Source: Paracidobacterium acidisoli (GTDB taxonomy: Bacteria; Acidobacteriota; Terriglobia; Terriglobales; Acidobacteriaceae). Taken from it: a stretch of 64,000 nt of DNA. The DNA lies in NCBI RefSeq assembly GCF_003428625.2, contig NZ_QVQT02000007.1:124001-188000 (forward strand). The letters run 5' to 3'. This document shows, piece after piece, positions 1 through 64,000 of this stretch. Below the pieces are notes generated by a model. It saw only the letters and a program-made list of their open reading frames with translations, was not told the DNA's origin and ran no database searches. Positions within the stretch are counted from its first letter, which is position 1, and every line of letters starts with the position of its first letter. A program made the translations under genes and the position numbers.

Positions 1-234
1 GTTGATCGACTCGATGCCTTTAAATTTAAAGACGATTTTGCTGCGGAAGAACCAGTGACTCTCCAGCTCGATCTCGCGCGGGCGGGAGTGCAGTCTCTCC
101 GGGGGAATGAGAAACAGCCTGCGCCGCTCTTCGAAGCGTTCAGGGAAATCCGTGAGAATGTCGGCTATGATCTCGCCGCGTCGTCCGTGCGTACGAAGGA
201 GCCTGGCAACGATCACCCAATCAGACGGCGGCAT
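1..234 (-). CDS. rimM: RimM, ribosome maturation factor, N-terminal part (cut by window edge)
   Basis: The open frame starts at an ATG and runs off the left edge, giving 78 codons. The visible protein begins MPPSDWVIVARLLRTHGRRG, the typical RimM opening in which a short beta strand and a THGxxGE motif start the N-terminal beta-barrel. It continues with LESHWFF and KFKGIES, also typical of the family. RimM binds ribosomal protein S19 and assists 30S subunit maturation in the cytoplasm. It follows khpA by 17 bases in the same direction, and rpsP lies further upstream; this is the familiar rpsP-KH-rimM order, with trmD and rplS expected beyond the edge. No clear ribosome binding site precedes the ATG, so translational coupling to khpA is likely. 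The C-terminal PRC-barrel part is not visible. Confidence 0.93.
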   Translation of the reverse strand, partial: MPPSDWVIVARLLRTHGRRGEIIADILTDFPERFEERRRLFLIPPERLHSRPREIELESHWFFRSKIVFKFKGIESIN

Positions 235-251
235 GTGGGGGGAGGGGACCG

Positions 252-542
252 TTATTCTGCCTTGGCTGCCTGCTGGTTCTCTTCGAGAATGTCGAGCGTG
301 TAGCGATGATGATGCTTCATGCTGACGGCGCCGAGAATCGTGCGCATCGAACGCGCAGTCCGGCCCTGCTTGCCGATCACCTTACCTACGTCAGCAGGCG
401 CTACCCGCAGTCGAAGCACAGTGCTTTCGTCGCGCTCCACAGCCTCAACGATTACCGCGCCCGGTTCATCCACCAGTGCGCGAGCGATTTCCGTTACCAG
501 TTCCTGCATGTTGTCGGGTTTATCTTGCGAACTCATCTTCAT
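252..542 (-). CDS. khpA: KhpA-type KH-domain RNA-binding protein
   Basis: This is a 96-residue cytoplasmic protein that is essentially a single KH domain. The hallmark loop is visible as DVGKVIGKQGRTARSMRTIL (the IGKxG RNA-contact loop). KhpA proteins bind many RNAs and, in Gram-positive bacteria, act with KhpB; in Acidobacteriota the role is not established. The frame is open further upstream, but the ATG at 542 is preferred because a G-rich ribosome binding site (AAAGGGGGG) lies just before it; an ATG six bases downstream at 536 is an equally good alternative. It sits between rpsP and rimM, the standard location. About 180 bases separate it from rpsP, and I see no convincing terminator or promoter in that gap. 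Confidence 0.93.
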   Translation of the reverse strand: MKMSSQDKPDNMQELVTEIARALVDEPGAVIVEAVERDESTVLRLRVAPADVGKVIGKQGRTARSMRTILGAVSMKHHHRYTLDILEENQQAAKAE

Positions 543-722
543 GGCCCCCCTTTGCGAGATCGCCTTCCGTCTCCAAGGGCTTGTCGCGCAATAGTACCGC
601 AAGCCCAGGAAAGGAAGACAGCGTATTTCCTGAGTTTTTACGCCGTACCACAGCAAACATCTGTCAAGGGGGAACTTTTTTGATCCGTACTACTTACTAC
701 ACCCACGGAACTGGTACAGAAA

Positions 723-965
723 CTACGCTGCGACCGGAGCGCCCTGCTTCGCCACCAGAATGGCGACCCGATCGGACAACTGAGCACCCTTCGCGGTCCA
801 GTAATCGATGCGATCCTGCTTCAGCGTGACGGAAGCCGGGTTGGTACGCGGATTATAGGTACCGACCACTTCTACGGAACGGCCATTACGCGCGCGGCTC
901 TTCTCGATCACCACGACCCGGTAATATGGCTGCTTGCGCGCACCGACGCGCGCCAGACGAATCAT
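723..965 (-). CDS. rpsP: Ribosomal protein S16
   Basis: An 80-residue protein starting MIRLARVGARKQPYYRVVV, an unmistakable S16 start, with the downstream signature GTYNPRTNPASVTL and DRIDYWTAKGAQLSDRV. S16 is an early-binding protein of the 30S subunit body. Length is normal for the family. The ATG at 965 was chosen because the conserved N-terminus begins exactly there; an AAAGGA sequence lies about 15 bases upstream, which is a little far. It is the first gene of the rpsP-khpA-rimM transcript. ffh, often found just upstream, is absent; the upstream neighbour is an unrelated transporter. Confidence 0.97.
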   Translation of the reverse strand: MIRLARVGARKQPYYRVVVIEKSRARNGRSVEVVGTYNPRTNPASVTLKQDRIDYWTAKGAQLSDRVAILVAKQGAPVAA

Positions 966-1066
966 CAACACAGTCAAACATCCTTTCAAATACAGCTGCA
1001 ATTTCAGGGGATACCAGCGGCTGCTGCGCCCGTCAAACAGGCGTTAACGCATACTCCTGGAAGTTA

Positions 1067-1072
1067 AGTATA
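1067..1072 (-). promoter_or_regulatory. Candidate -10 box for the rpsP operon
   Basis: On the minus strand the sequence TGCTATACT gives an extended -10 (TATACT), about 100 bases before the rpsP start. A weak -35 (CTGTCC) lies 18 bases further upstream. The implied leader is about 95 nt. Called by eye only. Confidence 0.35.
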
Positions 1073-1147
1073 GCAGCAGGAATGGCCTGCGGACAGAGAA
1101 TCTCTCACAGGAACATTCCCTTCCCGTGAAACATTTTCTTCGCGCAC

Positions 1148-2614
1148 TCAGTCTTCGACAGCGGCCAGCACCTGCTCTGACGGAGCTTCGCTGCGGAACT
1201 CACCCTCCCACCGGGCTACGACTGCCGCAGCCAGACAATTCCCCACCACATTCACCGTCGTCCGTCCCATGTCCATCAGCGCGTCGATGCCCAGGACCAC
1301 GAAGATCGGACCCTCCGGCAAGCCGAAGATCGAAGACATCGCCATCAGCACCACCAGCCCTGCCCGCGGCACGCCTGCCAGGCCTTTGCTCATCAGCATC
1401 AGCGTTCCCAGCATCACGATCTGCGTGCGGAGTTCCATCCGGAACCCCGCGGCCTGCGCCACGAAGACCGATGCCAGCGACAGGTAAAGCGCCGAGCCCG
1501 CGAGGTTGAAGCTGTATCCGGTCGGAATCACAAAGGCGACGATGCGGCGCGGAACGCCGAAGGCCTCCATCACCTCCATCGACCGCGGCAGTGCTGCCTC
1601 CGACGTGCTGGTGGCGAAGGCAATCGTCGCCGGCTCCGCAACGGCGCGCAGAAACTCCCGCACCGGGATGCGCGCGATCAGCGCGGCCGGCAGCATCGCC
1701 AGCAGAGCAAAGGCAATGAGCGCGATATAGAGCAGCAGCAGCAGACGGCCCAGGCTCAGCATCACGCCCAGCCCCGACTGCGCCACCGTATAGGCCAGCG
1801 CCGCTCCCACGCCGAAGGGCGCAAAATACATCACCAGATTGGTGAAGGCGAACATCGTCTCGGTCAGCGATTCCGCCAGCCGCATCATCGGAGCGCGCCG
1901 CTCCTCATTGAGCCGCGCCAGCGCCAGACCGAAGAGGATGGCGAAGACCGCCACCTGCAGAATCTGATTGTCGGCCATCGATTTCGCGATGCTCTCGGGA
2001 AAGACGTGAATCAGGAACTCCTGCCAGGAAATCTGTTGCGGAGCCTGCGCCGGATGCGCTTCAGCCAGCCCGCTTCCGCCGGGAAGCGCGCTCGCAGCAG
2101 CAGTCGAAGCACTTCCTGCATGCAGATGCGTTCCCACCTTCGAGACATCGATCGCGACGAGACCGATCGCCAGCGCGATCGTCGTCAGGACTTCAAAATA
2201 GATCAGGGATTTGAGTCCGAGGCGGCCGACCGCGCGCAGATCGCCGTGCCCGGCAATCCCGGTGATCAGCGTTCCCAGAATCAGCGGGCCGACGATGACC
2301 CGGATCAGGCGCAGGAAGATGTCACTGAGGACGCGAAGCTGTATTGCGAGACGCGGCGCATCGAGCCCGAGCTCGATCCCGGCCAGCATCGCCCAGAAGA
2401 TCCATATCGTCAGCGACCGCCTGCGTATGGCGCCCCAGGCCAGCAGCAGCAGCCCGGCCACGCGGATCGCGATTCCCACCCGGCCCAGTGGAGTCGACAG
2501 GCTGCCTGCCACTCCTCCGGCCAGCACGCCGGCGGCATACAGGGCAATCCCCGGGAAAAGTATTCGACCTGCGCCGGGAAGTTCCGATTTCACCCGCTTT
2601 TCCCCTCTGTCCAT
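1148..2614 (-). CDS. Dicarboxylate/amino acid:cation symporter (DAACS family)
   Basis: A 488-residue polytopic inner-membrane protein of the sodium or proton:dicarboxylate symporter family (GltP/DctA/GltPh type). Family signatures visible are the serine-rich hairpin ATSTSEAALPRSMEVMEAFG, the SFNLAGSALYLSLASVF segment, and near the C-terminus DALMDMGRTTVNVVGNCLAA, where the conserved Asp and Asn-containing substrate and cation sites lie. The N-terminal region is somewhat longer than in GltP and has two extra hydrophobic stretches. Likely substrates are C4-dicarboxylates, glutamate or aspartate; the exact one cannot be told. A GTG at 2593 has a better-placed AGAGGGG ribosome binding site than the ATG used here, so the true start may be there. 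It is transcribed towards rpsP but appears to be a separate unit. Confidence 0.93.
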   Translation of the reverse strand: MDRGEKRVKSELPGAGRILFPGIALYAAGVLAGGVAGSLSTPLGRVGIAIRVAGLLLLAWGAIRRRSLTIWIFWAMLAGIELGLDAPRLAIQLRVLSDIFLRLIRVIVGPLILGTLITGIAGHGDLRAVGRLGLKSLIYFEVLTTIALAIGLVAIDVSKVGTHLHAGSASTAAASALPGGSGLAEAHPAQAPQQISWQEFLIHVFPESIAKSMADNQILQVAVFAILFGLALARLNEERRAPMMRLAESLTETMFAFTNLVMYFAPFGVGAALAYTVAQSGLGVMLSLGRLLLLLYIALIAFALLAMLPAALIARIPVREFLRAVAEPATIAFATSTSEAALPRSMEVMEAFGVPRRIVAFVIPTGYSFNLAGSALYLSLASVFVAQAAGFRMELRTQIVMLGTLMLMSKGLAGVPRAGLVVLMAMSSIFGLPEGPIFVVLGIDALMDMGRTTVNVVGNCLAAAVVARWEGEFRSEAPSEQVLAAVED

Positions 2615-2649
2615 CGCCGTTCGCCGGCACCCAAATTCCTTTCATCATA

Positions 2650-2704
2650 GCGAAGCGCCGTTTGAAATAGGGCGAAGCGCCGCCTGGGGCACAGCGAAGC
2701 GCCG
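2650..2704. repeat. Three 11-bp direct repeats at exact 22-bp spacing
   Basis: GCGAAGCGCCG occurs at 2650, 2672 and 2694, exactly 22 bases apart each time. The intervening 11 bases are not conserved. The array lies between the symporter start and the divergently read tRNA-Leu. Two helical turns between units would place bound proteins on one DNA face. No open frame covers it convincingly. Confidence 0.7.
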
Positions 2705-2782
2705 GTTCGCAGCCGATTCCGCGATGGCGCGGCCTCACTGGCACGTATTCGATCCATACTCTGCACGAGCACGCCGGTGGCA

Positions 2783-2788
2783 TAAAAT
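2783..2788 (+). promoter_or_regulatory. Candidate -10 box for tRNA-Leu
   Basis: TAAAAT lies about 22 bases before the mature tRNA 5' end, leaving room for a start site and a short 5' leader removed by RNase P. A -35 element is not clear; the best match is CTGCAC 16 bases upstream. Confidence 0.35.
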
Positions 2789-2809
2789 GATCCCAGCCAT
2801 GGATCATGT

Positions 2810-2894
2810 GCGAAAGTGGCGAAATTGGCAGACGCACCAGACTTAGGATCTGGCGGGGCAACCCGTGGGGGTTCAAGTCCCCCCTTTCGCACCA
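2810..2894 (+). tRNA. tRNA-Leu (anticodon UAG), CCA encoded
   Basis: A complete class II tRNA of 85 bases. The acceptor stem is GCGAAAG paired with CTTTCGC, followed by discriminator A and an encoded CCA. The anticodon stem is CCAGA/TCTGG with loop CTTAGGA, giving anticodon TAG, which reads CUA leucine codons and others in the CUN box. The long variable arm (CGGGGCAACCCGT) is typical of tRNA-Leu. The T arm is GGGGG-TTCAAGT-CCCCC. It appears to be a single-gene unit. Confidence 0.97.
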
Positions 2895-2992
2895 GATGAC
2901 AGGGCGCTTCGGCGGTCTCTCCACAGCTTTATCGCCGAATTCGAATGGCGCCGCGCCTCGCGGCCTGCTGCTGCGGTACTCTGGTGAAAACC

Positions 2993-3298
2993 ATGAATGC
3001 CTCGCATCCGCAACCGAAGCTGAATCTCACCAAATCGTCCGATTACCGGGAAACCTATGCCAACAGCGTGCAGATTCGCATGAGCATGTGGGATTTCTTT
3101 TTTGCCTTCGGACTCATTCGCCAGGAGATGCCCGATCAGGTGACGATTGAAAATGGCCACGGCGTCTATATCAGCCCGCAGCAGGCCAAGGCGCTGTGGA
3201 ACATGCTGGGACAGAACCTGGCGCAGTATGAGCAGACCTTCGGCCCGATCTCGCTTGAGCCGCAGCCTGTTCCCGCACCTCACGGCCCGGTGCACTGA
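2993..3298 (+). CDS. DUF3467 family protein
   Basis: A 101-residue soluble protein with the DUF3467 pattern: SDYRETYANSVQIRMSMWDF near residues 13-32, a central valine-rich strand, then GVYISPQQAKALWNMLGQNL. Members are small proteins found across bacteria and archaea, and no biochemical role is established. The ATG at 2993 is chosen because homology begins just after it and a GGTGA sequence precedes it. A glycosyltransferase starts four bases after its stop, so the two are probably co-transcribed, but this does not reveal a function. It lacks a signal peptide. Confidence 0.85.
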   Translation: MNASHPQPKLNLTKSSDYRETYANSVQIRMSMWDFFFAFGLIRQEMPDQVTIENGHGVYISPQQAKALWNMLGQNLAQYEQTFGPISLEPQPVPAPHGPVH

Positions 3299-3301
3299 CG
3301 C

Positions 3302-4882
3302 GTGACCGGCACCGGAAGATCTTCGCGGCCGATTCCCTCCGGGCTGTTTTGGGCGCTGATTTTCCCGCTGATCTTTATTGCGGTGCTGGTCGCGCACCTG
3401 TCGCTGCTGCGCCTTCCTTATTACTGGGACGAGGCCGGATACTACATTCCGGCAGCCTGGGACTTCTTCCGGACCGGCTCGCTGATCCCCTTTTCGACGC
3501 TTTCAAATGCCCATCCGCCGCTTCCCTCCCTGTGCCTCGCCCTTGCATGGAAGCTCTTCTCTTTCTCGCCGCTGGTCACGCGCACAACCATGTGCCTGGT
3601 CTCCGCCGTCGCGCTGACCGCGGTGTGGAAGCTGGCGCTCACCGTAACCGGCAGACAGTCGGTTGCCGCGGTAACCGTGGCTCTCACCGCGATCTATCCG
3701 GTCTTCTTCGCGCAGAGCTCGCTCGCGCATGCGGATATGTTCGCCACCGCCGCGACACTTTGGGCGCTGGCCTTTCTGCTGCAGAGAAAGCTCTGGCCGG
3801 CAGCGCTCTGCTTTGCCCTTGCGGCGCTGGCCAAGGAGACGGCCATCGTTACTCCGCTGGCGCTCGCGCTGTGGCAGCTCCGGCTGGCGCTGCGCTCACC
3901 GCAGAAGAGAGAGCCTCTGCGCGCCGCCGCGCTGCTCTGCCTGCCGGTCATTCCGCTGGCACTCTGGTACTTCTATCACTGGCACCGCACCGGCTATATC
4001 TTCGGGAACCCTGAATTTCTGCGCTACAACGCCACCCAAACGCTGACACCCCTGCGCGTGCTGCTGGCCTTCGCGCATCGCGTGATGCACGTGACCCTGC
4101 ACATGAATCTCTTTGTGCCGGTGCTGCTGACGCTGGGCTGCATGCTGCTTCCGCCGGCCACAGAAGACGACGGCACCGAGCGCAGACGGATCTCCTTCGA
4201 AGATCAGGCGATCTTTTATGTCGTGATCCTCGCCAACCTGCTTCTCTTCTCCGTGCTCGGAGGGGCGCTGCTCACGCGCTATCTGCTTCCGCTCTATCCT
4301 CTGGTGCTGCTTCTCTGCGTCAATACCTTTCACCGCCGTCTGCGGGACTGGTCGGCGCTCGTTGCCCTCAGCACAGCAGGATTCATCATCGGCCTCTTCG
4401 TCAACCCGCCTTACCGCTTCGCGCCGGAAGACAACCTCGAATACGTAACCGTGATCCGGCTGCAGCAGAAGGCCATTGCGCAGATTCTCGCGCACTATCC
4501 CGGGGCGACCGTGCTGACCGCGTGGCCAGCCACCGACGAGCTGCAGAAGCCGGAGCTGGGCTACGTCTCGCGGCCGGTGCCCGTGACCGCCATCGACAAT
4601 TTCTCGCTGCCGCAGATTCATCGCGCCGCGTCGCTCGACCAGCCGTATACCGTCGGCCTTATCTTCTCCACCAAGTACGACCCGCCCCGGCTCCTGCTCA
4701 GCCTGGGACGCCGCAACGAGGCTCTCGACACACGCTTCTTCGATTTTCACCGCGATCTTCCGCCGCGGACCATCGCCCGTCTGCTCGACGGGCAGGTCGT
4801 CTGGAGCATGGACAGCAAGGGGCAGTGGGCCGCCGTTCTTCACTTCGACCGGCCGCAGGTAGCCCGGTGGCCGCTCGAATAA
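3302..4882 (+). CDS. GT-C fold membrane glycosyltransferase (GT39/ArnT-like)
   Basis: A 526-residue integral membrane protein with about ten hydrophobic segments. After the first one comes LPYYWDEAGYYIPAAWDFF, holding the acidic DE motif that polyprenyl-phosphate-sugar-dependent GT-C enzymes use for catalysis in the first periplasmic loop. The layout resembles GT39/ArnT/YkcB proteins, which move a sugar from a lipid-phosphate donor to a lipid or protein. Donor and acceptor are unknown. The start is the GTG immediately after the upstream stop, suggesting coupling with the DUF3467 gene. The last 130 residues are a mostly soluble domain. Family assignment is firm; substrate is not. Confidence 0.85.
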   Translation: MTGTGRSSRPIPSGLFWALIFPLIFIAVLVAHLSLLRLPYYWDEAGYYIPAAWDFFRTGSLIPFSTLSNAHPPLPSLCLALAWKLFSFSPLVTRTTMCLVSAVALTAVWKLALTVTGRQSVAAVTVALTAIYPVFFAQSSLAHADMFATAATLWALAFLLQRKLWPAALCFALAALAKETAIVTPLALALWQLRLALRSPQKREPLRAAALLCLPVIPLALWYFYHWHRTGYIFGNPEFLRYNATQTLTPLRVLLAFAHRVMHVTLHMNLFVPVLLTLGCMLLPPATEDDGTERRRISFEDQAIFYVVILANLLLFSVLGGALLTRYLLPLYPLVLLLCVNTFHRRLRDWSALVALSTAGFIIGLFVNPPYRFAPEDNLEYVTVIRLQQKAIAQILAHYPGATVLTAWPATDELQKPELGYVSRPVPVTAIDNFSLPQIHRAASLDQPYTVGLIFSTKYDPPRLLLSLGRRNEALDTRFFDFHRDLPPRTIARLLDGQVVWSMDSKGQWAAVLHFDRPQVARWPLE

Positions 4883-4894
4883 CTGCCACCCACT

Positions 4895-4900
4895 TATAAT
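4895..4900 (+). promoter_or_regulatory. Candidate -10 box close to the TPR gene start
   Basis: A perfect TATAAT ends 9 bases before the GTG start of the TPR gene. Transcription would begin within a few bases of the start codon, giving an almost leaderless message. No clear -35 is seen. Confidence 0.4.
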
Positions 4901-4909
4901 CACTCTGTC

Positions 4910-6559
4910 GTGCGGCTTTCCTTTCTATCCCGTCTCTTTTCCGTTTTTGTCCTGATTGTCTTCGCTCTTTCTCTGCCGGCACAGCAGGCATCGGAGAGCG
5001 TGCCGCAGGCTCCCGCGAGCTCAGAGAGCGAAGCGGCCACCCACGGACGTCTGATCCTGGTGCTGCCCTTCGAGAATCACAGCGGCCAGGCGAGCCTTGA
5101 CTGGATGGAGGAGGCATTTCCCGACATCTTCAATCGCCGGCTGGCTTCGGCGGGCTTTCTGCCCATCATCCGCGCCGACCGCCTCTATGCCTTCGATCAT
5201 CTCGGCCTGCCGCTCAATCTGCATCCTTCGCACGCCACGGCGATCCGCATCGCGCAGATGCTCGACGCCGATTACATCGTCTTCGGAGACTACACCGTTA
5301 CCGGCGACCAGCTCACCGCCGAGACCCGCATTCTGGACGTGACGGCGCTGCACCTCGGCAACAATATTCAGGAGCAGTCGAAGCTCGAAGATCTGCTCGA
5401 TACGGCCAACAAGCTCGCCTGGGAGGTGGCCCGTCAGTTCGACCCCACCTATGCCGTCGCCGAGCAGACCTTTCTCGCCGCCGACGGACATCTGCCCGTC
5501 AGCGCCTTTGAGAATTACATTCGCGGCGTCGTGGAAGATCAGCCCGACGAAGGCATTCGGCATCTGCGCGAGTCCATCCGCATCGATCCCAACTTTCCGC
5601 CCGCATGGCTGGCGCTGGGCCGGCGATACTTCGCCAATCAGGATTACGATGAGGCGGCCGCCACCTTCGGCCACCTGCCCACGGACTACACCTACGCTCT
5701 CGAAGCGGATTTCTACCGCGGCCTTGCCTTCTTCTATACCGGCAATTACATGAAGGCCGAGGATGCCTTCGCCTTCGTCAGCACGCGGCTCCCGCTGCCT
5801 GAGGTCGTGAATAACCAGGGCGTCGCCGCCAGCCGCCGCGGCAAGGATGCTGCGGCCCTCTTTCGCGAAGCCATTGCCGCCGATCCCAAAGAGCCCGATT
5901 ATCATTTCAATCTGGCTGTCTCTCTCGCGCACAGCGGGAAGACTCCGGAGGCCGTCGCCGAGCTGCAGCAGACCCTGAAGCTTCGCCCGCAGGATGCGGA
6001 GGCGCAGTCTTACCTGAACACACTGCAGAATCCGGGCGCGGTGAAACCCAACCCCGACCCAGGCCACGCCATCACCGATACCGAAGGACCGCTTGAGCGC
6101 ATCCGCCGCACCTATAACGAAGCCGGCTTCCGTCAGGCCGCCTTTGAAATGGAGCAGGTGCAGAAGATGCGGCTTGCCTCGATGCCTCCGGCGCAGCGCG
6201 CTGCCGCTCTGGTCAAAGACGGCGATCAGTTCTTTCAGCGCGGCCTGGTGCTTGAGGCCGAGCACGAATATCAGTCGGCTCTGAGCGCCGACCCCTCCTC
6301 GGCCGCCGCGCATGCCGGCCTTGCCGCCGTGCGCGAGCGCAGCGGCGATCAGGCTGCCGCGCGTGACGAGGCGCAGAAGTCTCTGCACCTTGCGCCCAAC
6401 GCCGACGCGCATCTGGTTCTGGCGCGCCTCGATCTCGCCGGCAATCAGCTACTCGCCGCCGCCGGCGAGGTCAGCGATGCGCTGAAGGTCGATCCGGCCA
6501 GCCCTGCCGCCCGCGGCATGAAACAGGCGCTCGAAGCGCGTGGACAGCAGGTGCCATGA
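4910..6559 (+). CDS. Exported tetratricopeptide-repeat protein
   Basis: A 549-residue protein with an N-terminal signal peptide (about residues 1-25, ending LSLPAQQA). Residues about 45-160 form a FlgO/CsgG-like alpha-beta domain (RLILVLPFENHSGQ, then ADYIVFGDYTVTGDQL), as found in periplasmic or outer-membrane assembly proteins. From about residue 200 onward there are repeated TPR units, for example FPPAWLALGRRYFANQDYDE and EPDYHFNLAVSLAHSGKTPE, with a second cluster near the C-terminus. It probably acts as a periplasmic scaffold. Its stop overlaps the start of the nfeD-type gene by four bases (ATGA), so it likely belongs to the same operon as NfeD, slipin and the SPOR protein. The exact partner is unknown. 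Confidence 0.82.
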   Translation: MRLSFLSRLFSVFVLIVFALSLPAQQASESVPQAPASSESEAATHGRLILVLPFENHSGQASLDWMEEAFPDIFNRRLASAGFLPIIRADRLYAFDHLGLPLNLHPSHATAIRIAQMLDADYIVFGDYTVTGDQLTAETRILDVTALHLGNNIQEQSKLEDLLDTANKLAWEVARQFDPTYAVAEQTFLAADGHLPVSAFENYIRGVVEDQPDEGIRHLRESIRIDPNFPPAWLALGRRYFANQDYDEAAATFGHLPTDYTYALEADFYRGLAFFYTGNYMKAEDAFAFVSTRLPLPEVVNNQGVAASRRGKDAAALFREAIAADPKEPDYHFNLAVSLAHSGKTPEAVAELQQTLKLRPQDAEAQSYLNTLQNPGAVKPNPDPGHAITDTEGPLERIRRTYNEAGFRQAAFEMEQVQKMRLASMPPAQRAAALVKDGDQFFQRGLVLEAEHEYQSALSADPSSAAAHAGLAAVRERSGDQAAARDEAQKSLHLAPNADAHLVLARLDLAGNQLLAAAGEVSDALKVDPASPAARGMKQALEARGQQVP

Positions 6560-7908
6560 TCTGCCTCCGGAGGTGGCTGTCTCGCTTCAGAACGCCGGCG
6601 ACGGCCGCCCTGGCCGCGGCTGTTTTTCTGGCCTTCGCGTCTCTGCTTAGTCCATCGGGCCTCGCCGCGTCAACCCCGCGCGTTGTCGTGCTGCATCTCG
6701 ACGACACCATCCAGCCGATCAGCGAGGATTATCTGAGCCGAGGTATTGCGCGTGCGGCCGATACCCGCGCCGATGCGCTGCTCGTCACGCTGAACACGCC
6801 CGGCGGCCTGCTCGACTCCACGCGCGAGATGGTCTCAAAGATTCTCGCCTCGCCTGTGCCGGTCATTGTGTACGTCGCGCCCTCCGGCAGCCGCGCCGGC
6901 TCGGCGGGCTTCTTTCTGCTCGAAGCGGCCGACATCGCCGCCATGGCTCCCGGAACCAACGCGGGCGCGTCGCACCCGGTCATCGAAGGCGCAAAGCTCG
7001 ACCCCATCATGAAGCAGAAGCTGGAGAACGACACGACCGCCTTTCTCCGCTCCTTCGTCTCGCGCCGCGGGCGCAATGTCGACGCGGCCCAGGATGCCGT
7101 GCTTAACTCGAAGTCGTACACCGAGCGCGAGGCCCTGCAGCTTCATCTCCTCGACACGATCGCGCCTGACGAACATGCTCTGCTCAATGCGATCGACGGC
7201 CGCACCATCACCCGCTTCGACGGGCGCACGCAGGTTCTTCATACGCGCGATGCGATCCTGACCCCGGTCACTCCGTCTCTGCGCGAGCAGATCCTCGACC
7301 GCCTGATGGACCCGAACCTGGCTGTTCTGATCCTCGTCGTCGGCGGCCTGCTGATCTACCTCGAGTTCAATGCGCCCGGCACCATCATTCCCGGCGCGCT
7401 CGGCACCCTGCTGCTGCTGCTCGCTCTCTTCGCGCTCAACCTGCTGCCTGTGCATTACACCTCGATGGTGCTCATCCTCGGAGCCTTTGCCCTCATGATT
7501 CTGGAAGCAAAAGTGCCCAGTCATGGCATACTGGCCGGAGTCGGCATCATCGCCCTGGTGCTGGGTACCCTCACGCTGGTCGATGCGCCCATTCCGGAGC
7601 TGCGCGTGCACGTCTCTACCGCCATCGCCACCGGCGTCGCCTTCGGCTTCATCACGACATTCCTCGTGCGCCTTGCCGTGCGCGCTCGCAACAATAAAGT
7701 GCTGACCGGGCCGGATGCGCTCATCGGCGGCATCGGCATCGCCCAGGAGGCTCTTGCGCCGCGCGGCCAGATCCTCGTCCACGGGGAGCTCTGGTTTGCC
7801 GAATCCGCTACGCCTGTCGCCCCTGGAGAACACGTCCGCGTCCGCGCCGTAAACGGTCTGACGCTGTTGGTCGAGCGGATTCCCGATGCCGTTTCTTCAA
7901 CGGTTTAA
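6556..7908 (+). CDS. nfeD: NfeD family membrane serine protease (ClpP-class, long form)
   Basis: A 450-residue protein: a signal or anchor segment near residues 15-38, a ClpP/crotonase-like protease domain (about 40-240), several membrane helices (about 255-370), and a C-terminal OB-fold NfeD domain (about 385-445). The protease domain contains NTPGGLLDSTREM and PSGSRAGSAGFFLLEAADIA, with the likely nucleophile Ser116 and a probable partner lysine near residue 155 (KLEND). In archaeal 1510-N homologues this Ser-Lys dyad cleaves the hydrophobic C-terminus of the adjacent stomatin. Here the next gene is a slipin, the standard pairing. It overlaps the TPR gene by four bases. Confidence 0.92.
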   Translation: MICLRRWLSRFRTPATAALAAAVFLAFASLLSPSGLAASTPRVVVLHLDDTIQPISEDYLSRGIARAADTRADALLVTLNTPGGLLDSTREMVSKILASPVPVIVYVAPSGSRAGSAGFFLLEAADIAAMAPGTNAGASHPVIEGAKLDPIMKQKLENDTTAFLRSFVSRRGRNVDAAQDAVLNSKSYTEREALQLHLLDTIAPDEHALLNAIDGRTITRFDGRTQVLHTRDAILTPVTPSLREQILDRLMDPNLAVLILVVGGLLIYLEFNAPGTIIPGALGTLLLLLALFALNLLPVHYTSMVLILGAFALMILEAKVPSHGILAGVGIIALVLGTLTLVDAPIPELRVHVSTAIATGVAFGFITTFLVRLAVRARNNKVLTGPDALIGGIGIAQEALAPRGQILVHGELWFAESATPVAPGEHVRVRAVNGLTLLVERIPDAVSSTV

Positions 7909-7957
7909 CTCATTTCCGGTCTCTTCAATGAGATACAATCGCAGCCGGTGAGGCTTT

Positions 7958-8743
7958 ATGTCCAGCATTCCTGTCTTGATCGTCGTCCTCGTTGTTCTTC
8001 TCTATCTGTTCAATTCGATCAAGATCCTGCGCGAATATGAGCGCGGCGTGATCTTTCGCCTCGGGCGCGCTCTGCCGCAGCCCAAAGGCCCCGGCATCAT
8101 TCTTGTTTTCCGTCCCTTCGATCAGATGGTCCGCGTCTCGCTGCGTCAGGAAGTGATGGAAGTTCCCCCGCAGGACGTCATCACCCGCGACAATGTCACC
8201 ATCAAGGTGAACGCGGTGATCACGCTGCGCGTGCTGGACCCGGCAAAGGCCGTCATCGAGGTCTCGAACTATGTCTATCAGACCTCGCAGTTTGCGCAGA
8301 CCACGCTGCGCTCGGTGCTGGGCGAGGTGGAGCTCGACGGGCTGCTTTCGCACCGCGACGCCCTCAACCAGCGCATTCAGAGCATCATCGACCAGCGCAC
8401 CGAGCCCTGGGGCGTAAAGGTGGTCAGCGTAGAGGTCAAGCAGGTCGACCTGCCGGAGCAGATGCTGCGCGCCATGGCCCGTCAGGCCGAAGCCGAGCGC
8501 GAGAAGCGTTCAAAGATTATCAATGCCGAGGGCGAATTCGCCGCCGCCGAGCGTCTGGTCGAGGCTTCAAACCTGCTCGCCCAGCAGCCTATCACCTTAC
8601 AGCTCAAGTACCTGCAGACCCTGATCGATATCGGCGTCGAGAAAAACACGACCATTGTCTTTCCTCTTCCCCTGGAGCTCCTCTCGCTTCTGGGAAAGAT
8701 TGTGCCAGCCGCGCAGCCGGCTCCGCCACCGGAGCAGAAGTAG
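7958..8743 (+). CDS. Slipin (stomatin/prohibitin-type SPFH membrane protein)
   Basis: A 261-residue protein with one N-terminal membrane helix (residues about 5-22) followed by the SPFH domain: [13 protein letters not shown], the [20 protein letters not shown] segment and [20 protein letters not shown], leading into a coiled coil. Slipins oligomerise in the membrane and organise local lipid and protein domains. The protein ends in a short proline-rich tail; just before it, the hydrophobic stretch [15 protein letters not shown] is a plausible cleavage region for the upstream NfeD protease. A GTGAGG ribosome binding site lies four bases before the ATG, and a TACAAT -10-like box at 7934-7939 could allow independent expression. 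Confidence 0.93.
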
Positions 8744-8770
8744 CGGGTTAGCATCAGCGGAGGCATCGCC

Positions 8771-9484
8771 ATGAAAAGCACCCTCGATCGGGAAGAACAG
8801 CAAACCGACACAGAAATCACCCTGGGAATGACTTCGCTGCTCGGCATCTTCTTCGGACTTGTGCTGATCTGCGGTATCTTCTTCGGACTCGGTTATTCTC
8901 TGGGCCGCGGCAACGGCTCTCATGCACAAAGCGCAGCCACGCCCTCGACAGACGCCACCACAGCCAGCGCAAACCATGCACCCAAGCCCTCTGCCGACCA
9001 GGGCTCCTCGCTACCGCAGACCTCTGCGGACTCCTCCGCCTCGCCTTCCGCGGGAGACAGCTCCAGCGTGACCGTCCCAACCGGATCGGATGCGGCGGCA
9101 CAGACCACATCGGCAGCCACCCCGTCGGAGCCTGCTCCCACGCCTGCTGCCGAAACCGCTTCGACGCCCCCGGCAGTGCTGACCCGCACCACCGCGCCGG
9201 CGCAGACCCAGGCTATGCCACGGCCGGCCGTGGCATCCACTGCCGTACCTTCATCGGCCGGCCCTTCGTCGCCCATCATGGTGCAGATCGCCGCCGTCAG
9301 CCATCAGGAAGATGCTGACGTGCTGATCTCCGCGCTGCGGCGCAGAGGCTACAGCGCGACCGCGCACAGCGAGCCGCAGGACAAGCTGCTCCATGTGCAG
9401 ATTGGTCCCTTCGCCTCACGCGACGAGGCCCGGGCCATGCGGACAAGGCTTCTCGCCGACGGCTACAACGCGATCGTCAAGTAA
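8771..9484 (+). CDS. SPOR-domain protein, membrane anchored
   Basis: A 237-residue protein with a short cytoplasmic head, one membrane helix (about residues 22-46, containing a repeated IFFGL pattern), a long Ser/Ala/Thr/Pro-rich linker (about 50-160), and a C-terminal SPOR domain (about 165-237: MVQIAAVSHQEDADVLISAL, then LLHVQIGPFASRDEARAMRT). SPOR domains bind septal peptidoglycan strands that lack stem peptides, so the protein probably localises to the division site or to remodelled wall. It ends the TPR-NfeD-slipin-SPOR cluster, 27 bases after slipin. The composition of the linker is unlike its neighbours but typical of such linkers. Confidence 0.85.
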   Translation: MKSTLDREEQQTDTEITLGMTSLLGIFFGLVLICGIFFGLGYSLGRGNGSHAQSAATPSTDATTASANHAPKPSADQGSSLPQTSADSSASPSAGDSSSVTVPTGSDAAAQTTSAATPSEPAPTPAAETASTPPAVLTRTTAPAQTQAMPRPAVASTAVPSSAGPSSPIMVQIAAVSHQEDADVLISALRRRGYSATAHSEPQDKLLHVQIGPFASRDEARAMRTRLLADGYNAIVK

Positions 9485-9512
9485 GACAAGGAAACCTGAA
9501 CGCAGACTCGTC

Positions 9513-10223
9513 TCAGGCCCGCATCCACTCCGGCAGACCCGAAGCAATCGCCTCACGCACCGCAGCCATCAGAGCATCCCGGTCCGCGAAGTCCTGCGGC
9601 CAGAGCGCGGGGTGAAAGACGACATGCGCCTTACCCGGTCTGATCTTCACGCTTCCCTTGCGCATCATGCTCTCCGTACCGTAGATCGACACCGGAACCA
9701 CCGGGGCGCCTGTCTCCATCGCCAGATAGAACGGCCCCTTTTTGAAGGCCTGCAGCCGTCCGTCGCGTGAGCGCGTTCCCTCGACAAAGGAGAGAATATT
9801 CACGCCGGACTCGAGAACGCGCACCGCCTTCTCCACGCTTTCCTTCGCGCTCTCCAGCCGCCCGTCGCGGTCTACAGGGATAAAGTCACCCAGCTTCATC
9901 CCGTAGCCGATCACGGGAATTCTGAGCAGCGAGCGCTTGATGAAGACCGAAAGCCGCCCCGGCACCAGCGGCAGCAGAACCGGCGGGTCGAGATTCGAGA
10001 TATGATTCGCGAGATAAATATATCGCTGTGCCGGATCGAGAGGCTCGCGCCGGGTGGCCACAATCTGAATCCCGGCAAACTTCAGCCCGGCGTGCAGGAT
10101 CCACATCGCCCAGCCGTACAGCATGGTAATGTCGCCGCTCACCAGTGTGATCGGAATGCCCACCGCCGCTGCGGGAATCGCGAGCACGACATAGACCAGC
10201 AGCAGCTTCAGCGAAGCGAACAC
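9513..10223 (-). CDS. plsC: 1-acyl-sn-glycerol-3-phosphate acyltransferase (PlsC family)
   Basis: A 236-residue protein with an N-terminal hydrophobic region and the four acyltransferase blocks. Block I is NHISNLDPPVL, the catalytic H(X4)D; block III is FVEGTRSRDGRL; block IV is APVVPVSIYGTE. It acylates lysophosphatidic acid at the inner membrane to form phosphatidic acid. The start is a GTG two bases after the mpl stop, preceded by a good GGAGGGG ribosome binding site inside the mpl end, so it is the distal gene of a long operon. Its specificity towards LPA rather than another lysolipid is by homology only. Confidence 0.9.
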   Translation of the reverse strand: MFASLKLLLVYVVLAIPAAAVGIPITLVSGDITMLYGWAMWILHAGLKFAGIQIVATRREPLDPAQRYIYLANHISNLDPPVLLPLVPGRLSVFIKRSLLRIPVIGYGMKLGDFIPVDRDGRLESAKESVEKAVRVLESGVNILSFVEGTRSRDGRLQAFKKGPFYLAMETGAPVVPVSIYGTESMMRKGSVKIRPGKAHVVFHPALWPQDFADRDALMAAVREAIASGLPEWMRA

Positions 10224-10225
10224 GA

Positions 10226-11680
10226 TCAGCCCCTCCGCGCCGGACCGCTCACGCCGGCGGTCCGCTCTTCGAGCGCTCTGGGCAGCTTCTGATAGATTCC
10301 GTCGAAGCCCCCGTTGGAGAGAATCGCGATCACATCGCCGGGCTCAGCCTGCGGAGCCACTTTCTTCACGATCGCATCGGCATCGGCAAGCAGCTCCGCC
10401 GGACGGCCCGCCGCCTGCAATGCCTCGACAATCTGCTCCGGATGCAGCCTTTCTCCTTCCGGAATATTTTCGCTCTGATAGACCGCGGCCATCACCACGC
10501 GATCGGCCAGCATCAGGCTCTCCACCAGCTCTTTCTCAAAAACATTCCGCCGCAGCGTATTCGAGCGCGGCTCGAGCACCGCCCAGAGCCGCGCCTGCGG
10601 ATACGCCGAGCGCAGCGCCCGCAGAGTCTCGCGAATCGCCGTGGGATGATGCGCAAAGTCGTCGATGATGGTCACGCCATCCACCACCGCACGCACTTCC
10701 AGACGCCGTTTCACGCTCCGAAAGGTGGCCAGCGCCTCGACGATGGCATCGAGCGGCACGCCCTGCCCGGCGGCGAGTGCCGCAGCGGCCGTCGCATTCA
10801 GCGCATTGTGCTCTCCGGCCATCCCCAGCGAGAATTCTGCCCACGCCTCGCCGCTCCGCAGCACCTTCCATCGCGTCTGTCCATCCTGATGCCGCAGCTC
10901 CGTCATGCGCCACATCGACTCCGGCGCGAATCCGTAACGCTCGACGTTACAAAATGACCTGGCCACACACTCTGATACATGCGGCGCGCCATCGAAGGCC
11001 ACCACGCGTCCCCGCCGCGGCACCAGATTTACCAGCCGCCTGAACGCCGTCTTCACCGCGTCGAGATCGCGGTAAATATCCGCATGATCGAACTCCACAT
11101 GCGTCAGAATCATCGCATCGGGGAAGTAATGCATGAACTTCGGGCCCTTGTCGAAGAATGCCGTGTCATACTCATCGCCTTCAATGAGGAACGGCCTGCC
11201 CTCGCGCAGCTGAAAGCTGGTGCCGAAATTCTCCGCTACTCCGCCGATCAGAAACGACGGCGCAAGCTCCGGCTGCCGACGCGAAGCGACCTCATAGATC
11301 CAGGCCAGCAGGCTGGTCGTGGTGGTTTTGCCATGCGTTCCCGCCACCACCAGCGACTCGTGATCTCGGATGAACTCCTCGTGCATCACCTGCGCCAGCG
11401 AGGTAAACGCAATCCTCCGGTCGAGTACCTCTTCGAGCTCCACATTGCCGCGCGAAATCGCATTGCCCACGATCACCAGGTCGGGACAGGGCTGCAGATT
11501 CTCCGCGGAAAAAGGCTCCGCAACCGGAATACCCAGGCTGCGCAGTAAATCGGACATGGGCGGATACGCGGCGCGGTCCGATCCCGTGACGCGATGCCCT
11601 TTGCTCTGCAGCAGCCCGGCGAGCGAAGCCATCGCCGTACCGCAGATGCCGATCAGATGAATGTGCTTCGTCTTCTCCAT
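10226..11680 (-). CDS. mpl: UDP-MurNAc:L-Ala-gamma-D-Glu-meso-DAP ligase (Mpl)
   Basis: A 484-residue Mur-ligase family enzyme. The N-terminal Rossmann domain opens HIHLIGICGTAMASLAGLL; the ATP-binding loop is VVAGTHGKTTTTSLLAW; the central domain holds LIEGDEYDTAFFDKGPKFMH and the HVEFDHADIY metal site; the C-terminal domain has DDFAHHPTAIRETL. The ICGTAMASLA version and EGDEYDTAFFDK are typical of Mpl rather than MurC. Mpl attaches recycled murein tripeptide to UDP-MurNAc in the cytoplasm. It lies directly after ldcA, which trims tetrapeptides to the tripeptide Mpl uses, and near dapF. The ATG at 11680 is chosen by homology; the frame is open 51 bases further upstream. Confidence 0.92.
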   Translation of the reverse strand: MEKTKHIHLIGICGTAMASLAGLLQSKGHRVTGSDRAAYPPMSDLLRSLGIPVAEPFSAENLQPCPDLVIVGNAISRGNVELEEVLDRRIAFTSLAQVMHEEFIRDHESLVVAGTHGKTTTTSLLAWIYEVASRRQPELAPSFLIGGVAENFGTSFQLREGRPFLIEGDEYDTAFFDKGPKFMHYFPDAMILTHVEFDHADIYRDLDAVKTAFRRLVNLVPRRGRVVAFDGAPHVSECVARSFCNVERYGFAPESMWRMTELRHQDGQTRWKVLRSGEAWAEFSLGMAGEHNALNATAAAALAAGQGVPLDAIVEALATFRSVKRRLEVRAVVDGVTIIDDFAHHPTAIRETLRALRSAYPQARLWAVLEPRSNTLRRNVFEKELVESLMLADRVVMAAVYQSENIPEGERLHPEQIVEALQAAGRPAELLADADAIVKKVAPQAEPGDVIAILSNGGFDGIYQKLPRALEERTAGVSGPARRG

Positions 11681-11702
11681 GCTCTTCAAATCCAATACGC
11701 CG

Positions 11703-12644
11703 TCATCCAGTCCGGACCGCTGCCTCCGCATAGTGCAGGGACGGCTGATCTTCCAGCATCAGCTCCGCCTCGATGCCCATGGGCAGCGTGACATTCCCGC
11801 CTGAGACATGTCCTGATCGCAGCCCAATCGCAATCGGTCCATCGAACCAGTCCAGCACGCGCAGAATCACCTGTTCCACCAGGTCCGGATGCGCTCCCGG
11901 CGAAACGCAGTCCAGCATCTCGCCAAAGATAAAGCCGCTCACGCCGTCGAATTTACCCGCCAGCACCATCTGCCGCAGCATTCTGTCGATCTGATACGGC
12001 TTCGTTCCCACATCTTCGAGAAAGAGCAGCTTTCCCTCCGTTTGTGGCGTAAAATGCGTGCCCAGCGCGGCAGTCAGGATGCTCAGGCATCCGCCATACA
12101 TCACCCCGCGCGCCCGTCCTGGCCTCAGAATACGAAGCCCCTGCTGCGGCCCGGCTTCCACCTGTCCGCCATTGCAGGCAGCGGCAAAGCTGCTCTGGTC
12201 GACGCCGTTCTCCACCGCGAAATCCGCTGCGACCATCGGCCCATGAAAAGCCACCAGCCCCGCCTGATCCAGCAGCCAGGTCTGTACCGTTGTCAGGTCG
12301 CTGTACGCAAAAAATGGCTTCGGATGGCTCCGGATCAGATCGAGGTCCAGGTCTTCCAGCAGATAATTCGATCCGTAACCGCCACGCGTACAAAATATCG
12401 CCGCAATCTCCGGATCGCGAAAGGCCGTGTGCAGATCCTCGATCCGCTCCTCAGGCGTTCCGGCAAAGTAGGGAGCCTGCCTCCCGTACGCGTGCGGAGA
12501 TGCCGCTACCTCGTAGCCCAGCTCGCGCAGCCGCTCGATGCCACGTGTAATGCGCTCCGCCTTTGCGCTGCTCGCCGGGGAAACAACGGCGATCTTTGCT
12601 CCGGACTGTATGGCCGGAGGCCTGAGAAGCGAGACCTTACCCAC
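11703..12644 (-). CDS. ldcA: Muramoyltetrapeptide L,D-carboxypeptidase (LdcA, peptidase S66)
   Basis: A 313-residue S66 family protein. It shows the N-terminal KIAVVSPASSAKAERITRGI, the nucleophile region IFCTRGGYGSNYLLEDLD (catalytic Ser in GYGS), FAYSDLTTVQ, and the C-terminal GLRSGHVSGGNVTLPMG with the conserved His. It cleaves the L,D bond between meso-DAP and terminal D-Ala in murein tetrapeptides, and is cytoplasmic (no signal peptide). The start is set at GTG 12644, overlapping the dapF stop by eight bases, because a GAGG ribosome binding site lies six bases upstream; a TTG at 12665 is possible but has no such site. It feeds Mpl, which is encoded next. Confidence 0.9.
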   Translation of the reverse strand: MGKVSLLRPPAIQSGAKIAVVSPASSAKAERITRGIERLRELGYEVAASPHAYGRQAPYFAGTPEERIEDLHTAFRDPEIAAIFCTRGGYGSNYLLEDLDLDLIRSHPKPFFAYSDLTTVQTWLLDQAGLVAFHGPMVAADFAVENGVDQSSFAAACNGGQVEAGPQQGLRILRPGRARGVMYGGCLSILTAALGTHFTPQTEGKLLFLEDVGTKPYQIDRMLRQMVLAGKFDGVSGFIFGEMLDCVSPGAHPDLVEQVILRVLDWFDGPIAIGLRSGHVSGGNVTLPMGIEAELMLEDQPSLHYAEAAVRTG

Positions 12645-13437
12645 CAAAAGCCTCGCCCGTCGCAATCAGATCAGCCGGACCGGTCAGCGTCATCTCTCTG
12701 CCCTCGCCCGCCCACTCCACGTGCTGTCTGCCTCCTGGCGCATCCACCAGCAGATGCGGCGCACCACCGTAACGAGCAATCACCGTCGCCGCGCAGGCAC
12801 AGGTTCCGGTGCCGGAGGAGGTTGTCGGTCCCACGCCGCGCTCGAAGATCCGGATTGCGATCTCTTTTGTATCGAGGATGCGCACAAATTCCACATTCGT
12901 CTGCTGCGGAAACTGTAGATGGAAGCAGATCTCCTGCCCCAGCGCCTGCCAGCTTCTTCCGTGCGCCTGAAACTCTTCTCCCTCAACCAGAATGACGAAG
13001 TGCGGATTCCCCATCGAAACCACCGTTCCCTCGACAACGGTTCCGTCCGCCAGCGTCACTTTTTCCGCATGCACGACGGGAACGCCCATCCCGGCGGCGA
13101 TCTCGTAATGGCTCTCCGCGGTGCTCACCATGCGGCATGCGCGAACGCCCGCATCGGTTTCGAGCGTCACCACATCGCCCGGTGCGGCATTTGCCTGGTG
13201 CGCCATCCACGCGGCCACGCAGCGGGTTCCGTTGCCGGAGATCTCCGCAATCGAGCCATCGGCGTTGGCCAGCCGGATCGTCCCGCTCAGACTGCCCGTC
13301 CACTCCAGGAACTCCACGCCGTCGGCGCCTACTCCTGTATTGCGCGCGCACAGCTTCTTTGCCAGCTCAGGATCGCACTTTCCTTCCACCACCAGAAAAT
13401 CGTTACCGCACGCATGCGCCTTCACAAAGCGCGTCAT
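12637..13437 (-). CDS. dapF: Diaminopimelate epimerase
   Basis: A 266-residue enzyme that converts LL-diaminopimelate to meso-diaminopimelate for lysine and peptidoglycan synthesis. The opening FVKAHACGNDFLVV, the first catalytic cysteine in SGNGTRCVAAWM, and the second cysteine in SSGTGTCACAATV are all present, so both acid/base residues are intact. Length is normal. Its start overlaps the mgtC stop by four bases (ATGA) and its end overlaps ldcA, so translation is probably coupled. The grouping with ldcA and mpl is a local DAP/murein-peptide module. Confidence 0.95.
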   Translation of the reverse strand: MTRFVKAHACGNDFLVVEGKCDPELAKKLCARNTGVGADGVEFLEWTGSLSGTIRLANADGSIAEISGNGTRCVAAWMAHQANAAPGDVVTLETDAGVRACRMVSTAESHYEIAAGMGVPVVHAEKVTLADGTVVEGTVVSMGNPHFVILVEGEEFQAHGRSWQALGQEICFHLQFPQQTNVEFVRILDTKEIAIRIFERGVGPTTSSGTGTCACAATVIARYGGAPHLLVDAPGGRQHVEWAGEGREMTLTGPADLIATGEAFGG

Positions 13438-14153
13438 TCATCCTCCGGATCACGAAAAATATGAACTTCATCGATGATGGGCGAAGCCTTCAGCGACTCA
13501 AGCATGCGCCGATGCCCGCGATGCGTGGTGGCCACCGTAAACGAGACGCGCTCCAGCTCCCCGATCGAATCATGGTCCACGCTCGAGAGCTGCCGGTTCT
13601 CCCTGTCCATCGCGCGCAGAATCGCCAGCGTCATCTTCTCCGCATCGCGGCCGCGCGTCTCATACACCACGGAATAAAACTTCAGGTTCGATTTGGTCTC
13701 CAGTACGCCCACCACTTCCAGCACCACCAGCACCAGCACCGTCGAAAAGATGGCGGGAACATACAACCCCGCGCCGCACGCCATGCCGATCGAAGCTACA
13801 GCCCACACCGTCGCCGCGCTGGTCAGCCCGCTGACCCGGTCGCGGTTGTGCAGAATCAGCCCGGCGCCGAGAAAGCCGATGCCCTGCACGATGTTCGATG
13901 CGATCTGCGCTTTATTCGGGCTCGTATCGCCGGCTACCACCGTCGACAGAAAGGTGAACAGCGCCGCGCCGAAACAGATCAGCAGATTCGTCCGCACGCC
14001 CGAGGGCTTGTGGTGATACTCCCGGTCGATACCGATTGCGCCTCCCAGCAGCGCCGCCAGCAGCAGCCTTCCGGCCACGTCGCTGGTCAGAATCATCTGC
14101 TGCAGCTGGTTGAAGCTGGTCATATGTGCGCCCTGATCGAATACGAGGATCAT
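13434..14153 (-). CDS. MgtC/SapB family membrane protein
   Basis: A 239-residue protein. The N-terminal 150 residues hold the MgtC membrane domain with four to five helices and signatures AALLGGAIGIDREYHHKPSG, VQGIGFLGAGLILHNRD and GLTSAATVWAVASIGMACG. The C-terminal part (about 155-239) is a soluble ACT-like domain, as in full-length MgtC. MgtC in pathogens inhibits ATP synthase and supports growth in low magnesium; free-living homologues are poorly understood. It is embedded in an operon by ATGA overlaps on both sides. An alternative ATG ten codons in (MTSFNQLQQM) is possible. Confidence 0.9.
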   Translation of the reverse strand: MILVFDQGAHMTSFNQLQQMILTSDVAGRLLLAALLGGAIGIDREYHHKPSGVRTNLLICFGAALFTFLSTVVAGDTSPNKAQIASNIVQGIGFLGAGLILHNRDRVSGLTSAATVWAVASIGMACGAGLYVPAIFSTVLVLVVLEVVGVLETKSNLKFYSVVYETRGRDAEKMTLAILRAMDRENRQLSSVDHDSIGELERVSFTVATTHRGHRRMLESLKASPIIDEVHIFRDPEDE

Positions 14154-15784
14154 TTTTGCGTGATGCTATCACCCGCGGCGGTCGCATTTGAACGGTAAAT
14201 GCGCACGCAGGGTTGACCAGTCGAACACACTATGTTGAGCAGGCTCAGCCCGTCAGGGTGCGCGGCCACCGCCTTCGCGACCGCGTCTCCGTCTTCGGCA
14301 ATCACAAAGCCGGCCGCTTTGGCCGGGTCGCGCAGCGCCGGAGCCCACTGATAATAATCCGTCTCATTGATGGTGCGCTTCAGTGGAATGCCCGCGCGCT
14401 GATAAGCTCCCACGTGGTCCGAGGTCCAGGCCAGAATCCGGCCCTCCTGCGGAAGCTGGTTCAGGGCCCGTGCATAGGCCTGCTCAAAGGGAATGCGCGT
14501 CCGCGAGTTCGCCACCGCTTCGGCCAGCACCAGCGGCCGCGCGCGCATCAGCGCCGAGCAGTCCACGATCGTAAGGCACACCGCCGCAAGCAGCGCCAGC
14601 GGAGCCAGAGACGGCCAGCGCCGCTCCATCTGCCGCGTTACCCATACCACCAGAAAGCCCAGAAACAGGGCAAAGCCGGGCAGCATCTCCATGCCGTAGC
14701 GCGTGTTGTACCAGGAATGCGGCCACCACGGCGGAATAAAGATCGGCACCGATCCCCAGGCGACAGAATAGGCGTAAAACGGCACAGGCAGCCACAGCAG
14801 CAGCGCGGGCAACAGGCATTTTTTGCGCCATCCAAAGACAGCCGCCGCGCTTCCGCCCAGCGTCAGCCACAGCAGCACATTGGTCCATCGCAGCGGCACC
14901 GCTCCCAGCTCGGCGGCCTTCAGAAAATAGAGCGCTGCCACCGGCATGCTGTGCCAGCCCGGATAATGCGGCGAGCCCGGCTTCGTCGTGCGCGCATCGA
15001 TGGCCTTCGCCGAATACGGCCCGCGCATAAAGTCCAGCGGGTCTCCGAACTGCCTGGCGTTCCAGATCAGCCACAGCAGCGGAGCCGCCGCCATCGCCAC
15101 CGTAAACAGCACAAAGGCCCCGCCCGCTTCCGACTTCCATGCCCGCGCACGCCATACGCCGCGCAGCACGATCAGCCACTCAAGAAATGTCAGAACCCAT
15201 CCGTCGTAGCGGGTGAAGATCGCCGCGAGCAGCACCAGGCCAAGGCCCATCAGCATCCGCGCGGCGTGGCGATGCCTCCCCGATGACAGAGCGCGCAGGC
15301 ACGCGGTAAGCAGCAGGGCGCTCCAGATCACCTCGCACAGAAACAACGGCTCCGTCATGGCCGTCGTCTGCATGTAAAGCAGACCCGGATTCAGTCCGAA
15401 GAACAGCGCCGCCACCACTCCGCCCGCAGGAGGCAGCCAGAAGCGCGCCAGCCGGTACAGCCCGGCCACGCTCAGCACATAGAACATCATGGAGGGAATC
15501 GCACCCGCCATTCCGCTCTGCCACCAGCTCATCGGCGCCACGAAGGGAATGAGCAGCAGATGCGGCAGCGGCAGCCAGACCGAGCCAAGCTGCCGGAAGC
15601 CGGGGTTCAGCGAATCGACGACCCGGCGCGCAATGTGCATGTGCGCCACGGCATCGCCGTAGAGCAGCAGCATGCCGCGCGGATAGCAGTACGCGAACGC
15701 CGCCATAGACAGCAGCGTCGCGAGCATCGCCGCGAACAGCGTCTCATGACGCAGCCCGCGCCGCTCCGTCTCTGCTTCAGTCAA
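14150..15784 (-). CDS. GT-C fold membrane glycosyltransferase
   Basis: A polytopic membrane protein of about 544 residues with roughly ten to twelve hydrophobic segments. After the first helix it reads LLYGDAVAHMHIARRVVDSL, where an Asp and His pattern occupies the usual catalytic first loop of GT-C enzymes; QTTAMTEPLFL is also typical of this group. Donor is probably a polyprenyl-phosphate sugar; acceptor unknown. The start is uncertain: I use a TTG that overlaps the pfkB stop by eight bases, matching the coupling pattern of this operon, but the frame is open to 15862 and an ATG lies at 15727. It shares no close resemblance to the GT-C gene at 3302 beyond the fold. Confidence 0.8.
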   Translation of the reverse strand: MTEAETERRGLRHETLFAAMLATLLSMAAFAYCYPRGMLLLYGDAVAHMHIARRVVDSLNPGFRQLGSVWLPLPHLLLIPFVAPMSWWQSGMAGAIPSMMFYVLSVAGLYRLARFWLPPAGGVVAALFFGLNPGLLYMQTTAMTEPLFLCEVIWSALLLTACLRALSSGRHRHAARMLMGLGLVLLAAIFTRYDGWVLTFLEWLIVLRGVWRARAWKSEAGGAFVLFTVAMAAAPLLWLIWNARQFGDPLDFMRGPYSAKAIDARTTKPGSPHYPGWHSMPVAALYFLKAAELGAVPLRWTNVLLWLTLGGSAAAVFGWRKKCLLPALLLWLPVPFYAYSVAWGSVPIFIPPWWPHSWYNTRYGMEMLPGFALFLGFLVVWVTRQMERRWPSLAPLALLAAVCLTIVDCSALMRARPLVLAEAVANSRTRIPFEQAYARALNQLPQEGRILAWTSDHVGAYQRAGIPLKRTINETDYYQWAPALRDPAKAAGFVIAEDGDAVAKAVAAHPDGLSLLNIVCSTGQPCVRIYRSNATAAGDSITQK

Positions 15785-16724
15785 GGTGCGAGAGCTGGCG
15801 GAAGAGCGCAAAGCGTTTCTCGATTTCATCCCGGTCGAGCTGCTGCAGGCGCTCAGTTCCAAAGCGCTCCACGGTAAACGATCCCATCACGCCGCCATAG
15901 AACATCGCCCGCTTAAAGACCGCCGGCGTCAGCTCGCCCTGCGACGCCAGATAGCCGAAGAATCCGCCGGCAAAGGAATCGCCCGCGCCCGTGGGGTCGA
16001 CCACCTCGGAAAGCGGCAGCGCCGGCGCGCGAAACGGCACCGTCAGCACGTGCGCGTCGCTCTTCGCCAGGCCCGGGAACGACCGCTCGCTGAAGAAGGC
16101 CGTCGCGCCGTACTCCCCATGCTTCACCACCAGGCTCTTCGGGCCCATCTCCAGAATCTTCGCCGCAGCGCGCATCAGGTTGCCGTCGCCGGCCAGCAGC
16201 TTCGCCTCGCCGTCGTTGATCAGCAGAGCATCCAGCCCCTTCAGCACGCGCTCCAGATTCTCGCGATGGCCGGTGATCCAGTAATTCATTGTGTCGCCGC
16301 ACACCATGCGCACGTCCGGCATGCTGCGCCGCACCTCTTCCTGCAGCACCGGATCGATATTGGCCAGGAACAGATATTCGCTGTCGCGATACTCGGCGGG
16401 AATCTTCGGCGTAAAGCTCTGAAAGACGTTCAGCTCCGTCGCCAGCGTCTGCGCCTCGTTGAGGTTCTTCATGTACGAGCCCTGCCAGAAGAAGCTCTTG
16501 CCGGAAACGTGATCCAGTCCGCGTGTATCCACACCGCGCCGGGTCAGAATTGCCTCGTGCTCGGGGAGAAAATCCTCGCCGACCACGCCGATCACGCGCA
16601 CCTGGGTAAAGTAGCTGGCCGCCAGCGAAAAATATGTCGCTGCCCCCGCGACACAGCGCTCCACGCGGCCCGAAGGCGTCTCCACCGTATCGAACGCAAC
16701 ACTGCCTACCACGACAATCGACAT
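15777..16724 (-). CDS. PfkB family carbohydrate or nucleoside kinase
   Basis: A 315-residue soluble kinase of the ribokinase/PfkB family. It starts MSIVVVGSVAFDTVET, has the substrate-side GAATYFSLAASYF region, and ends with the family signature VVDPTGAGDSFAGGFFGYLA, including the catalytic Asp of the anion hole. A strong AGGAG ribosome binding site lies just before ATG 16724. It follows mtnP by 48 bases. The substrate is unknown; proximity to mtnP suggests a role in methylthioadenosine or purine nucleoside salvage, but simple sugar phosphorylation is equally possible. Confidence 0.88.
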   Translation of the reverse strand: MSIVVVGSVAFDTVETPSGRVERCVAGAATYFSLAASYFTQVRVIGVVGEDFLPEHEAILTRRGVDTRGLDHVSGKSFFWQGSYMKNLNEAQTLATELNVFQSFTPKIPAEYRDSEYLFLANIDPVLQEEVRRSMPDVRMVCGDTMNYWITGHRENLERVLKGLDALLINDGEAKLLAGDGNLMRAAAKILEMGPKSLVVKHGEYGATAFFSERSFPGLAKSDAHVLTVPFRAPALPLSEVVDPTGAGDSFAGGFFGYLASQGELTPAVFKRAMFYGGVMGSFTVERFGTERLQQLDRDEIEKRFALFRQLSHLD

Positions 16725-16772
16725 TCGCTCTCCTCGCGCCTCTGTTTTCAAAAATTTACTTCTGAAAAATCG

Positions 16773-17633
16773 TTACAGATACTTCCCCATCAGTAACTGC
16801 AGCTTTTCCCGCGTCGCCGCCGGAATCGCATCGCGCTGCGTCAGGATGGCGTGCTGCAGCGCCGAAGCACAGGCGCATGTACGCTCCTTCGGCATGGCAG
16901 CCACGGCTGCCTTTACGACCTTCGCCGCATTGGCCGCATTCTGGTGCAGCACAGCGACAATCTGATCGACGGTCACATCGTCATGGCCTTCATGCCAGCA
17001 GTCGTAATCGGTGACCATGGCCATCGTCGCGTAGCAGATCTCGGCCTCGCGCGCCAGCTTCGCCTCCTGCAGATTGGTCATCCCGATCACGTCGGCGCCC
17101 CAGCTGCGATACAGGTTCGACTCCGCTCGGGTCGAGAACTGCGGGCCTTCCATGCAGACATAGGTGCCGCCGGACTTGCCGATGACGCCTTCCGCTCTGC
17201 AGCCCTGCGCGATGGCCTCCGCCACCGTTGCGCACACCGGATCGCCGAAGGCCACATGGCCCACGATGCCCTCGCCGAAGAAGGTAGAGATGCGGTGGAA
17301 GGTGCGGTCAATGAACTGGTCCGGAATCACGAAGTCGGTCGGCTTGTGCTCTTCCTTCAGCGAGCCGACGGCGGAGACGGAGAGAATCCGCTCCACGCCA
17401 AGCTGCTTCATCGCATGAATGTTGGCGCGGAAGTTCAGCTCCGAGGGAAGCAGGCGATGGCCGCGGCCGTGCCGGGCGAGAAAGGCTACCTTTCGGCCTT
17501 CGAGCTCACCCAGAACGAATACGTCGCTGGGATCGCCGAATGGCGTGGTGACGCGCTCTTCGCGCACCTGGGTCAGTCCGGGCATGGAATACAGTCCGCT
17601 GCCCCCGATGATGCCAATCTCTGCCTTTTGCAA
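16773..17633 (-). CDS. mtnP: S-methyl-5'-thioadenosine phosphorylase
   Basis: A 286-residue purine nucleoside phosphorylase family enzyme. It shows the phosphate-binding [17 protein letters not shown], the [17 protein letters not shown] segment with RHGxxH, and the MTAP-type substrate motif [18 protein letters not shown], followed by [20 protein letters not shown]. The choice of MTAP over plain PNP rests on EGPQFST and MTNLQEA. It releases adenine and methylthioribose-1-phosphate from the polyamine by-product MTA. The start is a TTG, with GGAG six bases upstream; no ATG or GTG fits. It heads the long minus-strand operon. No other methionine salvage genes are visible here. Confidence 0.92.
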
Positions 17634-17731
17634 TACGTGCTCCGGCGGCGTCCTGCGCGGCGCGCCGCTTCCGGTGGGATTGAAAGACCAGTATAAATGC
17701 TGGTGCAGCAGTGCTTTTGAAATTCCTGTTC

Positions 17732-19303
17732 TCAGTGCGGCAGCGCGACCTTCATCATGCCGCAGCCGGCAAGGAAATGAACCATGCTGCCGGTCAGTCC
17801 CTCGACGGGAAGCTGCCGGCTCGATGCAACCTGCTGCCCGGCGCTGCCCTGCTGCGCGCCCAGCATCAGCAGCTGCAGCTTGCGCGCCGTGGTCAGGTCA
17901 TAGCTTTCGCTGATGAAGACGTCGCGACCGCTGGTCACCATCAGCACCGGGCCTTCACTCGTTTTGTACGCCTGTTCTCCTTCGGCCTCTTCGGCGTCAG
18001 GATCGCGCTGCACGTTTGCATATTTCTTGCCCAGCTCATCGGCATACATCTTCACAAACAAGGCCGCGGCTTGCGGCGACTTCCACTGCGAGAGGTACAT
18101 CAGCGCGATCGACGCGGTGGAATCCTTGTCCGGCGCATCCTTCTTCTGCGAAGCGTAGTAGATGCCGCCGTCCCAGGCCGGTGTGAGCAGCGCCGCCGTG
18201 CGGTCGCCGCCGAACAGCTTCGACAGAATCTGCACATCCAGCTCGCCCATCACGCCGATGTCGTAAGGGTCGTACTGCGTGTCCAGTATGGGATGCACAT
18301 CCGGCATGTGCAGCAGCGGCACCGGCGTTCCCCGCTCATAGGCCTTCGGATTCATGATCTCGTAGCTGGTGGCGGGCGGGTGATCGAGCACCGCGGCGAA
18401 CGCGCCCTGCTGGCCTTTGTCGGTCAGCAGCGTTGCCTCGAACTTCAGCCCGTCCCGGTAGGGAAAGAGCAGCGACTCCTGCAGCAGCAGCGGAGCCCGC
18501 GAAAGCACGGGCGAATCCGGATCGTCGGCCATATTGTCCGTCAGGTTATCCACCAGCTCCGGTGAGCTCTGCAGATGCCTGCCGGTAGGCGCCAGGCCGT
18601 AATCGAGGAAGACCGCCATCGCCTGGCCCTCCAGCACGGCCTCGCGCGCCGTATCCACTTCGTCGGTGGAGACGTGGTGCAGGTCCTCGGCCGCGTTGCG
18701 AGAGATATCCTCGCTGCTCTGGTCCTCCCACTTATCCAGATTCACGTGCTGGTCCTGCAGGGCGTGAGTCAGCTCATGCGCCAGCACCGGCTTCTGCGTC
18801 TCCGGTTCGATCCAGTCCAGCAGGTTCACCGTCTTCGTCTTGTTGTCGTAATAACCGGCGATCTGCTCCTTCAGCAGGCTCACCAGAAACGGCTCGAGAC
18901 GGAAGTCCTGATCGAGCAGCCCGAACTTCTTGAGCACAATCTCGGACCGCTCCATCCGCTTCGCATCTTTGTCGTCCTTCATTTTGTCGACAAGATAGCC
19001 CTCTACCGCGGCGCGCGTCGTCAGCTTTCGCTTCACCTCATGTTTGATCGGCAGCTTCGAGTCCTGTGAGGCAAACTGCATGATCGTGTCGACCGAGGCG
19101 AAGAGCTCCTTTGCCTGGGCAGGAGTAATGTGGGTCTCTGTCTTCTCCTGCGGCTTCGCGTCGCCGGGCTTCGTCTGAGCCGTATCCGGCGTCTGATCCT
19201 GCGCCTGCTGCTGAACGCTCCCGGCCCATGCCGTGCCCCATGCGGCCGTCATCCCCAGAACGATGACCGGCAAAATCCCTTTCATCCTCAACAAATGCCT
19301 CAT
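17732..19303 (-). CDS. Exported HExxH zinc-metallopeptidase-like protein of unknown family
   Basis: A 523-residue protein with a signal peptide (about residues 1-28, ending TAWA), then a Gln/Thr-rich linker. The zinc motif [11 protein letters not shown] lies at residues 176-186 (His176, Glu177, His180), and EGQAMAVF about 45 residues later supplies a likely third ligand Glu225, the gluzincin arrangement. The region before it ([14 protein letters not shown]) resembles the edge strand of such peptidases. I do not recognise a named family or substrate. The ATG at 19303 is preferred because AAAGGA lies just before it. It is transcribed towards mtnP but separated by about 98 bases, and runs divergently from ygfZ with only about 70 bases between them. 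Confidence 0.75.
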
Positions 19304-19350
19304 TCCTTTTCCTTTAAACAGATGCAAAAACGGGACTTCGCTTCCGCAGC

Positions 19351-19356
19351 TATAAT
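19351..19356 (+). promoter_or_regulatory. Candidate -10 box for the ygfZ operon
   Basis: TATAAT ends 15 bases before the ygfZ ATG. The implied leader is about 9 nt. No good -35 match is seen; the upstream DNA is the 5' part of the divergent peptidase gene. Confidence 0.4.
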
Positions 19357-19371
19357 TTTCTCAGGTCCCTC

Positions 19372-20481
19372 ATGAGCACGACGCCACATCTCGCGGAGAC
19401 TGCCTTCTTCTCGACGCCGCTCTCTGCTCAGCTCTCCAGCCGTCACCCTGAGCTGGCACAGCGGCCTTACCGCGGATCGCTCTCTCCCTCCGGGTTTTCC
19501 ACTCAGGAAGCGGAGCTGCAGGCGCTTCTCGCCTCTTCCGGCCTCTTCGACCTCGGCTGCAGAGCCTTCCTCCGCGTGACCGGCGACGACCGCCTGCGCT
19601 GGCTGAACGGCATGGTCACCAATACCGTTCAGGGGCTTGCCGACGGCCAGATGAATGACTCGTTTTTCCTGAATGCGCAGGGCCGAATCCTTGGCGATGC
19701 CGTCATTTACCGCTCCGCCGATCATCTGCTGATCGAAACCGACCGCTCCCAGTCTGAACGCCTCCTCGCACACCTCGACCATTTCATCATCATGGACGAC
19801 GTGGAGCTGCAGTCATTAGACGCATCCGCGAGCGTACTCGGCATCGCCGGACCACACGCCGCTTCCGTTCTCATGAAAGCCGGAGCCACTGTGCCCGAGC
19901 CCATGCACTTTCTCTTCACCTCGATTCACGGCGTGCCCGTCACGCTTGCCCAGGTGTACAGCCCCGGTGTGCCCCGCTTTGAAATACAGGCACCCGCGGA
20001 CAAAATCCTCAATCTCTGGACCGACCTCACCGGCGACGGAGCCGTTCCCTCCGGGATCGACGCGCTGGAGGCGCTCCGCGTCCTCGAAGCCCTGCCGCTT
20101 TACGGCACCGATATCTCCGACCGCTACCTCGCTCAGGAGACGAACCAGAATCAGGTGCTCCACTTCAGCAAGGGCTGCTATCTGGGGCAGGAGATCGTCG
20201 AGCGCATTCGCTCCCGCGCCACTGTCCATCGCGGCCTGCGCCAGTTCGAGCTCCACGGCGACGTGCCGCAGCTCGCGCCTGGCCAGAGCCTTCCGCTCAC
20301 CGCAGGTGAGACCGCGATCGGCGAGCTGACCAGCGTGACCCGCATCACCCTGCCCGGATTTACCCATATCCTGGCCCTCGGCGTCGTTCGCAGCGAGGCC
20401 GTGGAGCGCGGGCAGGAAATCTCTTATCCCGGTGGTACTGCAACGCCTCTGACTTCACCGCCCACTTTTACCGGCATCTGA
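19372..20481 (+). CDS. ygfZ: YgfZ/GcvT-domain folate-binding protein (Fe-S cluster repair)
   Basis: A 369-residue GcvT-like protein. The diagnostic YgfZ motif is present as FSKGCYLGQEIVERIRSR (KGCYxGQE) near residue 270, and the N-terminal half has FLRVTGDDRLRWLNGMVTNT. YgfZ (IBA57 family) uses tetrahydrofolate to help assemble or maintain certain iron-sulfur enzymes. It lacks the residues that make true GcvT an aminomethyltransferase in a glycine cleavage operon, and no gcv genes are nearby. It leads a tight plus-strand series with a DUF1844 protein 12 bases downstream, then an MBL hydrolase and ribF. Confidence 0.9.
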   Translation: MSTTPHLAETAFFSTPLSAQLSSRHPELAQRPYRGSLSPSGFSTQEAELQALLASSGLFDLGCRAFLRVTGDDRLRWLNGMVTNTVQGLADGQMNDSFFLNAQGRILGDAVIYRSADHLLIETDRSQSERLLAHLDHFIIMDDVELQSLDASASVLGIAGPHAASVLMKAGATVPEPMHFLFTSIHGVPVTLAQVYSPGVPRFEIQAPADKILNLWTDLTGDGAVPSGIDALEALRVLEALPLYGTDISDRYLAQETNQNQVLHFSKGCYLGQEIVERIRSRATVHRGLRQFELHGDVPQLAPGQSLPLTAGETAIGELTSVTRITLPGFTHILALGVVRSEAVERGQEISYPGGTATPLTSPPTFTGI

Positions 20482-20493
20482 AAGAAGAACACT

Positions 20494-21144
20494 ATGGCTG
20501 AGAAACCTCCTGCATTTACCGTTACCGATCGCCGCAAGTTCACCAGCGAGGGCGATCTTCGTCCCGACGAAACGGGCGAAACATCTTCATCCGCTGCCTC
20601 CGAAACTCGTCCGGCGTCCGCGGCTGAATCCACCGGCGGGCGTGTCGTCACGATGCCGTCGCCAAAGTCTGAGACCCCGGCAGCCAAAGCCGCGCCGGTA
20701 AAGCAGGAAGAGCCGGAAACAGAGGCCCCCGAAACAGAAACCGAAGAGGGGCTGCCCGGCTATACCGACGAGGAAAACGCCGAGCAGCATGCCGCGTATC
20801 AGCAGTCCTCGCAGCAGATCGACGACATGCTGCGCCAGGCCAACCCCGGCATGGGGCCGTCGGCGGCCGTTACCTTCGAGCATGTCATTCAGTCCATCTA
20901 TGTCTCGGCCATGCTCGCCCTCGGCGCGGGAACCGAACAGGGGCAAAAGCCGCGCATCGACATTCTTGGCGCCCGTCAGAGCATTGATATGCTCGCTATT
21001 CTGCAGGAAAAGACCAAAGGCAACCTCACCAGCCGCGAAGAGAGCCTGCTGCAGAATGCGCTCTTCGAGCTGCGGATGATGTTCCTTGAAATGACCAACG
21101 CCATCGCCAAATCCGCCCAGCATCCGCCGGCGGGAAGGAGCTGA
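20494..21144 (+). CDS. DUF1844 family protein
   Basis: A 216-residue protein. The first 110 residues are low-complexity, rich in Pro, Glu, Thr and Ala. The C-terminal 95 residues form the DUF1844 domain, helical, with FEHVIQSIYVSAMLALGAGT, then IDILGARQSIDMLAILQEKT and ESLLQNALFELRMMFLEMTN. No function is known for this domain; it is common in Acidobacteriota and Deltaproteobacteria. It has no signal peptide. It sits between ygfZ and the MBL hydrolase with gaps of 12 and 15 bases, so it is almost surely co-transcribed. Confidence 0.85.
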   Translation: MAEKPPAFTVTDRRKFTSEGDLRPDETGETSSSAASETRPASAAESTGGRVVTMPSPKSETPAAKAAPVKQEEPETEAPETETEEGLPGYTDEENAEQHAAYQQSSQQIDDMLRQANPGMGPSAAVTFEHVIQSIYVSAMLALGAGTEQGQKPRIDILGARQSIDMLAILQEKTKGNLTSREESLLQNALFELRMMFLEMTNAIAKSAQHPPAGRS

Positions 21145-21159
21145 TTCCCGGCCCCACGC

Positions 21160-21939
21160 ATGCAGGCGGAGATCGTCATCCTCGGCAGCGGCACCTCCAT
21201 GGGTGTCCCCACGCTTGGCTGTTCCTGCGCGGTCTGCACCTCTGCGGACCCGCGCAACCGCCGCATGCGTCCCTCGATTGCCGTCGCATGGGAGAACCGC
21301 ACCGTCATCATCGACACGGGTCCGGACTTCCGCGAGCAGGCGCTGCGCGAGCGCATCCGGCATGTTGACGCGGTCTTCTACACGCACTCACACGCCGACC
21401 ACATCCTTGGCCTCGACGACCTGCGGCCGCTCAGCTTCGCGCACCGCCCCGGTTATCTGCCGCTCTTCGCCGATCAGCCGACGGCAGAGATCCTTGAGCG
21501 CATCTTCGAATACACCTTTTCACCGGATTCCCAATATCCGACTCGCGCCCGCGTGAAGCTGCACCGTCTGGAGGGTCACGAATCGGCTATGATCCACGGG
21601 GCTGATTTTCGCCGCGTTCCGATTATGCACGGCGATCTGCCCGTCGCCGGCTTTCGCTTCGGCTCCGCCGCCTACCTCACCGACATGAACAGCATCCCCG
21701 ACTCCAGCCTGCCGCTGCTGGAAGATCTCGACGTCCTGATTCTCGATGCGCTTCGTCCGGAGTACCACCCCAGCCACGCCAATATCGAGGAGGCGCTGCG
21801 CTGGGTCGAGCGCGTGCAGCCGCGCCGCGCCTGGTTCACCCACATGTCTCATGAGATCGAGCACGCGGAGACCGAGCGCACGCTTCCTCCGCACGTGCGC
21901 CTGGCCTGGGATGGCCTCCGCATTCCGTTTGCGCTATGA
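21160..21939 (+). CDS. MBL-fold metallohydrolase, PhnP-like phosphodiesterase
   Basis: A 259-residue metallo-beta-lactamase fold enzyme. It starts with the PhnP-like GTSMGVPTLGCSCAVCTSAD (conserved cysteines that can hold a structural zinc) and the active-site motif THSHADHILGLDDLRP (HxHxDH). Later ligands appear in IMHGDLPV, TDMNSIPD and EYHPSHANIEEA. Relatives include cyclic phosphodiesterases such as PhnP and MBL enzymes of unknown substrate; no phosphonate genes are nearby, so the phosphonate role is not supported. Its stop overlaps the ribF start by four bases. Confidence 0.88.
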   Translation: MQAEIVILGSGTSMGVPTLGCSCAVCTSADPRNRRMRPSIAVAWENRTVIIDTGPDFREQALRERIRHVDAVFYTHSHADHILGLDDLRPLSFAHRPGYLPLFADQPTAEILERIFEYTFSPDSQYPTRARVKLHRLEGHESAMIHGADFRRVPIMHGDLPVAGFRFGSAAYLTDMNSIPDSSLPLLEDLDVLILDALRPEYHPSHANIEEALRWVERVQPRRAWFTHMSHEIEHAETERTLPPHVRLAWDGLRIPFAL

Positions 21940-22889
21940 ACGTCTATCGCTCCATCGGCGATCTGCCCGCCCCGCTCGACCGCTCCGTTGTCGCCATCGG
22001 CAACTTCGACGGCGTGCACCGCGGCCACCAGATGATCATTCAGCGCGTCCGCGAGCGCGCCCGCGAGCTTCAGGCCGTCTCCCTGGCCGTCACCTTCGAT
22101 CCTCACCCGGTCGCGGTCCTTCATCCCGAATACGCTCCGAAGCTGATCACGCCCATGGCGCAACGGCTTGCCCTGCTGGCGGAGACCGGCCTCGACGCCG
22201 CTCTGGTTTTGCCGTTCACCCATGAGTTTTCCCGTCTGTCCGCCGACGACTTCGCCCGCGGCATTCTGCGCGACGCGCTGCACGCCGCCGAGGTCCACGA
22301 AGGCGACAACTTCCGCTTCGGCCACGGCGCCACCGCCGGCCTGGCGGAGCTGAAAGAGCTGGGGCAGCAGCTTGGCTTTGCCGTCGTCGCGCATGGAGCG
22401 CTGCGCATACGCGGCATCGATCTCTCTTCAAGCCAGATTCGCCGGATCATCGCCGATGGCCGCCTGGCCCTTGCCCGCGCTCTGCTCGGACGTCCGTTTT
22501 CTGTCCGATCCACGCCCGCGCATGGCCGCGGCATCGGCTCGAAGCTCACCGTGCCTACCATCAACCTCGCGCCCTATGCGGATCTGCTCCCCCCCAACGG
22601 CGTCTACGTCACGCGCATGAAGATCGGAACCGGCGCAGCTGCACGCGTCTTCAACGCCGTCACCAATGCGGGCGTCCGGCCTACTTTTGGCGAGGAAAGT
22701 TTTGCCGTCGAGTCGTATCTGCTCAACTTTGAGGCGGTCGATCTCTCTGAACAGACTCCGCTGGAGCTCTGCTTTCTGGCACGCATCCGCGAAGAGCGGC
22801 GCTTCCCGTCTCCCGAAGCGCTCAAAGCGCAGATTCTGCGCGACGTTGCATGGGCGCAGCATTACTTCCGCAGAGCCGGCCTGATATAG
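21936..22889 (+). CDS. ribF: Bifunctional riboflavin kinase/FAD synthetase
   Basis: A 317-residue enzyme that converts riboflavin to FMN and FMN to FAD. The N-terminal nucleotidyltransferase domain has VVAIGNFDGVHRGHQMII (HxGH-like) and the conserved LSSSQIRRIIADG (SSTxxR variant). The C-terminal kinase domain has GRGIGSKLTVPTINL and TNAGVRPTFGEESFAVESYL. Length is normal. Translation is coupled to the MBL hydrolase by an ATGA overlap. No FMN riboswitch is visible upstream of the operon. Confidence 0.94.
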   Translation: MNVYRSIGDLPAPLDRSVVAIGNFDGVHRGHQMIIQRVRERARELQAVSLAVTFDPHPVAVLHPEYAPKLITPMAQRLALLAETGLDAALVLPFTHEFSRLSADDFARGILRDALHAAEVHEGDNFRFGHGATAGLAELKELGQQLGFAVVAHGALRIRGIDLSSSQIRRIIADGRLALARALLGRPFSVRSTPAHGRGIGSKLTVPTINLAPYADLLPPNGVYVTRMKIGTGAAARVFNAVTNAGVRPTFGEESFAVESYLLNFEAVDLSEQTPLELCFLARIREERRFPSPEALKAQILRDVAWAQHYFRRAGLI

Positions 22890-22949
22890 GTCCGCAGTCT
22901 CTGCAGATCTTATTTTGTTTCTGCCAGGTTTTCGCTTCTTTGCTGTGCG

Positions 22950-23180
22950 CTACTTCGCCAGCATCGACGTCAGCCGTTCCGGATCGAAGCCGATCATCAC
23001 TTCGCCATCCACCACAATCGTTGGCGTCGAGCGGCTGTTCAGCTCCGTCAGCTCGCGCAGCGCGGCCGGATCGGCCACCACGTCGCGGTATTCGAACTCC
23101 ACCTGCTGCGCTTTGAGGAAGTTCTTTGCGGCAAAACAGGGCGGGCACCCTGGCTGACTGTAGAGAATAATTCGTTTCAC
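22950..23180 (-). CDS. Glutaredoxin-family thiol-disulfide protein
   Basis: A 76-residue thioredoxin-fold protein with an active site CPPC near residue 12 (YSQPGCPPCFAAKNFL) and the cis-proline region RSTPTIVVDGEVMIGF. This matches small NrdH/GrxC-like proteins that reduce disulfides or take part in thiol transfer. The start is a GTG; an inverted repeat CCTTTC/GAAAGG sits directly upstream, covering the only purine-rich sequence, so initiation may be weak or structure-dependent. It follows the dehydrogenase gene by 37 bases on the same strand. Confidence 0.88.
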   Translation of the reverse strand: MKRIILYSQPGCPPCFAAKNFLKAQQVEFEYRDVVADPAALRELTELNSRSTPTIVVDGEVMIGFDPERLTSMLAK

Positions 23181-23217
23181 CCTTTCAGAATACCGAAAGG
23201 CTCACGAAATACCATCC

Positions 23218-24288
23218 TTAATCTGTCTGGTTATAGCGCCGCGAAGCGGCATGGGCAAAGCGCATCGCCGGTCTCACCTCCAGCTCGCGCACCTCGTCGC
23301 CGCGAAAGACGGCCGATGTTCCTGGAACGGGCTGCGGCAGCGCCAGATTCACGAGCTGCATCGCGCGAGCCGTCAGCGACGGCATCAAGTTGCCGAAGCG
23401 CGCAGCGAACATGGCCTGCGGAGTAATCGTGATCTCGCTTTTTCCCGCTGTCGCCGCATGCACGATCCTGCGCGCTGCCGCTCGCGCCGAGGCGGACACG
23501 CCAGGAAGCGCGGCAGCCAGACTGAACCACCGGTACTCGCGCACAGCATCGCCGGTAAACCGTGCGTTCCCATGCGAGCCGGTGCGCATCAGTCCTGGAC
23601 AGACCGTCAGCACTCGAATTCCCTTCGAGCGCACCTCGGCGTGGAGCCCTTCGGAAAATCCGGTAACGGCAAATTTGCTGGCCGTGTACGGCAACAGATG
23701 CGGAAAGGCAATCTTTCCCCCGATCGACGAGATATGGATAATGTTGCCGCTCTTCCGCGCCAGCATCTGTGGCAGCACAGCCAGGGTGCAGTGAAGGCCG
23801 GAGAAAAAGTTCGCCTCCATCGCCTCGCGGAAGCTCTCCGCGGTATGATTCTCCACCGGACCCACGGTCATAATGCCGGCATTGTTCACCAGCATATCGA
23901 TATGCCCGAAATGAGCCGTCGCCCGCTGCACCAGCGCGTCTGCGTCCTCGGGCTTCCGCAGATCGCAGGGAAATGTCATTACATCGGACTCCGCCTGCAC
24001 CGCGCGCCATTGCAGCAGGAGCCTGCGCGCCCTTTCCAGCTCTTCTCCGTCGCGAGCGGCAAGCACAAGCCGGGCGCCGCGGCGTCCAAACTCTTCAGCC
24101 AGAGCCAGGCCCAGCCCGCGCGAGCCTCCGGTAATCACAACGACCTTTCCCTGCACTCGTCTCTGCACTCGCGCCGACACCTTTTTACAGGCCTTCGCCG
24201 CACAGAACACGGCTGCCCCGGTACAGGCCAGCCCCGTGCCCGCCGCTACAGCCGCGGCGATCCCTGCCGCTTTTCGTATCCTCATCAT
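23218..24288 (-). CDS. Short-chain dehydrogenase/reductase with N-terminal membrane segment
   Basis: A 356-residue SDR. After a hydrophobic N-terminal stretch (about residues 6-30) comes the Rossmann fold: cofactor loop VVITGGSRGLGLALAEEFGR, NNAG at LVNNAGIMTVGPV, catalytic Ser in IIHISSIGGKIAF, and the YxxxK pair in LPYTASKFAVTGFSEG. All catalytic residues are intact. Substrate unknown; similar membrane-linked SDRs act on lipids or fatty acyl groups. ATG 24288 is used because GAGGG lies seven bases upstream; a TTG at 24294 is possible. A candidate promoter with good spacing precedes it. Confidence 0.88.
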   Translation of the reverse strand: MMRIRKAAGIAAAVAAGTGLACTGAAVFCAAKACKKVSARVQRRVQGKVVVITGGSRGLGLALAEEFGRRGARLVLAARDGEELERARRLLLQWRAVQAESDVMTFPCDLRKPEDADALVQRATAHFGHIDMLVNNAGIMTVGPVENHTAESFREAMEANFFSGLHCTLAVLPQMLARKSGNIIHISSIGGKIAFPHLLPYTASKFAVTGFSEGLHAEVRSKGIRVLTVCPGLMRTGSHGNARFTGDAVREYRWFSLAAALPGVSASARAAARRIVHAATAGKSEITITPQAMFAARFGNLMPSLTARAMQLVNLALPQPVPGTSAVFRGDEVRELEVRPAMRFAHAASRRYNQTD

Positions 24289-24311
24289 CGTCAATCCCTC
24301 ACCCGCCGCGA

Positions 24312-24341
24312 ATCATACCCCTGGTCTGCCTGGAGAGACAA
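24312..24341 (-). promoter_or_regulatory. Candidate sigma-70 promoter for the dehydrogenase gene
   Basis: On the minus strand, TTGTCT (-35) and TATGAT (-10) are separated by 18 bases, ending about 23 bases before the ATG. Predicted by eye. Confidence 0.42.
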
Positions 24342-24532
24342 AACTCCTTCAGGCCGAGCGCAAATCGTCTGGTGCAGTTGGATGTCATGAGCGGGGCCGG
24401 CGTGGCCCGCCAGGCTTCCGCACGCCTGTACATCTTTCGGGCCGCCTGAAACCGGAAACAAAAACGAGAAGAAGCCTCGTGACATACGCGCGCTCCCGCC
24501 CGGCCGCATCCAATCAATACAGGAGGGAGCAC

Positions 24533-25531
24533 ATGGCAGAGACTGTGCAGGAACGGATCAATCGATATCTGGAAGACGCTGTTGCAGCAGAGCGGAATTT
24601 CGACAGCACGCTTCATGCCTTTGCTCACACAGGCGTACAGCATCCTGCAAAGGTTCTGTTCGCCTCGCTTGCCGGGCGGACAAGGACACAGCACGAACGG
24701 CTTACCGCGCTGCTGAAGAAGCGTGGCGGCGCGCCTTCGGCGGCAAAGACAGCCCTGGCGCACACCCTCGCGTTTACTCCGCTCTGCGCTCAGATGGGTC
24801 AGGGGCATGCGGAGAAGAATACGCAGAACCTCATCATCACCTTTGCCGCCGCAGCGGCTGAAATGGCGATGTACGAGTCGCTTGCCGTGGCCGCCGCCGA
24901 GGCTGGCGACGAAGAGACCGCTGCGCTGGCGCAAACGCTGCAGTCGGAAGAGCACAGCGACTCCAGACAAATCTGGAATCTTCTTCGTCACAGCGCAAAA
25001 CAATCCTTCGAGGATGAGGTTTCCAGCGGCAAGGAGCCCGAGCATCTCATCCGCGACTATCTCGAAGAAGCCATTGCCGCCGAGATCAGCTTTGAAAAGC
25101 AGCTTCGCGCCTTCTCCAAAGACGCAGATGATGCCGCTGTTCAGCAGCTCTTTGCGCAGCACGCTCAGGAGACGCATGCGCAGCATGAGATCCTGGTCCG
25201 CAAGCTGAGGACCTTCAAGGCCACCCCATCGGTCCTCAAAGATATGCTCGCTCATCTCTTTGTGATGACGCCCAAAGTGGCGCAGTCCGGTCATGACGGT
25301 GCGGAGCGCCTCAGCCAGAACCTGATGATGGCCTACGCGGCCGAAAATGCGGAGGTCGCCATGTACGAGGCGCTGGCGGAAGCTTCTCTGGCCGCCGGAA
25401 CTCCCGATGTGGAGCGCATGGCGCTGTCGATTCAGCAGCAGGAAAAAGAGGCCGCGGAAAAGATCTGGAATCAGCTTGCTCCGGCAGCCCGCCGAGCCGT
25501 CTCATCGATGGCAACGGCGCGGGCTTCCTGA
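24533..25531 (+). CDS. Tandem DUF892 (YciE-like ferritin-like) protein
   Basis: A 332-residue protein made of two DUF892 domains, about residues 1-160 and 165-325. Each copy repeats the same landmarks: INRYLEDAVAAERNFD versus IRDYLEEAIAAEISFE; NLIITFAAAAAEMAMYESLA versus NLMMAYAAENAEVAMYEALA; and a final QxEExxxxxxIW helix. These are four-helix ferritin-like bundles; the acidic and His residues that could bind a di-metal site are repeated in both. YciE-type proteins are linked to stress responses, without a proven reaction. The perfect AGGAGGGA ribosome binding site fixes the start. The upstream 240 bases hold a divergent promoter and nothing else seen. Confidence 0.88.
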   Translation: MAETVQERINRYLEDAVAAERNFDSTLHAFAHTGVQHPAKVLFASLAGRTRTQHERLTALLKKRGGAPSAAKTALAHTLAFTPLCAQMGQGHAEKNTQNLIITFAAAAAEMAMYESLAVAAAEAGDEETAALAQTLQSEEHSDSRQIWNLLRHSAKQSFEDEVSSGKEPEHLIRDYLEEAIAAEISFEKQLRAFSKDADDAAVQQLFAQHAQETHAQHEILVRKLRTFKATPSVLKDMLAHLFVMTPKVAQSGHDGAERLSQNLMMAYAAENAEVAMYEALAEASLAAGTPDVERMALSIQQQEKEAAEKIWNQLAPAARRAVSSMATARAS

Positions 25532-25558
25532 CGTGCACGGCTCAGAAAGCCTGCGCTG

Positions 25559-27157
25559 CTACCACTGCTCGTGATCGATGCTCTCCGCGCTGCGATCTTT
25601 CAGCACCGCGCTGCCGAAGCTGCGGAAATCGCGGACATTGCGCAGATCGAAGGCCGCTGTGCCTTTTGGAATGCGCAGGCGAAACAGGTCCAGCCCCTCC
25701 ACATCTTCGGCCCAGACCGCGGGCCGCGCATCGGCTTTCACTGTGGCGATCTCGACGTTGCTGAATTCGAGGTTCTTCGCATGGCGCAAAAAGAAGCCGC
25801 TCGCCGGCAGAGTGCCGAACATGCTCGCCTCCGGATAACCAGCCGGCAGGGTGGGTGGCTGAAGGCTCGCCCATTCACTGCCGCCTCCGCCCATCTGCTG
25901 CAGATAGACGTCGCTTATCTTTATGTCTTCGATTCGGTTGCCGGGGATTCCCGCAATGATCGAGGGATACTCTGCCACCGCGCCGGAGCTGCTGATATTC
26001 GAGATCAGCACACGCCGCAGCACACCGGGAGCAACACCCGCCGGTCCGCGCATCCGCGACTCCAGCCGCAGAAACAGCGGCGAGTGCACGACGTTGCGCA
26101 TCGTCAGATTCGAGATCGTGATGTCTTCGATCAGCGCACCGTCGGCCGTCTCCAGCGCGAGTCCACGGCAGGTGTCGAAGATACAGTTTGTGATCGTGAT
26201 GTTTTTAAAGCCGCCGTTCGACTCCGTACCACACTTGATGCGGCCGACCGCTTTGCGCACATCCGAGTACGTATGCCGCTTCCAGGTGCCGTCGAGCATC
26301 GTGCCGAACTCGTAGCCCCCGGTCACGTAGCAATCGGAGATGGTGACGTTCTCCGTGGCGCGCGCATAGCCCAGCGCGAAGGAGCTCTTGGGGCAGATAG
26401 CATCGTCCCAGGGTGAGTTCACGGCGCAGTTCGATACGCGGACATTGCGGCAGCAGTCTATGTCGATGCCGTCGCGGTTCGTATCGATCTTCAGTCCGTC
26501 GATCAGCACATTGTCCACCCCGGTAAGCAGAATGCCGAAGTGTCCGCCCATCAGGATGGAGAAATCGCGGAGGGTCACGTTGCGGCTGTTCTTCAGCGCG
26601 ATGGCTTTGTTGCCCACGCCGGGGCTCTCTGCGCGCGGGAACTCATTTGCTTCGCCACGGCTCAGCCCTTTGCCCCGGATCAGACCGGGGCCGAAGATCG
26701 AGACATCTTCCAGACCTTCGCCCCAGATCAGACTGTTGGGCCAGTGATTGTGGCCGAAGTCCTGGTATGACTCCCACGGCTGCGGCGGACCCGCAGGGTC
26801 ATATCCGCCCGTCGTCGTTCCCTCTTTCGGAACATCGGCCGCGAGAATGGTCGCGCCCGCATCGAGATGCAAAGAGATATGACTCTTCAGGCGAATCGTA
26901 TAGCAGGCGTATGTTCCTGCCGGAAAAAATATCGTTCCGCCGCCTGCGGCCGCCGCTGCTTCAATCGCTTTGTTGACCGAGGGCGTATCAATGGTTTTGC
27001 CGTCGCCCGTGGCCCCGTAGGTTCTTACATCGAACACGCTGTCCGCCCGATGCGCGTCGCGAGAGCCGCCGGCGTGCGACTGCGCATGAAGATCCGAAGA
27101 GAGACCGGCAACCAGCATTCCGCATGAGCTGCGGCGAAGAAAATCTCTGCGAAACAT
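25559..27157 (-). CDS. GH28 family glycoside hydrolase (polygalacturonase/rhamnogalacturonase-like)
   Basis: A 532-residue protein with a Tat-like signal (RRDFLRRSS at residues 3-11) and a right-handed parallel beta-helix. The GH28 landmarks are DTNRDGID at 225-232 (NTDGxD variant), SPWDDAICP with Asp251-Asp252, and GRIKCG with RIK at 306-308. The usual GHG triplet is replaced by TGGYEFGTM, so the substrate may differ from plain polygalacturonan. The N-terminal FDVRTYGATGDG is the pectate-lyase-superfamily opening. It would act in the periplasm or outside the cell on pectin or rhamnogalacturonan. It follows the GH10 gene by 47 bases, as the last gene of the receptor 1 cluster. Confidence 0.88.
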   Translation of the reverse strand: MFRRDFLRRSSCGMLVAGLSSDLHAQSHAGGSRDAHRADSVFDVRTYGATGDGKTIDTPSVNKAIEAAAAAGGGTIFFPAGTYACYTIRLKSHISLHLDAGATILAADVPKEGTTTGGYDPAGPPQPWESYQDFGHNHWPNSLIWGEGLEDVSIFGPGLIRGKGLSRGEANEFPRAESPGVGNKAIALKNSRNVTLRDFSILMGGHFGILLTGVDNVLIDGLKIDTNRDGIDIDCCRNVRVSNCAVNSPWDDAICPKSSFALGYARATENVTISDCYVTGGYEFGTMLDGTWKRHTYSDVRKAVGRIKCGTESNGGFKNITITNCIFDTCRGLALETADGALIEDITISNLTMRNVVHSPLFLRLESRMRGPAGVAPGVLRRVLISNISSSGAVAEYPSIIAGIPGNRIEDIKISDVYLQQMGGGGSEWASLQPPTLPAGYPEASMFGTLPASGFFLRHAKNLEFSNVEIATVKADARPAVWAEDVEGLDLFRLRIPKGTAAFDLRNVRDFRSFGSAVLKDRSAESIDHEQW

Positions 27158-27204
27158 TCTTTCTCCTCTTTCAGGCCCTGTTTTCTCAATCAGACTCAGC
27201 CGGT

Positions 27205-28368
27205 TCAGACGCGCCGGTGGTCGAAGCTGTCACGAACGGCAAAGTATGCCGGCTTCGGTTTGAAATCGCTGTCGAAGGGCAGCGATCGCTGCGGACGATT
27301 CGGCTGCTTCCTGTGGTGTGTCGGTCCATCATTCAGCCAGGTAAAGCGATCCGTAATGCCCCAGGTGAGCACGGCCTTTACAGCGGGACTGGCCAGCGCA
27401 ACCTGCAGATAGTCGCTGTAGATCTTCGCAATCGCCGCATCGCGCTTCTCCACGTCGTTGTACGCCAGATCGTCTTCATTTACGTCCAGCTCGGTGAGAA
27501 AGACCTGCAGCCCCATCTGCCGGATGCTCTCCATATAGTCAGCCAGTCCCTTGCCGAACCCATACGGCTGCCCCGCCTTCACGTGGCTCTGTATGCCGAC
27601 CGCATCGAGCGGCACGTTGCGCTGCTTCATGCCGCGCAGCAGCTCCAGAATCAGCCTTCGCCGCTCCGCATCTTCCTTATCGTCGAACTCAACTCCGTAA
27701 TCGTTGTAGGTCAGCAGCACATTCGGATCGGCCGCGCGTGCCGTGTGAAACGCGAGATCAATATATCCGGGTCCCATCTGTTCGAACCAGAAAGACTTTC
27801 TCAGCCCGTCGGTGCGTCCGTCCGACGGCAGGATCGCTTCGTTCACCACATCCCAGGACTGCAGCCGCCCGGCATAGTGCCTGCACACCGTGGTGATGTG
27901 ATCGATAAAGAGCTGGCGCGTGTCAGGCCGGTTCTGATCGGTTTTGATCCAGTCGGGCACGGAGTTATGCCAGCACAGAGTGTGCCCGCGCATCTCCATG
28001 TGGTTGTGATGGGCAAAGGCAAGCAGCGCATCTCCCTGCGTAAAGTCATAGCGGTCGCGGGAAGGCCGCAGCGCAACCCACTTCAGCTCGGACGACGGCA
28101 CGACAATGCCGCACTGCTCGCTGAGCAGGCGCGCATACTCCGGCAGGGTCAGCAGGTCATGCACGCGAACCGCCGATCCATAAACAAGGCCGTGCGCATG
28201 CGCGTGCGCACGAAGCGAGTGCCTGCCTCTCAGCTTTTCTGTCTCCGGCGGCAGCTTCGCGGAATCCGCAGCATCCTGCGCAACGAGGTAAGGAACAGCA
28301 AATCCGGCCGCACCAAGGACCATGGCGGCCTTGAATCCGTCTTTCAAAAGATCACGACGCGTCAGCAT
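27205..28368 (-). CDS. GH10 endo-1,4-beta-xylanase
   Basis: A 387-residue secreted enzyme with a Tat-type signal (TRRDLLKDG at residues 3-11, hydrophobic stretch to about residue 30). The GH10 barrel shows GHTLCWHNSVPDW, acid/base Glu177 in WDVVNEAI and nucleophile Glu293 in VFLTELDVNE, plus LTWGITDRFTWL near the end. It cleaves internal bonds of xylan backbones. The start at ATG 28368 has GGAG six bases upstream; the longer open frame upstream is part of the receptor gene on another frame. It lies between receptor 1 and the GH28 gene, after a strong hairpin terminator. Confidence 0.95.
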   Translation of the reverse strand: MLTRRDLLKDGFKAAMVLGAAGFAVPYLVAQDAADSAKLPPETEKLRGRHSLRAHAHAHGLVYGSAVRVHDLLTLPEYARLLSEQCGIVVPSSELKWVALRPSRDRYDFTQGDALLAFAHHNHMEMRGHTLCWHNSVPDWIKTDQNRPDTRQLFIDHITTVCRHYAGRLQSWDVVNEAILPSDGRTDGLRKSFWFEQMGPGYIDLAFHTARAADPNVLLTYNDYGVEFDDKEDAERRRLILELLRGMKQRNVPLDAVGIQSHVKAGQPYGFGKGLADYMESIRQMGLQVFLTELDVNEDDLAYNDVEKRDAAIAKIYSDYLQVALASPAVKAVLTWGITDRFTWLNDGPTHHRKQPNRPQRSLPFDSDFKPKPAYFAVRDSFDHRRV

Positions 28369-28400
28369 TGCATCTCCACTCTGCGTTGACGTGCGTTTGA

Positions 28401-28434
28401 GAAAAAATCGCCGTGTGGTGTGCAGCCACACGGC
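28401..28434 (-). terminator. Intrinsic terminator after TonB receptor 1
   Basis: A perfect 9-bp stem GCCGTGTGG/CCACACGGC with a 7-base loop is followed on the minus strand by GATTTTTT. It lies between the receptor stop and the xylanase start, so it should lower expression of the downstream enzymes relative to the receptor unless transcription reads through. Confidence 0.8.
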
Positions 28435-28457
28435 GTAAGGGGAGACTTTGACTCTGT

Positions 28458-31400
28458 TCAGAACAGCAGCTTGAGAGAGAACTGCGCGATACGCGGATCG
28501 TTGGTCACATCGGAGTTCTGCGGCGCAGTACCCGTGATCCGGCCGAACGAGGACGTATCCGTTGTATTCGGATCGCCAAGGTTCGTACGGTTCAGCACAT
28601 TGAAGTACTCCGCGCGGAACTGCAGGTTCAGCCGCTCGTAAAGCGGGAAGGTGCGGATCAGGCCCACATCCCAGTCGCTGTAATTCGGGCCGATGAATTC
28701 GCCCTTCTGCGTATTGCCGAAGGTGCCCGCCGGGTTGGTGGTAAAGGCCGCCGGGTTGAGCCAGTTTTTGCATGGGGTGCCTGAGCCGCAGGCATTGCCC
28801 CCGTAGGCTCCCGTACCCAGATACACTGCGCGGTCGCGATCCTGATAGCTGCCCGAGTTGTTATTCGAGCCCGACAGAACCGTCAGCGGATCGCCGCTGC
28901 GGAAGGAGTAGATGCCCTGGGTCTGCCAGTTGTTCACCACATAACGCAGCGCCGCTGCGCCCGACTGCAGCTTCGGAAGCGCCCACTCATAGGAGAGCGA
29001 AATCACGTTGCGATGATCGAACTCGGTCGGACCATAATCGAGCCGCTTGTAATTCGGCATGTAGGTCGGAAAGACATATGACTGTCCCGTCAGCCCGGCT
29101 GTGGCGCTGGCGTTGTAGGGCAGATCGCTGAGCGACTTCGACCAGGTGTAGTTGAGCAGGAAGGAAAGGCCGTGGCTGAGCTGCTTGGTCAGCGACGCCT
29201 GCAGCGAGTGGTACGATACGTTGCCTCCGGTGTTCACAAAGGCCATCTGCTGCGTCAGTCCGCTGGCCACACCCGACGGTGTGTACTGATACACGCGCTG
29301 CCCCTGCTTCGGCCCTGAGATATAGACCGAATTGACGTCCGTATCTTCCCATTCGTGACTGCCGTGGCTGCCCACGTAAGCCAGCCGCATGGAAAGATTG
29401 CCCGTAAGCTGCTGCTCCAGCGTCAGGTTCCAGTTGTAATTCACAGGAACGTGAAAGCCGTTGTACGGATCGAACGAGATATAAGGCTGAGGCGAGATCG
29501 GCGCCGTGGACGGCGGCGGCTGCGGAGCCGGAAACGGATTCGTGATGCCCGCGTAGGGATTCGAGAAGTTGCCGGGCGCATTGTTCGGATAATTTATGCC
29601 CACCGCTGTTACAAAAGGAGAGTTGTTGGAGAAGATGTTGTTGAATACGCCGCTGAGGCGCGTCTCATAGAACATGCCGAAGCCGCCGCGGATAGCCGTT
29701 CTTCCGTCACCGGAGGCGTCATAGGCAAAGCCGACACGCGGCATGATGTGATTGAAGTTGGTGTCCACACCCTCGGGATTGAAGCCCGCATCACCGGCAA
29801 ACAGCAGCCCGATCGGCGCATTGGGATAGACCGCCGAGTGCTGGCTCGCATCGAAGGCCGCCGGGCTGAAGCCGCCCATGCGGTTCTGAATCTCATGCCA
29901 GGGAAAGAACGGCTCATAGCGCACGCCGTAATCGAGCGTCAGGCGGCGATTCATCTTCCAGCTGTCCTGCGCGTAGAAACCATAGAAGTGGCCGCGGTTA
30001 TTGAAGAACTGCCCCGAGGCCTGATTGAACGTGGTCAGATCGCCGAGCAGAAAGCTGGCGATGCCGTTTCCTGTGCCGTTCGATGTGAAGAAAAACTGTC
30101 CCGGCTGCTCGTAGTCGTTCTCAATATCGATCTTCGAGATCTCCGCGTGGAAGCCGAAGCCGATATTGTGCGATCCGATCACATAGTGCACATCGTCGTT
30201 GACGGAATAATTGGCTCGGCCGAACTCCGCCTGCGGATTGTCGCCCACCGTAAATCCGGCCGGCGCGCCGCCGTTCACCTGAATCTCGTTGATCTGTTTG
30301 ATAGCAGGCTGCCAGATGTTCACGCCCAGATCGCCCACGTCCACGCTGCTGGCGACCGGTCCGCGGGTGGAATCCTCAAGCTGATAGTTCGCGGTGAATT
30401 CGTTCAGCAGATGATCGTTGAAGGTATGCCGCTCCGCCACCAGCGCATTGTTATACGAGATCAGCGCCTGATCGGAATAGGTCAGCAGGTTCGACGGATC
30501 AAGCACACCCTGCAGCTGAAAGCGGTCGTAGTAATAACGAGCTGTCGCGTGATCGTTGCTGCCAAGATCCTGATCGTACCGGCCCATGCCTTCGTTGTAA
30601 GTCTCATTCGTCGGCTTGCGATACGTATAGGAGCCGCTTGCATTGGCGGGAGGCAGATACTTCAGCAGCGCAAGCGATGAGGCGTTGAAGCTGGCGGGGT
30701 TGATATAGGTGGTGCCATTGGTGCAGGGATAGCTCGGCATGCAGCCGGTGAAGTTACCGGCCAGCTCCGAGGTCGAAGGCAGTGTCGAAGCCGTCGTGGC
30801 GCTGGACACATCGTGGTATGTCTCTCTCTGATAGCCGACAAAGAAGAACGCCTTGTGCCCCGAAAACAGGTGCGGAATCGCTACCGGGCCGCCAAAGGTG
30901 CCGCCGAACTGGTTCCGCTTCAGCGGATCGACGACCTTTACGCCGTTGGCATAGCTGAAGTAGTTGGCGGCATTGAAGACGCCGTTGCGCAGATATTCGA
31001 AAGCATCGCCGTGATACTGGTTGGTGCCGCTCCGCGTGATGATGTTCACCACGCCGCCGGCATTCTGGCCATACTGCGCGTTGTAATTGCTCGTCTGAAC
31101 GCTGAACTCCTGCAGCGCATCGGGGAACGGGAACGGATCGTTCACATTGGTGTACTCGTCCACGTTGTTCGCGCCGTCCAGCAGATAGTCCGTCTGGTTG
31201 GCCAGCGTTCCGTTGGCCGAGATCGTCACCACCACCGGGAAGCTCTTGGTGGTTCCCTGATCGGTCTGCGCATCCGGGGCTGCCACCACGCCGGCCACCA
31301 GCTCCGTCAGCGAGGCCGCATTGCGGCCGTCCAGCGGCAGATCGTTGACGCTCTTCTGCGTCACCACCTGTGACAGCGTGCCCGTGGTCGTGTCCACCTG

Positions 31401-31799
31401 TGGCGGCGCCGCGGAGACATTGACCGTCTGCGTCGTGCTGCCCACCTGCAGAGCAATATTTACTGTGGCCGCCTGGTCCGCCTGCAGCACGACCCCCTTC
31501 TGCAGATAGCTGGAGAAGCCGGCTTCCGAGACCGAAATGGTGTACTCGGCCGGAGGCAGCGAGGGAAACACATAGCTGCCGTCGCTGTTGGAGACCACCG
31601 TCGTCTGCTCATTGGTGCCGACGCGTGTCGCGACCACGTGCGCATTGGGCACAACGGCCCCGGTTGTGTCGGTAACGACTCCCGTAATCCGTCCCAGACC
31701 CTGGGCCAGCGCGGCCGGGCCGGTCAGACCAGCCCAGATCAGCGCAATCGCCACCAGGACCCATAACGAATGAGCCGACTTCTTAAACGGTACTGCCAT
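28458..31799 (-). CDS. TonB-dependent receptor 1, Oar-type with carboxypeptidase-regulatory-like domain
   Basis: A 1113-residue outer-membrane protein. Signal peptide at about residues 1-32 (ends AALAQ). Residues 33-120 form the CarboxypepD_reg-like Ig-type domain (GRITGVVTDTTGAVVPNAHV). The plug follows (LPLDGRNAASLTELVAGV, and the NIITRSGTNQYHGDAFEYLR strand typical of Oar proteins), then a large beta-barrel ending in Leu-Leu-Phe with the C-terminal aromatic residue used by the BAM machinery. It probably imports oligosaccharides released by the adjacent GH10 and GH28 enzymes. No SusD-like partner is present. Substrate is inferred from neighbours only. Confidence 0.92.
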   Translation of the reverse strand: MAVPFKKSAHSLWVLVAIALIWAGLTGPAALAQGLGRITGVVTDTTGAVVPNAHVVATRVGTNEQTTVVSNSDGSYVFPSLPPAEYTISVSEAGFSSYLQKGVVLQADQAATVNIALQVGSTTQTVNVSAAPPQVDTTTGTLSQVVTQKSVNDLPLDGRNAASLTELVAGVVAAPDAQTDQGTTKSFPVVVTISANGTLANQTDYLLDGANNVDEYTNVNDPFPFPDALQEFSVQTSNYNAQYGQNAGGVVNIITRSGTNQYHGDAFEYLRNGVFNAANYFSYANGVKVVDPLKRNQFGGTFGGPVAIPHLFSGHKAFFFVGYQRETYHDVSSATTASTLPSTSELAGNFTGCMPSYPCTNGTTYINPASFNASSLALLKYLPPANASGSYTYRKPTNETYNEGMGRYDQDLGSNDHATARYYYDRFQLQGVLDPSNLLTYSDQALISYNNALVAERHTFNDHLLNEFTANYQLEDSTRGPVASSVDVGDLGVNIWQPAIKQINEIQVNGGAPAGFTVGDNPQAEFGRANYSVNDDVHYVIGSHNIGFGFHAEISKIDIENDYEQPGQFFFTSNGTGNGIASFLLGDLTTFNQASGQFFNNRGHFYGFYAQDSWKMNRRLTLDYGVRYEPFFPWHEIQNRMGGFSPAAFDASQHSAVYPNAPIGLLFAGDAGFNPEGVDTNFNHIMPRVGFAYDASGDGRTAIRGGFGMFYETRLSGVFNNIFSNNSPFVTAVGINYPNNAPGNFSNPYAGITNPFPAPQPPPSTAPISPQPYISFDPYNGFHVPVNYNWNLTLEQQLTGNLSMRLAYVGSHGSHEWEDTDVNSVYISGPKQGQRVYQYTPSGVASGLTQQMAFVNTGGNVSYHSLQASLTKQLSHGLSFLLNYTWSKSLSDLPYNASATAGLTGQSYVFPTYMPNYKRLDYGPTEFDHRNVISLSYEWALPKLQSGAAALRYVVNNWQTQGIYSFRSGDPLTVLSGSNNNSGSYQDRDRAVYLGTGAYGGNACGSGTPCKNWLNPAAFTTNPAGTFGNTQKGEFIGPNYSDWDVGLIRTFPLYERLNLQFRAEYFNVLNRTNLGDPNTTDTSSFGRITGTAPQNSDVTNDPRIAQFSLKLLF

Positions 31800-31885
31800 A
31801 ACTCACGCCTCCATCTGTGCTGCAAACCTGCAGTGCTGCTCTTTATCTTCAACAAGGAAATAAATTCACAATTGAAACCGAAAAC

Positions 31886-31915
31886 ATCGTAGTCAACCTG
31901 TTGAAGCATTGTCAA
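31886..31915 (-). promoter_or_regulatory. Promoter for TonB receptor 1
   Basis: On the minus strand a perfect TTGACA (31915-31910) is followed after 18 bases by TACGAT (31891-31886). The leader to the ATG would be about 80 nt. Confidence 0.55.
31893..31904. promoter_or_regulatory. Palindrome TCAACCTGTTGA in the receptor 1 promoter spacer
   Basis: Arms TCAAC and GTTGA pair perfectly around CT, and lie wholly between the -35 and -10 boxes. A further GTCAAC overlaps the -35. A repressor bound here would block RNA polymerase. The binding protein is unknown. Confidence 0.4.
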
Positions 31916-32076
31916 CGGCGGTGGTCAGACCTTTGAAGAAGCCCCATAAATACAATGGTTTGGCCACCTCGCTTCAACGGGATCGCGCTGCGCCGTCGAA
32001 ATACCATCTGTGATCCGCGATGCCCGGGTGAATCTGTTTCCGTGGGGATGACGCGCCATCTCCTTCGGGCAGTTGC

Positions 32077-32082
32077 TATAAT
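32077..32082 (+). promoter_or_regulatory. Candidate -10 box for the transmembrane regulator gene
   Basis: GCTATAAT gives a perfect -10. The start codon is only 18 bases beyond it, with a GGAAGG ribosome binding site between, so the leader would be about 12 nt. No clear -35. Confidence 0.45.
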
Positions 32083-32100
32083 TTCGCCCACCGGAAGGCC

Positions 32101-33375
32101 ATGATCAGTTCTTTACTGGAAATCGAGGAGAACGTTGAACCGGACAAGGGAATGGTTCGCGAACAGCTCGCGCTGCTTGTGGAAGATCATGCGTTCCGTT
32201 CGAGCAAGCGGTCCGTGGCCTTCCTTCGCTATGTGGTCGAGCAGACTCTGGAGGGTTCAGCGGAGCTTCTGAAAGAGCGCACCATCGGCATAGAGGTCTT
32301 TGGCCGCGACCCCTCTTACGACACCAGCGGCGATCATGTCGTGCGGACGGCAGCGACAGAGCTGCGCAAGCGTCTGGCTATCTATTATGGAGACGAGAAG
32401 CACAGATCCGAGCTAAGGATCGGTCTCCTTCCCGGCTCTTACATACCGCAGTTCACGCTTCCCGGTGGCGAAAGTGCAAAAGCATCCGAGCGTGCCGCCG
32501 CTCCGCGAAGCGCTCTCGATGAGCCGTCGGTGGTCGAGCCACTTCCACCTGCTGCCGCCATCGCCGCTTCCGCGCGGTTACCGCGAAAACTCCTTTATGC
32601 GGGTATTGCCGCCGCGGTCGTCGTGGCAGTGGCTGCGGGAGTCGCCGCGCTTCGCCCTGAATCGCCGCGCACCCGCTTCTGGAACCCGGTTCTCCGCAGC
32701 AGTGCTCCGGTGCTGATCGCCGTAGGCGATGTCCCCAAAGGCCCTCCCAGTATGTCCGCCACCGAAGGAGCGGATATTCCTCCGTCTCCCAAACCGGGCG
32801 AGCAGGACCCGCCGAGCGTTCCCTTTGCCGATACCGTAACCATCGCCCGCGTCACCAGCGTGCTGGCCGGCGCGGGCAAACATGTGCTCATTCGCCGGGA
32901 GGGCGCCAGCTCCTTCTCCGATCTTCGCGAAGGCCCGGTCGTGCTGATCGGCGCCTTCAATAATGAATGGAGCCTGCGCCTGACCCGTCCGCTCCGCTTC
33001 AGCCTGGCCATGGATGCCGCCCGCCGGGTCATCTATATCCGGGATCGCGATCATCCGGACAGCCGGCAGTGGAGCTGGAGTATCGACCGGCATGAGCCGG
33101 CGGCCAGCAAGGTGAGCAGCACTCCTCTTCATGACTATGCCCTGATCTCCCGGATCGCCAACTCGGAGACCGGCCAGGTCGTCGTGATCATCGGTGGCCT
33201 CTATACCTATGGAACCCAGGCCGCGGGTGAGTTTCTGGTCGATCCGCAGCTCATGTCTCTTGCCCGGTCGGTGCCGCTCGATACCACCAGAAAGAACCTG
33301 CAGATCGTTCTCGAGACCGACGTGACGGAAGAAACGCCGGGGCCGCCACGGATCGTCGCCGTCTCCAGTCACTGA
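32101..33375 (+). CDS. Winged-helix/transmembrane/periplasmic-domain regulator (one-component type)
   Basis: A 424-residue protein of three parts. Residues about 15-115 look like a winged-helix DNA-binding domain: RSSKRSVAFLRYVVEQTLEG, then LLKERTIGIEVFGRDPSYDT and HVVRTAATELRKRLAIYYGD, a pattern recurrent in acidobacterial regulators. Residues 164-184 are a single membrane helix after a Pro/Ala linker. Residues about 190-424 form an exported domain with VVLIGAFNNEWSLRLTRPLR and VVIIGGLYTYGTQAAGEFLV, which looks like a ligand-binding alpha/beta domain. The design parallels CadC/ToxR. It stands between divergent receptors 1 and 2, so a sensor of a wall-derived ligand controlling them is a reasonable inference. 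No experimental family name is known to me. Confidence 0.7.
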   Translation: MISSLLEIEENVEPDKGMVREQLALLVEDHAFRSSKRSVAFLRYVVEQTLEGSAELLKERTIGIEVFGRDPSYDTSGDHVVRTAATELRKRLAIYYGDEKHRSELRIGLLPGSYIPQFTLPGGESAKASERAAAPRSALDEPSVVEPLPPAAAIAASARLPRKLLYAGIAAAVVVAVAAGVAALRPESPRTRFWNPVLRSSAPVLIAVGDVPKGPPSMSATEGADIPPSPKPGEQDPPSVPFADTVTIARVTSVLAGAGKHVLIRREGASSFSDLREGPVVLIGAFNNEWSLRLTRPLRFSLAMDAARRVIYIRDRDHPDSRQWSWSIDRHEPAASKVSSTPLHDYALISRIANSETGQVVVIIGGLYTYGTQAAGEFLVDPQLMSLARSVPLDTTRKNLQIVLETDVTEETPGPPRIVAVSSH

Positions 33376-33566
33376 ATCCGGATCGGCGTACGCGGGCTCT
33401 CTGTCGCATTTCTCTTCCATTTTCCGGGGAAATTCTGGAAATCTGACGGTCAGGAGCCGTCCTCGTCTCTGCAAAGCCGCCTGCGTTCTGTATAACCATC
33501 GCGATTCGGTACGGCCTCTTCTCTTCCCCCTCCCAGCCGCAACCGGACGATTGGAGAAAACAGAGC

Positions 33567-36500
33567 ATGACGTTTCTGAACATCCGGAGGTGGGCGTGTC
33601 TGATGCTGCTGGCTGTAGCCGGCACCGGAACGCTCCTGGCGCAAAACACAACAGGAAGTATTGTCGGTCACGTCACCGATACCACCGGGGCGGCCATTCC
33701 CTCGGCACAGGTCACGGTCACCAACCAGGAGACGTCCGAAACCCGGACCCTTGCCACCACACCGGCCGGAGACTTTACCGTTCCTCTGCTCAAACCGGGA
33801 ACCTATAAAGTGACCGTCAGCGATGCCGGCTTTGAAACGGTGACCACTTCCGGAATCGTCCTCCAGGTCGACCAGACCGTCCGCGCCGATGCCTCTCTGA
33901 AAGTGGGCAGCCACCAGGAGACCGTCTCTGTCTCCGCCTCGGCTCTGACCCTCGATACCGATTCCGCCAGCGTCGGGCAGGTCGTGTCGGAGAAGCAGAT
34001 CACCGAGCTGCCGCTGAACGGCCGCTACTTCACCGATCTGATCTTCCTCGCTCCGGGCGCTGTGCAGACCAGTGGCGAGCAGTCCAACCGCATCGAGTCG
34101 GGCAATGCCATCTCCGTCGGCGGCGCCAGAACCTCGTCAAACGGATACACCCTCGACGGCACCAGCATCATGGACGTGAAGTTCAATACGCCCGCCTTCA
34201 ACCTGTCGCTCGATGCCATCCAGGAGTTCAAGCTCCAGACCAAAACCTACTCGGCGGCCTATGGCTACAGCGTCAACCAGGTCACGCTCAGCTCAAAGAG
34301 CGGCACCAATACCTTCCACGGCTCGGTCTTCGAGTACCTGCGGAACAACTTCCTCGACGCGCGCAATTACTTCAACCGCCCTCCGGTCGCGGTCGCGCCT
34401 CTGCGTCAGAACCAGTTCGGCTACTCTCTCGGCGGTCCCGTTTTCATTCCCAAAATCTACAACGGGCGGAACAGGACCTTCTTCTTCGCGAACTATGAAG
34501 GGCAGCGCATCAGCACCAAAACGACCGTGCAGAGCAACGTCCCCACAGCCGATCAGCTGAAGGGCATCTTCACCTTCCCCATCACCGATCCGTCCACCGG
34601 TATGCCCTTCCCTTCGACCAACGGCGTCACCACAATCCCGGCCGATCGCATCTCCCGCCTCGGCCAGCTCGTCCAGGCCAAGCCGGCCTTCTTCTTTCCG
34701 CTTCCCAACCAGACCGGAGCCTTCAACTTCGGTGGCTCGCTCCCCACCCCCACCACGCTCGACCAGCAGAACTACCGCATCGATCACACCTTCGGCCCGA
34801 AGGACTCGATCTTCTTCCGCGCCACCACGTCCGATCTCTATTCCACCGTTCCCGCCGGCGCCGCCGGACTCAATCCTGTCTCAAACAGCTACTTCTCGCA
34901 GCTCGCACGCAATTACACGCTGGTCTATACCCACATCTTTACTCCTGCCCTCGTCAATCAGTTCCGCTTCGGCTATCTGGAAGCCCTCGCACGCCAGACG
35001 CCGTATCCCATCACCTCCGGCGACCTCTCCGCGCTGGGCATCTCGAACATCTTTCACACACCCGCCGACGGCTATCCCAACATCGGCTTCGCAACCTATC
35101 CGGGTCTGCCGAACGATAGCATTGCTTACGCGGGCAGCGGCTCCTATATCAACACGCCGTCGATCGGCAATCAGCCGCTTGAGGATCTCTCCGACGCTGT
35201 CTCATGGAGTCACGGCCGACACACCATCAACTTCGGCTACGGCATGCAGTGGATGCAGTTCGACACGAAGAACGACACTAATCTGACCGGCAGCCTGGCC
35301 TTCAACGGCCAGTTCAGCGGCAATCAGATCTCCGATATGCTTCTCGGCGATGCGGACTCGGCCGGAGCAGCTACCCCCGGACCTCTCTCGAACGTCTTAA
35401 CGGGAGACTCCGTGCACCTTCACCTGAGAAACTACGCGCCTTACATTCAGGATGACTGGAAGGCCACGCCCAGTCTGACCATCAACGCGGGCCTCCGCTA
35501 TGAGTTCCACGCCACGCCTTACGAGGGACAGAACCAGTTCGGGTGGTTTACGCACAACGTTCCAGGCGGCGCTCTCTACGTTGCAAATCCGCAGGTCGCT
35601 GCCACGTATGGCAACGGCATTTATCTCTACAACGGCAAGCGTGGTGACGGTCCCGCCCCGTGGGGAGCCTTCGCGCCCCGGCTCGGCTTCGCGTATCGCG
35701 TCAACAACAGCGATAAATGGGTGGTGCGCGGCGGATACGGCCTCTTTTACGACACTGTCGGCCTGACTGAGTTCCAGGGATCGACGAGCTTCTATCCTTA
35801 CTCCAACTCCGTCAACTTCACACAGAGCACCTCACCGGGTCCCATCAGCACAGACCATCTCTTCCCCGCGCCGACCTTCGGTCCTGTGCAGAAATCCACG
35901 CTGCAGTCTTCGCTGTATCTCTTCATGCCGCAGAAATATAAGGTTCCCTATATTCAGGACTGGTCTCTCGATATTCAGCGGCAGCTTACGCCCACGACCG
36001 TGCTGGATGTCGATTACGAAGGGAATAAGGGAACGCGGCTCTTCCAGCGCATCGACACCAACCAGCCAACGCAGTGCAATGCCGCGCACAACTGCAATCC
36101 TCTTGCGCAGACCTCGGCAACCATTCTCGCCCGCCGGCCGTATCAGAACTTCGGGGAGATTCTCGAAGAGCAGTTCACCGGCTGGGCGAACTACAACGCG
36201 ATGGATGCCAAGCTGGAGCGCCGCAGCACCAACCTCACGCTGCTGGCTGTCTACACCTGGTCCAAAATCATGGATGACAAATCAACCTCGGCGGCCGTGG
36301 GCGGCGATGCCGGCGGTGCCTTCGGCGTGCAGAACGCTCACGACATAGCAGCCGACTATGCGCGCGCCAGCTATGATGTGGGCCAGCGCTTTGCGCTCAG
36401 CTTCGTCGCCGCGCTTCCCGTGGGACGCGGCAAGCGCTTCCTCGGCAATGCCTCGCGTCTCACGGATGCCGTCATCGGCGGCTGGCAGGCAAACGGCATT

Positions 36501-36920
36501 TATCAGCTTCAGAATGGCTTTCCGTTCACCATCTCCGCAACCGATATCGGCGGCGTCAACGAAGGCCGCTCCAACCGCGCCAATCTCGTCGGCAATCCTT
36601 ATCCGCAGGGCTTTCACAAAAACATCCAGGAATGGTTCAATAAGGCCGCATTCGCCAACCCCGCGCCGGGAGATTTCGGCGACTCCGAGCGAAACTTCCT
36701 CCGTGAGCCGAAGCTCAATCTGATGAACTTCTCCCTCTTCAAGGATTTTTCTCTCGTCGATCGTCTGCGCGTGGAGACGCGTCTGGAATCCTTCAACACG
36801 TTCAACCATCCACAGTTCGGTCTCCCCAGCCAGAACGTGACCAGCTCGACATTCGGCACGATCTCGTCGACGGCGCGCGACAACCGCGAACTGCAGGTCG
36901 CCGTTCGCCTGACGTTCTGA
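33567..36920 (+). CDS. TonB-dependent receptor 2, Oar-type
   Basis: A 1117-residue outer-membrane protein: signal peptide about residues 1-22, CarboxypepD_reg-like domain to about 110 (GSIVGHVTDTTGAAIPSAQV), plug with ELPLNGRYFTDLIFLAPGAV and LSSKSGTNTFHGSVFEYLRN, then the barrel ending in Leu-Thr-Phe. It is followed 144 bases later by a GH43 enzyme on the same strand and preceded by the transmembrane regulator, so it probably takes up xylo- or arabino-oligosaccharides. A weak promoter (TATAAC at 33491-33496) and a short GACGG/CCGTC hairpin lie in the 190 bases upstream. The ribosome binding site is GGAG, 11 bases before the ATG. Confidence 0.92.
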   Translation: MTFLNIRRWACLMLLAVAGTGTLLAQNTTGSIVGHVTDTTGAAIPSAQVTVTNQETSETRTLATTPAGDFTVPLLKPGTYKVTVSDAGFETVTTSGIVLQVDQTVRADASLKVGSHQETVSVSASALTLDTDSASVGQVVSEKQITELPLNGRYFTDLIFLAPGAVQTSGEQSNRIESGNAISVGGARTSSNGYTLDGTSIMDVKFNTPAFNLSLDAIQEFKLQTKTYSAAYGYSVNQVTLSSKSGTNTFHGSVFEYLRNNFLDARNYFNRPPVAVAPLRQNQFGYSLGGPVFIPKIYNGRNRTFFFANYEGQRISTKTTVQSNVPTADQLKGIFTFPITDPSTGMPFPSTNGVTTIPADRISRLGQLVQAKPAFFFPLPNQTGAFNFGGSLPTPTTLDQQNYRIDHTFGPKDSIFFRATTSDLYSTVPAGAAGLNPVSNSYFSQLARNYTLVYTHIFTPALVNQFRFGYLEALARQTPYPITSGDLSALGISNIFHTPADGYPNIGFATYPGLPNDSIAYAGSGSYINTPSIGNQPLEDLSDAVSWSHGRHTINFGYGMQWMQFDTKNDTNLTGSLAFNGQFSGNQISDMLLGDADSAGAATPGPLSNVLTGDSVHLHLRNYAPYIQDDWKATPSLTINAGLRYEFHATPYEGQNQFGWFTHNVPGGALYVANPQVAATYGNGIYLYNGKRGDGPAPWGAFAPRLGFAYRVNNSDKWVVRGGYGLFYDTVGLTEFQGSTSFYPYSNSVNFTQSTSPGPISTDHLFPAPTFGPVQKSTLQSSLYLFMPQKYKVPYIQDWSLDIQRQLTPTTVLDVDYEGNKGTRLFQRIDTNQPTQCNAAHNCNPLAQTSATILARRPYQNFGEILEEQFTGWANYNAMDAKLERRSTNLTLLAVYTWSKIMDDKSTSAAVGGDAGGAFGVQNAHDIAADYARASYDVGQRFALSFVAALPVGRGKRFLGNASRLTDAVIGGWQANGIYQLQNGFPFTISATDIGGVNEGRSNRANLVGNPYPQGFHKNIQEWFNKAAFANPAPGDFGDSERNFLREPKLNLMNFSLFKDFSLVDRLRVETRLESFNTFNHPQFGLPSQNVTSSTFGTISSTARDNRELQVAVRLTF

Positions 36921-36924
36921 GCGG

Positions 36925-36960
36925 GAGGGTGCGGCTGCCGAGCGCGGCCGCATCCTCTCT
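36925..36960 (+). terminator. Weak hairpin terminator after receptor 2
   Basis: An 11-bp stem (GAGGGTGCGGC with GCCGCATCCTC, one G-U pair) lies immediately after the stop, followed only by TCTTTCC. It may be a partial terminator or a 3' stabilising hairpin before the GH43 gene. Confidence 0.45.
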
Positions 36961-37064
36961 TTCCGCTCCGGCATGTGCATTGTGTGAGTGCTGTCTGATT
37001 CTCAGCAGTCTTCACTCTCCGCTGGCCGAACATACATACTGCACGCCCTAACCCTGAGAAAGGA

Positions 37065-38738
37065 ATGGCCCGACTGATGACACCGTTTCGCACGCTCCGC
37101 CCGAGCATGCGCTCTCTCTGCGTCTTCCCGGCTCTGCTTCTGATCCTGCTCGCAACCGTCCCGGTGCTTCATGCCGCATCGGGAGACGAAGGCAACGGAC
37201 GCTACCGTAACCCCGTCCTCTTTTCCGATTACTCCGATCCGGATGTCATCCGTTTTGAAAAAAACTATTATCTGGTCGCTTCGAGCTTTCATTTCATGCC
37301 GGGTATTCCCGTCCTCGAGTCGCATGACCTCGTGAACTGGCACATCGTCAGCCATGTCTTTCCCCGCCTCGATATCGATCCGAAATACAGCATGGTCGGG
37401 GGCAACCGCTACGCTCAGGGAGCCTGGGCGCCCAGCATCCGCTATCACAAAGGCCGCTTCTACGTGTACTTCCCCACTCCGAAGGAAGGCATCTTCATGA
37501 GCTCCGCGCCTTCGCCGAAAGGTCCATGGACGGTACCGGCCGCGGTCATCGCCGGGCCGGGCTATGAAGATCCATGCCCCTTCTGGGACGATGACGGCAA
37601 CGCCTACCTCGTGCACTCGCGGGTCGGCGCCGGTCCGCTCATTCTTCATCGCATGAGTGAGGACGGCACAAAGGTGCTCGACGACGGCAAGGTCATCGTC
37701 GACGACCCCAAGCTTCTGCCGACGCTCGAAGGCCCGAAGCTCTACAAACGCCACGGCTATTACTACATCTTTGCTCCCTTCGGCGGCGTCGGAACCGGAG
37801 CGCAGGCCGTGCTGCGCGCCAAAAACATCTACGGCCCCTGGGAGTCGCGGACGGTCCTCGAACAGGGCACGACCAAAGTGAATGGTCCGCACCAGGGTGG
37901 GCTGGTCGACACTCCGGGCGGTCAAAGCTGGTTCATTCACTTCTCACAGCGCGGAGGCTACGGCCGCATCCTCTATCTGGAGCCGGTGCAGTGGAAAGAC
38001 GGATGGCCCATCATCGGATCGCCGATCCCCGGCGGCACCGCCGGCCAGCCCGTCGCCGACTGGCCGAAGCCCGATGTCGGCAAAACCTGGCCCATCGAGA
38101 CGCCGCAAACCTCAGACGAGTTCAGCAGCTCCACGCTCGGTCTGCAGTGGGAGTGGAACCACAACCCCGATGACTCTCACTGGTCGCTGAAAGAGCGCCC
38201 GGGCTATCTTCGCCTGAAGGCCTCGTATGCTCCCGATCTGATTCACGCGCGCAATACGCTGACACAGCAGATGGAGCACGAGTCCTTCGATCTCACGACA
38301 CGCATCGACACATCGGGCATGAAAGATGGCGAGCGTGCCGGCCTCGTGATGTTCGGCTTCCATGCCAGCTCAATCGGTATCGAGCAGACCGCAGGCAAAC
38401 GTCAGATCGTATACGAAGATGCTTCCGGCAAAACGACGGCCGTGGTCCCTCTGCAGGAAGCGGATGTCCAGTTCCGGATGCACGTCGCCGATCAGCAGGT
38501 CTCCTTCTCTTACAGCGTGGACGATGGACGATCCTTCCAGTCTGTGGGCTCCGCCAATCCGTTCTACTTCAGCTGGTGGAAGGCCGCCCGGCCCGCGCTC
38601 TTCAACTACAACACGCAGACGGATGCACAGACCGATGGATGGATCGATGTGGACTGGGTGCGATGCTATGCCCTGCCGGACAGTGACGATGCTGCGTCCA
38701 TGTCACCGCCGCAGCACGCCGGCAGTACCCGGCCGTAA
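37065..38738 (+). CDS. GH43 family glycoside hydrolase (beta-xylosidase/arabinofuranosidase-like)
   Basis: A 557-residue exported protein, signal peptide about residues 15-38. The five-bladed propeller has catalytic base Asp58 in DYSDPDVIRFE, the pKa-modulating Asp in GYEDPCPFWDDDGNAY (about 169) and acid Glu222 in PTLEGPKLYKR. Residues about 350-545 form a concanavalin-like accessory domain (SDEFSSSTLGLQWEWNHNPD start), as in the long GH43 xylosidases. Substrate is probably xylo- or arabinoxylo-oligosaccharides. The first ATG directly follows AAAGGA; a second ATG at 37077 is possible. It is co-oriented with receptor 2, so their products likely work together. Confidence 0.92.
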   Translation: MARLMTPFRTLRPSMRSLCVFPALLLILLATVPVLHAASGDEGNGRYRNPVLFSDYSDPDVIRFEKNYYLVASSFHFMPGIPVLESHDLVNWHIVSHVFPRLDIDPKYSMVGGNRYAQGAWAPSIRYHKGRFYVYFPTPKEGIFMSSAPSPKGPWTVPAAVIAGPGYEDPCPFWDDDGNAYLVHSRVGAGPLILHRMSEDGTKVLDDGKVIVDDPKLLPTLEGPKLYKRHGYYYIFAPFGGVGTGAQAVLRAKNIYGPWESRTVLEQGTTKVNGPHQGGLVDTPGGQSWFIHFSQRGGYGRILYLEPVQWKDGWPIIGSPIPGGTAGQPVADWPKPDVGKTWPIETPQTSDEFSSSTLGLQWEWNHNPDDSHWSLKERPGYLRLKASYAPDLIHARNTLTQQMEHESFDLTTRIDTSGMKDGERAGLVMFGFHASSIGIEQTAGKRQIVYEDASGKTTAVVPLQEADVQFRMHVADQQVSFSYSVDDGRSFQSVGSANPFYFSWWKAARPALFNYNTQTDAQTDGWIDVDWVRCYALPDSDDAASMSPPQHAGSTRP

Positions 38739-38772
38739 AAAAAACGGGGCGTGGAATGAACCGCGCCCCGTT
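38737..38772 (-). terminator. Intrinsic terminator for receptor 3
   Basis: A 9-bp perfect stem AACGGGGCG/CGCCCCGTT is preceded on the plus strand by eight A residues, so a minus-strand transcript ends in a U run. It lies between the convergent GH43 and receptor 3 genes. Confidence 0.75.
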
Positions 38773-38806
38773 GCAGCATTCTTACCGGAACAACTTCAAT
38801 CTGTCG

Positions 38807-41800
38807 CTAATAGATGAGCTTGAGAGCAAATTCGAAGATGCGTGGATCGAGCGCGCTTGTCACCGTGCCAAAGGTTGCCGAGCCGTATCCCGTCGTAACA
38901 GCGCTGAAGTTGGGATGGTTGAACAGATTAAATGCTTCGCCGCGGAACTGCACCGCAAGGCGCTCATAAAGCGGGAAGTTTTTGTACAGCGATGTGTTCA
39001 CGCCGACCTGGTGCGGTCCGCGAATGATTCCGTTTGCCGCATCGCCGAAGAATCCCGGAGCCGGCGCTGCAAACGAATCCGTGGAGAACCACTCCGTCAG
39101 CTTTCCGACATGCTGGTATGGCGCAACCTGATTGGGACGCGTCGCCAGTCCGGCCGTCGACGTGGAGAGTGTGGGAGACAGAGCGAATCCACTCTGGAAC
39201 AGAGCCAGCCCCGCGAAGCTCCAGTCTGCGAGAGCGTAGCGCTTGAGCAGATTGTGCGAAGTATGCGCGTAAGGAATGTTGTAGACCCACGATCCCGAAA
39301 GATCATGCGTAAAGTCATAGTCGGGCGGCCCATATTCTGAGTGGAAGTTGCGCGGATTCTGCACCGATCCGCCGATCGAGCTGCCTGCGCCATTGGTATG
39401 GCCGCCTACAGTCGCCAGCGCCTTCTCATAGGTGTAGGCCGCGTTGACCTGCAGATTCTGCGATCGGTGTACAAGTCCCATCTGCAGCGCGTTGTAGTTC
39501 GACACGCCTTCGTCGTAGATGTTGTTGATATTCGCGAAGCCCGAATACGGACGGGTATAGTTCGCAGAGACCGCGCCTGAGTTAATGCAGGGATCGAAGT
39601 TATATTCGGCCGACGTACCGTTCGTCGGGCACGAAGCAAGGGTGGGAGCCGCTACAGGCAGAGGGAAGTTCAGGTTTCCGCCGGTCTGCAGCTCGAGGTG
39701 ACGGCCTACGCTGCCGGCGTATGTGACCTGCAGAACCGTAGCATGCGTGAGCTGCTGTTCCAGCGTAAGGCTGTATGACTGAATCTGCGAAGGCCGGAAG
39801 CTCGAAGGAATGATCGACAGAGTCGGCGCGGAGAGCGCGGCAGCCGAGCCCGCCGTGGGATTGGTGATCGTGCTGTTGATCAGGTTCGCCGTGTGATTGA
39901 ACGGCGGGTTCTGACCGAACGATGTGTAGATATTTTCCAGCGGGAGACGCGTATAGCCAATACCGTATCCGCCGCGGATCGAGGTGCTGCCGTTGCCGAA
40001 TACATCGTAGGCGAAGCCGACGCGAGGTCCCAAGAGATCTTTCTTTGGAATGAAGAATCCCGAAGGCACGCCGTTCTGCCCGGCAAAGATGATTCCGTTG
40101 AGCGTATTGGCTGTGCTGCCGGAGCTCGTGACCGGCTGACCCTGCGCATTGGTCGCCAGTGTTCCGTTCAGATTGATGACCGGAGCCTGCGCTGTTTCAA
40201 ACTGAGCCGGGTTAAAGCTGCTCACCTGGTCTCCACTCGCCGTATCGCTTGAGAAGTACACCCAGCGCAGTCCGAGGTTCACCGTCAGCCGCGGCGAAGT
40301 CTTCCATGTGTCCTCGACGTAGGCTTCTCCCTGCCGATAGTGGAAGGCGCCGCTCCGCTCCGTGCTGTCCTGAGAGTACGTCGCATCAAGCCCGAGAAGA
40401 TAATCGGCCGCCGGATCGCCTGTATGCGTGCCCGTGAAGGTGAACTGGCCCTCGGGCCGGGTAAACACGTTCTGCCGTTTGATGCCGAACATGTAGACGC
40501 CGCCCGCTTCGAGAACATGACTGCCCCTCACCCAGCTCACATCGTCGGAGACAATGCCTTCACCGTCAGAGGCGTGAATCGGAATGTTCCACAGTCCGAC
40601 CGACGTATAGCCCTTGCTGATCGAAATCGTCGGAATGCGGTTGTACATATCCGCTCCCGGATACGCCTGGTTGATCACCGCGCCCGATGGCAGGCTTCCG
40701 CTCGATGCGGAGTATTTGGGACGATCTTCCGTCTCGGCAATGCCAAACGTGTTGATGAGATTCGGCGTCAGCGTGGAGCTGAGCCGCGCCATCATATTGA
40801 GTGCCGGAGTCGTAATCGTCTCCGTAATGTTGCTTCCCACATAGCCCTGCTGCGGAACATCGGGATAGTTGACTGTCGTCGGCGACGACATGTACCGCAC
40901 CACAAGAAGCTCGTTCGGATTGAAGTAATGATCCACGCGATACTGGCTGTCGAACTCGCTGGTCACCTGGCTTCCCTGGTTCAGATAGTTCAGGAAGCTG
41001 GTTCCCACAATGTGGTTGGGAAGCGGCATGTAGGAGTTCATGATGGCGACCGCCGTTGGGTCGAAGCACGCGGTATTCAGTGTCTTCTGACCGAGAACGC
41101 AGTTCGTCTTCCCTTCGGAAGCCAGCAATGCCGTGCTGCCTGGATCAAGTTTGAAGGCGCCGCCGGTAAGTGTCTGGCTCTGACTGAAGTCGCCGTTCCG
41201 GAAGGCCTGAGAAAAGAACGTTCCCTGGTTTACCTGACCGGCGCGGATGCTGAACCACTGGTTCGACGCGAAGAAGAAGGTCTTCTTTCGATCCGCGTTG
41301 TATACATGCGGAATCACTACCGGACCGCCGAATGTATAGCCGTAGATGTTCTGGCGCAGCGGAGTCTTGATCGTCGAAAAGTAGTTATCCGCGTCGATTG
41401 CGTCGTTGCGAAGATACTCCCACGCCGATCCATGGAAGGCGTCCGTTCCGCTTTTCGTTTCAATCACCACCTGGCCGGAGCCGGCAAGCCCGTACTTCGC
41501 GCTGTAGTTATCCTTCAGCACGCGGAACTCGTTGATGCCGTCCACAATGGGCGTCACGTTCACACCCTGCAGGCTTCCCGAGTTCATGTCGTAGATACCG
41601 TCGATGGTGTACGTCGTGTACTCGACCGAGCTGCCGTTGACGATAAGATCGCTGTTGCTGCCAAGCGTCTGGTTTGCGCCCGTCGTGCTCGCTACACCAG
41701 GAATCGTCGTAGCCAGCGTCTGGAAGTTGCGCCCGTTCAGCATCAGGTTATCGACCTGCTTGCTTGAGATCGTGCCGGCATTCTCTGACGTTTCCGTATT

Positions 41801-42199
41801 CACCTGCACCGCATCGGCGCTGACCAGCACCTGCGAGCTGACCTCTCCCACCGGAAGAGTGACGTTCACGGCGCGCCGCTGGCCGGGATCGATCTGGATG
41901 CCCTTTGTCCTGCTCTGCTGAAAGCCGCTTTTTGTCACCGTTACGGCATACGAGCCCGTTCCCAGGCCCTCCTGCGAGTAGAACCCCGCAGAGTCGGTCG
42001 TCACCGTTGTGGCAACGCCGGTCGCCTCGTTGGTGATCAACACCGTGGCTGCCGGAATCACTGCTCCTGCCGTGTCGGCCACTGTGCCCGAGATCGCGCC
42101 GTTGCTGGTCTGGGCCAGGACCGGAAGAGCCATGCATAACGCCAGTACAGCGATCGAAAAAGTCGCGATCAGGCGTCCTGGATAAGTGCGGATTTTCAC
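38807..42199 (-). CDS. TonB-dependent receptor 3, Oar-type
   Basis: A 1130-residue outer-membrane protein. The GTG at 42199 is preferred because a strong GGGAGG lies six bases upstream and the signal peptide (IATFSIAVLALCMALPVLAQ) follows at about residues 10-30. CarboxypepD_reg-like domain to about 115 (GAISGTVADTAGAVIPAATV), plug with NLMLNGRNFQTLATTIPGV and IETKSGTDAFHGSAWEYLRN, barrel ending in Leu-Ile-Tyr. No enzyme gene follows it before its terminator; the nearest upstream gene in the same direction is the GH106-type enzyme. Substrate is therefore the least certain of the receptors here. Confidence 0.92.
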   Translation of the reverse strand: MKIRTYPGRLIATFSIAVLALCMALPVLAQTSNGAISGTVADTAGAVIPAATVLITNEATGVATTVTTDSAGFYSQEGLGTGSYAVTVTKSGFQQSRTKGIQIDPGQRRAVNVTLPVGEVSSQVLVSADAVQVNTETSENAGTISSKQVDNLMLNGRNFQTLATTIPGVASTTGANQTLGSNSDLIVNGSSVEYTTYTIDGIYDMNSGSLQGVNVTPIVDGINEFRVLKDNYSAKYGLAGSGQVVIETKSGTDAFHGSAWEYLRNDAIDADNYFSTIKTPLRQNIYGYTFGGPVVIPHVYNADRKKTFFFASNQWFSIRAGQVNQGTFFSQAFRNGDFSQSQTLTGGAFKLDPGSTALLASEGKTNCVLGQKTLNTACFDPTAVAIMNSYMPLPNHIVGTSFLNYLNQGSQVTSEFDSQYRVDHYFNPNELLVVRYMSSPTTVNYPDVPQQGYVGSNITETITTPALNMMARLSSTLTPNLINTFGIAETEDRPKYSASSGSLPSGAVINQAYPGADMYNRIPTISISKGYTSVGLWNIPIHASDGEGIVSDDVSWVRGSHVLEAGGVYMFGIKRQNVFTRPEGQFTFTGTHTGDPAADYLLGLDATYSQDSTERSGAFHYRQGEAYVEDTWKTSPRLTVNLGLRWVYFSSDTASGDQVSSFNPAQFETAQAPVINLNGTLATNAQGQPVTSSGSTANTLNGIIFAGQNGVPSGFFIPKKDLLGPRVGFAYDVFGNGSTSIRGGYGIGYTRLPLENIYTSFGQNPPFNHTANLINSTITNPTAGSAAALSAPTLSIIPSSFRPSQIQSYSLTLEQQLTHATVLQVTYAGSVGRHLELQTGGNLNFPLPVAAPTLASCPTNGTSAEYNFDPCINSGAVSANYTRPYSGFANINNIYDEGVSNYNALQMGLVHRSQNLQVNAAYTYEKALATVGGHTNGAGSSIGGSVQNPRNFHSEYGPPDYDFTHDLSGSWVYNIPYAHTSHNLLKRYALADWSFAGLALFQSGFALSPTLSTSTAGLATRPNQVAPYQHVGKLTEWFSTDSFAAPAPGFFGDAANGIIRGPHQVGVNTSLYKNFPLYERLAVQFRGEAFNLFNHPNFSAVTTGYGSATFGTVTSALDPRIFEFALKLIY

Positions 42200-42252
42200 G
42201 TACAACCTCCCATAAATCCATGTTTCAAAAAGGAAACTTTTCCCGAAGCGGA

Positions 42253-42282
42253 ACAATACCGACTCCACTGAAAAAGTGTCAA
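42253..42282 (-). promoter_or_regulatory. Promoter for TonB receptor 3
   Basis: Minus-strand TTGACA (42282-42277), 18-base spacer, then TATTGT (42258-42253). The leader to the GTG is about 45-50 nt. Confidence 0.55.
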
Positions 42283-42308
42283 GAAGTTTCTCGATTTGGC
42301 GCGATATG

Positions 42309-42327
42309 TTTCATGTAATTCATGAAA
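42309..42327. promoter_or_regulatory. Perfect palindrome TTTCATG-5-CATGAAA upstream of receptor 3
   Basis: Seven-base arms are separated by TAATT. The site ends about 27 bases upstream of the -35 box of receptor 3, a usual place for an activator or upstream operator. It is also within 80 bases of the GH106 stop. Binding protein unknown. Confidence 0.5.
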
Positions 42328-42405
42328 AGACACGGCCTTTCTATGCAAGAACACATTGCGGGACGCACGTTTGCTCCCACGTTTTGTTGAAGGCGGCGAG
42401 CTTTT

Positions 42406-45400
42406 TTAGTGAGCCGTTGTCCGGGCGCTCAGCAGATCCACCGGCCCGATAAGACCGGATGGCATGAGCGGCGAATCGGGCCGGAACGGGCGATAGTCGG
42501 TGAATGTTTGCGTGTGGGCAACACCCGGCTGAAGATCCCCGATCATCCGGTTCGGCCAGAGATTCGTCACCCGGATTTCGATGTGATTCGTTCCGGCATG
42601 AAGGGCCGCCGTAATATCTGTGCGGAAGGGAGGCTTCCACAGGACGCCTCCGGCCTGCTGTCCATTGACGAACACCTCAGCCATCTCCCGCACCACGCCC
42701 AGGTCCAGAAGAATGTGCGATCCGGAACGAATCCACTCCGGCTGAACCGTCACATCCTGCGCATAGGTTGCTGATCCGGAGAAGTACCGCACATTCGGAT
42801 CGGCCGACTCCGTCCACGACGCAAGATGCGTGTCGTGTGTCTGCACAGGAGATCCGTCTGCCATGGGAAACTTCACGCTCCAGTCTTCAGGCAGCACAGC
42901 CAGCGGCTGCGCCTCTGCGAAAAGCGGCGCGGGCGGCGCTGCGCCTCTGCGGAAGACCACGAAGACAGAGCCCACCGGGTCCATGTGTATCGGAACGATG
43001 GTTCTTCCATCCTGCTCGCTGTACATTGCAGCATCGAGGTCGCCAGTGTCCGGATGCCAAAGCTCCGGCACGCGGCCCTGTACGCGAAAGCTCACGTTCA
43101 CGTCGAAGGCATGCTTCTTCTGTGTCGCGACGAAGTAGATATCCGCGTCGTTCGTTGTGCGATGCAGATACACTAGATCATCCGGGCTGGCGCCATTCGG
43201 TATGGCGTACGGAATCTCCGGACCCACGTTGTGCGGAGCATCGTAGCTGAAGTCAGGCAGAACACCCTCTTTGCCAAGAACGCTCTCGATCTCCATGCCG
43301 GTGTACACTCTGCCCCGGCCCAGTGCGTGTTCTGTTCCCGATCCCCACAGCTCATCGGCGATCTTCTGAAATTTCGCGTCGGCATCGGGTCCGCCTTCAA
43401 GGCCTGATGCATGCTCCAGCCGCGGGCTCAGCAGCACCATGCCCGCTTCGACCAGGCTGTGAATCCTCATGATCAGCGCAAGCGACATGCTGTGCACGTC
43501 ATCGGGAATTACCAGCACGCGATACTGCATTCCGCTGGCAAGGCGCAGGCTGCCGTCTCTTACGGTTGCGCCGTGCAGCAGCACATCATCATTCACCCAG
43601 TCGTAGCCATAATGTGCGGGAAGCGCCGGCCGGATCGGCTTCCAGAACGGAACCGTGACCGGCGCGCCATCGCCATAGAAATAGGCCACGTCTGCTGCGT
43701 AGCTTCCCTGCTGCAGCAGATAGGAGCAGCGCGCCAGATACGTGTTCCAGGCCTTTGCCTGCGTGGCCCAGGTGATATTGCGCGTGTAGCTTTGGCCCCA
43801 CGGTCCGAGCGTCAGGCCCGGCCGATGCTCCTTATCGGTGAAGGGCTGATGCACCGACGTGTGAATGACGATGCGGTTGATGCCGCGTGCAAAGTTTTCA
43901 TCGGCCAGCGGCTTCAGATAGAGCGGCGACTCTCCCCACGGCGTTACAAACGGACCCGTCGTGAAGGACTCGGTTGCGGCCAGCGGTTTGCCGTAAATGT
44001 GCGCAGCCGAGCTCGTCTCCTTCACGTCGCTGTAGTGGTTATCGGAATGATCCGGCGGCGGCGTCCAGAATTCGCCCATCGGAATCGTCACCTGGCCTTT
44101 GTTCATCAGACCGTCGCCGGTTGTGGGCAGGCCGGTTCCCATGGCCTCAGCATAAAGGCCGACGCCTCGCGCCTTCATCATCGCGGCGGCATTCCCGTAG
44201 TAGTTATCGGCCAGCATATCTGCGATCGTTCGCCGGAAGTCGCGAAGAAACGCATCGCTCTCTTTGGCGCTGCCGACAATGCGGCCCGTGAGCACCGGCA
44301 GATAAGGCCGCATGTCGTAGCCGCGCCGCTCGCTGAACTCGCGGAACATGGCCTCTGTCCAGTTCTCTTCTCCCGCCTCCCAGCTGTCCATCACAAAGTA
44401 GCGAAAGCTCTTCCCGAAGTATGGCCCGGCCATCGACGAGATCATGTCGATGTAGTGATTGAGATAGTCCGTCACGTCGGCGCGGCTTAGCTTATCTACT
44501 TCGAAACCCGTTGCCTCGCGGGTGGCCGGATGATTCACCTCGCCCTCAAGCGAATAACCGAAGCGCACAATACGCCAGCGGCCCTCCGGCACCTGCCAGT
44601 GCAGCGTTCCGTCCGCCGACATCTTCGATGTCAGATCCACCACGTCCGTCTTGCGAATCACTTCATTCTGCGGTACATCGCGCGTAGGCGTGGAGGCATC
44701 TTCATAGAGCGTGCCGAAGCTGGCCTTGTCCTCCCAATCGTTCACGCGCGGCGTGGAATAGAACCGAAGCTCAGTCAGGCGAATCTCATGCGGAAGCCCC
44801 GGCCTCCGCGGTCCTGCAGGCGGCTTCAGCAGCACGCGGTAGAACTTCGCTTCCGTCTCCGGATAGGTGTAAGTGCGAAGGCTCAGATTCACGGAGCGCG
44901 ATTCCAGCGGACCAGGAAGCTCGACCAGCGTTCTCCATGTCTGCCCATCGTCGCTGGCCTGGACTTCACCATCCGGCAGCGCGCGCGGTCCGAATTTTTG
45001 TGTCGATGCCGCGGCGATCAAAACCGAACTGGTGCGAAACCGCTGCGCAAAGGCGTATTCGATCCAGCCCTCGTTCCGGTTCGGCGGCAGCGGAAGAACA
45101 AATATATCTTTGAAGTGGCCGTCCATCAGCGCCGATGCATCCAGATCGCCGGCACTCGTCGTCACCTTCGGATGCAGATCCGTCATCGCGATTTCCTGAT
45201 CGGGCACCCTGTACGCAATCACCGCCGTGTCCGCATAAAAATCGGGCAGCTCCGGCGATGGTGGCGCGGGGGGCTGCGGCCTTGCTCCTGGCAGCCCGCT
45301 CACAGACGGAATTGTGCCGTCCGGCACCGGAACCAGATCCTGAAATTTTCCATTGTTTCGCGGGGGAGCCGTCAGTCTGCCGCTGTACATCTGCGGACCG

Positions 45401-45882
45401 TGCACCTCTGTCTCGCTCCACACATACTTCTTCATCGCCTGCCCCGGTTTCACCCAGGGACCGCCGCTCTCGCTCCATCCACCGGAAGCCGCCATGCTCA
45501 TCTCCAGGTGCAGACGATCGGCTTCGGCGGCAGCATGCTTCCATGCAGCCTTCCAGTCCGGCGTCATCCACAGCAGCGGCTTGTCCACGAAGACCGGCAC
45601 ACCAAGATCGCCGTCGAACATCTGCATCCCGCCAATCCCTGACCGGCTCATCCATTCGAGATCGGCTGTGATGCCCTGCTGCGTGATGTTTCCATTCACC
45701 CAGTGCCACCACACTCGCGGCTTCGCCGAATCCGGCGGATGAAGAAAATTCTGCGCCAGCGCGTCCTGCGTTTCGGCAGGCGCCGGCTGCGCATGTATGT
45801 TGTTTGTGAACCAGAACAGCAGGCCCAGACACAGGGTTGTAAACACAAAACGCGAGCGGCGGCGGCGAGGATAGAGATTCAT
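42406..45882 (-). CDS. GH106-type alpha-L-rhamnosidase
   Basis: A 1158-residue exported protein with a signal peptide (about residues 10-32, ends NIHAQ). The N-terminal region PRVWWHWVNGNITQQGITAD followed by MSRSGIGGMQMFDGD is characteristic of the GH106/PF17132 alpha-L-rhamnosidase family. The middle has MDSWEAGEENWTEAMFREF with conserved acidic residues. The C-terminal part (about 1040-1130) is a galactose-binding-like beta-sandwich (VREMAEVFVNGQQAGGVLW), as in GH2-like sugar-binding domains. It would release terminal rhamnose from rhamnogalacturonan or plant glycosides. It is divergent from the double esterase at 46063. Confidence 0.85.
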   Translation of the reverse strand: MNLYPRRRRSRFVFTTLCLGLLFWFTNNIHAQPAPAETQDALAQNFLHPPDSAKPRVWWHWVNGNITQQGITADLEWMSRSGIGGMQMFDGDLGVPVFVDKPLLWMTPDWKAAWKHAAAEADRLHLEMSMAASGGWSESGGPWVKPGQAMKKYVWSETEVHGPQMYSGRLTAPPRNNGKFQDLVPVPDGTIPSVSGLPGARPQPPAPPSPELPDFYADTAVIAYRVPDQEIAMTDLHPKVTTSAGDLDASALMDGHFKDIFVLPLPPNRNEGWIEYAFAQRFRTSSVLIAAASTQKFGPRALPDGEVQASDDGQTWRTLVELPGPLESRSVNLSLRTYTYPETEAKFYRVLLKPPAGPRRPGLPHEIRLTELRFYSTPRVNDWEDKASFGTLYEDASTPTRDVPQNEVIRKTDVVDLTSKMSADGTLHWQVPEGRWRIVRFGYSLEGEVNHPATREATGFEVDKLSRADVTDYLNHYIDMISSMAGPYFGKSFRYFVMDSWEAGEENWTEAMFREFSERRGYDMRPYLPVLTGRIVGSAKESDAFLRDFRRTIADMLADNYYGNAAAMMKARGVGLYAEAMGTGLPTTGDGLMNKGQVTIPMGEFWTPPPDHSDNHYSDVKETSSAAHIYGKPLAATESFTTGPFVTPWGESPLYLKPLADENFARGINRIVIHTSVHQPFTDKEHRPGLTLGPWGQSYTRNITWATQAKAWNTYLARCSYLLQQGSYAADVAYFYGDGAPVTVPFWKPIRPALPAHYGYDWVNDDVLLHGATVRDGSLRLASGMQYRVLVIPDDVHSMSLALIMRIHSLVEAGMVLLSPRLEHASGLEGGPDADAKFQKIADELWGSGTEHALGRGRVYTGMEIESVLGKEGVLPDFSYDAPHNVGPEIPYAIPNGASPDDLVYLHRTTNDADIYFVATQKKHAFDVNVSFRVQGRVPELWHPDTGDLDAAMYSEQDGRTIVPIHMDPVGSVFVVFRRGAAPPAPLFAEAQPLAVLPEDWSVKFPMADGSPVQTHDTHLASWTESADPNVRYFSGSATYAQDVTVQPEWIRSGSHILLDLGVVREMAEVFVNGQQAGGVLWKPPFRTDITAALHAGTNHIEIRVTNLWPNRMIGDLQPGVAHTQTFTDYRPFRPDSPLMPSGLIGPVDLLSARTTAH

Positions 45883-46062
45883 GAACCTTCCCTGAATGGC
45901 AGGATGCTGTCCCGAGCCAACCTTATACAGGCCGGACGCATGGTTCCGCCAGTGAATTGTTTCATTACGGAATATCTGCTAGGATTCACTCGCCCATGCG
46001 GCGGGTGATTTTTTATGTGGGAATGCAGCCGCCATTCGGGCCCCGTCAGGAGCAAACAAATC

Positions 46063-48222
46063 ATGCATAGAGTGCCGAGCCTGCCCGGCAAGAGGGCAGC
46101 ATCGCAAACATCTTTCCGGCTGAAGTGGCCGCTGCCACTCGCCCTGTTGTCCTGCTGCCTGTGGCTGGGCGCAGCCGCGTGTCACGCGCAGACGGCCGCT
46201 GCACCTTCCGCGCCGACTTATGAAGACGTGCTGAATCGCATGACGCAGCCGTTCCTCGATCAGCGCCGCGATGAGGTCGCAAAGATTCATACGCGCGCAC
46301 AGGCTGAAGCCCGTCAGGCCGCGGTTCGCGCGACCATTCTCCGGCTCATCGGCGGGCTGCCCGACAATCACGATCCGCTGAACGGACAGGTCGTCGGCAC
46401 GTTGCAGCAGGACGGCTTTCACATCGAGCGCATCATCTACGACAGCCTGCCTGGCTATCACGTCACCGCCAATCTCTACATACCCGATCACGGCCACGAG
46501 CCCTTCCCGGCGGTCGTCGTTCACGCCGGACACGGCCCCTTCGGCAAGCTCGGCGGCTTCGGCATGGGCTCCGTGCTGGCGCGCAACGGAATCGCGGTTC
46601 TGGCTTACGATCCGCTCGGATCGGGAGAGCGTCTTCAGGCGATGAATCCTGCTACCGGCAAATCCTGGGCTGGTCCCGATGAACACTCGCAGGCGCAGAT
46701 TCCCATCTCGCTGACCGGCGATCACGTCTCGCGCTATATGGTGTGGGACGCGATGCGCGGCGTCGATTATCTTGCCACGCGGCACGACATCGACATGAAC
46801 AACATCGGCTCCTTCGGCTGCTCCGGCGGCGGAACGCTCTCCGCATACTTCATTGCTCTCGATACGCGCGTGAAGGCCGGCGCCGTTGCCTGCTACTTAA
46901 CCTCTACCGAAGAGCTTCTCAAATCCATCGGGCCGCAGGACGGCGAGCAGGTGATTCCCAGCTTCACCAAAAGCGGTCTGGACTTTGCCGACTGGGTGGA
47001 GCTGGCTGCGCCGCGCGCCTATGCCATGATCAGCACCACCGAAGATATGTTTCCCTTCGCCGGTGCGCGCGCTACACACGACGAAGCTGCCCGCTTTTAC
47101 TCCCTTTACGGCGCCAAAGACAACCTTCAGTGGTTTACCGGACCCGGTCATCATGGAGCGATACGCCCGCTGATGCCGCAGATCATTTCGTTTTTTATGA
47201 AGCATCTTGCTAACAGCGATGCGCAGCCCGACATGACCGCGCTGCATCCGCCGCCGGCAAAGGAGCTGCTCTGCACCACGACCGGACAGGTGACGACTGC
47301 GCTTCCCGGCAGAACGATCTATGAGATCAACCGGGAAAAGGCAAAGATGGTCGAACCTCCAAAGGCAAATGTCACCAGCCACGCTCAGCTGGCAAAGCTG
47401 CAGACGAGCCTTCGCAGGGAGATCCTCAGGGTCACCGGCATGGAACCTGCCGATCGAAGCATTCCCGCAATCGACTTCACCACCACGGAAAAGCATGACG
47501 GCTATGTGCTGAAGACGGGCATGTTCCACAGCCGCACCGGCCTGCTGCTGCCCGTGCGCATTGCCATTCCGGAAAACGCCGGGCGTCACCCCGCACTTCT
47601 CATGACCGATATTCGTCCGGTCGAGACATGGACGGGATCGGGCAGCGCCTTCGAACAGACTGCGGTCAAAGGATCGGTGGTTCTCGCGCTCACTCCTCTG
47701 CCCTGGCCGAAGAGCACCGATCAGGACCGGCCTACCATGGGCACCATGCTGCCCATGACGTCGCGTGCCTTTCTCATCGGCAAAACATTTGTGGGCATGC
47801 GCGCTGAAGATGATCTCGCGGCCGTCAACTGGCTTGCCGCGCAGCCGCAGACAAACACGCATGATATCTCGGCCTTCGCCGAGGGCTCATCGGGAGTGGT
47901 TCTTCTGCATGCCGCCGTGCTCGACTCCCGCATCGCGGCCATCACCCTCGACCACAGTCTGATCTCTTATCAGTCTGTTGTCGATGTTCCGGTACATCGC
48001 GGCGTCACCGAGTCTGTCATTCCGGGCGTGCTGCTTCACTACGATCTGGATGACCTGATGATCGCCCTTGCACCGCGCCGGCTTACCATTTCGAATCCGG
48101 TGACGGCAGCGGGCGATGTACTCGATCAGGCGGACTTCCGCAGCGCGCTCTCACGCGTTTACGAGGCCGACAGCGCTCTCGGACTCTCCGATCATCTGCA
48201 GTTTCTTCCCTCTGCTCAATAA
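46063..48222 (+). CDS. Exported tandem alpha/beta-hydrolase (acetyl-xylan-esterase-like)
   Basis: A 719-residue protein with a signal peptide (about residues 18-43). The first hydrolase domain (about 90-400) has oxyanion and nucleophile regions VVVHAGHGPFG and GSFGCSGGGTLSAYF, with nucleophile Ser254, and a likely His in TGPGHHGAIRPLM. The second domain (about 490-715) repeats the fold, with FAEGSSGVVLLHAAVLDSRI and a likely second Ser. Relatives are annotated as acetylxylan esterases or dienelactone hydrolases. It may remove acetyl or other ester groups from hemicellulose or pectin. ATG 46063 is used, with AGGAG 11 bases before it; the frame is open 48 bases further. It ends before a strong terminator. 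Confidence 0.8.
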   Translation: MHRVPSLPGKRAASQTSFRLKWPLPLALLSCCLWLGAAACHAQTAAAPSAPTYEDVLNRMTQPFLDQRRDEVAKIHTRAQAEARQAAVRATILRLIGGLPDNHDPLNGQVVGTLQQDGFHIERIIYDSLPGYHVTANLYIPDHGHEPFPAVVVHAGHGPFGKLGGFGMGSVLARNGIAVLAYDPLGSGERLQAMNPATGKSWAGPDEHSQAQIPISLTGDHVSRYMVWDAMRGVDYLATRHDIDMNNIGSFGCSGGGTLSAYFIALDTRVKAGAVACYLTSTEELLKSIGPQDGEQVIPSFTKSGLDFADWVELAAPRAYAMISTTEDMFPFAGARATHDEAARFYSLYGAKDNLQWFTGPGHHGAIRPLMPQIISFFMKHLANSDAQPDMTALHPPPAKELLCTTTGQVTTALPGRTIYEINREKAKMVEPPKANVTSHAQLAKLQTSLRREILRVTGMEPADRSIPAIDFTTTEKHDGYVLKTGMFHSRTGLLLPVRIAIPENAGRHPALLMTDIRPVETWTGSGSAFEQTAVKGSVVLALTPLPWPKSTDQDRPTMGTMLPMTSRAFLIGKTFVGMRAEDDLAAVNWLAAQPQTNTHDISAFAEGSSGVVLLHAAVLDSRIAAITLDHSLISYQSVVDVPVHRGVTESVIPGVLLHYDLDDLMIALAPRRLTISNPVTAAGDVLDQADFRSALSRVYEADSALGLSDHLQFLPSAQ

Positions 48223-48226
48223 CAAA

Positions 48227-48277
48227 GCGGTATCTCTTCGGCATAGTTTGAATAACTCCATGCCGGAGAGATACCGC
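48227..48277. repeat. 18-bp inverted repeat directly after the esterase stop
   Basis: Arms 48227-48244 and 48260-48277 pair over 18 bases with one G-U type mismatch around a 15-base loop. A second small palindrome AGAAGA/TCTTCT follows at 48278-48291. No T run follows directly, so it is more likely a 3' stabilising hairpin or repeat remnant than a terminator. Confidence 0.6.
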
Positions 48278-48305
48278 AGAAGATGTCTTCTGACTCTGTA
48301 GCTGG

Positions 48306-48340
48306 AAAGCCGCGACCCTTATAAGGCGCGGCTTTCTTTT
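48306..48340 (+). terminator. Intrinsic terminator between esterase and GH31
   Basis: Stem AAAGCCGCG/CGCGGCTTT with inner ACCCTTATAAGG, followed by CTTTTT. It serves the plus-strand esterase; the A-rich 5' arm makes some activity for the convergent GH31 transcript possible. Confidence 0.75.
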
Positions 48341-50619
48341 TAGTTCCAGGCGATGGTCGTGTGATCCTTATGCCTGAACTCGACATACGGGCCATCTGCG
48401 CCGTTCTGTACCGTAATCTCCGATCCGTTGACCGAGACCGAATGCACCTTCCCGAAGCGCCAGCGTACTGTCACATCGGCAGGCTTACCCTGAATGGTGA
48501 GGGAGTGCGCGCTGCGCGTAAGATTGCGGCCCTCGAAGTCCGTGATGCCGACTGATCCGGAGTCAGCAGCCTCGGGCAGCAGCTCATAGACACGGCGATC
48601 GTCGAGCGATTTGATCGACGTGTTGCCGCTCTGATCGCCGGGAACCAGCGTCATCACATCTTCCGGAATCTTCGGAATGATCGCAGATGCCCGCGCATAC
48701 AGAGGCAGCGTCTCCAGCGGCGCATCGGCAATGACGATCTTTCCACCCTGCAGCGCTTCACCGGTCCAGTAATTGACCCACTCTCCAGGCGGCAGATACA
48801 CCACGCGCGACGTGTTTTCGTCGATGACCGGAGCCACAAGGAAGTCGGGGCCGAAGAGATATTCGTCTTTCGCCTCCCGCGCGCGCTGATCATTCTGATA
48901 TTCGAGCACGAGAGCGCGCATAATCGGCATGCCCGTGCGGGATGCCTCCTGCGTGGCGGCATAGAGATACGGAAAGAGGCTCATATGCAGCACCGCATAT
49001 TTGCGGTAGTTCCCCAGCGCCTCCGCGCCGTAATCCCAGGGATCGAGGTTAGCCGTGCTGATCGTCTCCATCACCGGCGAGAATGCGCTGTATTCGGTCC
49101 AGCGCATGAACAACCGCGGATCAGGCGTGGAAGCGGTCTTCAGATAACCACCGAGATCGGCGAGCCAGAGCGGCATGCCGCTGAGCCCTGCGCCAAGTCC
49201 GGCCGTAACCACAGTGGGAAGTCCATTCTCAGTGGAGAAGCTGGCTTCGTTGTCTCCACCCCACAGAAATGCCAGGTTGTGATCTCCCACAGTAGCTGAG
49301 CGGATCAGCAGAATGCCGTTGCCGTGAAGTTTCTTTTGAAGCACTTCTTCCACGGCATTGTTGTACAGCACGGTGTACTTATTCCGCATAAGCCGCGGAT
49401 CGGTGCCATCTGCAAATCTCGCGCTGCCCTGAAAGTTTCCTTCCGCGTCGTCGTCCTTGAACCCATCCGCACCCTGTGCAACGACGTTCTCCAGCTGTGC
49501 CTGCCACCACGCTTTGGCTTCAGGGTTGGTGAAATCGATCATCGATCCCTGGCCCTTCCACCATGTAGCGGCATAAGGCTTTCCCGAAGCGTCCTTAACA
49601 AAATAGCCTTTGGCAGCGGCCTCTTTATAATTCGACGACTCCACGTCGATCTTGTCCGCGAACCCCACTTCACCCGGAGTTTTGGTCCTGTTGTTGATCC
49701 ATGAGGTGTGCCACAGGACCAGCTTGTAGCCCTTCTCATGAATATTCCGGATCATCTCAGGAACATCGCTGAATTGCTTTGGGTTAAAGATATAGCTGTT
49801 GTAGCCGGTCGCCCACGGAGAATCGATAAGCACCACGCTGGCAGGCAGGCCAAGATCGCGCGTCTTCTGAATATCTTTTTCTACTTCTGCGTCACTGGGA
49901 TAGTAATCGCGGCTTACCCAGGGAGCGAAGCTCCAGTAAGGAGGAAGAATCGATCGTCCGGCAAGCGCGGTAAATCGATCGAGTATCTTCGGAAATGCAG
50001 GACCGGCGATGAAAACGATGCGAAGCTTCTTCCCCGGAACCGAAACCCACACATCCTCCCGCGAAGTTACATTCAGGTCGAAGGTCGCTTCTGCCGTGGT
50101 ATCGAGCCAGAGACCATATCCGGTAGTGCTCATATAAAACGGAATCGGCTTATATGTATCAGTACCCTTCGCAGCAGGATTGTCCTGCGAGCTGTTCACC
50201 AGAATCTGATGGGCATGATTGAGCGAATTGAACCGTTCACCTAATGCGTAATACCCATCCGCCGCATCATTGACCGCGAACTTCCAGACACCCACCTTCG
50301 GGGCCTCTCCGGTGATCTCCTGCACGCCATCACTCAGCTCGCGTACATGAAGGCTGCCCGTTGAAACCGCCGCACCGTCGAAGGACACATCTTGCAGCAA
50401 CAATTTTGCATCGCCGTCACTGTTCCTTCCCGGTTTAAAGCCAGGCACCGTGAAGGCCAGTGCGTCTGTCTCTCGCTGCACCTGCGCAGCGATGGGTTGC
50501 CCATTCGCTTCTCTTCCACCGTTGTCAGCCGATACATGTGATGCGAGCGCCGGCAGCGCAAGGCTGCACACAAGGATGCCGAGCGGCATCCACTTACTGG
50601 TCCGAATCAATATATTCAT
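48340..50619 (-). CDS. GH31 family glycoside hydrolase (alpha-xylosidase/alpha-glucosidase-like)
   Basis: A 759-residue exported protein, signal peptide about residues 8-27. The N-terminal beta-sandwich (about 35-215) leads to the barrel, with nucleophile Asp390 in GADGFKDDDAEGN and probable acid/base Asp456 in FLWGGDNEAS; the C-terminal beta domains hold PPGEWVNYWTGEALQGG. The GFKxDxxE form of the nucleophile motif is closer to alpha-xylosidases (YicI-like) than to GFWxDMNE alpha-glucosidases, which suits xyloglucan oligosaccharides. No good ribosome binding site precedes the ATG; a second Met at 50589 is possible. It is the last gene of the LacI-linked operon, 30 bases after the unknown gene. 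Confidence 0.9.
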   Translation of the reverse strand: MNILIRTSKWMPLGILVCSLALPALASHVSADNGGREANGQPIAAQVQRETDALAFTVPGFKPGRNSDGDAKLLLQDVSFDGAAVSTGSLHVRELSDGVQEITGEAPKVGVWKFAVNDAADGYYALGERFNSLNHAHQILVNSSQDNPAAKGTDTYKPIPFYMSTTGYGLWLDTTAEATFDLNVTSREDVWVSVPGKKLRIVFIAGPAFPKILDRFTALAGRSILPPYWSFAPWVSRDYYPSDAEVEKDIQKTRDLGLPASVVLIDSPWATGYNSYIFNPKQFSDVPEMIRNIHEKGYKLVLWHTSWINNRTKTPGEVGFADKIDVESSNYKEAAAKGYFVKDASGKPYAATWWKGQGSMIDFTNPEAKAWWQAQLENVVAQGADGFKDDDAEGNFQGSARFADGTDPRLMRNKYTVLYNNAVEEVLQKKLHGNGILLIRSATVGDHNLAFLWGGDNEASFSTENGLPTVVTAGLGAGLSGMPLWLADLGGYLKTASTPDPRLFMRWTEYSAFSPVMETISTANLDPWDYGAEALGNYRKYAVLHMSLFPYLYAATQEASRTGMPIMRALVLEYQNDQRAREAKDEYLFGPDFLVAPVIDENTSRVVYLPPGEWVNYWTGEALQGGKIVIADAPLETLPLYARASAIIPKIPEDVMTLVPGDQSGNTSIKSLDDRRVYELLPEAADSGSVGITDFEGRNLTRSAHSLTIQGKPADVTVRWRFGKVHSVSVNGSEITVQNGADGPYVEFRHKDHTTIAWN

Positions 50620-50649
50620 AAGGAAGTTATCAAATAAATAAAATATGAG

Positions 50650-51882
50650 TTAGTCCATCCATTGCAAAACCTGCTGCATAGTAACCGCCGACGCCGATAC
50701 TGTTCCACGCGGCAGAGAAGGAGAGATTGCCAGTGCCAGCTCGTGCTCTTCAAACCATACGAGGAATCGCGCCTGGTCGGCCCCTGCCAGACGCGCCTGG
50801 TTGATCCAGGTATACCAGGCTCCCATATCCGCGTCGATCAGCGAGCCCTGCGGGTCCATCGCCTGGGTAAAAGGGTTTCGTTTGAGCAGAACACTCATCG
50901 GCGCCATCATTTGTCTTGGACAGAACCTGGCAAGCAGCGTCACAGGCTGCGCCCGCCGCAGAGCTTCGCGCGCACTCCATTGAACAAATGTTGTGCTGAA
51001 GACCTGCGTGCCGGCTCCCTCTGTAAATATGCTGGTCTCAAATTCATGGAGAACGGGATCACCCTGCCTTTCCGAAAAGCCAAGGTCGGCCGGCCCGAGA
51101 GAGGCCATATACGACGTCACCTCTTCCGGTCCTGCCGGCGTCTGCATCTGCGGATTCCCAGCGAAACGGTTCATGAGATTCAGCTCTTTGAACGCAAAAG
51201 CGGCCAGCTCTCTGTACGACATGACCGTGATCCCCTGGGCTTCGCCGCAGTCAGAGCGCGGGGTTCCTCCGTCGATATACCAGTGGGCATAGCGTTCGGG
51301 ATGAGTCTGTGCCCGTTTGTTGACGCAGGCAACGAGCGCGTCGAATGTTCCGGCCGGTTGCACTGCGGTGAACAGAGCGCCATGAGGACGCAGATCGCGA
51401 AAGAGCGTACGGCTTGTCTGCGAAGCGCCGTTTCCAACGATGACAATCGCCAACCGTGGAATGGCCGGAGCCTCGCCATTCAATGCATCCGCAAGGCGCT
51501 CCTCATATTTATGCCCCGCCTCGCGATAGGCATCGATCTGATGCGTGGACCAAAGTGAAGCGCTGAGGCGCTCGTTGAACCGGCGCGGGTTCTGCACCCA
51601 GTCCATCCGGGCCAGATCATCCGGAAGCTCCAGAGCAGCAAACGGAGCCATCAGCGCTGCGAACTCTGCCGCCAGCATCTCTTTCAGAGAATGAAGCTGA
51701 CGGGCAAGCGTCTGCTGCTCGGCGGGAAAGCGCGAGTCATAGTGAATGATCTGAGCGAGCAGGATGGAAAGCAGCGGAACCGGAATCTGCTGCAGCACCG
51801 CCAGATGATCGGCGATGAAAGCCTGCGCCTGCGGGGGATAGTGCGCAAAGCTCTTCACCGTGAGTGTCTGCGGCCGAATCAC
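50650..51882 (-). CDS. Protein of unknown family, coupled to an AlkP-superfamily-like gene
   Basis: A 410-residue protein I do not recognise. It has no signal peptide or membrane helix and looks cytoplasmic and mixed alpha/beta. Visible blocks are IPRLAIVIVGNGASQTSRTL, a nucleotide-binding-like stretch without a true P-loop, HWYIDGGTPRSDCGEAQGIT, and a C-terminal FLVWFEEHELALAISPSLP. Its GTG start overlaps the stop of the upstream gene by four bases (GTGA), so the two products are made together and may interact. The Tat signal on the partner and the lack of one here put them in different compartments unless the partner is folded or loaded by this protein before export; that is speculation. 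Confidence 0.65.
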   Translation of the reverse strand: MIRPQTLTVKSFAHYPPQAQAFIADHLAVLQQIPVPLLSILLAQIIHYDSRFPAEQQTLARQLHSLKEMLAAEFAALMAPFAALELPDDLARMDWVQNPRRFNERLSASLWSTHQIDAYREAGHKYEERLADALNGEAPAIPRLAIVIVGNGASQTSRTLFRDLRPHGALFTAVQPAGTFDALVACVNKRAQTHPERYAHWYIDGGTPRSDCGEAQGITVMSYRELAAFAFKELNLMNRFAGNPQMQTPAGPEEVTSYMASLGPADLGFSERQGDPVLHEFETSIFTEGAGTQVFSTTFVQWSAREALRRAQPVTLLARFCPRQMMAPMSVLLKRNPFTQAMDPQGSLIDADMGAWYTWINQARLAGADQARFLVWFEEHELALAISPSLPRGTVSASAVTMQQVLQWMD

Positions 51883-53033
51883 AAAATCTCCGTGACAGGC
51901 CGGCCTTTAGCGTAAGGTGTTTCAAATCCCATCCAGGAGCCGATCGTCGGAACCAGATCGACGGATTCCACCGGCCTGTCAACCGTGAAGTTCTCACGAA
52001 TGCCGGGGCCAAGCGCCATGATCCACGTCGTGCGCGACAAGGCGTCACCGGTGCGATGATGCTGAAATCCATTGCCTGCTCCGTCAAAATCGGAGTCACG
52101 GCCGAAATCCGGAAGAATCACAAGTGTGGTGCGGCCTTTGTATTCAGGATGCGATTCGATCTTCTGCCATATCTCCGCGCATAGCCGATCCGTGCGCTGG
52201 ATGGCATCTATATATAAGGAGTAGGCGCCGGAGTGCGCGACATCCATGTCATGCAGCGTGATCCAGAGCAGGCTCGGTGAAAACTGACGCATCACCTGCT
52301 CCATCACGAAGACCGACAACTCATCCGCGCTGGATAACGTACCGGCATGCGCAATGATCTCCTTAACGGAGATGCGGAGAATCTGCTGGAGACGATCGAG
52401 TTGCGTGTCGGCATGCAGTGACGGTGACACCAGAAATGGATTCTCATAGTTATCCTGCAGAAGAAAATCCAGACTCTCCGGGTGCATATCTTCCCGCTGC
52501 GCGGCAGACGCAAGCAGCTCTTTCGGAAGCACCACTTCAGCGCCATAACCGCCGGGAAAGAGCGCTCCACTGCTCTGACCAATCCGATTAAAGCCATTGC
52601 TGGGTGCAATCACCCATGCGTCCTGTGCCGGACGCCGAAGACCTTTGCGGAAGTATTCGAATACTGTCGGATTCTCCGGCGCAACGTGCGCAAAATTATC
52701 GAAGCGCTCGTAAACACCGGTCGCGATGCTGGCGTTGGCCACATAATGGCCGAGAATTCCGCGATTCACCACCTGAGTAAAGAAGGTAGCCTGAGGAATC
52801 AGCTCGCGGATCAGATGCGGAATATTCTCCTGGCCTTCCGCGGCAAACGTCTCCTTGTCGCGGGCTCCTCCTCCGAAGGTAACGACCACTACCTTGCGGT
52901 CGCGCTGAGGCTGAAGAGCAAGTGCAGGCGCAAAACTGAATAGCTGCGAGCCCGCGCCGGCAATGGCTACAGACCGCAGGAAGTCGCGCCGGGTAATAGC
53001 CCGCTCATGTGCAACCCTGCTGATCGCATCCAT
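51879..53033 (-). CDS. Alkaline-phosphatase/sulfatase-superfamily-like protein with Tat signal
   Basis: A 384-residue protein with a Tat signal (TRRDFLRSVAIAGAGSQLF, residues 14-32). Its C-terminal half has AlkP-superfamily-like metal sites: LHDMDVAH (Asp264, His267), ILPDFGRDSDFDGAGNGFQH (Asp309, His325), and a final PVESVDLVPTIGSWMG as in sulfatases and DUF1501 proteins. The N-terminal strand VVVVTFGGGARDKETF lacks the usual metal-binding Asp directly after the strand, and no sulfatase CxPxR motif is present, so it is not a formylglycine sulfatase. It sits between receptor 4 and an unknown gene. A phosphodiesterase-like role on sugars is possible but unproven. Confidence 0.72.
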   Translation of the reverse strand: MDAISRVAHERAITRRDFLRSVAIAGAGSQLFSFAPALALQPQRDRKVVVVTFGGGARDKETFAAEGQENIPHLIRELIPQATFFTQVVNRGILGHYVANASIATGVYERFDNFAHVAPENPTVFEYFRKGLRRPAQDAWVIAPSNGFNRIGQSSGALFPGGYGAEVVLPKELLASAAQREDMHPESLDFLLQDNYENPFLVSPSLHADTQLDRLQQILRISVKEIIAHAGTLSSADELSVFVMEQVMRQFSPSLLWITLHDMDVAHSGAYSLYIDAIQRTDRLCAEIWQKIESHPEYKGRTTLVILPDFGRDSDFDGAGNGFQHHRTGDALSRTTWIMALGPGIRENFTVDRPVESVDLVPTIGSWMGFETPYAKGRPVTEIL

Positions 53034-53123
53034 TGATGGTCTCGCTGCTTCCTGTGTTCCGTCGAATTGTACGTCTCCCGCGGAGAATCTGCCATGACGG
53101 CAGACTCCCCGTGGAAGCTCTTT

Positions 53124-56100
53124 TTAGAAAATATACTTCGCAGATATCTGGATGAACCGGGCGTCTGGTGTGTTGGACTGAAATACTTTTGCCGCGGTGA
53201 TGGCTCCTCCATTCGAGGCATCCGTAACGACGCTTGGATTGCCCCAGGATGGGTGGTTGAAGATGTTGAAGACATCACCGCGCAGCTCGAGATACTGCTC
53301 CCGCCACGTGGTGAAATTTTTGAACAGAGACATATTGATCCTCTCGTATCCGGGACCGTACACCTGATAGGCCCGGCCGCCGAGAAAGGCATAGGCATCG
53401 GCCAGTCCTGTGGTGTACTTCGGATACGAATACCCCGCCTGAGGAGTGAACGGTGACCCATCAGGACCGGGCTTGAGGCTGATCAGCGTGCCGGGTAATG
53501 GATTCGCCATCGCGCATGGGTTATACCAGTTTGTTTTGGTACGGGTATGCGCTGCGCAGTTGACCCCTGGGTTCGAGGGATCAGGTGAGCCTCCAGGTTT
53601 GAAGGGATCGCGCACCACAAACGTCCGTGCCTGCCCGCGAGGTCCGGCCGGAGCGGTGGTGATGTCGGGTGTCACGCTGAATGGATTGCCCGTCTGCGCC
53701 GTGAATGTCAGGCTGGTGGACCAGCCTCCTGCAAACGCATCGATCAGCCTGTTGGTGATGGGGTGCGCGCGGCCTGCTCCGTAAGGGATCTCGTAATATC
53801 CATTAAAGGTGAAGCGGTGCCGCACATCCCACAGCGAGTTTGTATATTCATCGGACAGAGGAATCAGGTTGGAGTTGCGGGGAGTACCGGCTCCGCTGGT
53901 AAGCGGACTGAAGCTGTTATCCAGGCCGTGCGAATACGTGTAAGTAGTCAGAAAGGAAAGCCCGGATGCGTAACGCTTCTCGAGCTTTGTCTGCAGGCCG
54001 TTGTAGTTGCTCACGCCGGCAAACAGGTTCTGGTTGCTCTGCCCGAAGTCGGGGAAAGGCAGCGCCTGAAGATACGAGTTTGCAGGATTGACCAGCGCAT
54101 TCGGACCGTTGGGGTTATCGACGGTTTCAAGATGCCGGGACACATTTCCCACGTAAGCGATAGTCGCCGAGAGATTGCCCGACACTGCCCTCTCAACAGA
54201 CAGGTTGTAGTTCATGGTGTAAGCGGTCTGCGAATGAGGGTCCATGCTCTGCATCTGAGGCGAAGACACGGAGTTTCTTAAACCGCTGCTGACCAGGCTG
54301 GTAAAGCCGGTAGCCAGATAATAACCGGCAGAAGGGCAGCCCCCGGATGCGGTGCAGCTGGGTGCCGTGATTGTGCTGCTGAAGGAGAACGGAAAGCTGG
54401 AGCCGAGATTGTTGCCGCCGAAGCTCTCCAGACCTCCATAGAAGATGCCGTATCCCGCGCGGACCACGGTCTTGTTGTCCACCGAATACGCAACTCCGAA
54501 GCGGGGCGCAAAGTTCCCCTTCTGCGCATTCAGCAGATATTGATTGCCAATATACTGTATGGCTACGTTGTCCTTTTGGGCCAGGGCAAGGAAGGTAGGC
54601 GAAAGCGGAACACTACTTGCTTTCGTCGGAATCTGATAGACCGCTGTCCCTGTTCCGATCTGATGGAAATTTTCAGGGACGAAGTTCGCCTGGTATCCGG
54701 CGTTCTCCTTATACGGCTGATAGTAGTCATACCGCAGACCCAGGTTCAGGGTCAGCTTCTTGGTCGCCTTCCAGTCGTCCTGGACATATGCGGAGCGATA
54801 CCACCGCGCATCGTTCGTGGTTGCCTCGTTGGATATCTGACCGCTGTACATCTGATCCGCCAGGAAATCCGCGGCGGCATATCCCGTATAACTCGCGCCC
54901 AGATTGCTGGTATACAGTCCGGTGTAGTTATAGTTTCCTCGGGAGTTAGGCGGCTGCAGAAACGCCATGCGAATGCTCTGGAAGATAAAGCCGGCCTTGA
55001 TCGAGTGATTGCCGACAATTTTGGTCACGTTGTCGAGAATCTGATACGTATTCTGGTGTTCGACCGACGGTGTATATCCAAAGCTTCCAAAGTACGTCAG
55101 GCCGGTCATCGTAACGTAAGGAAGACCGCCGTTGTCCGGGAAGTCGGCTCCCGATGGAACCCCTCCCAGCCCAAGCGACCCTGCAATGTTGGGGTTGTTG
55201 TAGTTCAGCTGAAGGTTGAAGAATGCACCGTAGTCGTATCCAAAGCGCACCTCGTTAATAAAGGTGGGCGTAAAGATATGCGTCTCGCTGCCAGTCACGT
55301 TTTCAGATAATGCCGATGTCTGCGCCGAGCTGTTTCCCAGAATATTTCCGAGCGCCTCAGGGTTAGTCGCCTGCACGTGAGAATAGCTGAGCCGGACGAA
55401 GGCCTGATCCTTGCTCGTGGGGTTCCAGTCCAGCCGCTGATCCCACTGGAACGTGTTATTGCGGTCGTTTTCCGTGGCGGTAAAGTTGTTGATGATCTTT
55501 CCGCCATTCGTATTCGGCATCGGATACAGGCTCAGAAGATGCTGCGCGGTGGCATTGATCTGGTTCGTGCAGAACACGTTGTTCTGGCCGCTGCACTGCA
55601 GCATCGCTGACCCGCCGGAGTTCGGCTCATAGAGCTGAATCGGACTGGCCTGACCTGTCAGGCCAGTGTTGAGCAGCTCTGAGAAGTTCCCCTGGCGCAT
55701 CAGCGCCGTGGGCACTGACAGAGTCGATGTCGCTCCAAAGGTGATCCGGTTCGCTTCGAAATCGCCGAAGTAAAACATCTTGTTTTTAAGAATGGGAAGA
55801 CCGAGCGTAGCTCCGAACTGATTCTCGTGGTACGCGGGGATACTCAGCGCAGTCCAGTCTCTGGCATCAAGAATGGTGTTGCGCACATACTCCCATGCGC
55901 TTCCGTGAATATGATTCGTTCCCGACTTGATGCTGGCGTTCAGCACTGCGCCGGCCGAGTGGCCAAACTCCGCGCTGAAGTTCGATGTCTCCAGCTTGAA
56001 CTCGGCAAGCGCGTCCGGGGGAGGGCGAATGCTGTAGCTGGTGCCGTTCATAAAGTCGATGACATTGATGTTGTTATCGACGCCATCAAGAATAAAGTCG

Positions 56101-56675
56101 TTCTGTGTCGCTCTCTGCCCGTTGGCAAAGAAGTCTCCCGAGCCGCCGCCTCTGCTTTGGCTGCTGACGGATGGAGCCACACCGGCCGTCAGATGAGCGA
56201 TGTACACCCAGTTGCGTCCGTTGAGCGGCGTGTTGTTGATCGCCTGCGTGCTGATCACCTGATCGACAGAGCCCTGCTCCGACTGAATCAGTGGAGGCGC
56301 CGTGTTGACCACAACCTGCGTCGTGGCGACACCGGGTTTAAGGCTGATCACAATGTTCAGCCGGGCCTGCACGTCCAGCTGCAGATTCTCCTGCGTCGTC
56401 GTGGAAAAGCCAGGCGCTGAAGCGCTGACCTTATAGCGTCCCACCTTCAAAGGTGAGAACACATACACGCCGCTGCCGTCGGTCGTGCCCTGCAGCACGA
56501 GGTTGGTATCGATATTGGTCAGGGTAACGGCCGCATTTGGAATCACGGCTCCGCTCGTATCCTGAACAACACCAGTGATGGTGCCCTGGTCTACCTGGGC
56601 GCCGGAGAAATGCCACGCAAACAGGAGCAGGAACGCACTTAAGAGTACTAATGATTTTGTTATCCGGTATTTCAT
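53124..56675 (-). CDS. TonB-dependent receptor 4, Oar-type
   Basis: An 1183-residue outer-membrane protein. Signal peptide about residues 5-27 (VLLSAFLLLFAWHFSGAQ), CarboxypepD_reg-like domain to about 115 (GTITGVVQDTSGAVIPNAAV), plug with NNTPLNGRNWVYIAHLTAGV and NASIKSGTNHIHGSAWEYVR, barrel ending in Tyr-Ile-Phe. ATG 56675 is chosen because the signal peptide starts there; GGAGG lies 12 bases upstream. It begins 44 bases after the CE15-like esterase gene on the same strand, so both belong to the LacI-linked operon, and it probably imports the esterase and GH31 products or their precursors. Confidence 0.92.
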   Translation of the reverse strand: MKYRITKSLVLLSAFLLLFAWHFSGAQVDQGTITGVVQDTSGAVIPNAAVTLTNIDTNLVLQGTTDGSGVYVFSPLKVGRYKVSASAPGFSTTTQENLQLDVQARLNIVISLKPGVATTQVVVNTAPPLIQSEQGSVDQVISTQAINNTPLNGRNWVYIAHLTAGVAPSVSSQSRGGGSGDFFANGQRATQNDFILDGVDNNINVIDFMNGTSYSIRPPPDALAEFKLETSNFSAEFGHSAGAVLNASIKSGTNHIHGSAWEYVRNTILDARDWTALSIPAYHENQFGATLGLPILKNKMFYFGDFEANRITFGATSTLSVPTALMRQGNFSELLNTGLTGQASPIQLYEPNSGGSAMLQCSGQNNVFCTNQINATAQHLLSLYPMPNTNGGKIINNFTATENDRNNTFQWDQRLDWNPTSKDQAFVRLSYSHVQATNPEALGNILGNSSAQTSALSENVTGSETHIFTPTFINEVRFGYDYGAFFNLQLNYNNPNIAGSLGLGGVPSGADFPDNGGLPYVTMTGLTYFGSFGYTPSVEHQNTYQILDNVTKIVGNHSIKAGFIFQSIRMAFLQPPNSRGNYNYTGLYTSNLGASYTGYAAADFLADQMYSGQISNEATTNDARWYRSAYVQDDWKATKKLTLNLGLRYDYYQPYKENAGYQANFVPENFHQIGTGTAVYQIPTKASSVPLSPTFLALAQKDNVAIQYIGNQYLLNAQKGNFAPRFGVAYSVDNKTVVRAGYGIFYGGLESFGGNNLGSSFPFSFSSTITAPSCTASGGCPSAGYYLATGFTSLVSSGLRNSVSSPQMQSMDPHSQTAYTMNYNLSVERAVSGNLSATIAYVGNVSRHLETVDNPNGPNALVNPANSYLQALPFPDFGQSNQNLFAGVSNYNGLQTKLEKRYASGLSFLTTYTYSHGLDNSFSPLTSGAGTPRNSNLIPLSDEYTNSLWDVRHRFTFNGYYEIPYGAGRAHPITNRLIDAFAGGWSTSLTFTAQTGNPFSVTPDITTAPAGPRGQARTFVVRDPFKPGGSPDPSNPGVNCAAHTRTKTNWYNPCAMANPLPGTLISLKPGPDGSPFTPQAGYSYPKYTTGLADAYAFLGGRAYQVYGPGYERINMSLFKNFTTWREQYLELRGDVFNIFNHPSWGNPSVVTDASNGGAITAAKVFQSNTPDARFIQISAKYIF

Positions 56676-56719
56676 TACTGCGGTGACCTCCAAAATGGGG
56701 ATTGCATCGAAATGCTTCG

Positions 56720-59062
56720 CTATTTTTCGTTCAGAGACATCCACTGCACGGTTTCATTGAGTGTGTTATTGGGGAGCCGATTGATATCCCATGGTTCGCG
56801 AAGCGCCAGCTTTGCGCCTGCGTCATACAGCGAGTAGATCTTTCCCGCCTGCTCGACTGCGGTCTTCACATCAGCGGGAGTTGCATCGCGGTCCAGAAGA
56901 GGCTGCACAATCAGTGCGGGCCGCGGCGCAATCATCGCCAGCAGATCGTTGAAGTCGTATGGAATCTGTGACTCATGCCCATCAAAAAATCCGAGCCTGG
57001 GAATGAAGTCGCGTATCTTGCTGTAGCGGGCCACGCCTCCTGTGCCGGTGGCAGCGGTGTCTGTTCGCATTGGAGTAAATCCAGCGACGGAGACAATGCC
57101 TTTGACGCGTGAGTCCAGCGCGGCCGTATAAACGGCCACCGTGCCGCCAAGGGAGTAACCGTAGAGATAGACCCTTTGCGGATCGATCATGCTGTCTTTC
57201 TGAAGCATGTCGATCGCCGACTGCGCGTCCTCTACAAGCCGGCCCATGTGCGACCACTGCGGATAGCGGCCGTAGAAGGGACCGGTTTCGCCGAGCCTGC
57301 TTCCAAATCCGCTCTGGTCATAGGCGAAGACCGCGTATCCGGCCTGCACCAGCGCGAGGATCGGGTGCGTATCCTCGTGATAGCCCCACATATATCCGAG
57401 CGGATAGCTGTAGCCGTGCAGCCATATCACCACCGGCAGTTTTGTTCCATCCGGCGTGCCGGCGGGATAGTAGAGATCGCCCCGCAGATTGTCGGAGAAG
57501 GTCAGCCTGCGCGAAACGGTTTTGCTTCTTTGCGGCTCAGTCCATCCATATTCGTTATCGCCGCGAGCCTGCATCGAGATCGCCCACGCCGGAAGATCGG
57601 GTGTCACCTGCCCAGGGTTCGCAGCTCCTGGCGGCATCGGGCGAAAGTGGAAGCGTCCTGCGTTGATCTCCTCTTCGGTCATCTTCGGCGGCTCGGTTCC
57701 GAGCATCCACTCAACCGACTTATGCAGCTCGGCTGACTTTGCTTCCCACTCCGCAGAAGTATGCACCGACGCCAGATCGTCGCCATTGTGCTTTGGAAAC
57801 GAGCTCAGACTGACCGACTGATTCGTATCGCTGCGCCACTGGTCCCAGTTCCAGCGGAAGATCAGATTGTTCGTCCAGGTGGCCTTCGAGCGCCCGAACT
57901 GAATGTCGAGCCAGTCAAGGCAGGCCTCCTCATCATTCGCGCCGTGAAAACCAGGAACGCGCATGGTACTGATCCGGTCGGGAACCCCGAGAAGCTGATA
58001 CACCTTCAGCGCGGAGTAGTATGTCTGCTCGTTGCCCCAGGTGTTGGAGACCTGATCGTTGTTGCCCCATTCCATCAGCAGCGAGCGCGGCGCGATCATC
58101 GCCGCGACCAGGTTGCCATCAACAGGCAGCCGGTCCTCGCGTCCGGTAAAGAATCGCAGCTGCGGCGCAAACCATGTGGGAAAGCGGCGGGTCGTGGCCT
58201 CAATTCCCTCGCCGATGCCAACTTCTCCCGACGCGCGCCACGGCAGCACGCCGCCAACGCCAGTGCTGCCTGCAATCACAGCGGCAAAGCGCGTATCGAG
58301 CGCCGCCGCGATGGTCGCCATCTTGCCGTTGCGCGAATAGCCGAAGATGGCTATATGCTTCGCATCGACCTGCGGCAGTGTTTCCAGATAATCCAGAACA
58401 AGACTGGCGGCCCAGGCACGGCGTGGCAGCAGCGCAAAATCGTAATCGGGATACAGCTTGTCGAGCGCGGCGGCATCGTCCATCATGTCGTTGCCCGCAT
58501 ATCCCGCCGAGATATAGCCTCTGCGAATCAGCTCCGGAGCCCATCCCAGCAGATCGCAGTTCAGCAGCACCGGCATCGGCTCTTTGCCATCCGGAATGAC
58601 AACGCGCGCCCGCATGCTTCCCTTGTCTTCGGGACCAAAGACGAGGCGCACATTGCGCACCAGATAGCCGTTCTCATGCTTCTCATCGAGAACGACCACG
58701 TGATCGAGCTTGGGCTTCGGCGGAATCGTGCCCCACACGTACTTCTGCGAGAGCTGGTCGATCTCATTTCTGCGCGCGGCCCATCCGCCGGCCGTTGTTA
58801 CCCTGCGGCCGTCCAGAAAGGTGAGCGGATCGGGAAGCTGATTCTGTTTGGGTAAAGCCTCAAAGTCAGGAGGAAGCGCATTCGTCTTCTGCAGCCAGGT
58901 GTTGAAGTAGGGATCGGGCGGCAGGATCTGCTGCAGCTTTTCGAGATATTCCTTACGCCCCTGTTCCGTCGAGGTGTTCTGTGCCGACGCACAGACGCTC
59001 GCCACAAGCAGCACTCCCGGTAAAATTCTGCGAAACCACAAACTGCCCTCAAAACGAATCAT
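56720..59062 (-). CDS. Double esterase: CE15-like glucuronoyl esterase domain fused to a second alpha/beta-hydrolase
   Basis: A 780-residue exported protein, signal peptide about residues 12-28. The first domain (about 60-400) resembles CE15 glucuronoyl esterases: HIAIFGYSRNGKMATIAAAL holds Ser243 in GYSRNGK, close to the CE15 motif GCSRxGK but with Tyr for Cys, and PGFHGANDEEACLDWLD holds the likely His373. The second domain (about 505-780) is a dienelactone-hydrolase/peptidase-S9-like unit with LPVVIWLHGYSYPLG and YLYGYSLGGTVAVYTAALDS (Ser637). CE15 enzymes cut ester links between lignin and glucuronoxylan. The Cys-to-Tyr change removes the disulfide seen in fungal enzymes. It leads the operon downstream of the LacI gene. 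Confidence 0.82.
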   Translation of the reverse strand: MIRFEGSLWFRRILPGVLLVASVCASAQNTSTEQGRKEYLEKLQQILPPDPYFNTWLQKTNALPPDFEALPKQNQLPDPLTFLDGRRVTTAGGWAARRNEIDQLSQKYVWGTIPPKPKLDHVVVLDEKHENGYLVRNVRLVFGPEDKGSMRARVVIPDGKEPMPVLLNCDLLGWAPELIRRGYISAGYAGNDMMDDAAALDKLYPDYDFALLPRRAWAASLVLDYLETLPQVDAKHIAIFGYSRNGKMATIAAALDTRFAAVIAGSTGVGGVLPWRASGEVGIGEGIEATTRRFPTWFAPQLRFFTGREDRLPVDGNLVAAMIAPRSLLMEWGNNDQVSNTWGNEQTYYSALKVYQLLGVPDRISTMRVPGFHGANDEEACLDWLDIQFGRSKATWTNNLIFRWNWDQWRSDTNQSVSLSSFPKHNGDDLASVHTSAEWEAKSAELHKSVEWMLGTEPPKMTEEEINAGRFHFRPMPPGAANPGQVTPDLPAWAISMQARGDNEYGWTEPQRSKTVSRRLTFSDNLRGDLYYPAGTPDGTKLPVVIWLHGYSYPLGYMWGYHEDTHPILALVQAGYAVFAYDQSGFGSRLGETGPFYGRYPQWSHMGRLVEDAQSAIDMLQKDSMIDPQRVYLYGYSLGGTVAVYTAALDSRVKGIVSVAGFTPMRTDTAATGTGGVARYSKIRDFIPRLGFFDGHESQIPYDFNDLLAMIAPRPALIVQPLLDRDATPADVKTAVEQAGKIYSLYDAGAKLALREPWDINRLPNNTLNETVQWMSLNEK

Positions 59063-59249
59063 GCTTCTCCCATCAGGTGGTCAATACGCATCCGAGACAC
59101 GGAGAGCGCTTCTCGGCCGACACCTCATCGGCCAGAAAAAGCGCAGGCAGGGATACAGCCGGACGGCCTGCAAACCGTCGTTCACTGTGACTGGATATCG
59201 AAGTAATTTTTGATTTCGGAAAAACGATTTTCCAAAATCACGAGGCTTA

Positions 59250-59278
59250 CTTAAACACTGTGAAATTTGCACTGTCAA
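59250..59278 (-). promoter_or_regulatory. Promoter of the CE15-receptor 4 operon with operator-like spacer
   Basis: Minus-strand TTGACA (59278-59273), a 17-base spacer, then TTTAAG (59255-59250). The spacer contains TGTGAAATTTGCA (plus strand 59259-59271), nearly the same as the LacI-type operator candidate in the regulator's own promoter spacer. Confidence 0.5.
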
Positions 59279-59309
59279 GAAATATTTCAAAATAATTATG
59301 AAATATTTC
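59279..59309. promoter_or_regulatory. Two GAAATATTTC palindromes spaced 21 bp
   Basis: Identical perfect 10-bp palindromes lie at 59279-59288 and 59300-59309, a centre distance of 21 bases (two helical turns). They sit immediately upstream of the -35 box of the CE15 operon, as expected for cooperative binding of a dimeric regulator. Confidence 0.5.
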
Positions 59310-59378
59310 TTTTTCAGGCATAGATGGGCGCACGGGCATGCGCTCCGGGTTTAGCCCTGGGGGATTGCGAGGGGCGGA

Positions 59379-60416
59379 TTAAACCTTTTCCGGGGAGATC
59401 AGTGCGGCGCAGGACTCCCTGCGGACCAGCTGCGTGGGAAGGATGAGCGAGCGCGGAGGCTGATCGGGCTCGGCGATCGTTTTGAGCATGGATTCGGCCA
59501 GCTGTCTTCCCAGCTCATCGGCAAATACCCTCACCGAAGTCAAAGGCGGATGCAGGAAAGACGCCTCCAGCGTGTCGTTGAAGCCCGCCACGCTTACGTC
59601 ATCGGGAATCGTCATCCCGCTGTCGCGAATCGCCTTGTAGACTCCGCCGGCAAGGGCATCGTCTCCCGCAAAAATCGCGGTGAGCGTGGGAGTTTCCTGC
59701 AGCATCAGCTTCGTGGCCAGATAGCCCATCTCCTCGCCTTCGCGGGTATTCAGCTCGCTTGAGCGAGCCGCCAGGCCGGCCTCCAGCATGGCGCGCTGGT
59801 ACGCCTGGTGGCGGCGCGCAAACCAGGGCAGTCTGCGGTCGCCGATAAAACCGATATGCCTGTGGCCGAGCGACTGCAGATAGCGGGTAAGGTCGTAGGC
59901 GCCCGCCATGTCGTCGAAGTAAACCAGCCCCGGCTGCTTCTGCTGCATCTCTCCCACGATGTTGTTTCCAAGAGCGACCCACGGCATGCGGCGTTGTGTG
60001 AGCAGGCTGGTCAGGCTCTTCGAATTGGTGCCGGCCATGATGACGCCCGCCACAATCTGCCGGTTCAGCAGGATCTCCGGCAGCTCCAGCTCATCCGGCG
60101 CAGTGCTCATGGAATACTTCAAAGAAAGAAACAGCAGCCCGTAATCATTCTCCGCGCAGTAAGTCTCCGCCCCGGTGAGCACCGACGAATGGAAGGGGTG
60201 CAGAACGCCGCGATTGCTCAGCAAAAAGGCGATAATGCGCGACTTCTTTCCCGTCTCCAGACTGAATCCAAGACGCTTCGCAGCGTCAGTGATCCGCTCG
60301 CGGGTCCGGGGATTCACCTCGGCACTGCCGGCAATAAGACGGGATACGGTGGCCGCGCTGACATTCGCCTCACGCGCCACATCGACAAGCCTGATCTTTT
60401 TCGATTTATCGTTCAT
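59379..60416 (-). CDS. LacI/GalR family transcriptional regulator
   Basis: A 345-residue regulator. The N-terminal helix-turn-helix reads IRLVDVAREANVSAATVSRL, followed by the hinge helix region RITDAAKRLGFS. Residues about 60-335 form the periplasmic-binding-protein-like ligand domain with HRHIGFIGDRRLPWFARRHQ, LTAIFAGDDALAGGVYKAIR and VSVAGFNDTLEASFLHPPLT. The ligand is probably a sugar or sugar acid released from the polysaccharide its target operon attacks. The gene lies directly upstream of the CE15 operon on the same strand, with operator-like sites in both promoters, suggesting control of itself and of that operon. Confidence 0.93.
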   Translation of the reverse strand: MNDKSKKIRLVDVAREANVSAATVSRLIAGSAEVNPRTRERITDAAKRLGFSLETGKKSRIIAFLLSNRGVLHPFHSSVLTGAETYCAENDYGLLFLSLKYSMSTAPDELELPEILLNRQIVAGVIMAGTNSKSLTSLLTQRRMPWVALGNNIVGEMQQKQPGLVYFDDMAGAYDLTRYLQSLGHRHIGFIGDRRLPWFARRHQAYQRAMLEAGLAARSSELNTREGEEMGYLATKLMLQETPTLTAIFAGDDALAGGVYKAIRDSGMTIPDDVSVAGFNDTLEASFLHPPLTSVRVFADELGRQLAESMLKTIAEPDQPPRSLILPTQLVRRESCAALISPEKV

Positions 60417-60487
60417 TTACTGACTTCTGCTCTCACCTGGCACAATCACAACCGGATACCTGCCGCAATTTATGCGCAGAGAGAAAT

Positions 60488-60516
60488 CCTATATCTGCAA
60501 ACATTCACATATTCAA
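60488..60516 (-). promoter_or_regulatory. Promoter of the LacI-type gene with operator in its spacer
   Basis: Minus-strand TTGAAT (60516-60511), 17-base spacer, TATAGG (60493-60488). The plus-strand sequence TGCAAACATTCACA at 60496-60509 falls wholly in the spacer and matches the second candidate operator at 11 of 14 positions. Confidence 0.5.
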
Positions 60517-60572
60517 TGGAAATTTTCAATAAGCCTTTGCCGATCCGTAAAAAGCAGGCTCCATTTTTACCC

Positions 60573-60586
60573 TGCAAACGTTTTCA
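60573..60586. promoter_or_regulatory. LacI/GalR-type operator candidate TGCAAACGTTTTCA
   Basis: This 14-bp near-palindrome with a central CG fits the general LacI/GalR operator form (compare the CcpA cre site). It lies 77 bases, centre to centre, upstream of the spacer site, so a repression loop is possible. Confidence 0.5.
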
Positions 60587-60958
60587 CCACGGAACCAGCG
60601 GAATTTCAAATCGGAAACTCGCTGGAGGCTGAGGTGTTGTGCCTCTTATCTTATCTTATGAATCCAGCTTATTCACCTATAAGTATCTGAAACTGGCGGA
60701 TATACCTCGCGGTGTGCCGCAGACCGAGACAAGACAGATCCCGACAGCGGTTGTTCCGATGAGCTTTCAGAAATTTTCTGAAGGATTTTCAGGGCGTGCT
60801 ATTTCAAATCAGACATGCAGGCGCAGTCGCAGCAAATCAGTAAATCGAAAAATCATGGATGGAATAAAAGCAGGATCGCTGATTTCCGGCTTCTGCTTCA
60901 GAACAGCACAGGCATCCGCCGGCTGCGGCTCGCGCAGTGATTTTGGAGCGCCGGAAGC

Positions 60959-62374
60959 TTATGCAACGGACCCCTGCCGGGCCGTTGCAGTATGTTCCGG
61001 AAAGGCAACCCTGAAGCAGGACCCCTCCCCCGGCACACTGTTCACAGTGATCGTTCCCTTATGCTGCTCAGCGATCCACCTCGCCAGAGAGAGCCCCAGG
61101 CCTGAGCCGCCGCGCTGCAGTCCCTGTGAGCGGCGGCCGCGATAGAAGCGGTCGAAGATGCGGGGCATCTCTTCTTCGGAGATCCCGATTCCTGTATCGC
61201 GCACCCAGAGAGAGACATGACCGGCATCGCGATCCACGCCCAGACGAACCGTACCGCCTGCCTCCGTATACCGGCAGGCATTATCAACGAGCATGCGCAG
61301 CAGGCGCTCCAGATCCGTCTGGTTGCCGATCACGTGGACGGCGGCCACTGGCTCCTGCACCTGCAAATCGAGCCGGAGCTGCTCCGCCGTCAGCTTCCAC
61401 TCCCGCGCCGTTCTGTACAGAAGCGCCGATACATCCACAGGCTGCAGTTCGGGCTGCGCCGTTCCCGAATCCAGACGCGCCAGCGCCAGCAGCTTTTCGA
61501 TCAGAGCCGTCATCCATACGGTCTCCGTCTGAATCTCCCGCAGCGTCTCGCTGTACTCTTCCGCCGTGCGCGGAAAGCAAAGAGCAATCTCCACTCGTGT
61601 GCGAATCAGGGAAAGCGGCGTGCGAAGCTCGTGCGATGCATTGGCGGTGATCGAGCGAACGCTGCGGAAGGCGATATCGATGCGTGCCAGCATCTGATTC
61701 AGAGTTTCGGAGAGCTGCGACAACTCATCGCGCGCCGTCGAGACGGAGAGCCTGCGCGAGAGGTTGCGATCGCTGATCTCCCGCACCTCCGTGACAATCG
61801 CCTGTACCGGAGCGAGCGCTCGACGCCCCAGGAAATGCCCTACGCCCGCCGCCGCCAGAAACACTACAGGCACCATCAGCCAAAGATCGCGCCGGAACCG
61901 GACGAGAATCTTCACCGACATATCGCCGGAGATGGCCATCGAGACCATGTAGCAATGACCGTCAACCTGCAGCACGCGAGACAGCGTCCGCAGGCTGTGC
62001 CTCCGCTCAGTCACAAAGGGTATTAACGTGCCTGTCTGGTTGGGTGGTGAAGGAATGGGGTTCGCGATTTTGCTCCGGCTGGAGTAGTAGACCCAGCGTC
62101 CATCGTCGGAGACAATCTCGAGCCATTTGCCATCATCTTTCAGGCGATAATCGCGCATCAGCTCGGCGCTCAGCATATCCGGATCGGGATTGGGACCATA
62201 CGATGCAAGAACCGCTCTGAGGTCGTCCATTCTCTCGTCGAGCTCATGCATCATCAGAGTATTCAGACCGTGCTCAAGCAGCAGCCAGGTCGCCGCACTC
62301 AGCAGCAGCCCCGCCGCTGAAAAGAAGGTGAAGTACAGCAGCGTAAGGCGAAGACGGATCGAGAGCGCTCTCAT
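60959..62374 (-). CDS. Sensor histidine kinase (HAMP-HisKA-HATPase)
   Basis: A 471-residue membrane kinase. Two membrane helices at about residues 11-33 and 165-184 enclose a periplasmic sensor region of about 130 residues. A HAMP domain follows (about 185-238: RRALAPVQAIVTEVREISDR), then the phospho-acceptor His248 in SITANASHELRTPLSLIRTR, and the ATPase boxes N (LLRMLVDNACRYT), G1 (LWVRDTGIGISEEEM), F (IFDRFYRGRRSQ) and G2 (GSGLGLSLARWIAEQH). It resembles CusS/CopS-type kinases in layout, but the signal is unknown. It starts three bases after the stop of the response-regulator gene, so both are one transcript. Confidence 0.94.
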   Translation of the reverse strand: MRALSIRLRLTLLYFTFFSAAGLLLSAATWLLLEHGLNTLMMHELDERMDDLRAVLASYGPNPDPDMLSAELMRDYRLKDDGKWLEIVSDDGRWVYYSSRSKIANPIPSPPNQTGTLIPFVTERRHSLRTLSRVLQVDGHCYMVSMAISGDMSVKILVRFRRDLWLMVPVVFLAAAGVGHFLGRRALAPVQAIVTEVREISDRNLSRRLSVSTARDELSQLSETLNQMLARIDIAFRSVRSITANASHELRTPLSLIRTRVEIALCFPRTAEEYSETLREIQTETVWMTALIEKLLALARLDSGTAQPELQPVDVSALLYRTAREWKLTAEQLRLDLQVQEPVAAVHVIGNQTDLERLLRMLVDNACRYTEAGGTVRLGVDRDAGHVSLWVRDTGIGISEEEMPRIFDRFYRGRRSQGLQRGGSGLGLSLARWIAEQHKGTITVNSVPGEGSCFRVAFPEHTATARQGSVA

Positions 62375-62377
62375 ACG

Positions 62378-63115
62378 CTACTCCTGAGCCGCCTCATGCT
62401 CTTTCCTCTCCTCTGCGTAAACGCTGTAACCGGTTCCCTTGACCGTGTGCATGAGCTTACGCTCTCCGGGAACATCGATCTTTCTGCGCAGAAGGCTGAT
62501 GAAGGAATCCAGCGCGCTTCGGCCATCCGGCGGATGAGAGCCCCACACCATCTGCAGCAGCTCCAGGCGCGAAACAACCCGCCCCTGATGCTGCAGCAGA
62601 CAACTCAGCAGGCCGAACTCGGTCCGCGTCAGATCCAGCTTTTGTCCGGCGCGCCAGGCCCGATGCTGCAGCAGATCGAGAACGAGATTATCCAGCACCA
62701 GCAGCGGCTGCGTAAGACTGCTTCTGGCTCGCGCCAGGCAGTGCAGCCGTGCCAGCAGCTCCTGAAAGGAGAACGGCTTGGTCAGATAATCATCGGCGCC
62801 CGACTCGAGTCCATGGATCACATCCGGCTCACTGTCGCATGCTGTCAGCATCAGCACCGACGCCGTATTCTGCCTCCGGCGCAATTCGCTCATCACGCTC
62901 CATCCGCTGATTCCCGGCAGCATGATATCCAGCACCACGACATCGAACGCGTGCTCGCAGGCCAGCGCCAGAGCCTCTTCGCCGTATGACGCAGTCATTA
63001 CAGCGTAGCCATGTTCACGCAGGCCATGGCGCAGCAGCTCAGCCAAACGGAGTTCGTCTTCCACCACCAGGATTCTCAAAGCATACCCACCGGGCGAATC
63101 TCGAAATACTTTCAT
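62378..63115 (-). CDS. OmpR/PhoB family response regulator
   Basis: A 245-residue protein with a receiver domain (phospho-acceptor Asp63 in VVVLDIMLPGISGW; Lys in DDYLTKPFSFQELLARL) and a C-terminal winged-helix DNA-binding domain (LTRTEFGLLSCLLQHQGRVV, then RSALDSFISLLRRKID). The start is uncertain: the ATG used has no ribosome binding site, while a TTG at 63079 lies after GGTGGG and would begin exactly at the conserved LRILVVEDE, giving 233 residues. It is read divergently from receptor 5, with about 106 bases between them, so control of that receptor is plausible. Confidence 0.93.
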   Translation of the reverse strand: MKVFRDSPGGYALRILVVEDELRLAELLRHGLREHGYAVMTASYGEEALALACEHAFDVVVLDIMLPGISGWSVMSELRRRQNTASVLMLTACDSEPDVIHGLESGADDYLTKPFSFQELLARLHCLARARSSLTQPLLVLDNLVLDLLQHRAWRAGQKLDLTRTEFGLLSCLLQHQGRVVSRLELLQMVWGSHPPDGRSALDSFISLLRRKIDVPGERKLMHTVKGTGYSVYAEERKEHEAAQE

Positions 63116-63221
63116 GGAACGGTTAACACTCGTTTAAGACAGCTTCCTAAGGTGAACTCGGGGCGCATATCTTTCGTCACTCATCAACCCCGCCCGCCTT
63201 TCCAGAAAATCAAGGAGCGTC

Positions 63222-64000
63222 ATGCACACCCGGCGTTTGATCGTGCTGTTTCTGCATCTCTTCTTCTTCTCAGCTCTTTACGCATCTGCGCAATCCGGCA
63301 ATGGAAGTATCACCGGCCAGGTAAAAGATGTTCAGTCCGCCGCTCTGGCCGGCGCCAGGGTGGAGGTGCAGCCTCAGCTGCAGCCCGTTGTCTCAAGCCG
63401 CGAGGGACTCTTTACCCTCGTGAACGTTCCTCCCGGCACATATACCATCACCATTTCCTATGTCGGCTTCAAACCATACAGCAGTGCGGTCACGGTAGCC
63501 GCGGGTCAGACCGTCAACGTGCAGGCAGTGCTGCAGGTCGCCAGCGCGAGTGAGCAGGTCCTCGTAACCGCGGAGCGTCCGCATGGCGAAGCCGAAGCGA
63601 TCAACCGCACGCTTGCAGCCGAGAATATCCTTCAGGTGCTGCCGTCTGAGGTCATCACCTCGCTGCCCAACGCCAACATCGCGGATGCGCTGGGGCGCAT
63701 GCCCTCCGTCACGCTCGAGCGCGATGAGGGCGAAGGCAAATACGTGCAGATTCGCGGCACCGAGCCCCGGCTCAGCAACACGATGGTCGATGGCGTGACC
63801 ATCCCGTCTCCTGAAACAGGCGTGCGCCAGATCAAGCTCGACACCATCGCATCCGACCTCGTCGATTCGGTTGAGATCAACAAGACGCTGCAGGCCAACA
63901 TCGACGCCGACGGCATCGGCGGCTCAGTCAATATCGTCACGAAGACAGCAAGCTCGGAGCCCACCATCGCTCTCTATGGCATTGTGGGACACACGCCGAT
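63222..64000 (+). CDS. TonB-dependent receptor 5, N-terminal part (cut by window edge)
   Basis: An open frame of 259 complete codons that runs off the right edge; ATG 63222 has AAGGAG five bases upstream. Signal peptide about residues 1-24 (ends ALYASAQ). Residues 25-115 form a CarboxypepD_reg-like domain (GNGSITGQVKDVQSAALAGA). The plug domain follows: IADALGRMPSVTLERDEGEG, YVQIRGTEPRLSNTMVDGVT, SVEINKTLQANIDADGIGGS and VNIVTKTA. This plug is of the type common in Xanthomonas and Caulobacter carbohydrate receptors (TIGR01782-like), clearly different from the Oar-type receptors 1-4. It lies divergent to a two-component system that may control it. Confidence 0.92.
   Translation, partial: MHTRRLIVLFLHLFFFSALYASAQSGNGSITGQVKDVQSAALAGARVEVQPQLQPVVSSREGLFTLVNVPPGTYTITISYVGFKPYSSAVTVAAGQTVNVQAVLQVASASEQVLVTAERPHGEAEAINRTLAAENILQVLPSEVITSLPNANIADALGRMPSVTLERDEGEGKYVQIRGTEPRLSNTMVDGVTIPSPETGVRQIKLDTIASDLVDSVEINKTLQANIDADGIGGSVNIVTKTASSEPTIALYGIVGHTP

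Follow-up and report, generated by a model that had tools for sequence, protein, structure and literature searches.

A hinge-deleted LacI-family regulator and its predicted paired, AT-centred operators at a CE15 esterase operon in a soil acidobacterium

LacI-family proteins are mostly repressors, and the textbook account of allostery in the lac repressor turns on how folding of the hinge helix is coupled to DNA and ligand. In the survey of Ravcheev et al. (2014, PMC4052901), a central CG was found in 1173 of 1251 even LacI operators, a majority feature that is not universal, and autoregulation was found in 72% of LacI regulators. The same study reported intersite peaks of 13, 22 and 32 bp for tandem sites, the last two being read as cooperative dimers, and obligatory double sites at 21–22 bp in the RafR and ScrR regulons; the word Acidobacteria is absent from it. 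CytR of E. coli has relaxed half-site spacing and depends on CRP (PMC3454398), and its linker is flexible and unstructured according to the title of Jorgensen 1998, as cited there. Our limited searches found no literature on a hinge-deleted LacI clade and none joining LacI-family, Acidobacteria and TonB-dependent, which is weak evidence of absence.

The locus described here lies in a window of 64 kb, the whole stretch of DNA that was analysed. Its regulator resembles the local sugar regulators of PMC4052901 in joining a LacI HTH and Peripla_BP_3 core with an even palindromic predicted operator, and in its predicted autoregulation and tandem sites spaced by about two helical turns, but differs from them in the AT centre of the operator and the deletion of the hinge helix. 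As in the RafR and ScrR regulons, the predicted operators are paired at two helical turns and are read as cooperative dimers, although the lineages, hinge and motif type are different and the pairs here are common rather than universal. For a change of linker accompanied by a change of operator, CytR is the nearest precedent: it too belongs to the LacI family, and both its interdomain linker and its operator are atypical; the clade of the window's regulator, in contrast, has a shortened linker of constant length and an operator of fixed spacing. The genes of the locus are as follows.

59379–60416, minus strand: lacI-family regulator gene (345 aa, 18-residue linker, hinge helix deleted)
56720–59062, minus strand: CE15-like glucuronoyl esterase (PF22244 and a second alpha/beta-hydrolase domain)
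53124–56744, minus strand: outer-membrane receptor (CarboxypepD_reg and OMP_b-brl_4; 40 other matches in the genome)
51879–53033, minus strand: possible AlkP/sulfatase-superfamily protein (Tat-like signal; Pfam matches weak, below cutoff)
50650–51882, minus strand: unknown-function protein of 410 aa, overlapping the AlkP-like gene by 4 bp
48340–50619, minus strand: GH31 glycosidase (closest curated model alpha-xylosidase, below that model's cutoff)

The CE15-like protein matched PF22244 with 146 bits at residues 146–359 and carries the GxSRxG nucleophile motif as GYSRNG, while the 410-aa protein had no Pfam or NCBIfam family match. Judging the substrate only from CE15, the second esterase-like domain and a GH31 enzyme near alpha-xylosidase, the five genes from CE15 to GH31 probably form a plant-polymer ester operon controlled by the regulator.

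The regulator has a LacI HTH (PF00356, 45.2 bits against a cutoff of 27, residues 10–51) and a periplasmic-binding-protein-like core (PF13377/PF00532, 127.9 and 74.7 bits; Pfam, Peripla_BP_3), and the hinge helix YxPNxxARxL that belongs between them is absent through a 6-residue deletion. Of 47 clade proteins, 46 have a linker of 18 residues, counted from the invariant A46 to residue 63, and one has 19, versus 24 in all 25 hinge-bearing relatives compared. When the regulator was aligned with CcpA and other solved structures, its gap fell in the hinge helix, and the AlphaFold model (pLDDT 92) shows coil at residues 50–60, all the way between HTH helix 3 and the first strand of the core. The hingeless clade had a branch support of 100/99 in a tree in which hinge state was assigned by linker length and by-eye reading, the tree's automatic labels being wrong for 8 rows; because this clade nests inside LacI relatives, the family descent of the regulator is not in doubt. 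Judged from its sequence, the regulator therefore belongs to the LacI family as a derived type with the hinge deleted. Its relatives (44–62% identity) occur across the class, also in named Acidobacteriota genomes, and most adjoin a gene for an outer-membrane receptor of the same family as the window's receptor, usually divergently transcribed. A CE15 gene was found beside none of the relatives at the loci examined.

De novo motif discovery in up to 350 bp upstream of 31 of these relatives, with the window left out, yielded the palindrome tGAAAATTTTCa, which has an AT centre. The 16-bp model, tttGAAAATTTTCaaa, reached a log-likelihood of 102.5, compared with 23–31 for mononucleotide-shuffled sets. 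Sites of at least 15 bits were present in 52% of the upstream regions of 27 further loci and in 4% of shuffles. These loci (24 hingeless, 2 hinge-bearing and 1 Opitutaceae) include no copies of the training regions and are mostly from the same clade, and the hinge-bearing and Opitutaceae members lower rather than raise the figure. Spacing was also constrained: of the 19 site pairs upstream of relatives, 14 lay 20–21 bp apart, whereas shuffled sets gave 0.64 pairs in all, at any distance of 10–60 bp, and none at 21. Such pairs are common, not universal, among the relatives. In this and related genomes, 22 sites have TTGAC immediately behind the 10-bp operator core (0.28 expected), and in 14 of the 22 a −10-like hexamer follows 16–18 bp further on. 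The paired or TTGAC-abutting sites of the relatives are mostly at promoters of outer-membrane receptor genes. All of this evidence is computational, the relatives are not independent samples, and the shuffle P values given below are bounded by the number of shuffles. The AT-centred palindrome, of the family GAAAWWTTTC, is the likely operator of the regulator, predicted to be even and palindromic like those of the LacI family, with AT in place of the central CG. Its matrix would be the first for the LacI group found beside outer-membrane nutrient receptors in soil Acidobacteriota.

Scanning the 64 kb with the relatives' 18-bp matrix placed predicted operators at both promoters of the locus.

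59275–59292, minus strand: predicted operator O1 of the CE15 operon (core GAAATATTTC at 59279–59288, abutting the −35 TTGACA)
59296–59313, minus strand: predicted operator O2 of the CE15 operon (core GAAATATTTC at 59300–59309, exactly 21 bp upstream of O1)
59248–59276, minus strand: predicted CE15 operon promoter (−35 TTGACA 59276–59271, 17 bp, −10 TTTAAG 59253–59248)
59211–59240, minus strand: 30-bp palindrome TGATTTTGGAAAATCGTTTTTCCGAAATCA at the predicted CE15 transcript start
60514–60531, minus strand: predicted lacI-promoter operator (core GGAAATTTTC at 60518–60527; rank 4 in the window, 14.4 bits)
60493–60510, minus strand: second predicted lacI-promoter operator (containing site 1, below; rank 6, 13.1 bits)

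O1 is the top match in the window (22.6–22.7 bits) and O2 the second best (20.3–20.4 bits), while the maximum of a shuffled 64-kb window averaged 14.6 bits, with 0.02 matches of at least 20 bits per shuffle. The operator stretch is AT-rich within a window of 60% G+C, which lifts chance scores there and was controlled by local shuffles; under these, the best single CE15 site had P = 0.0036 (dinucleotide shuffles) and the 21-bp pair P ≤ 0.0002 (5000 shuffles). The cores of the two sites lie within a palindrome, AAGAAATATTTCAAAAT-A-ATTATGAAATATTTCTT, spanning 59277–59311 in the CE15 upstream region. Genome-wide counts, made by pattern and not by matrix, located the exact tandem GAAANNTTTC-N11-GAAANNTTTC only at the CE15 promoter, and exact copies of GAAANNTTTCTTGAC only there and, on contig C12, at the locus that encodes a hingeless LacI paralogue. 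The order O2, 21 bp, O1, TTGACA, 17 bp, TTTAAG matches the layout at the relatives exactly. Assuming a start about 7 bp past the −10, the two sites would be centred near −42 and −63. At the lacI promoter, the two sites (60493–60531) are again 21 bp apart, and their significance comes from the pair alone (P ≤ 0.0002, shuffles), the best single site having P = 0.088, which is not significant.

Building on the computed motif, pairs, −35 abutment, clade and deletion, we infer binding by the regulator, cooperativity, repression and an inducer. We think it probable, with a fair degree of confidence, that the hingeless regulator binds the paired AT-centred operators and represses the CE15 operon and its own gene until induced. 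Dimers would bind the short palindrome tGAAAWWTTTCa, two of them side by side on one face of the DNA, 21 bp or two helical turns apart, with the stronger pair abutting the −35 of the CE15 operon and the weaker one in the regulator's own promoter. The apo-regulator would block RNA polymerase at both promoters, and an inducer, a sugar or uronate that the substrate yields, would bind the core domain, such that the receptor, esterases and GH31 enzyme would be made only when needed. Repression is favoured as the family default, given operators that abut the −35 and a separate pair in the lacI promoter, yet it is only likely, since operators abutting the −35 at a fixed distance would also suit activation. 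Because the same 21-bp pair and TTGAC abutment recur at relatives, comparative support now exists for the predicted autoregulation and CE15 operon control put forward in a preliminary description of this DNA, on stretches other than those it had proposed; with the operator corrected, the wiring becomes testable on exact DNA.

Activation of the CE15 operon by the same regulator through the same sites, with dimers near −42 and −63 contacting RNA polymerase and the lacI pair serving autoregulation, is a serious but less probable reading. Sites so placed are typical for class II and class I activators, the core meets TTGAC without a gap at each of 22 sites, whose partners lie 20–21 bp further upstream, and the predicted −10, TTTAAG, is weak. 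However, the −35 is a full TTGACA in most such promoters, an argument that is partly circular because TTGAC was the search criterion, and, besides the repressive habit of the family, the lacI-side operator overlaps the −35 itself in several relatives. It is also conceivable, though we consider it unlikely, that the C12 paralogue is the main protein to bind the CE15 pair, or that both regulators bind it in cross-talk. The paralogue (C12:77638–78651) has 43% identity to the window's regulator and belongs to the same clade, and its locus carries similar sites, GAAAGTTTTC, one of them followed by TTGAC; it is nevertheless the C13 gene that adjoins the CE15 operon and has the 21-bp pair in its own promoter. 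That the palindromes are mere AT-rich promoter DNA, such as a UP-element or curved A-tracts, serving no specific regulator would agree with the composition of the stretch, but shuffling the dinucleotides of the AT-rich 121 bp does not produce the pair, and both motif and 21-bp spacing turn up again near the same LacI clade elsewhere, making this the most improbable of the alternatives.

Scarcely more credible is the model of the preliminary description, in which a CG-type string, TGCAAAC..., was the operator common to three sites. The strings are present as written: TGCAAACATTCACA at 60496–60509 (site 1), TGCAAACGTTTTCA at 60573–60586 (site 2) and TGTGAAATTTGCA at 59259–59271 on the minus strand (site 3). 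Their stated placement holds relative to plausible hexamers (TTGAAT/TATAGG for lacI, TTGACA/TTTAAG for CE15), although a promoter scan returned no sigma-70 promoter above threshold in either region. A matrix built from them did better than shuffles on the upstream training sequences (z 4.6), partly overlapping the true motif, but lay only about 2 sd above shuffles in the further loci. Against a single shared operator, the clade's motif has AT rather than CG at its centre, and the relatives' matrix, which ranks site 1 6th in the 64 kb, ranks sites 2 and 3 only 117th and 136th. Site 1 survives as the weaker member of the lacI pair and fits the likely operator weakly. Site 3 is one base short and has a match count below chance, and its role as an operator was not borne out. 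When the strings were matched in the window with up to 3 mismatches, no excess over chance appeared (5, 4 and 6 matches for sites 1, 2 and 3, versus 3.8, 3.3 and 10.3 expected). That description had missed the two copies of GAAATATTTC (59279–59309), GGAAATTTTC and the 30-bp palindrome. Site 2 is of a different type:

60573–60586, no strand assigned: site 2, TGCAAACGTTTTCA, a canonical CG-centred, near-palindromic LacI-type site

Its pattern, TGNAANCGNTTNCA, is rare, occurring at 7 places in the 5-Mb genome compared with 1 for a reversed control pattern. Although this gave the earlier model some credit, site 2 is probably the site of another LacI protein, or a chance match, and perhaps another, hinge-bearing LacI acts on lacI through it. 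One further TGNAANCGNTTNCA site, at C14:100409, lies about 170 bp before a match to a receptor gene.

Homologs of the CE15 gene (40–65% identity) were tried as a source of operator conservation and set aside: at the four closest loci (L104–L107, 59–70% identity), both the motif and such a LacI neighbour are absent. As the site is missing from all close CE15 homologs, the predicted control of CE15 seems to be lineage-specific.

The closest LacI relatives of the hingeless clade form a hinge-bearing sister clade (L211–L249, L180, L182; about 33–41% identity), with a 24-residue linker that includes RPNxxAR. Like the hingeless clade, it has palindromic operators upstream of the regulator gene, and its upstream regions yielded the strong motif TGGAAcCGgTTCCA, with a CG/YR centre (C/T-G/A; CG/TA). 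The two clades differ in both traits, the sister having the longer linker and TGGAAcCGgTTCCA, and the window's clade having 18 residues and an AT centre, which suggests that the loss of the hinge is accompanied by that of the central CG. We put at even chances the conjecture that one exact six-residue deletion removed the hinge helix and that the central CG of the operator disappeared along with the helix (TGnAAnCGnTTnCA to TGnAAnnTTnCA, a shortening by two base pairs), leaving recognition and allostery to proceed without hinge folding. From the motifs alone, excision of the CG and its replacement by AT fit equally, with half-matrix correlations of 0.47 and 0.46. The GalR recognition helix, SVATVSR, reads TGTAA half-sites, and many proteins here have what we take to be the same helix; this match would favour removal of the central base pairs over their replacement. 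If the co-loss is true, the hingeless protein should prefer the 12-bp AT-centred site among TGAAAATTTTCA, TGAAACGTTTCA and TGGAACCGGTTCCA, and the clade would be a natural case of a minor-groove lever and its target step vanishing together. A hinge-deleted clade that apparently keeps a conserved, specific operator lets the roles of the hinge and the central CG be probed.

The 30-bp palindrome at the predicted CE15 transcript start, also given as TGATTTCGGAAAAACGATTTTCCAAAATCA, is an inverted repeat with 12 of 13 pairs and folds as a 13-pair RNA hairpin (z −3.4 for the 180-nt leader); its core, GGAAAANCGNTTTTCC, occurs once in the genome. It is possibly a 5'-UTR hairpin or stabiliser, or a CG-centred second operator. 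Elsewhere in the genome, on C11, a good site (20.9 bits) lies ahead of a receptor gene, and the window holds one more candidate:

42229–42246, minus strand: tentative further site (15.1–15.2 bits, rank 3 in the window)

This site lies immediately before the point where a second receptor gene (ORF 38807–42268), which adjoins a GH106 rhamnosidase gene, probably begins. The fifth-best match, TTTCAGAAATTTTCTGAA (60765–60782, 14.2 bits), is a near-perfect palindrome about 350 bp upstream of lacI, near the end of a histidine kinase gene. The C12 sites (L122 15560–15800, G000:C12) lie in a divergent region between two gene groups, with an amidohydrolase/Gfo-Idh/LacI/receptor cluster on one side and a glucosamine-6-phosphate-isomerase-like and MFS pair on the other.
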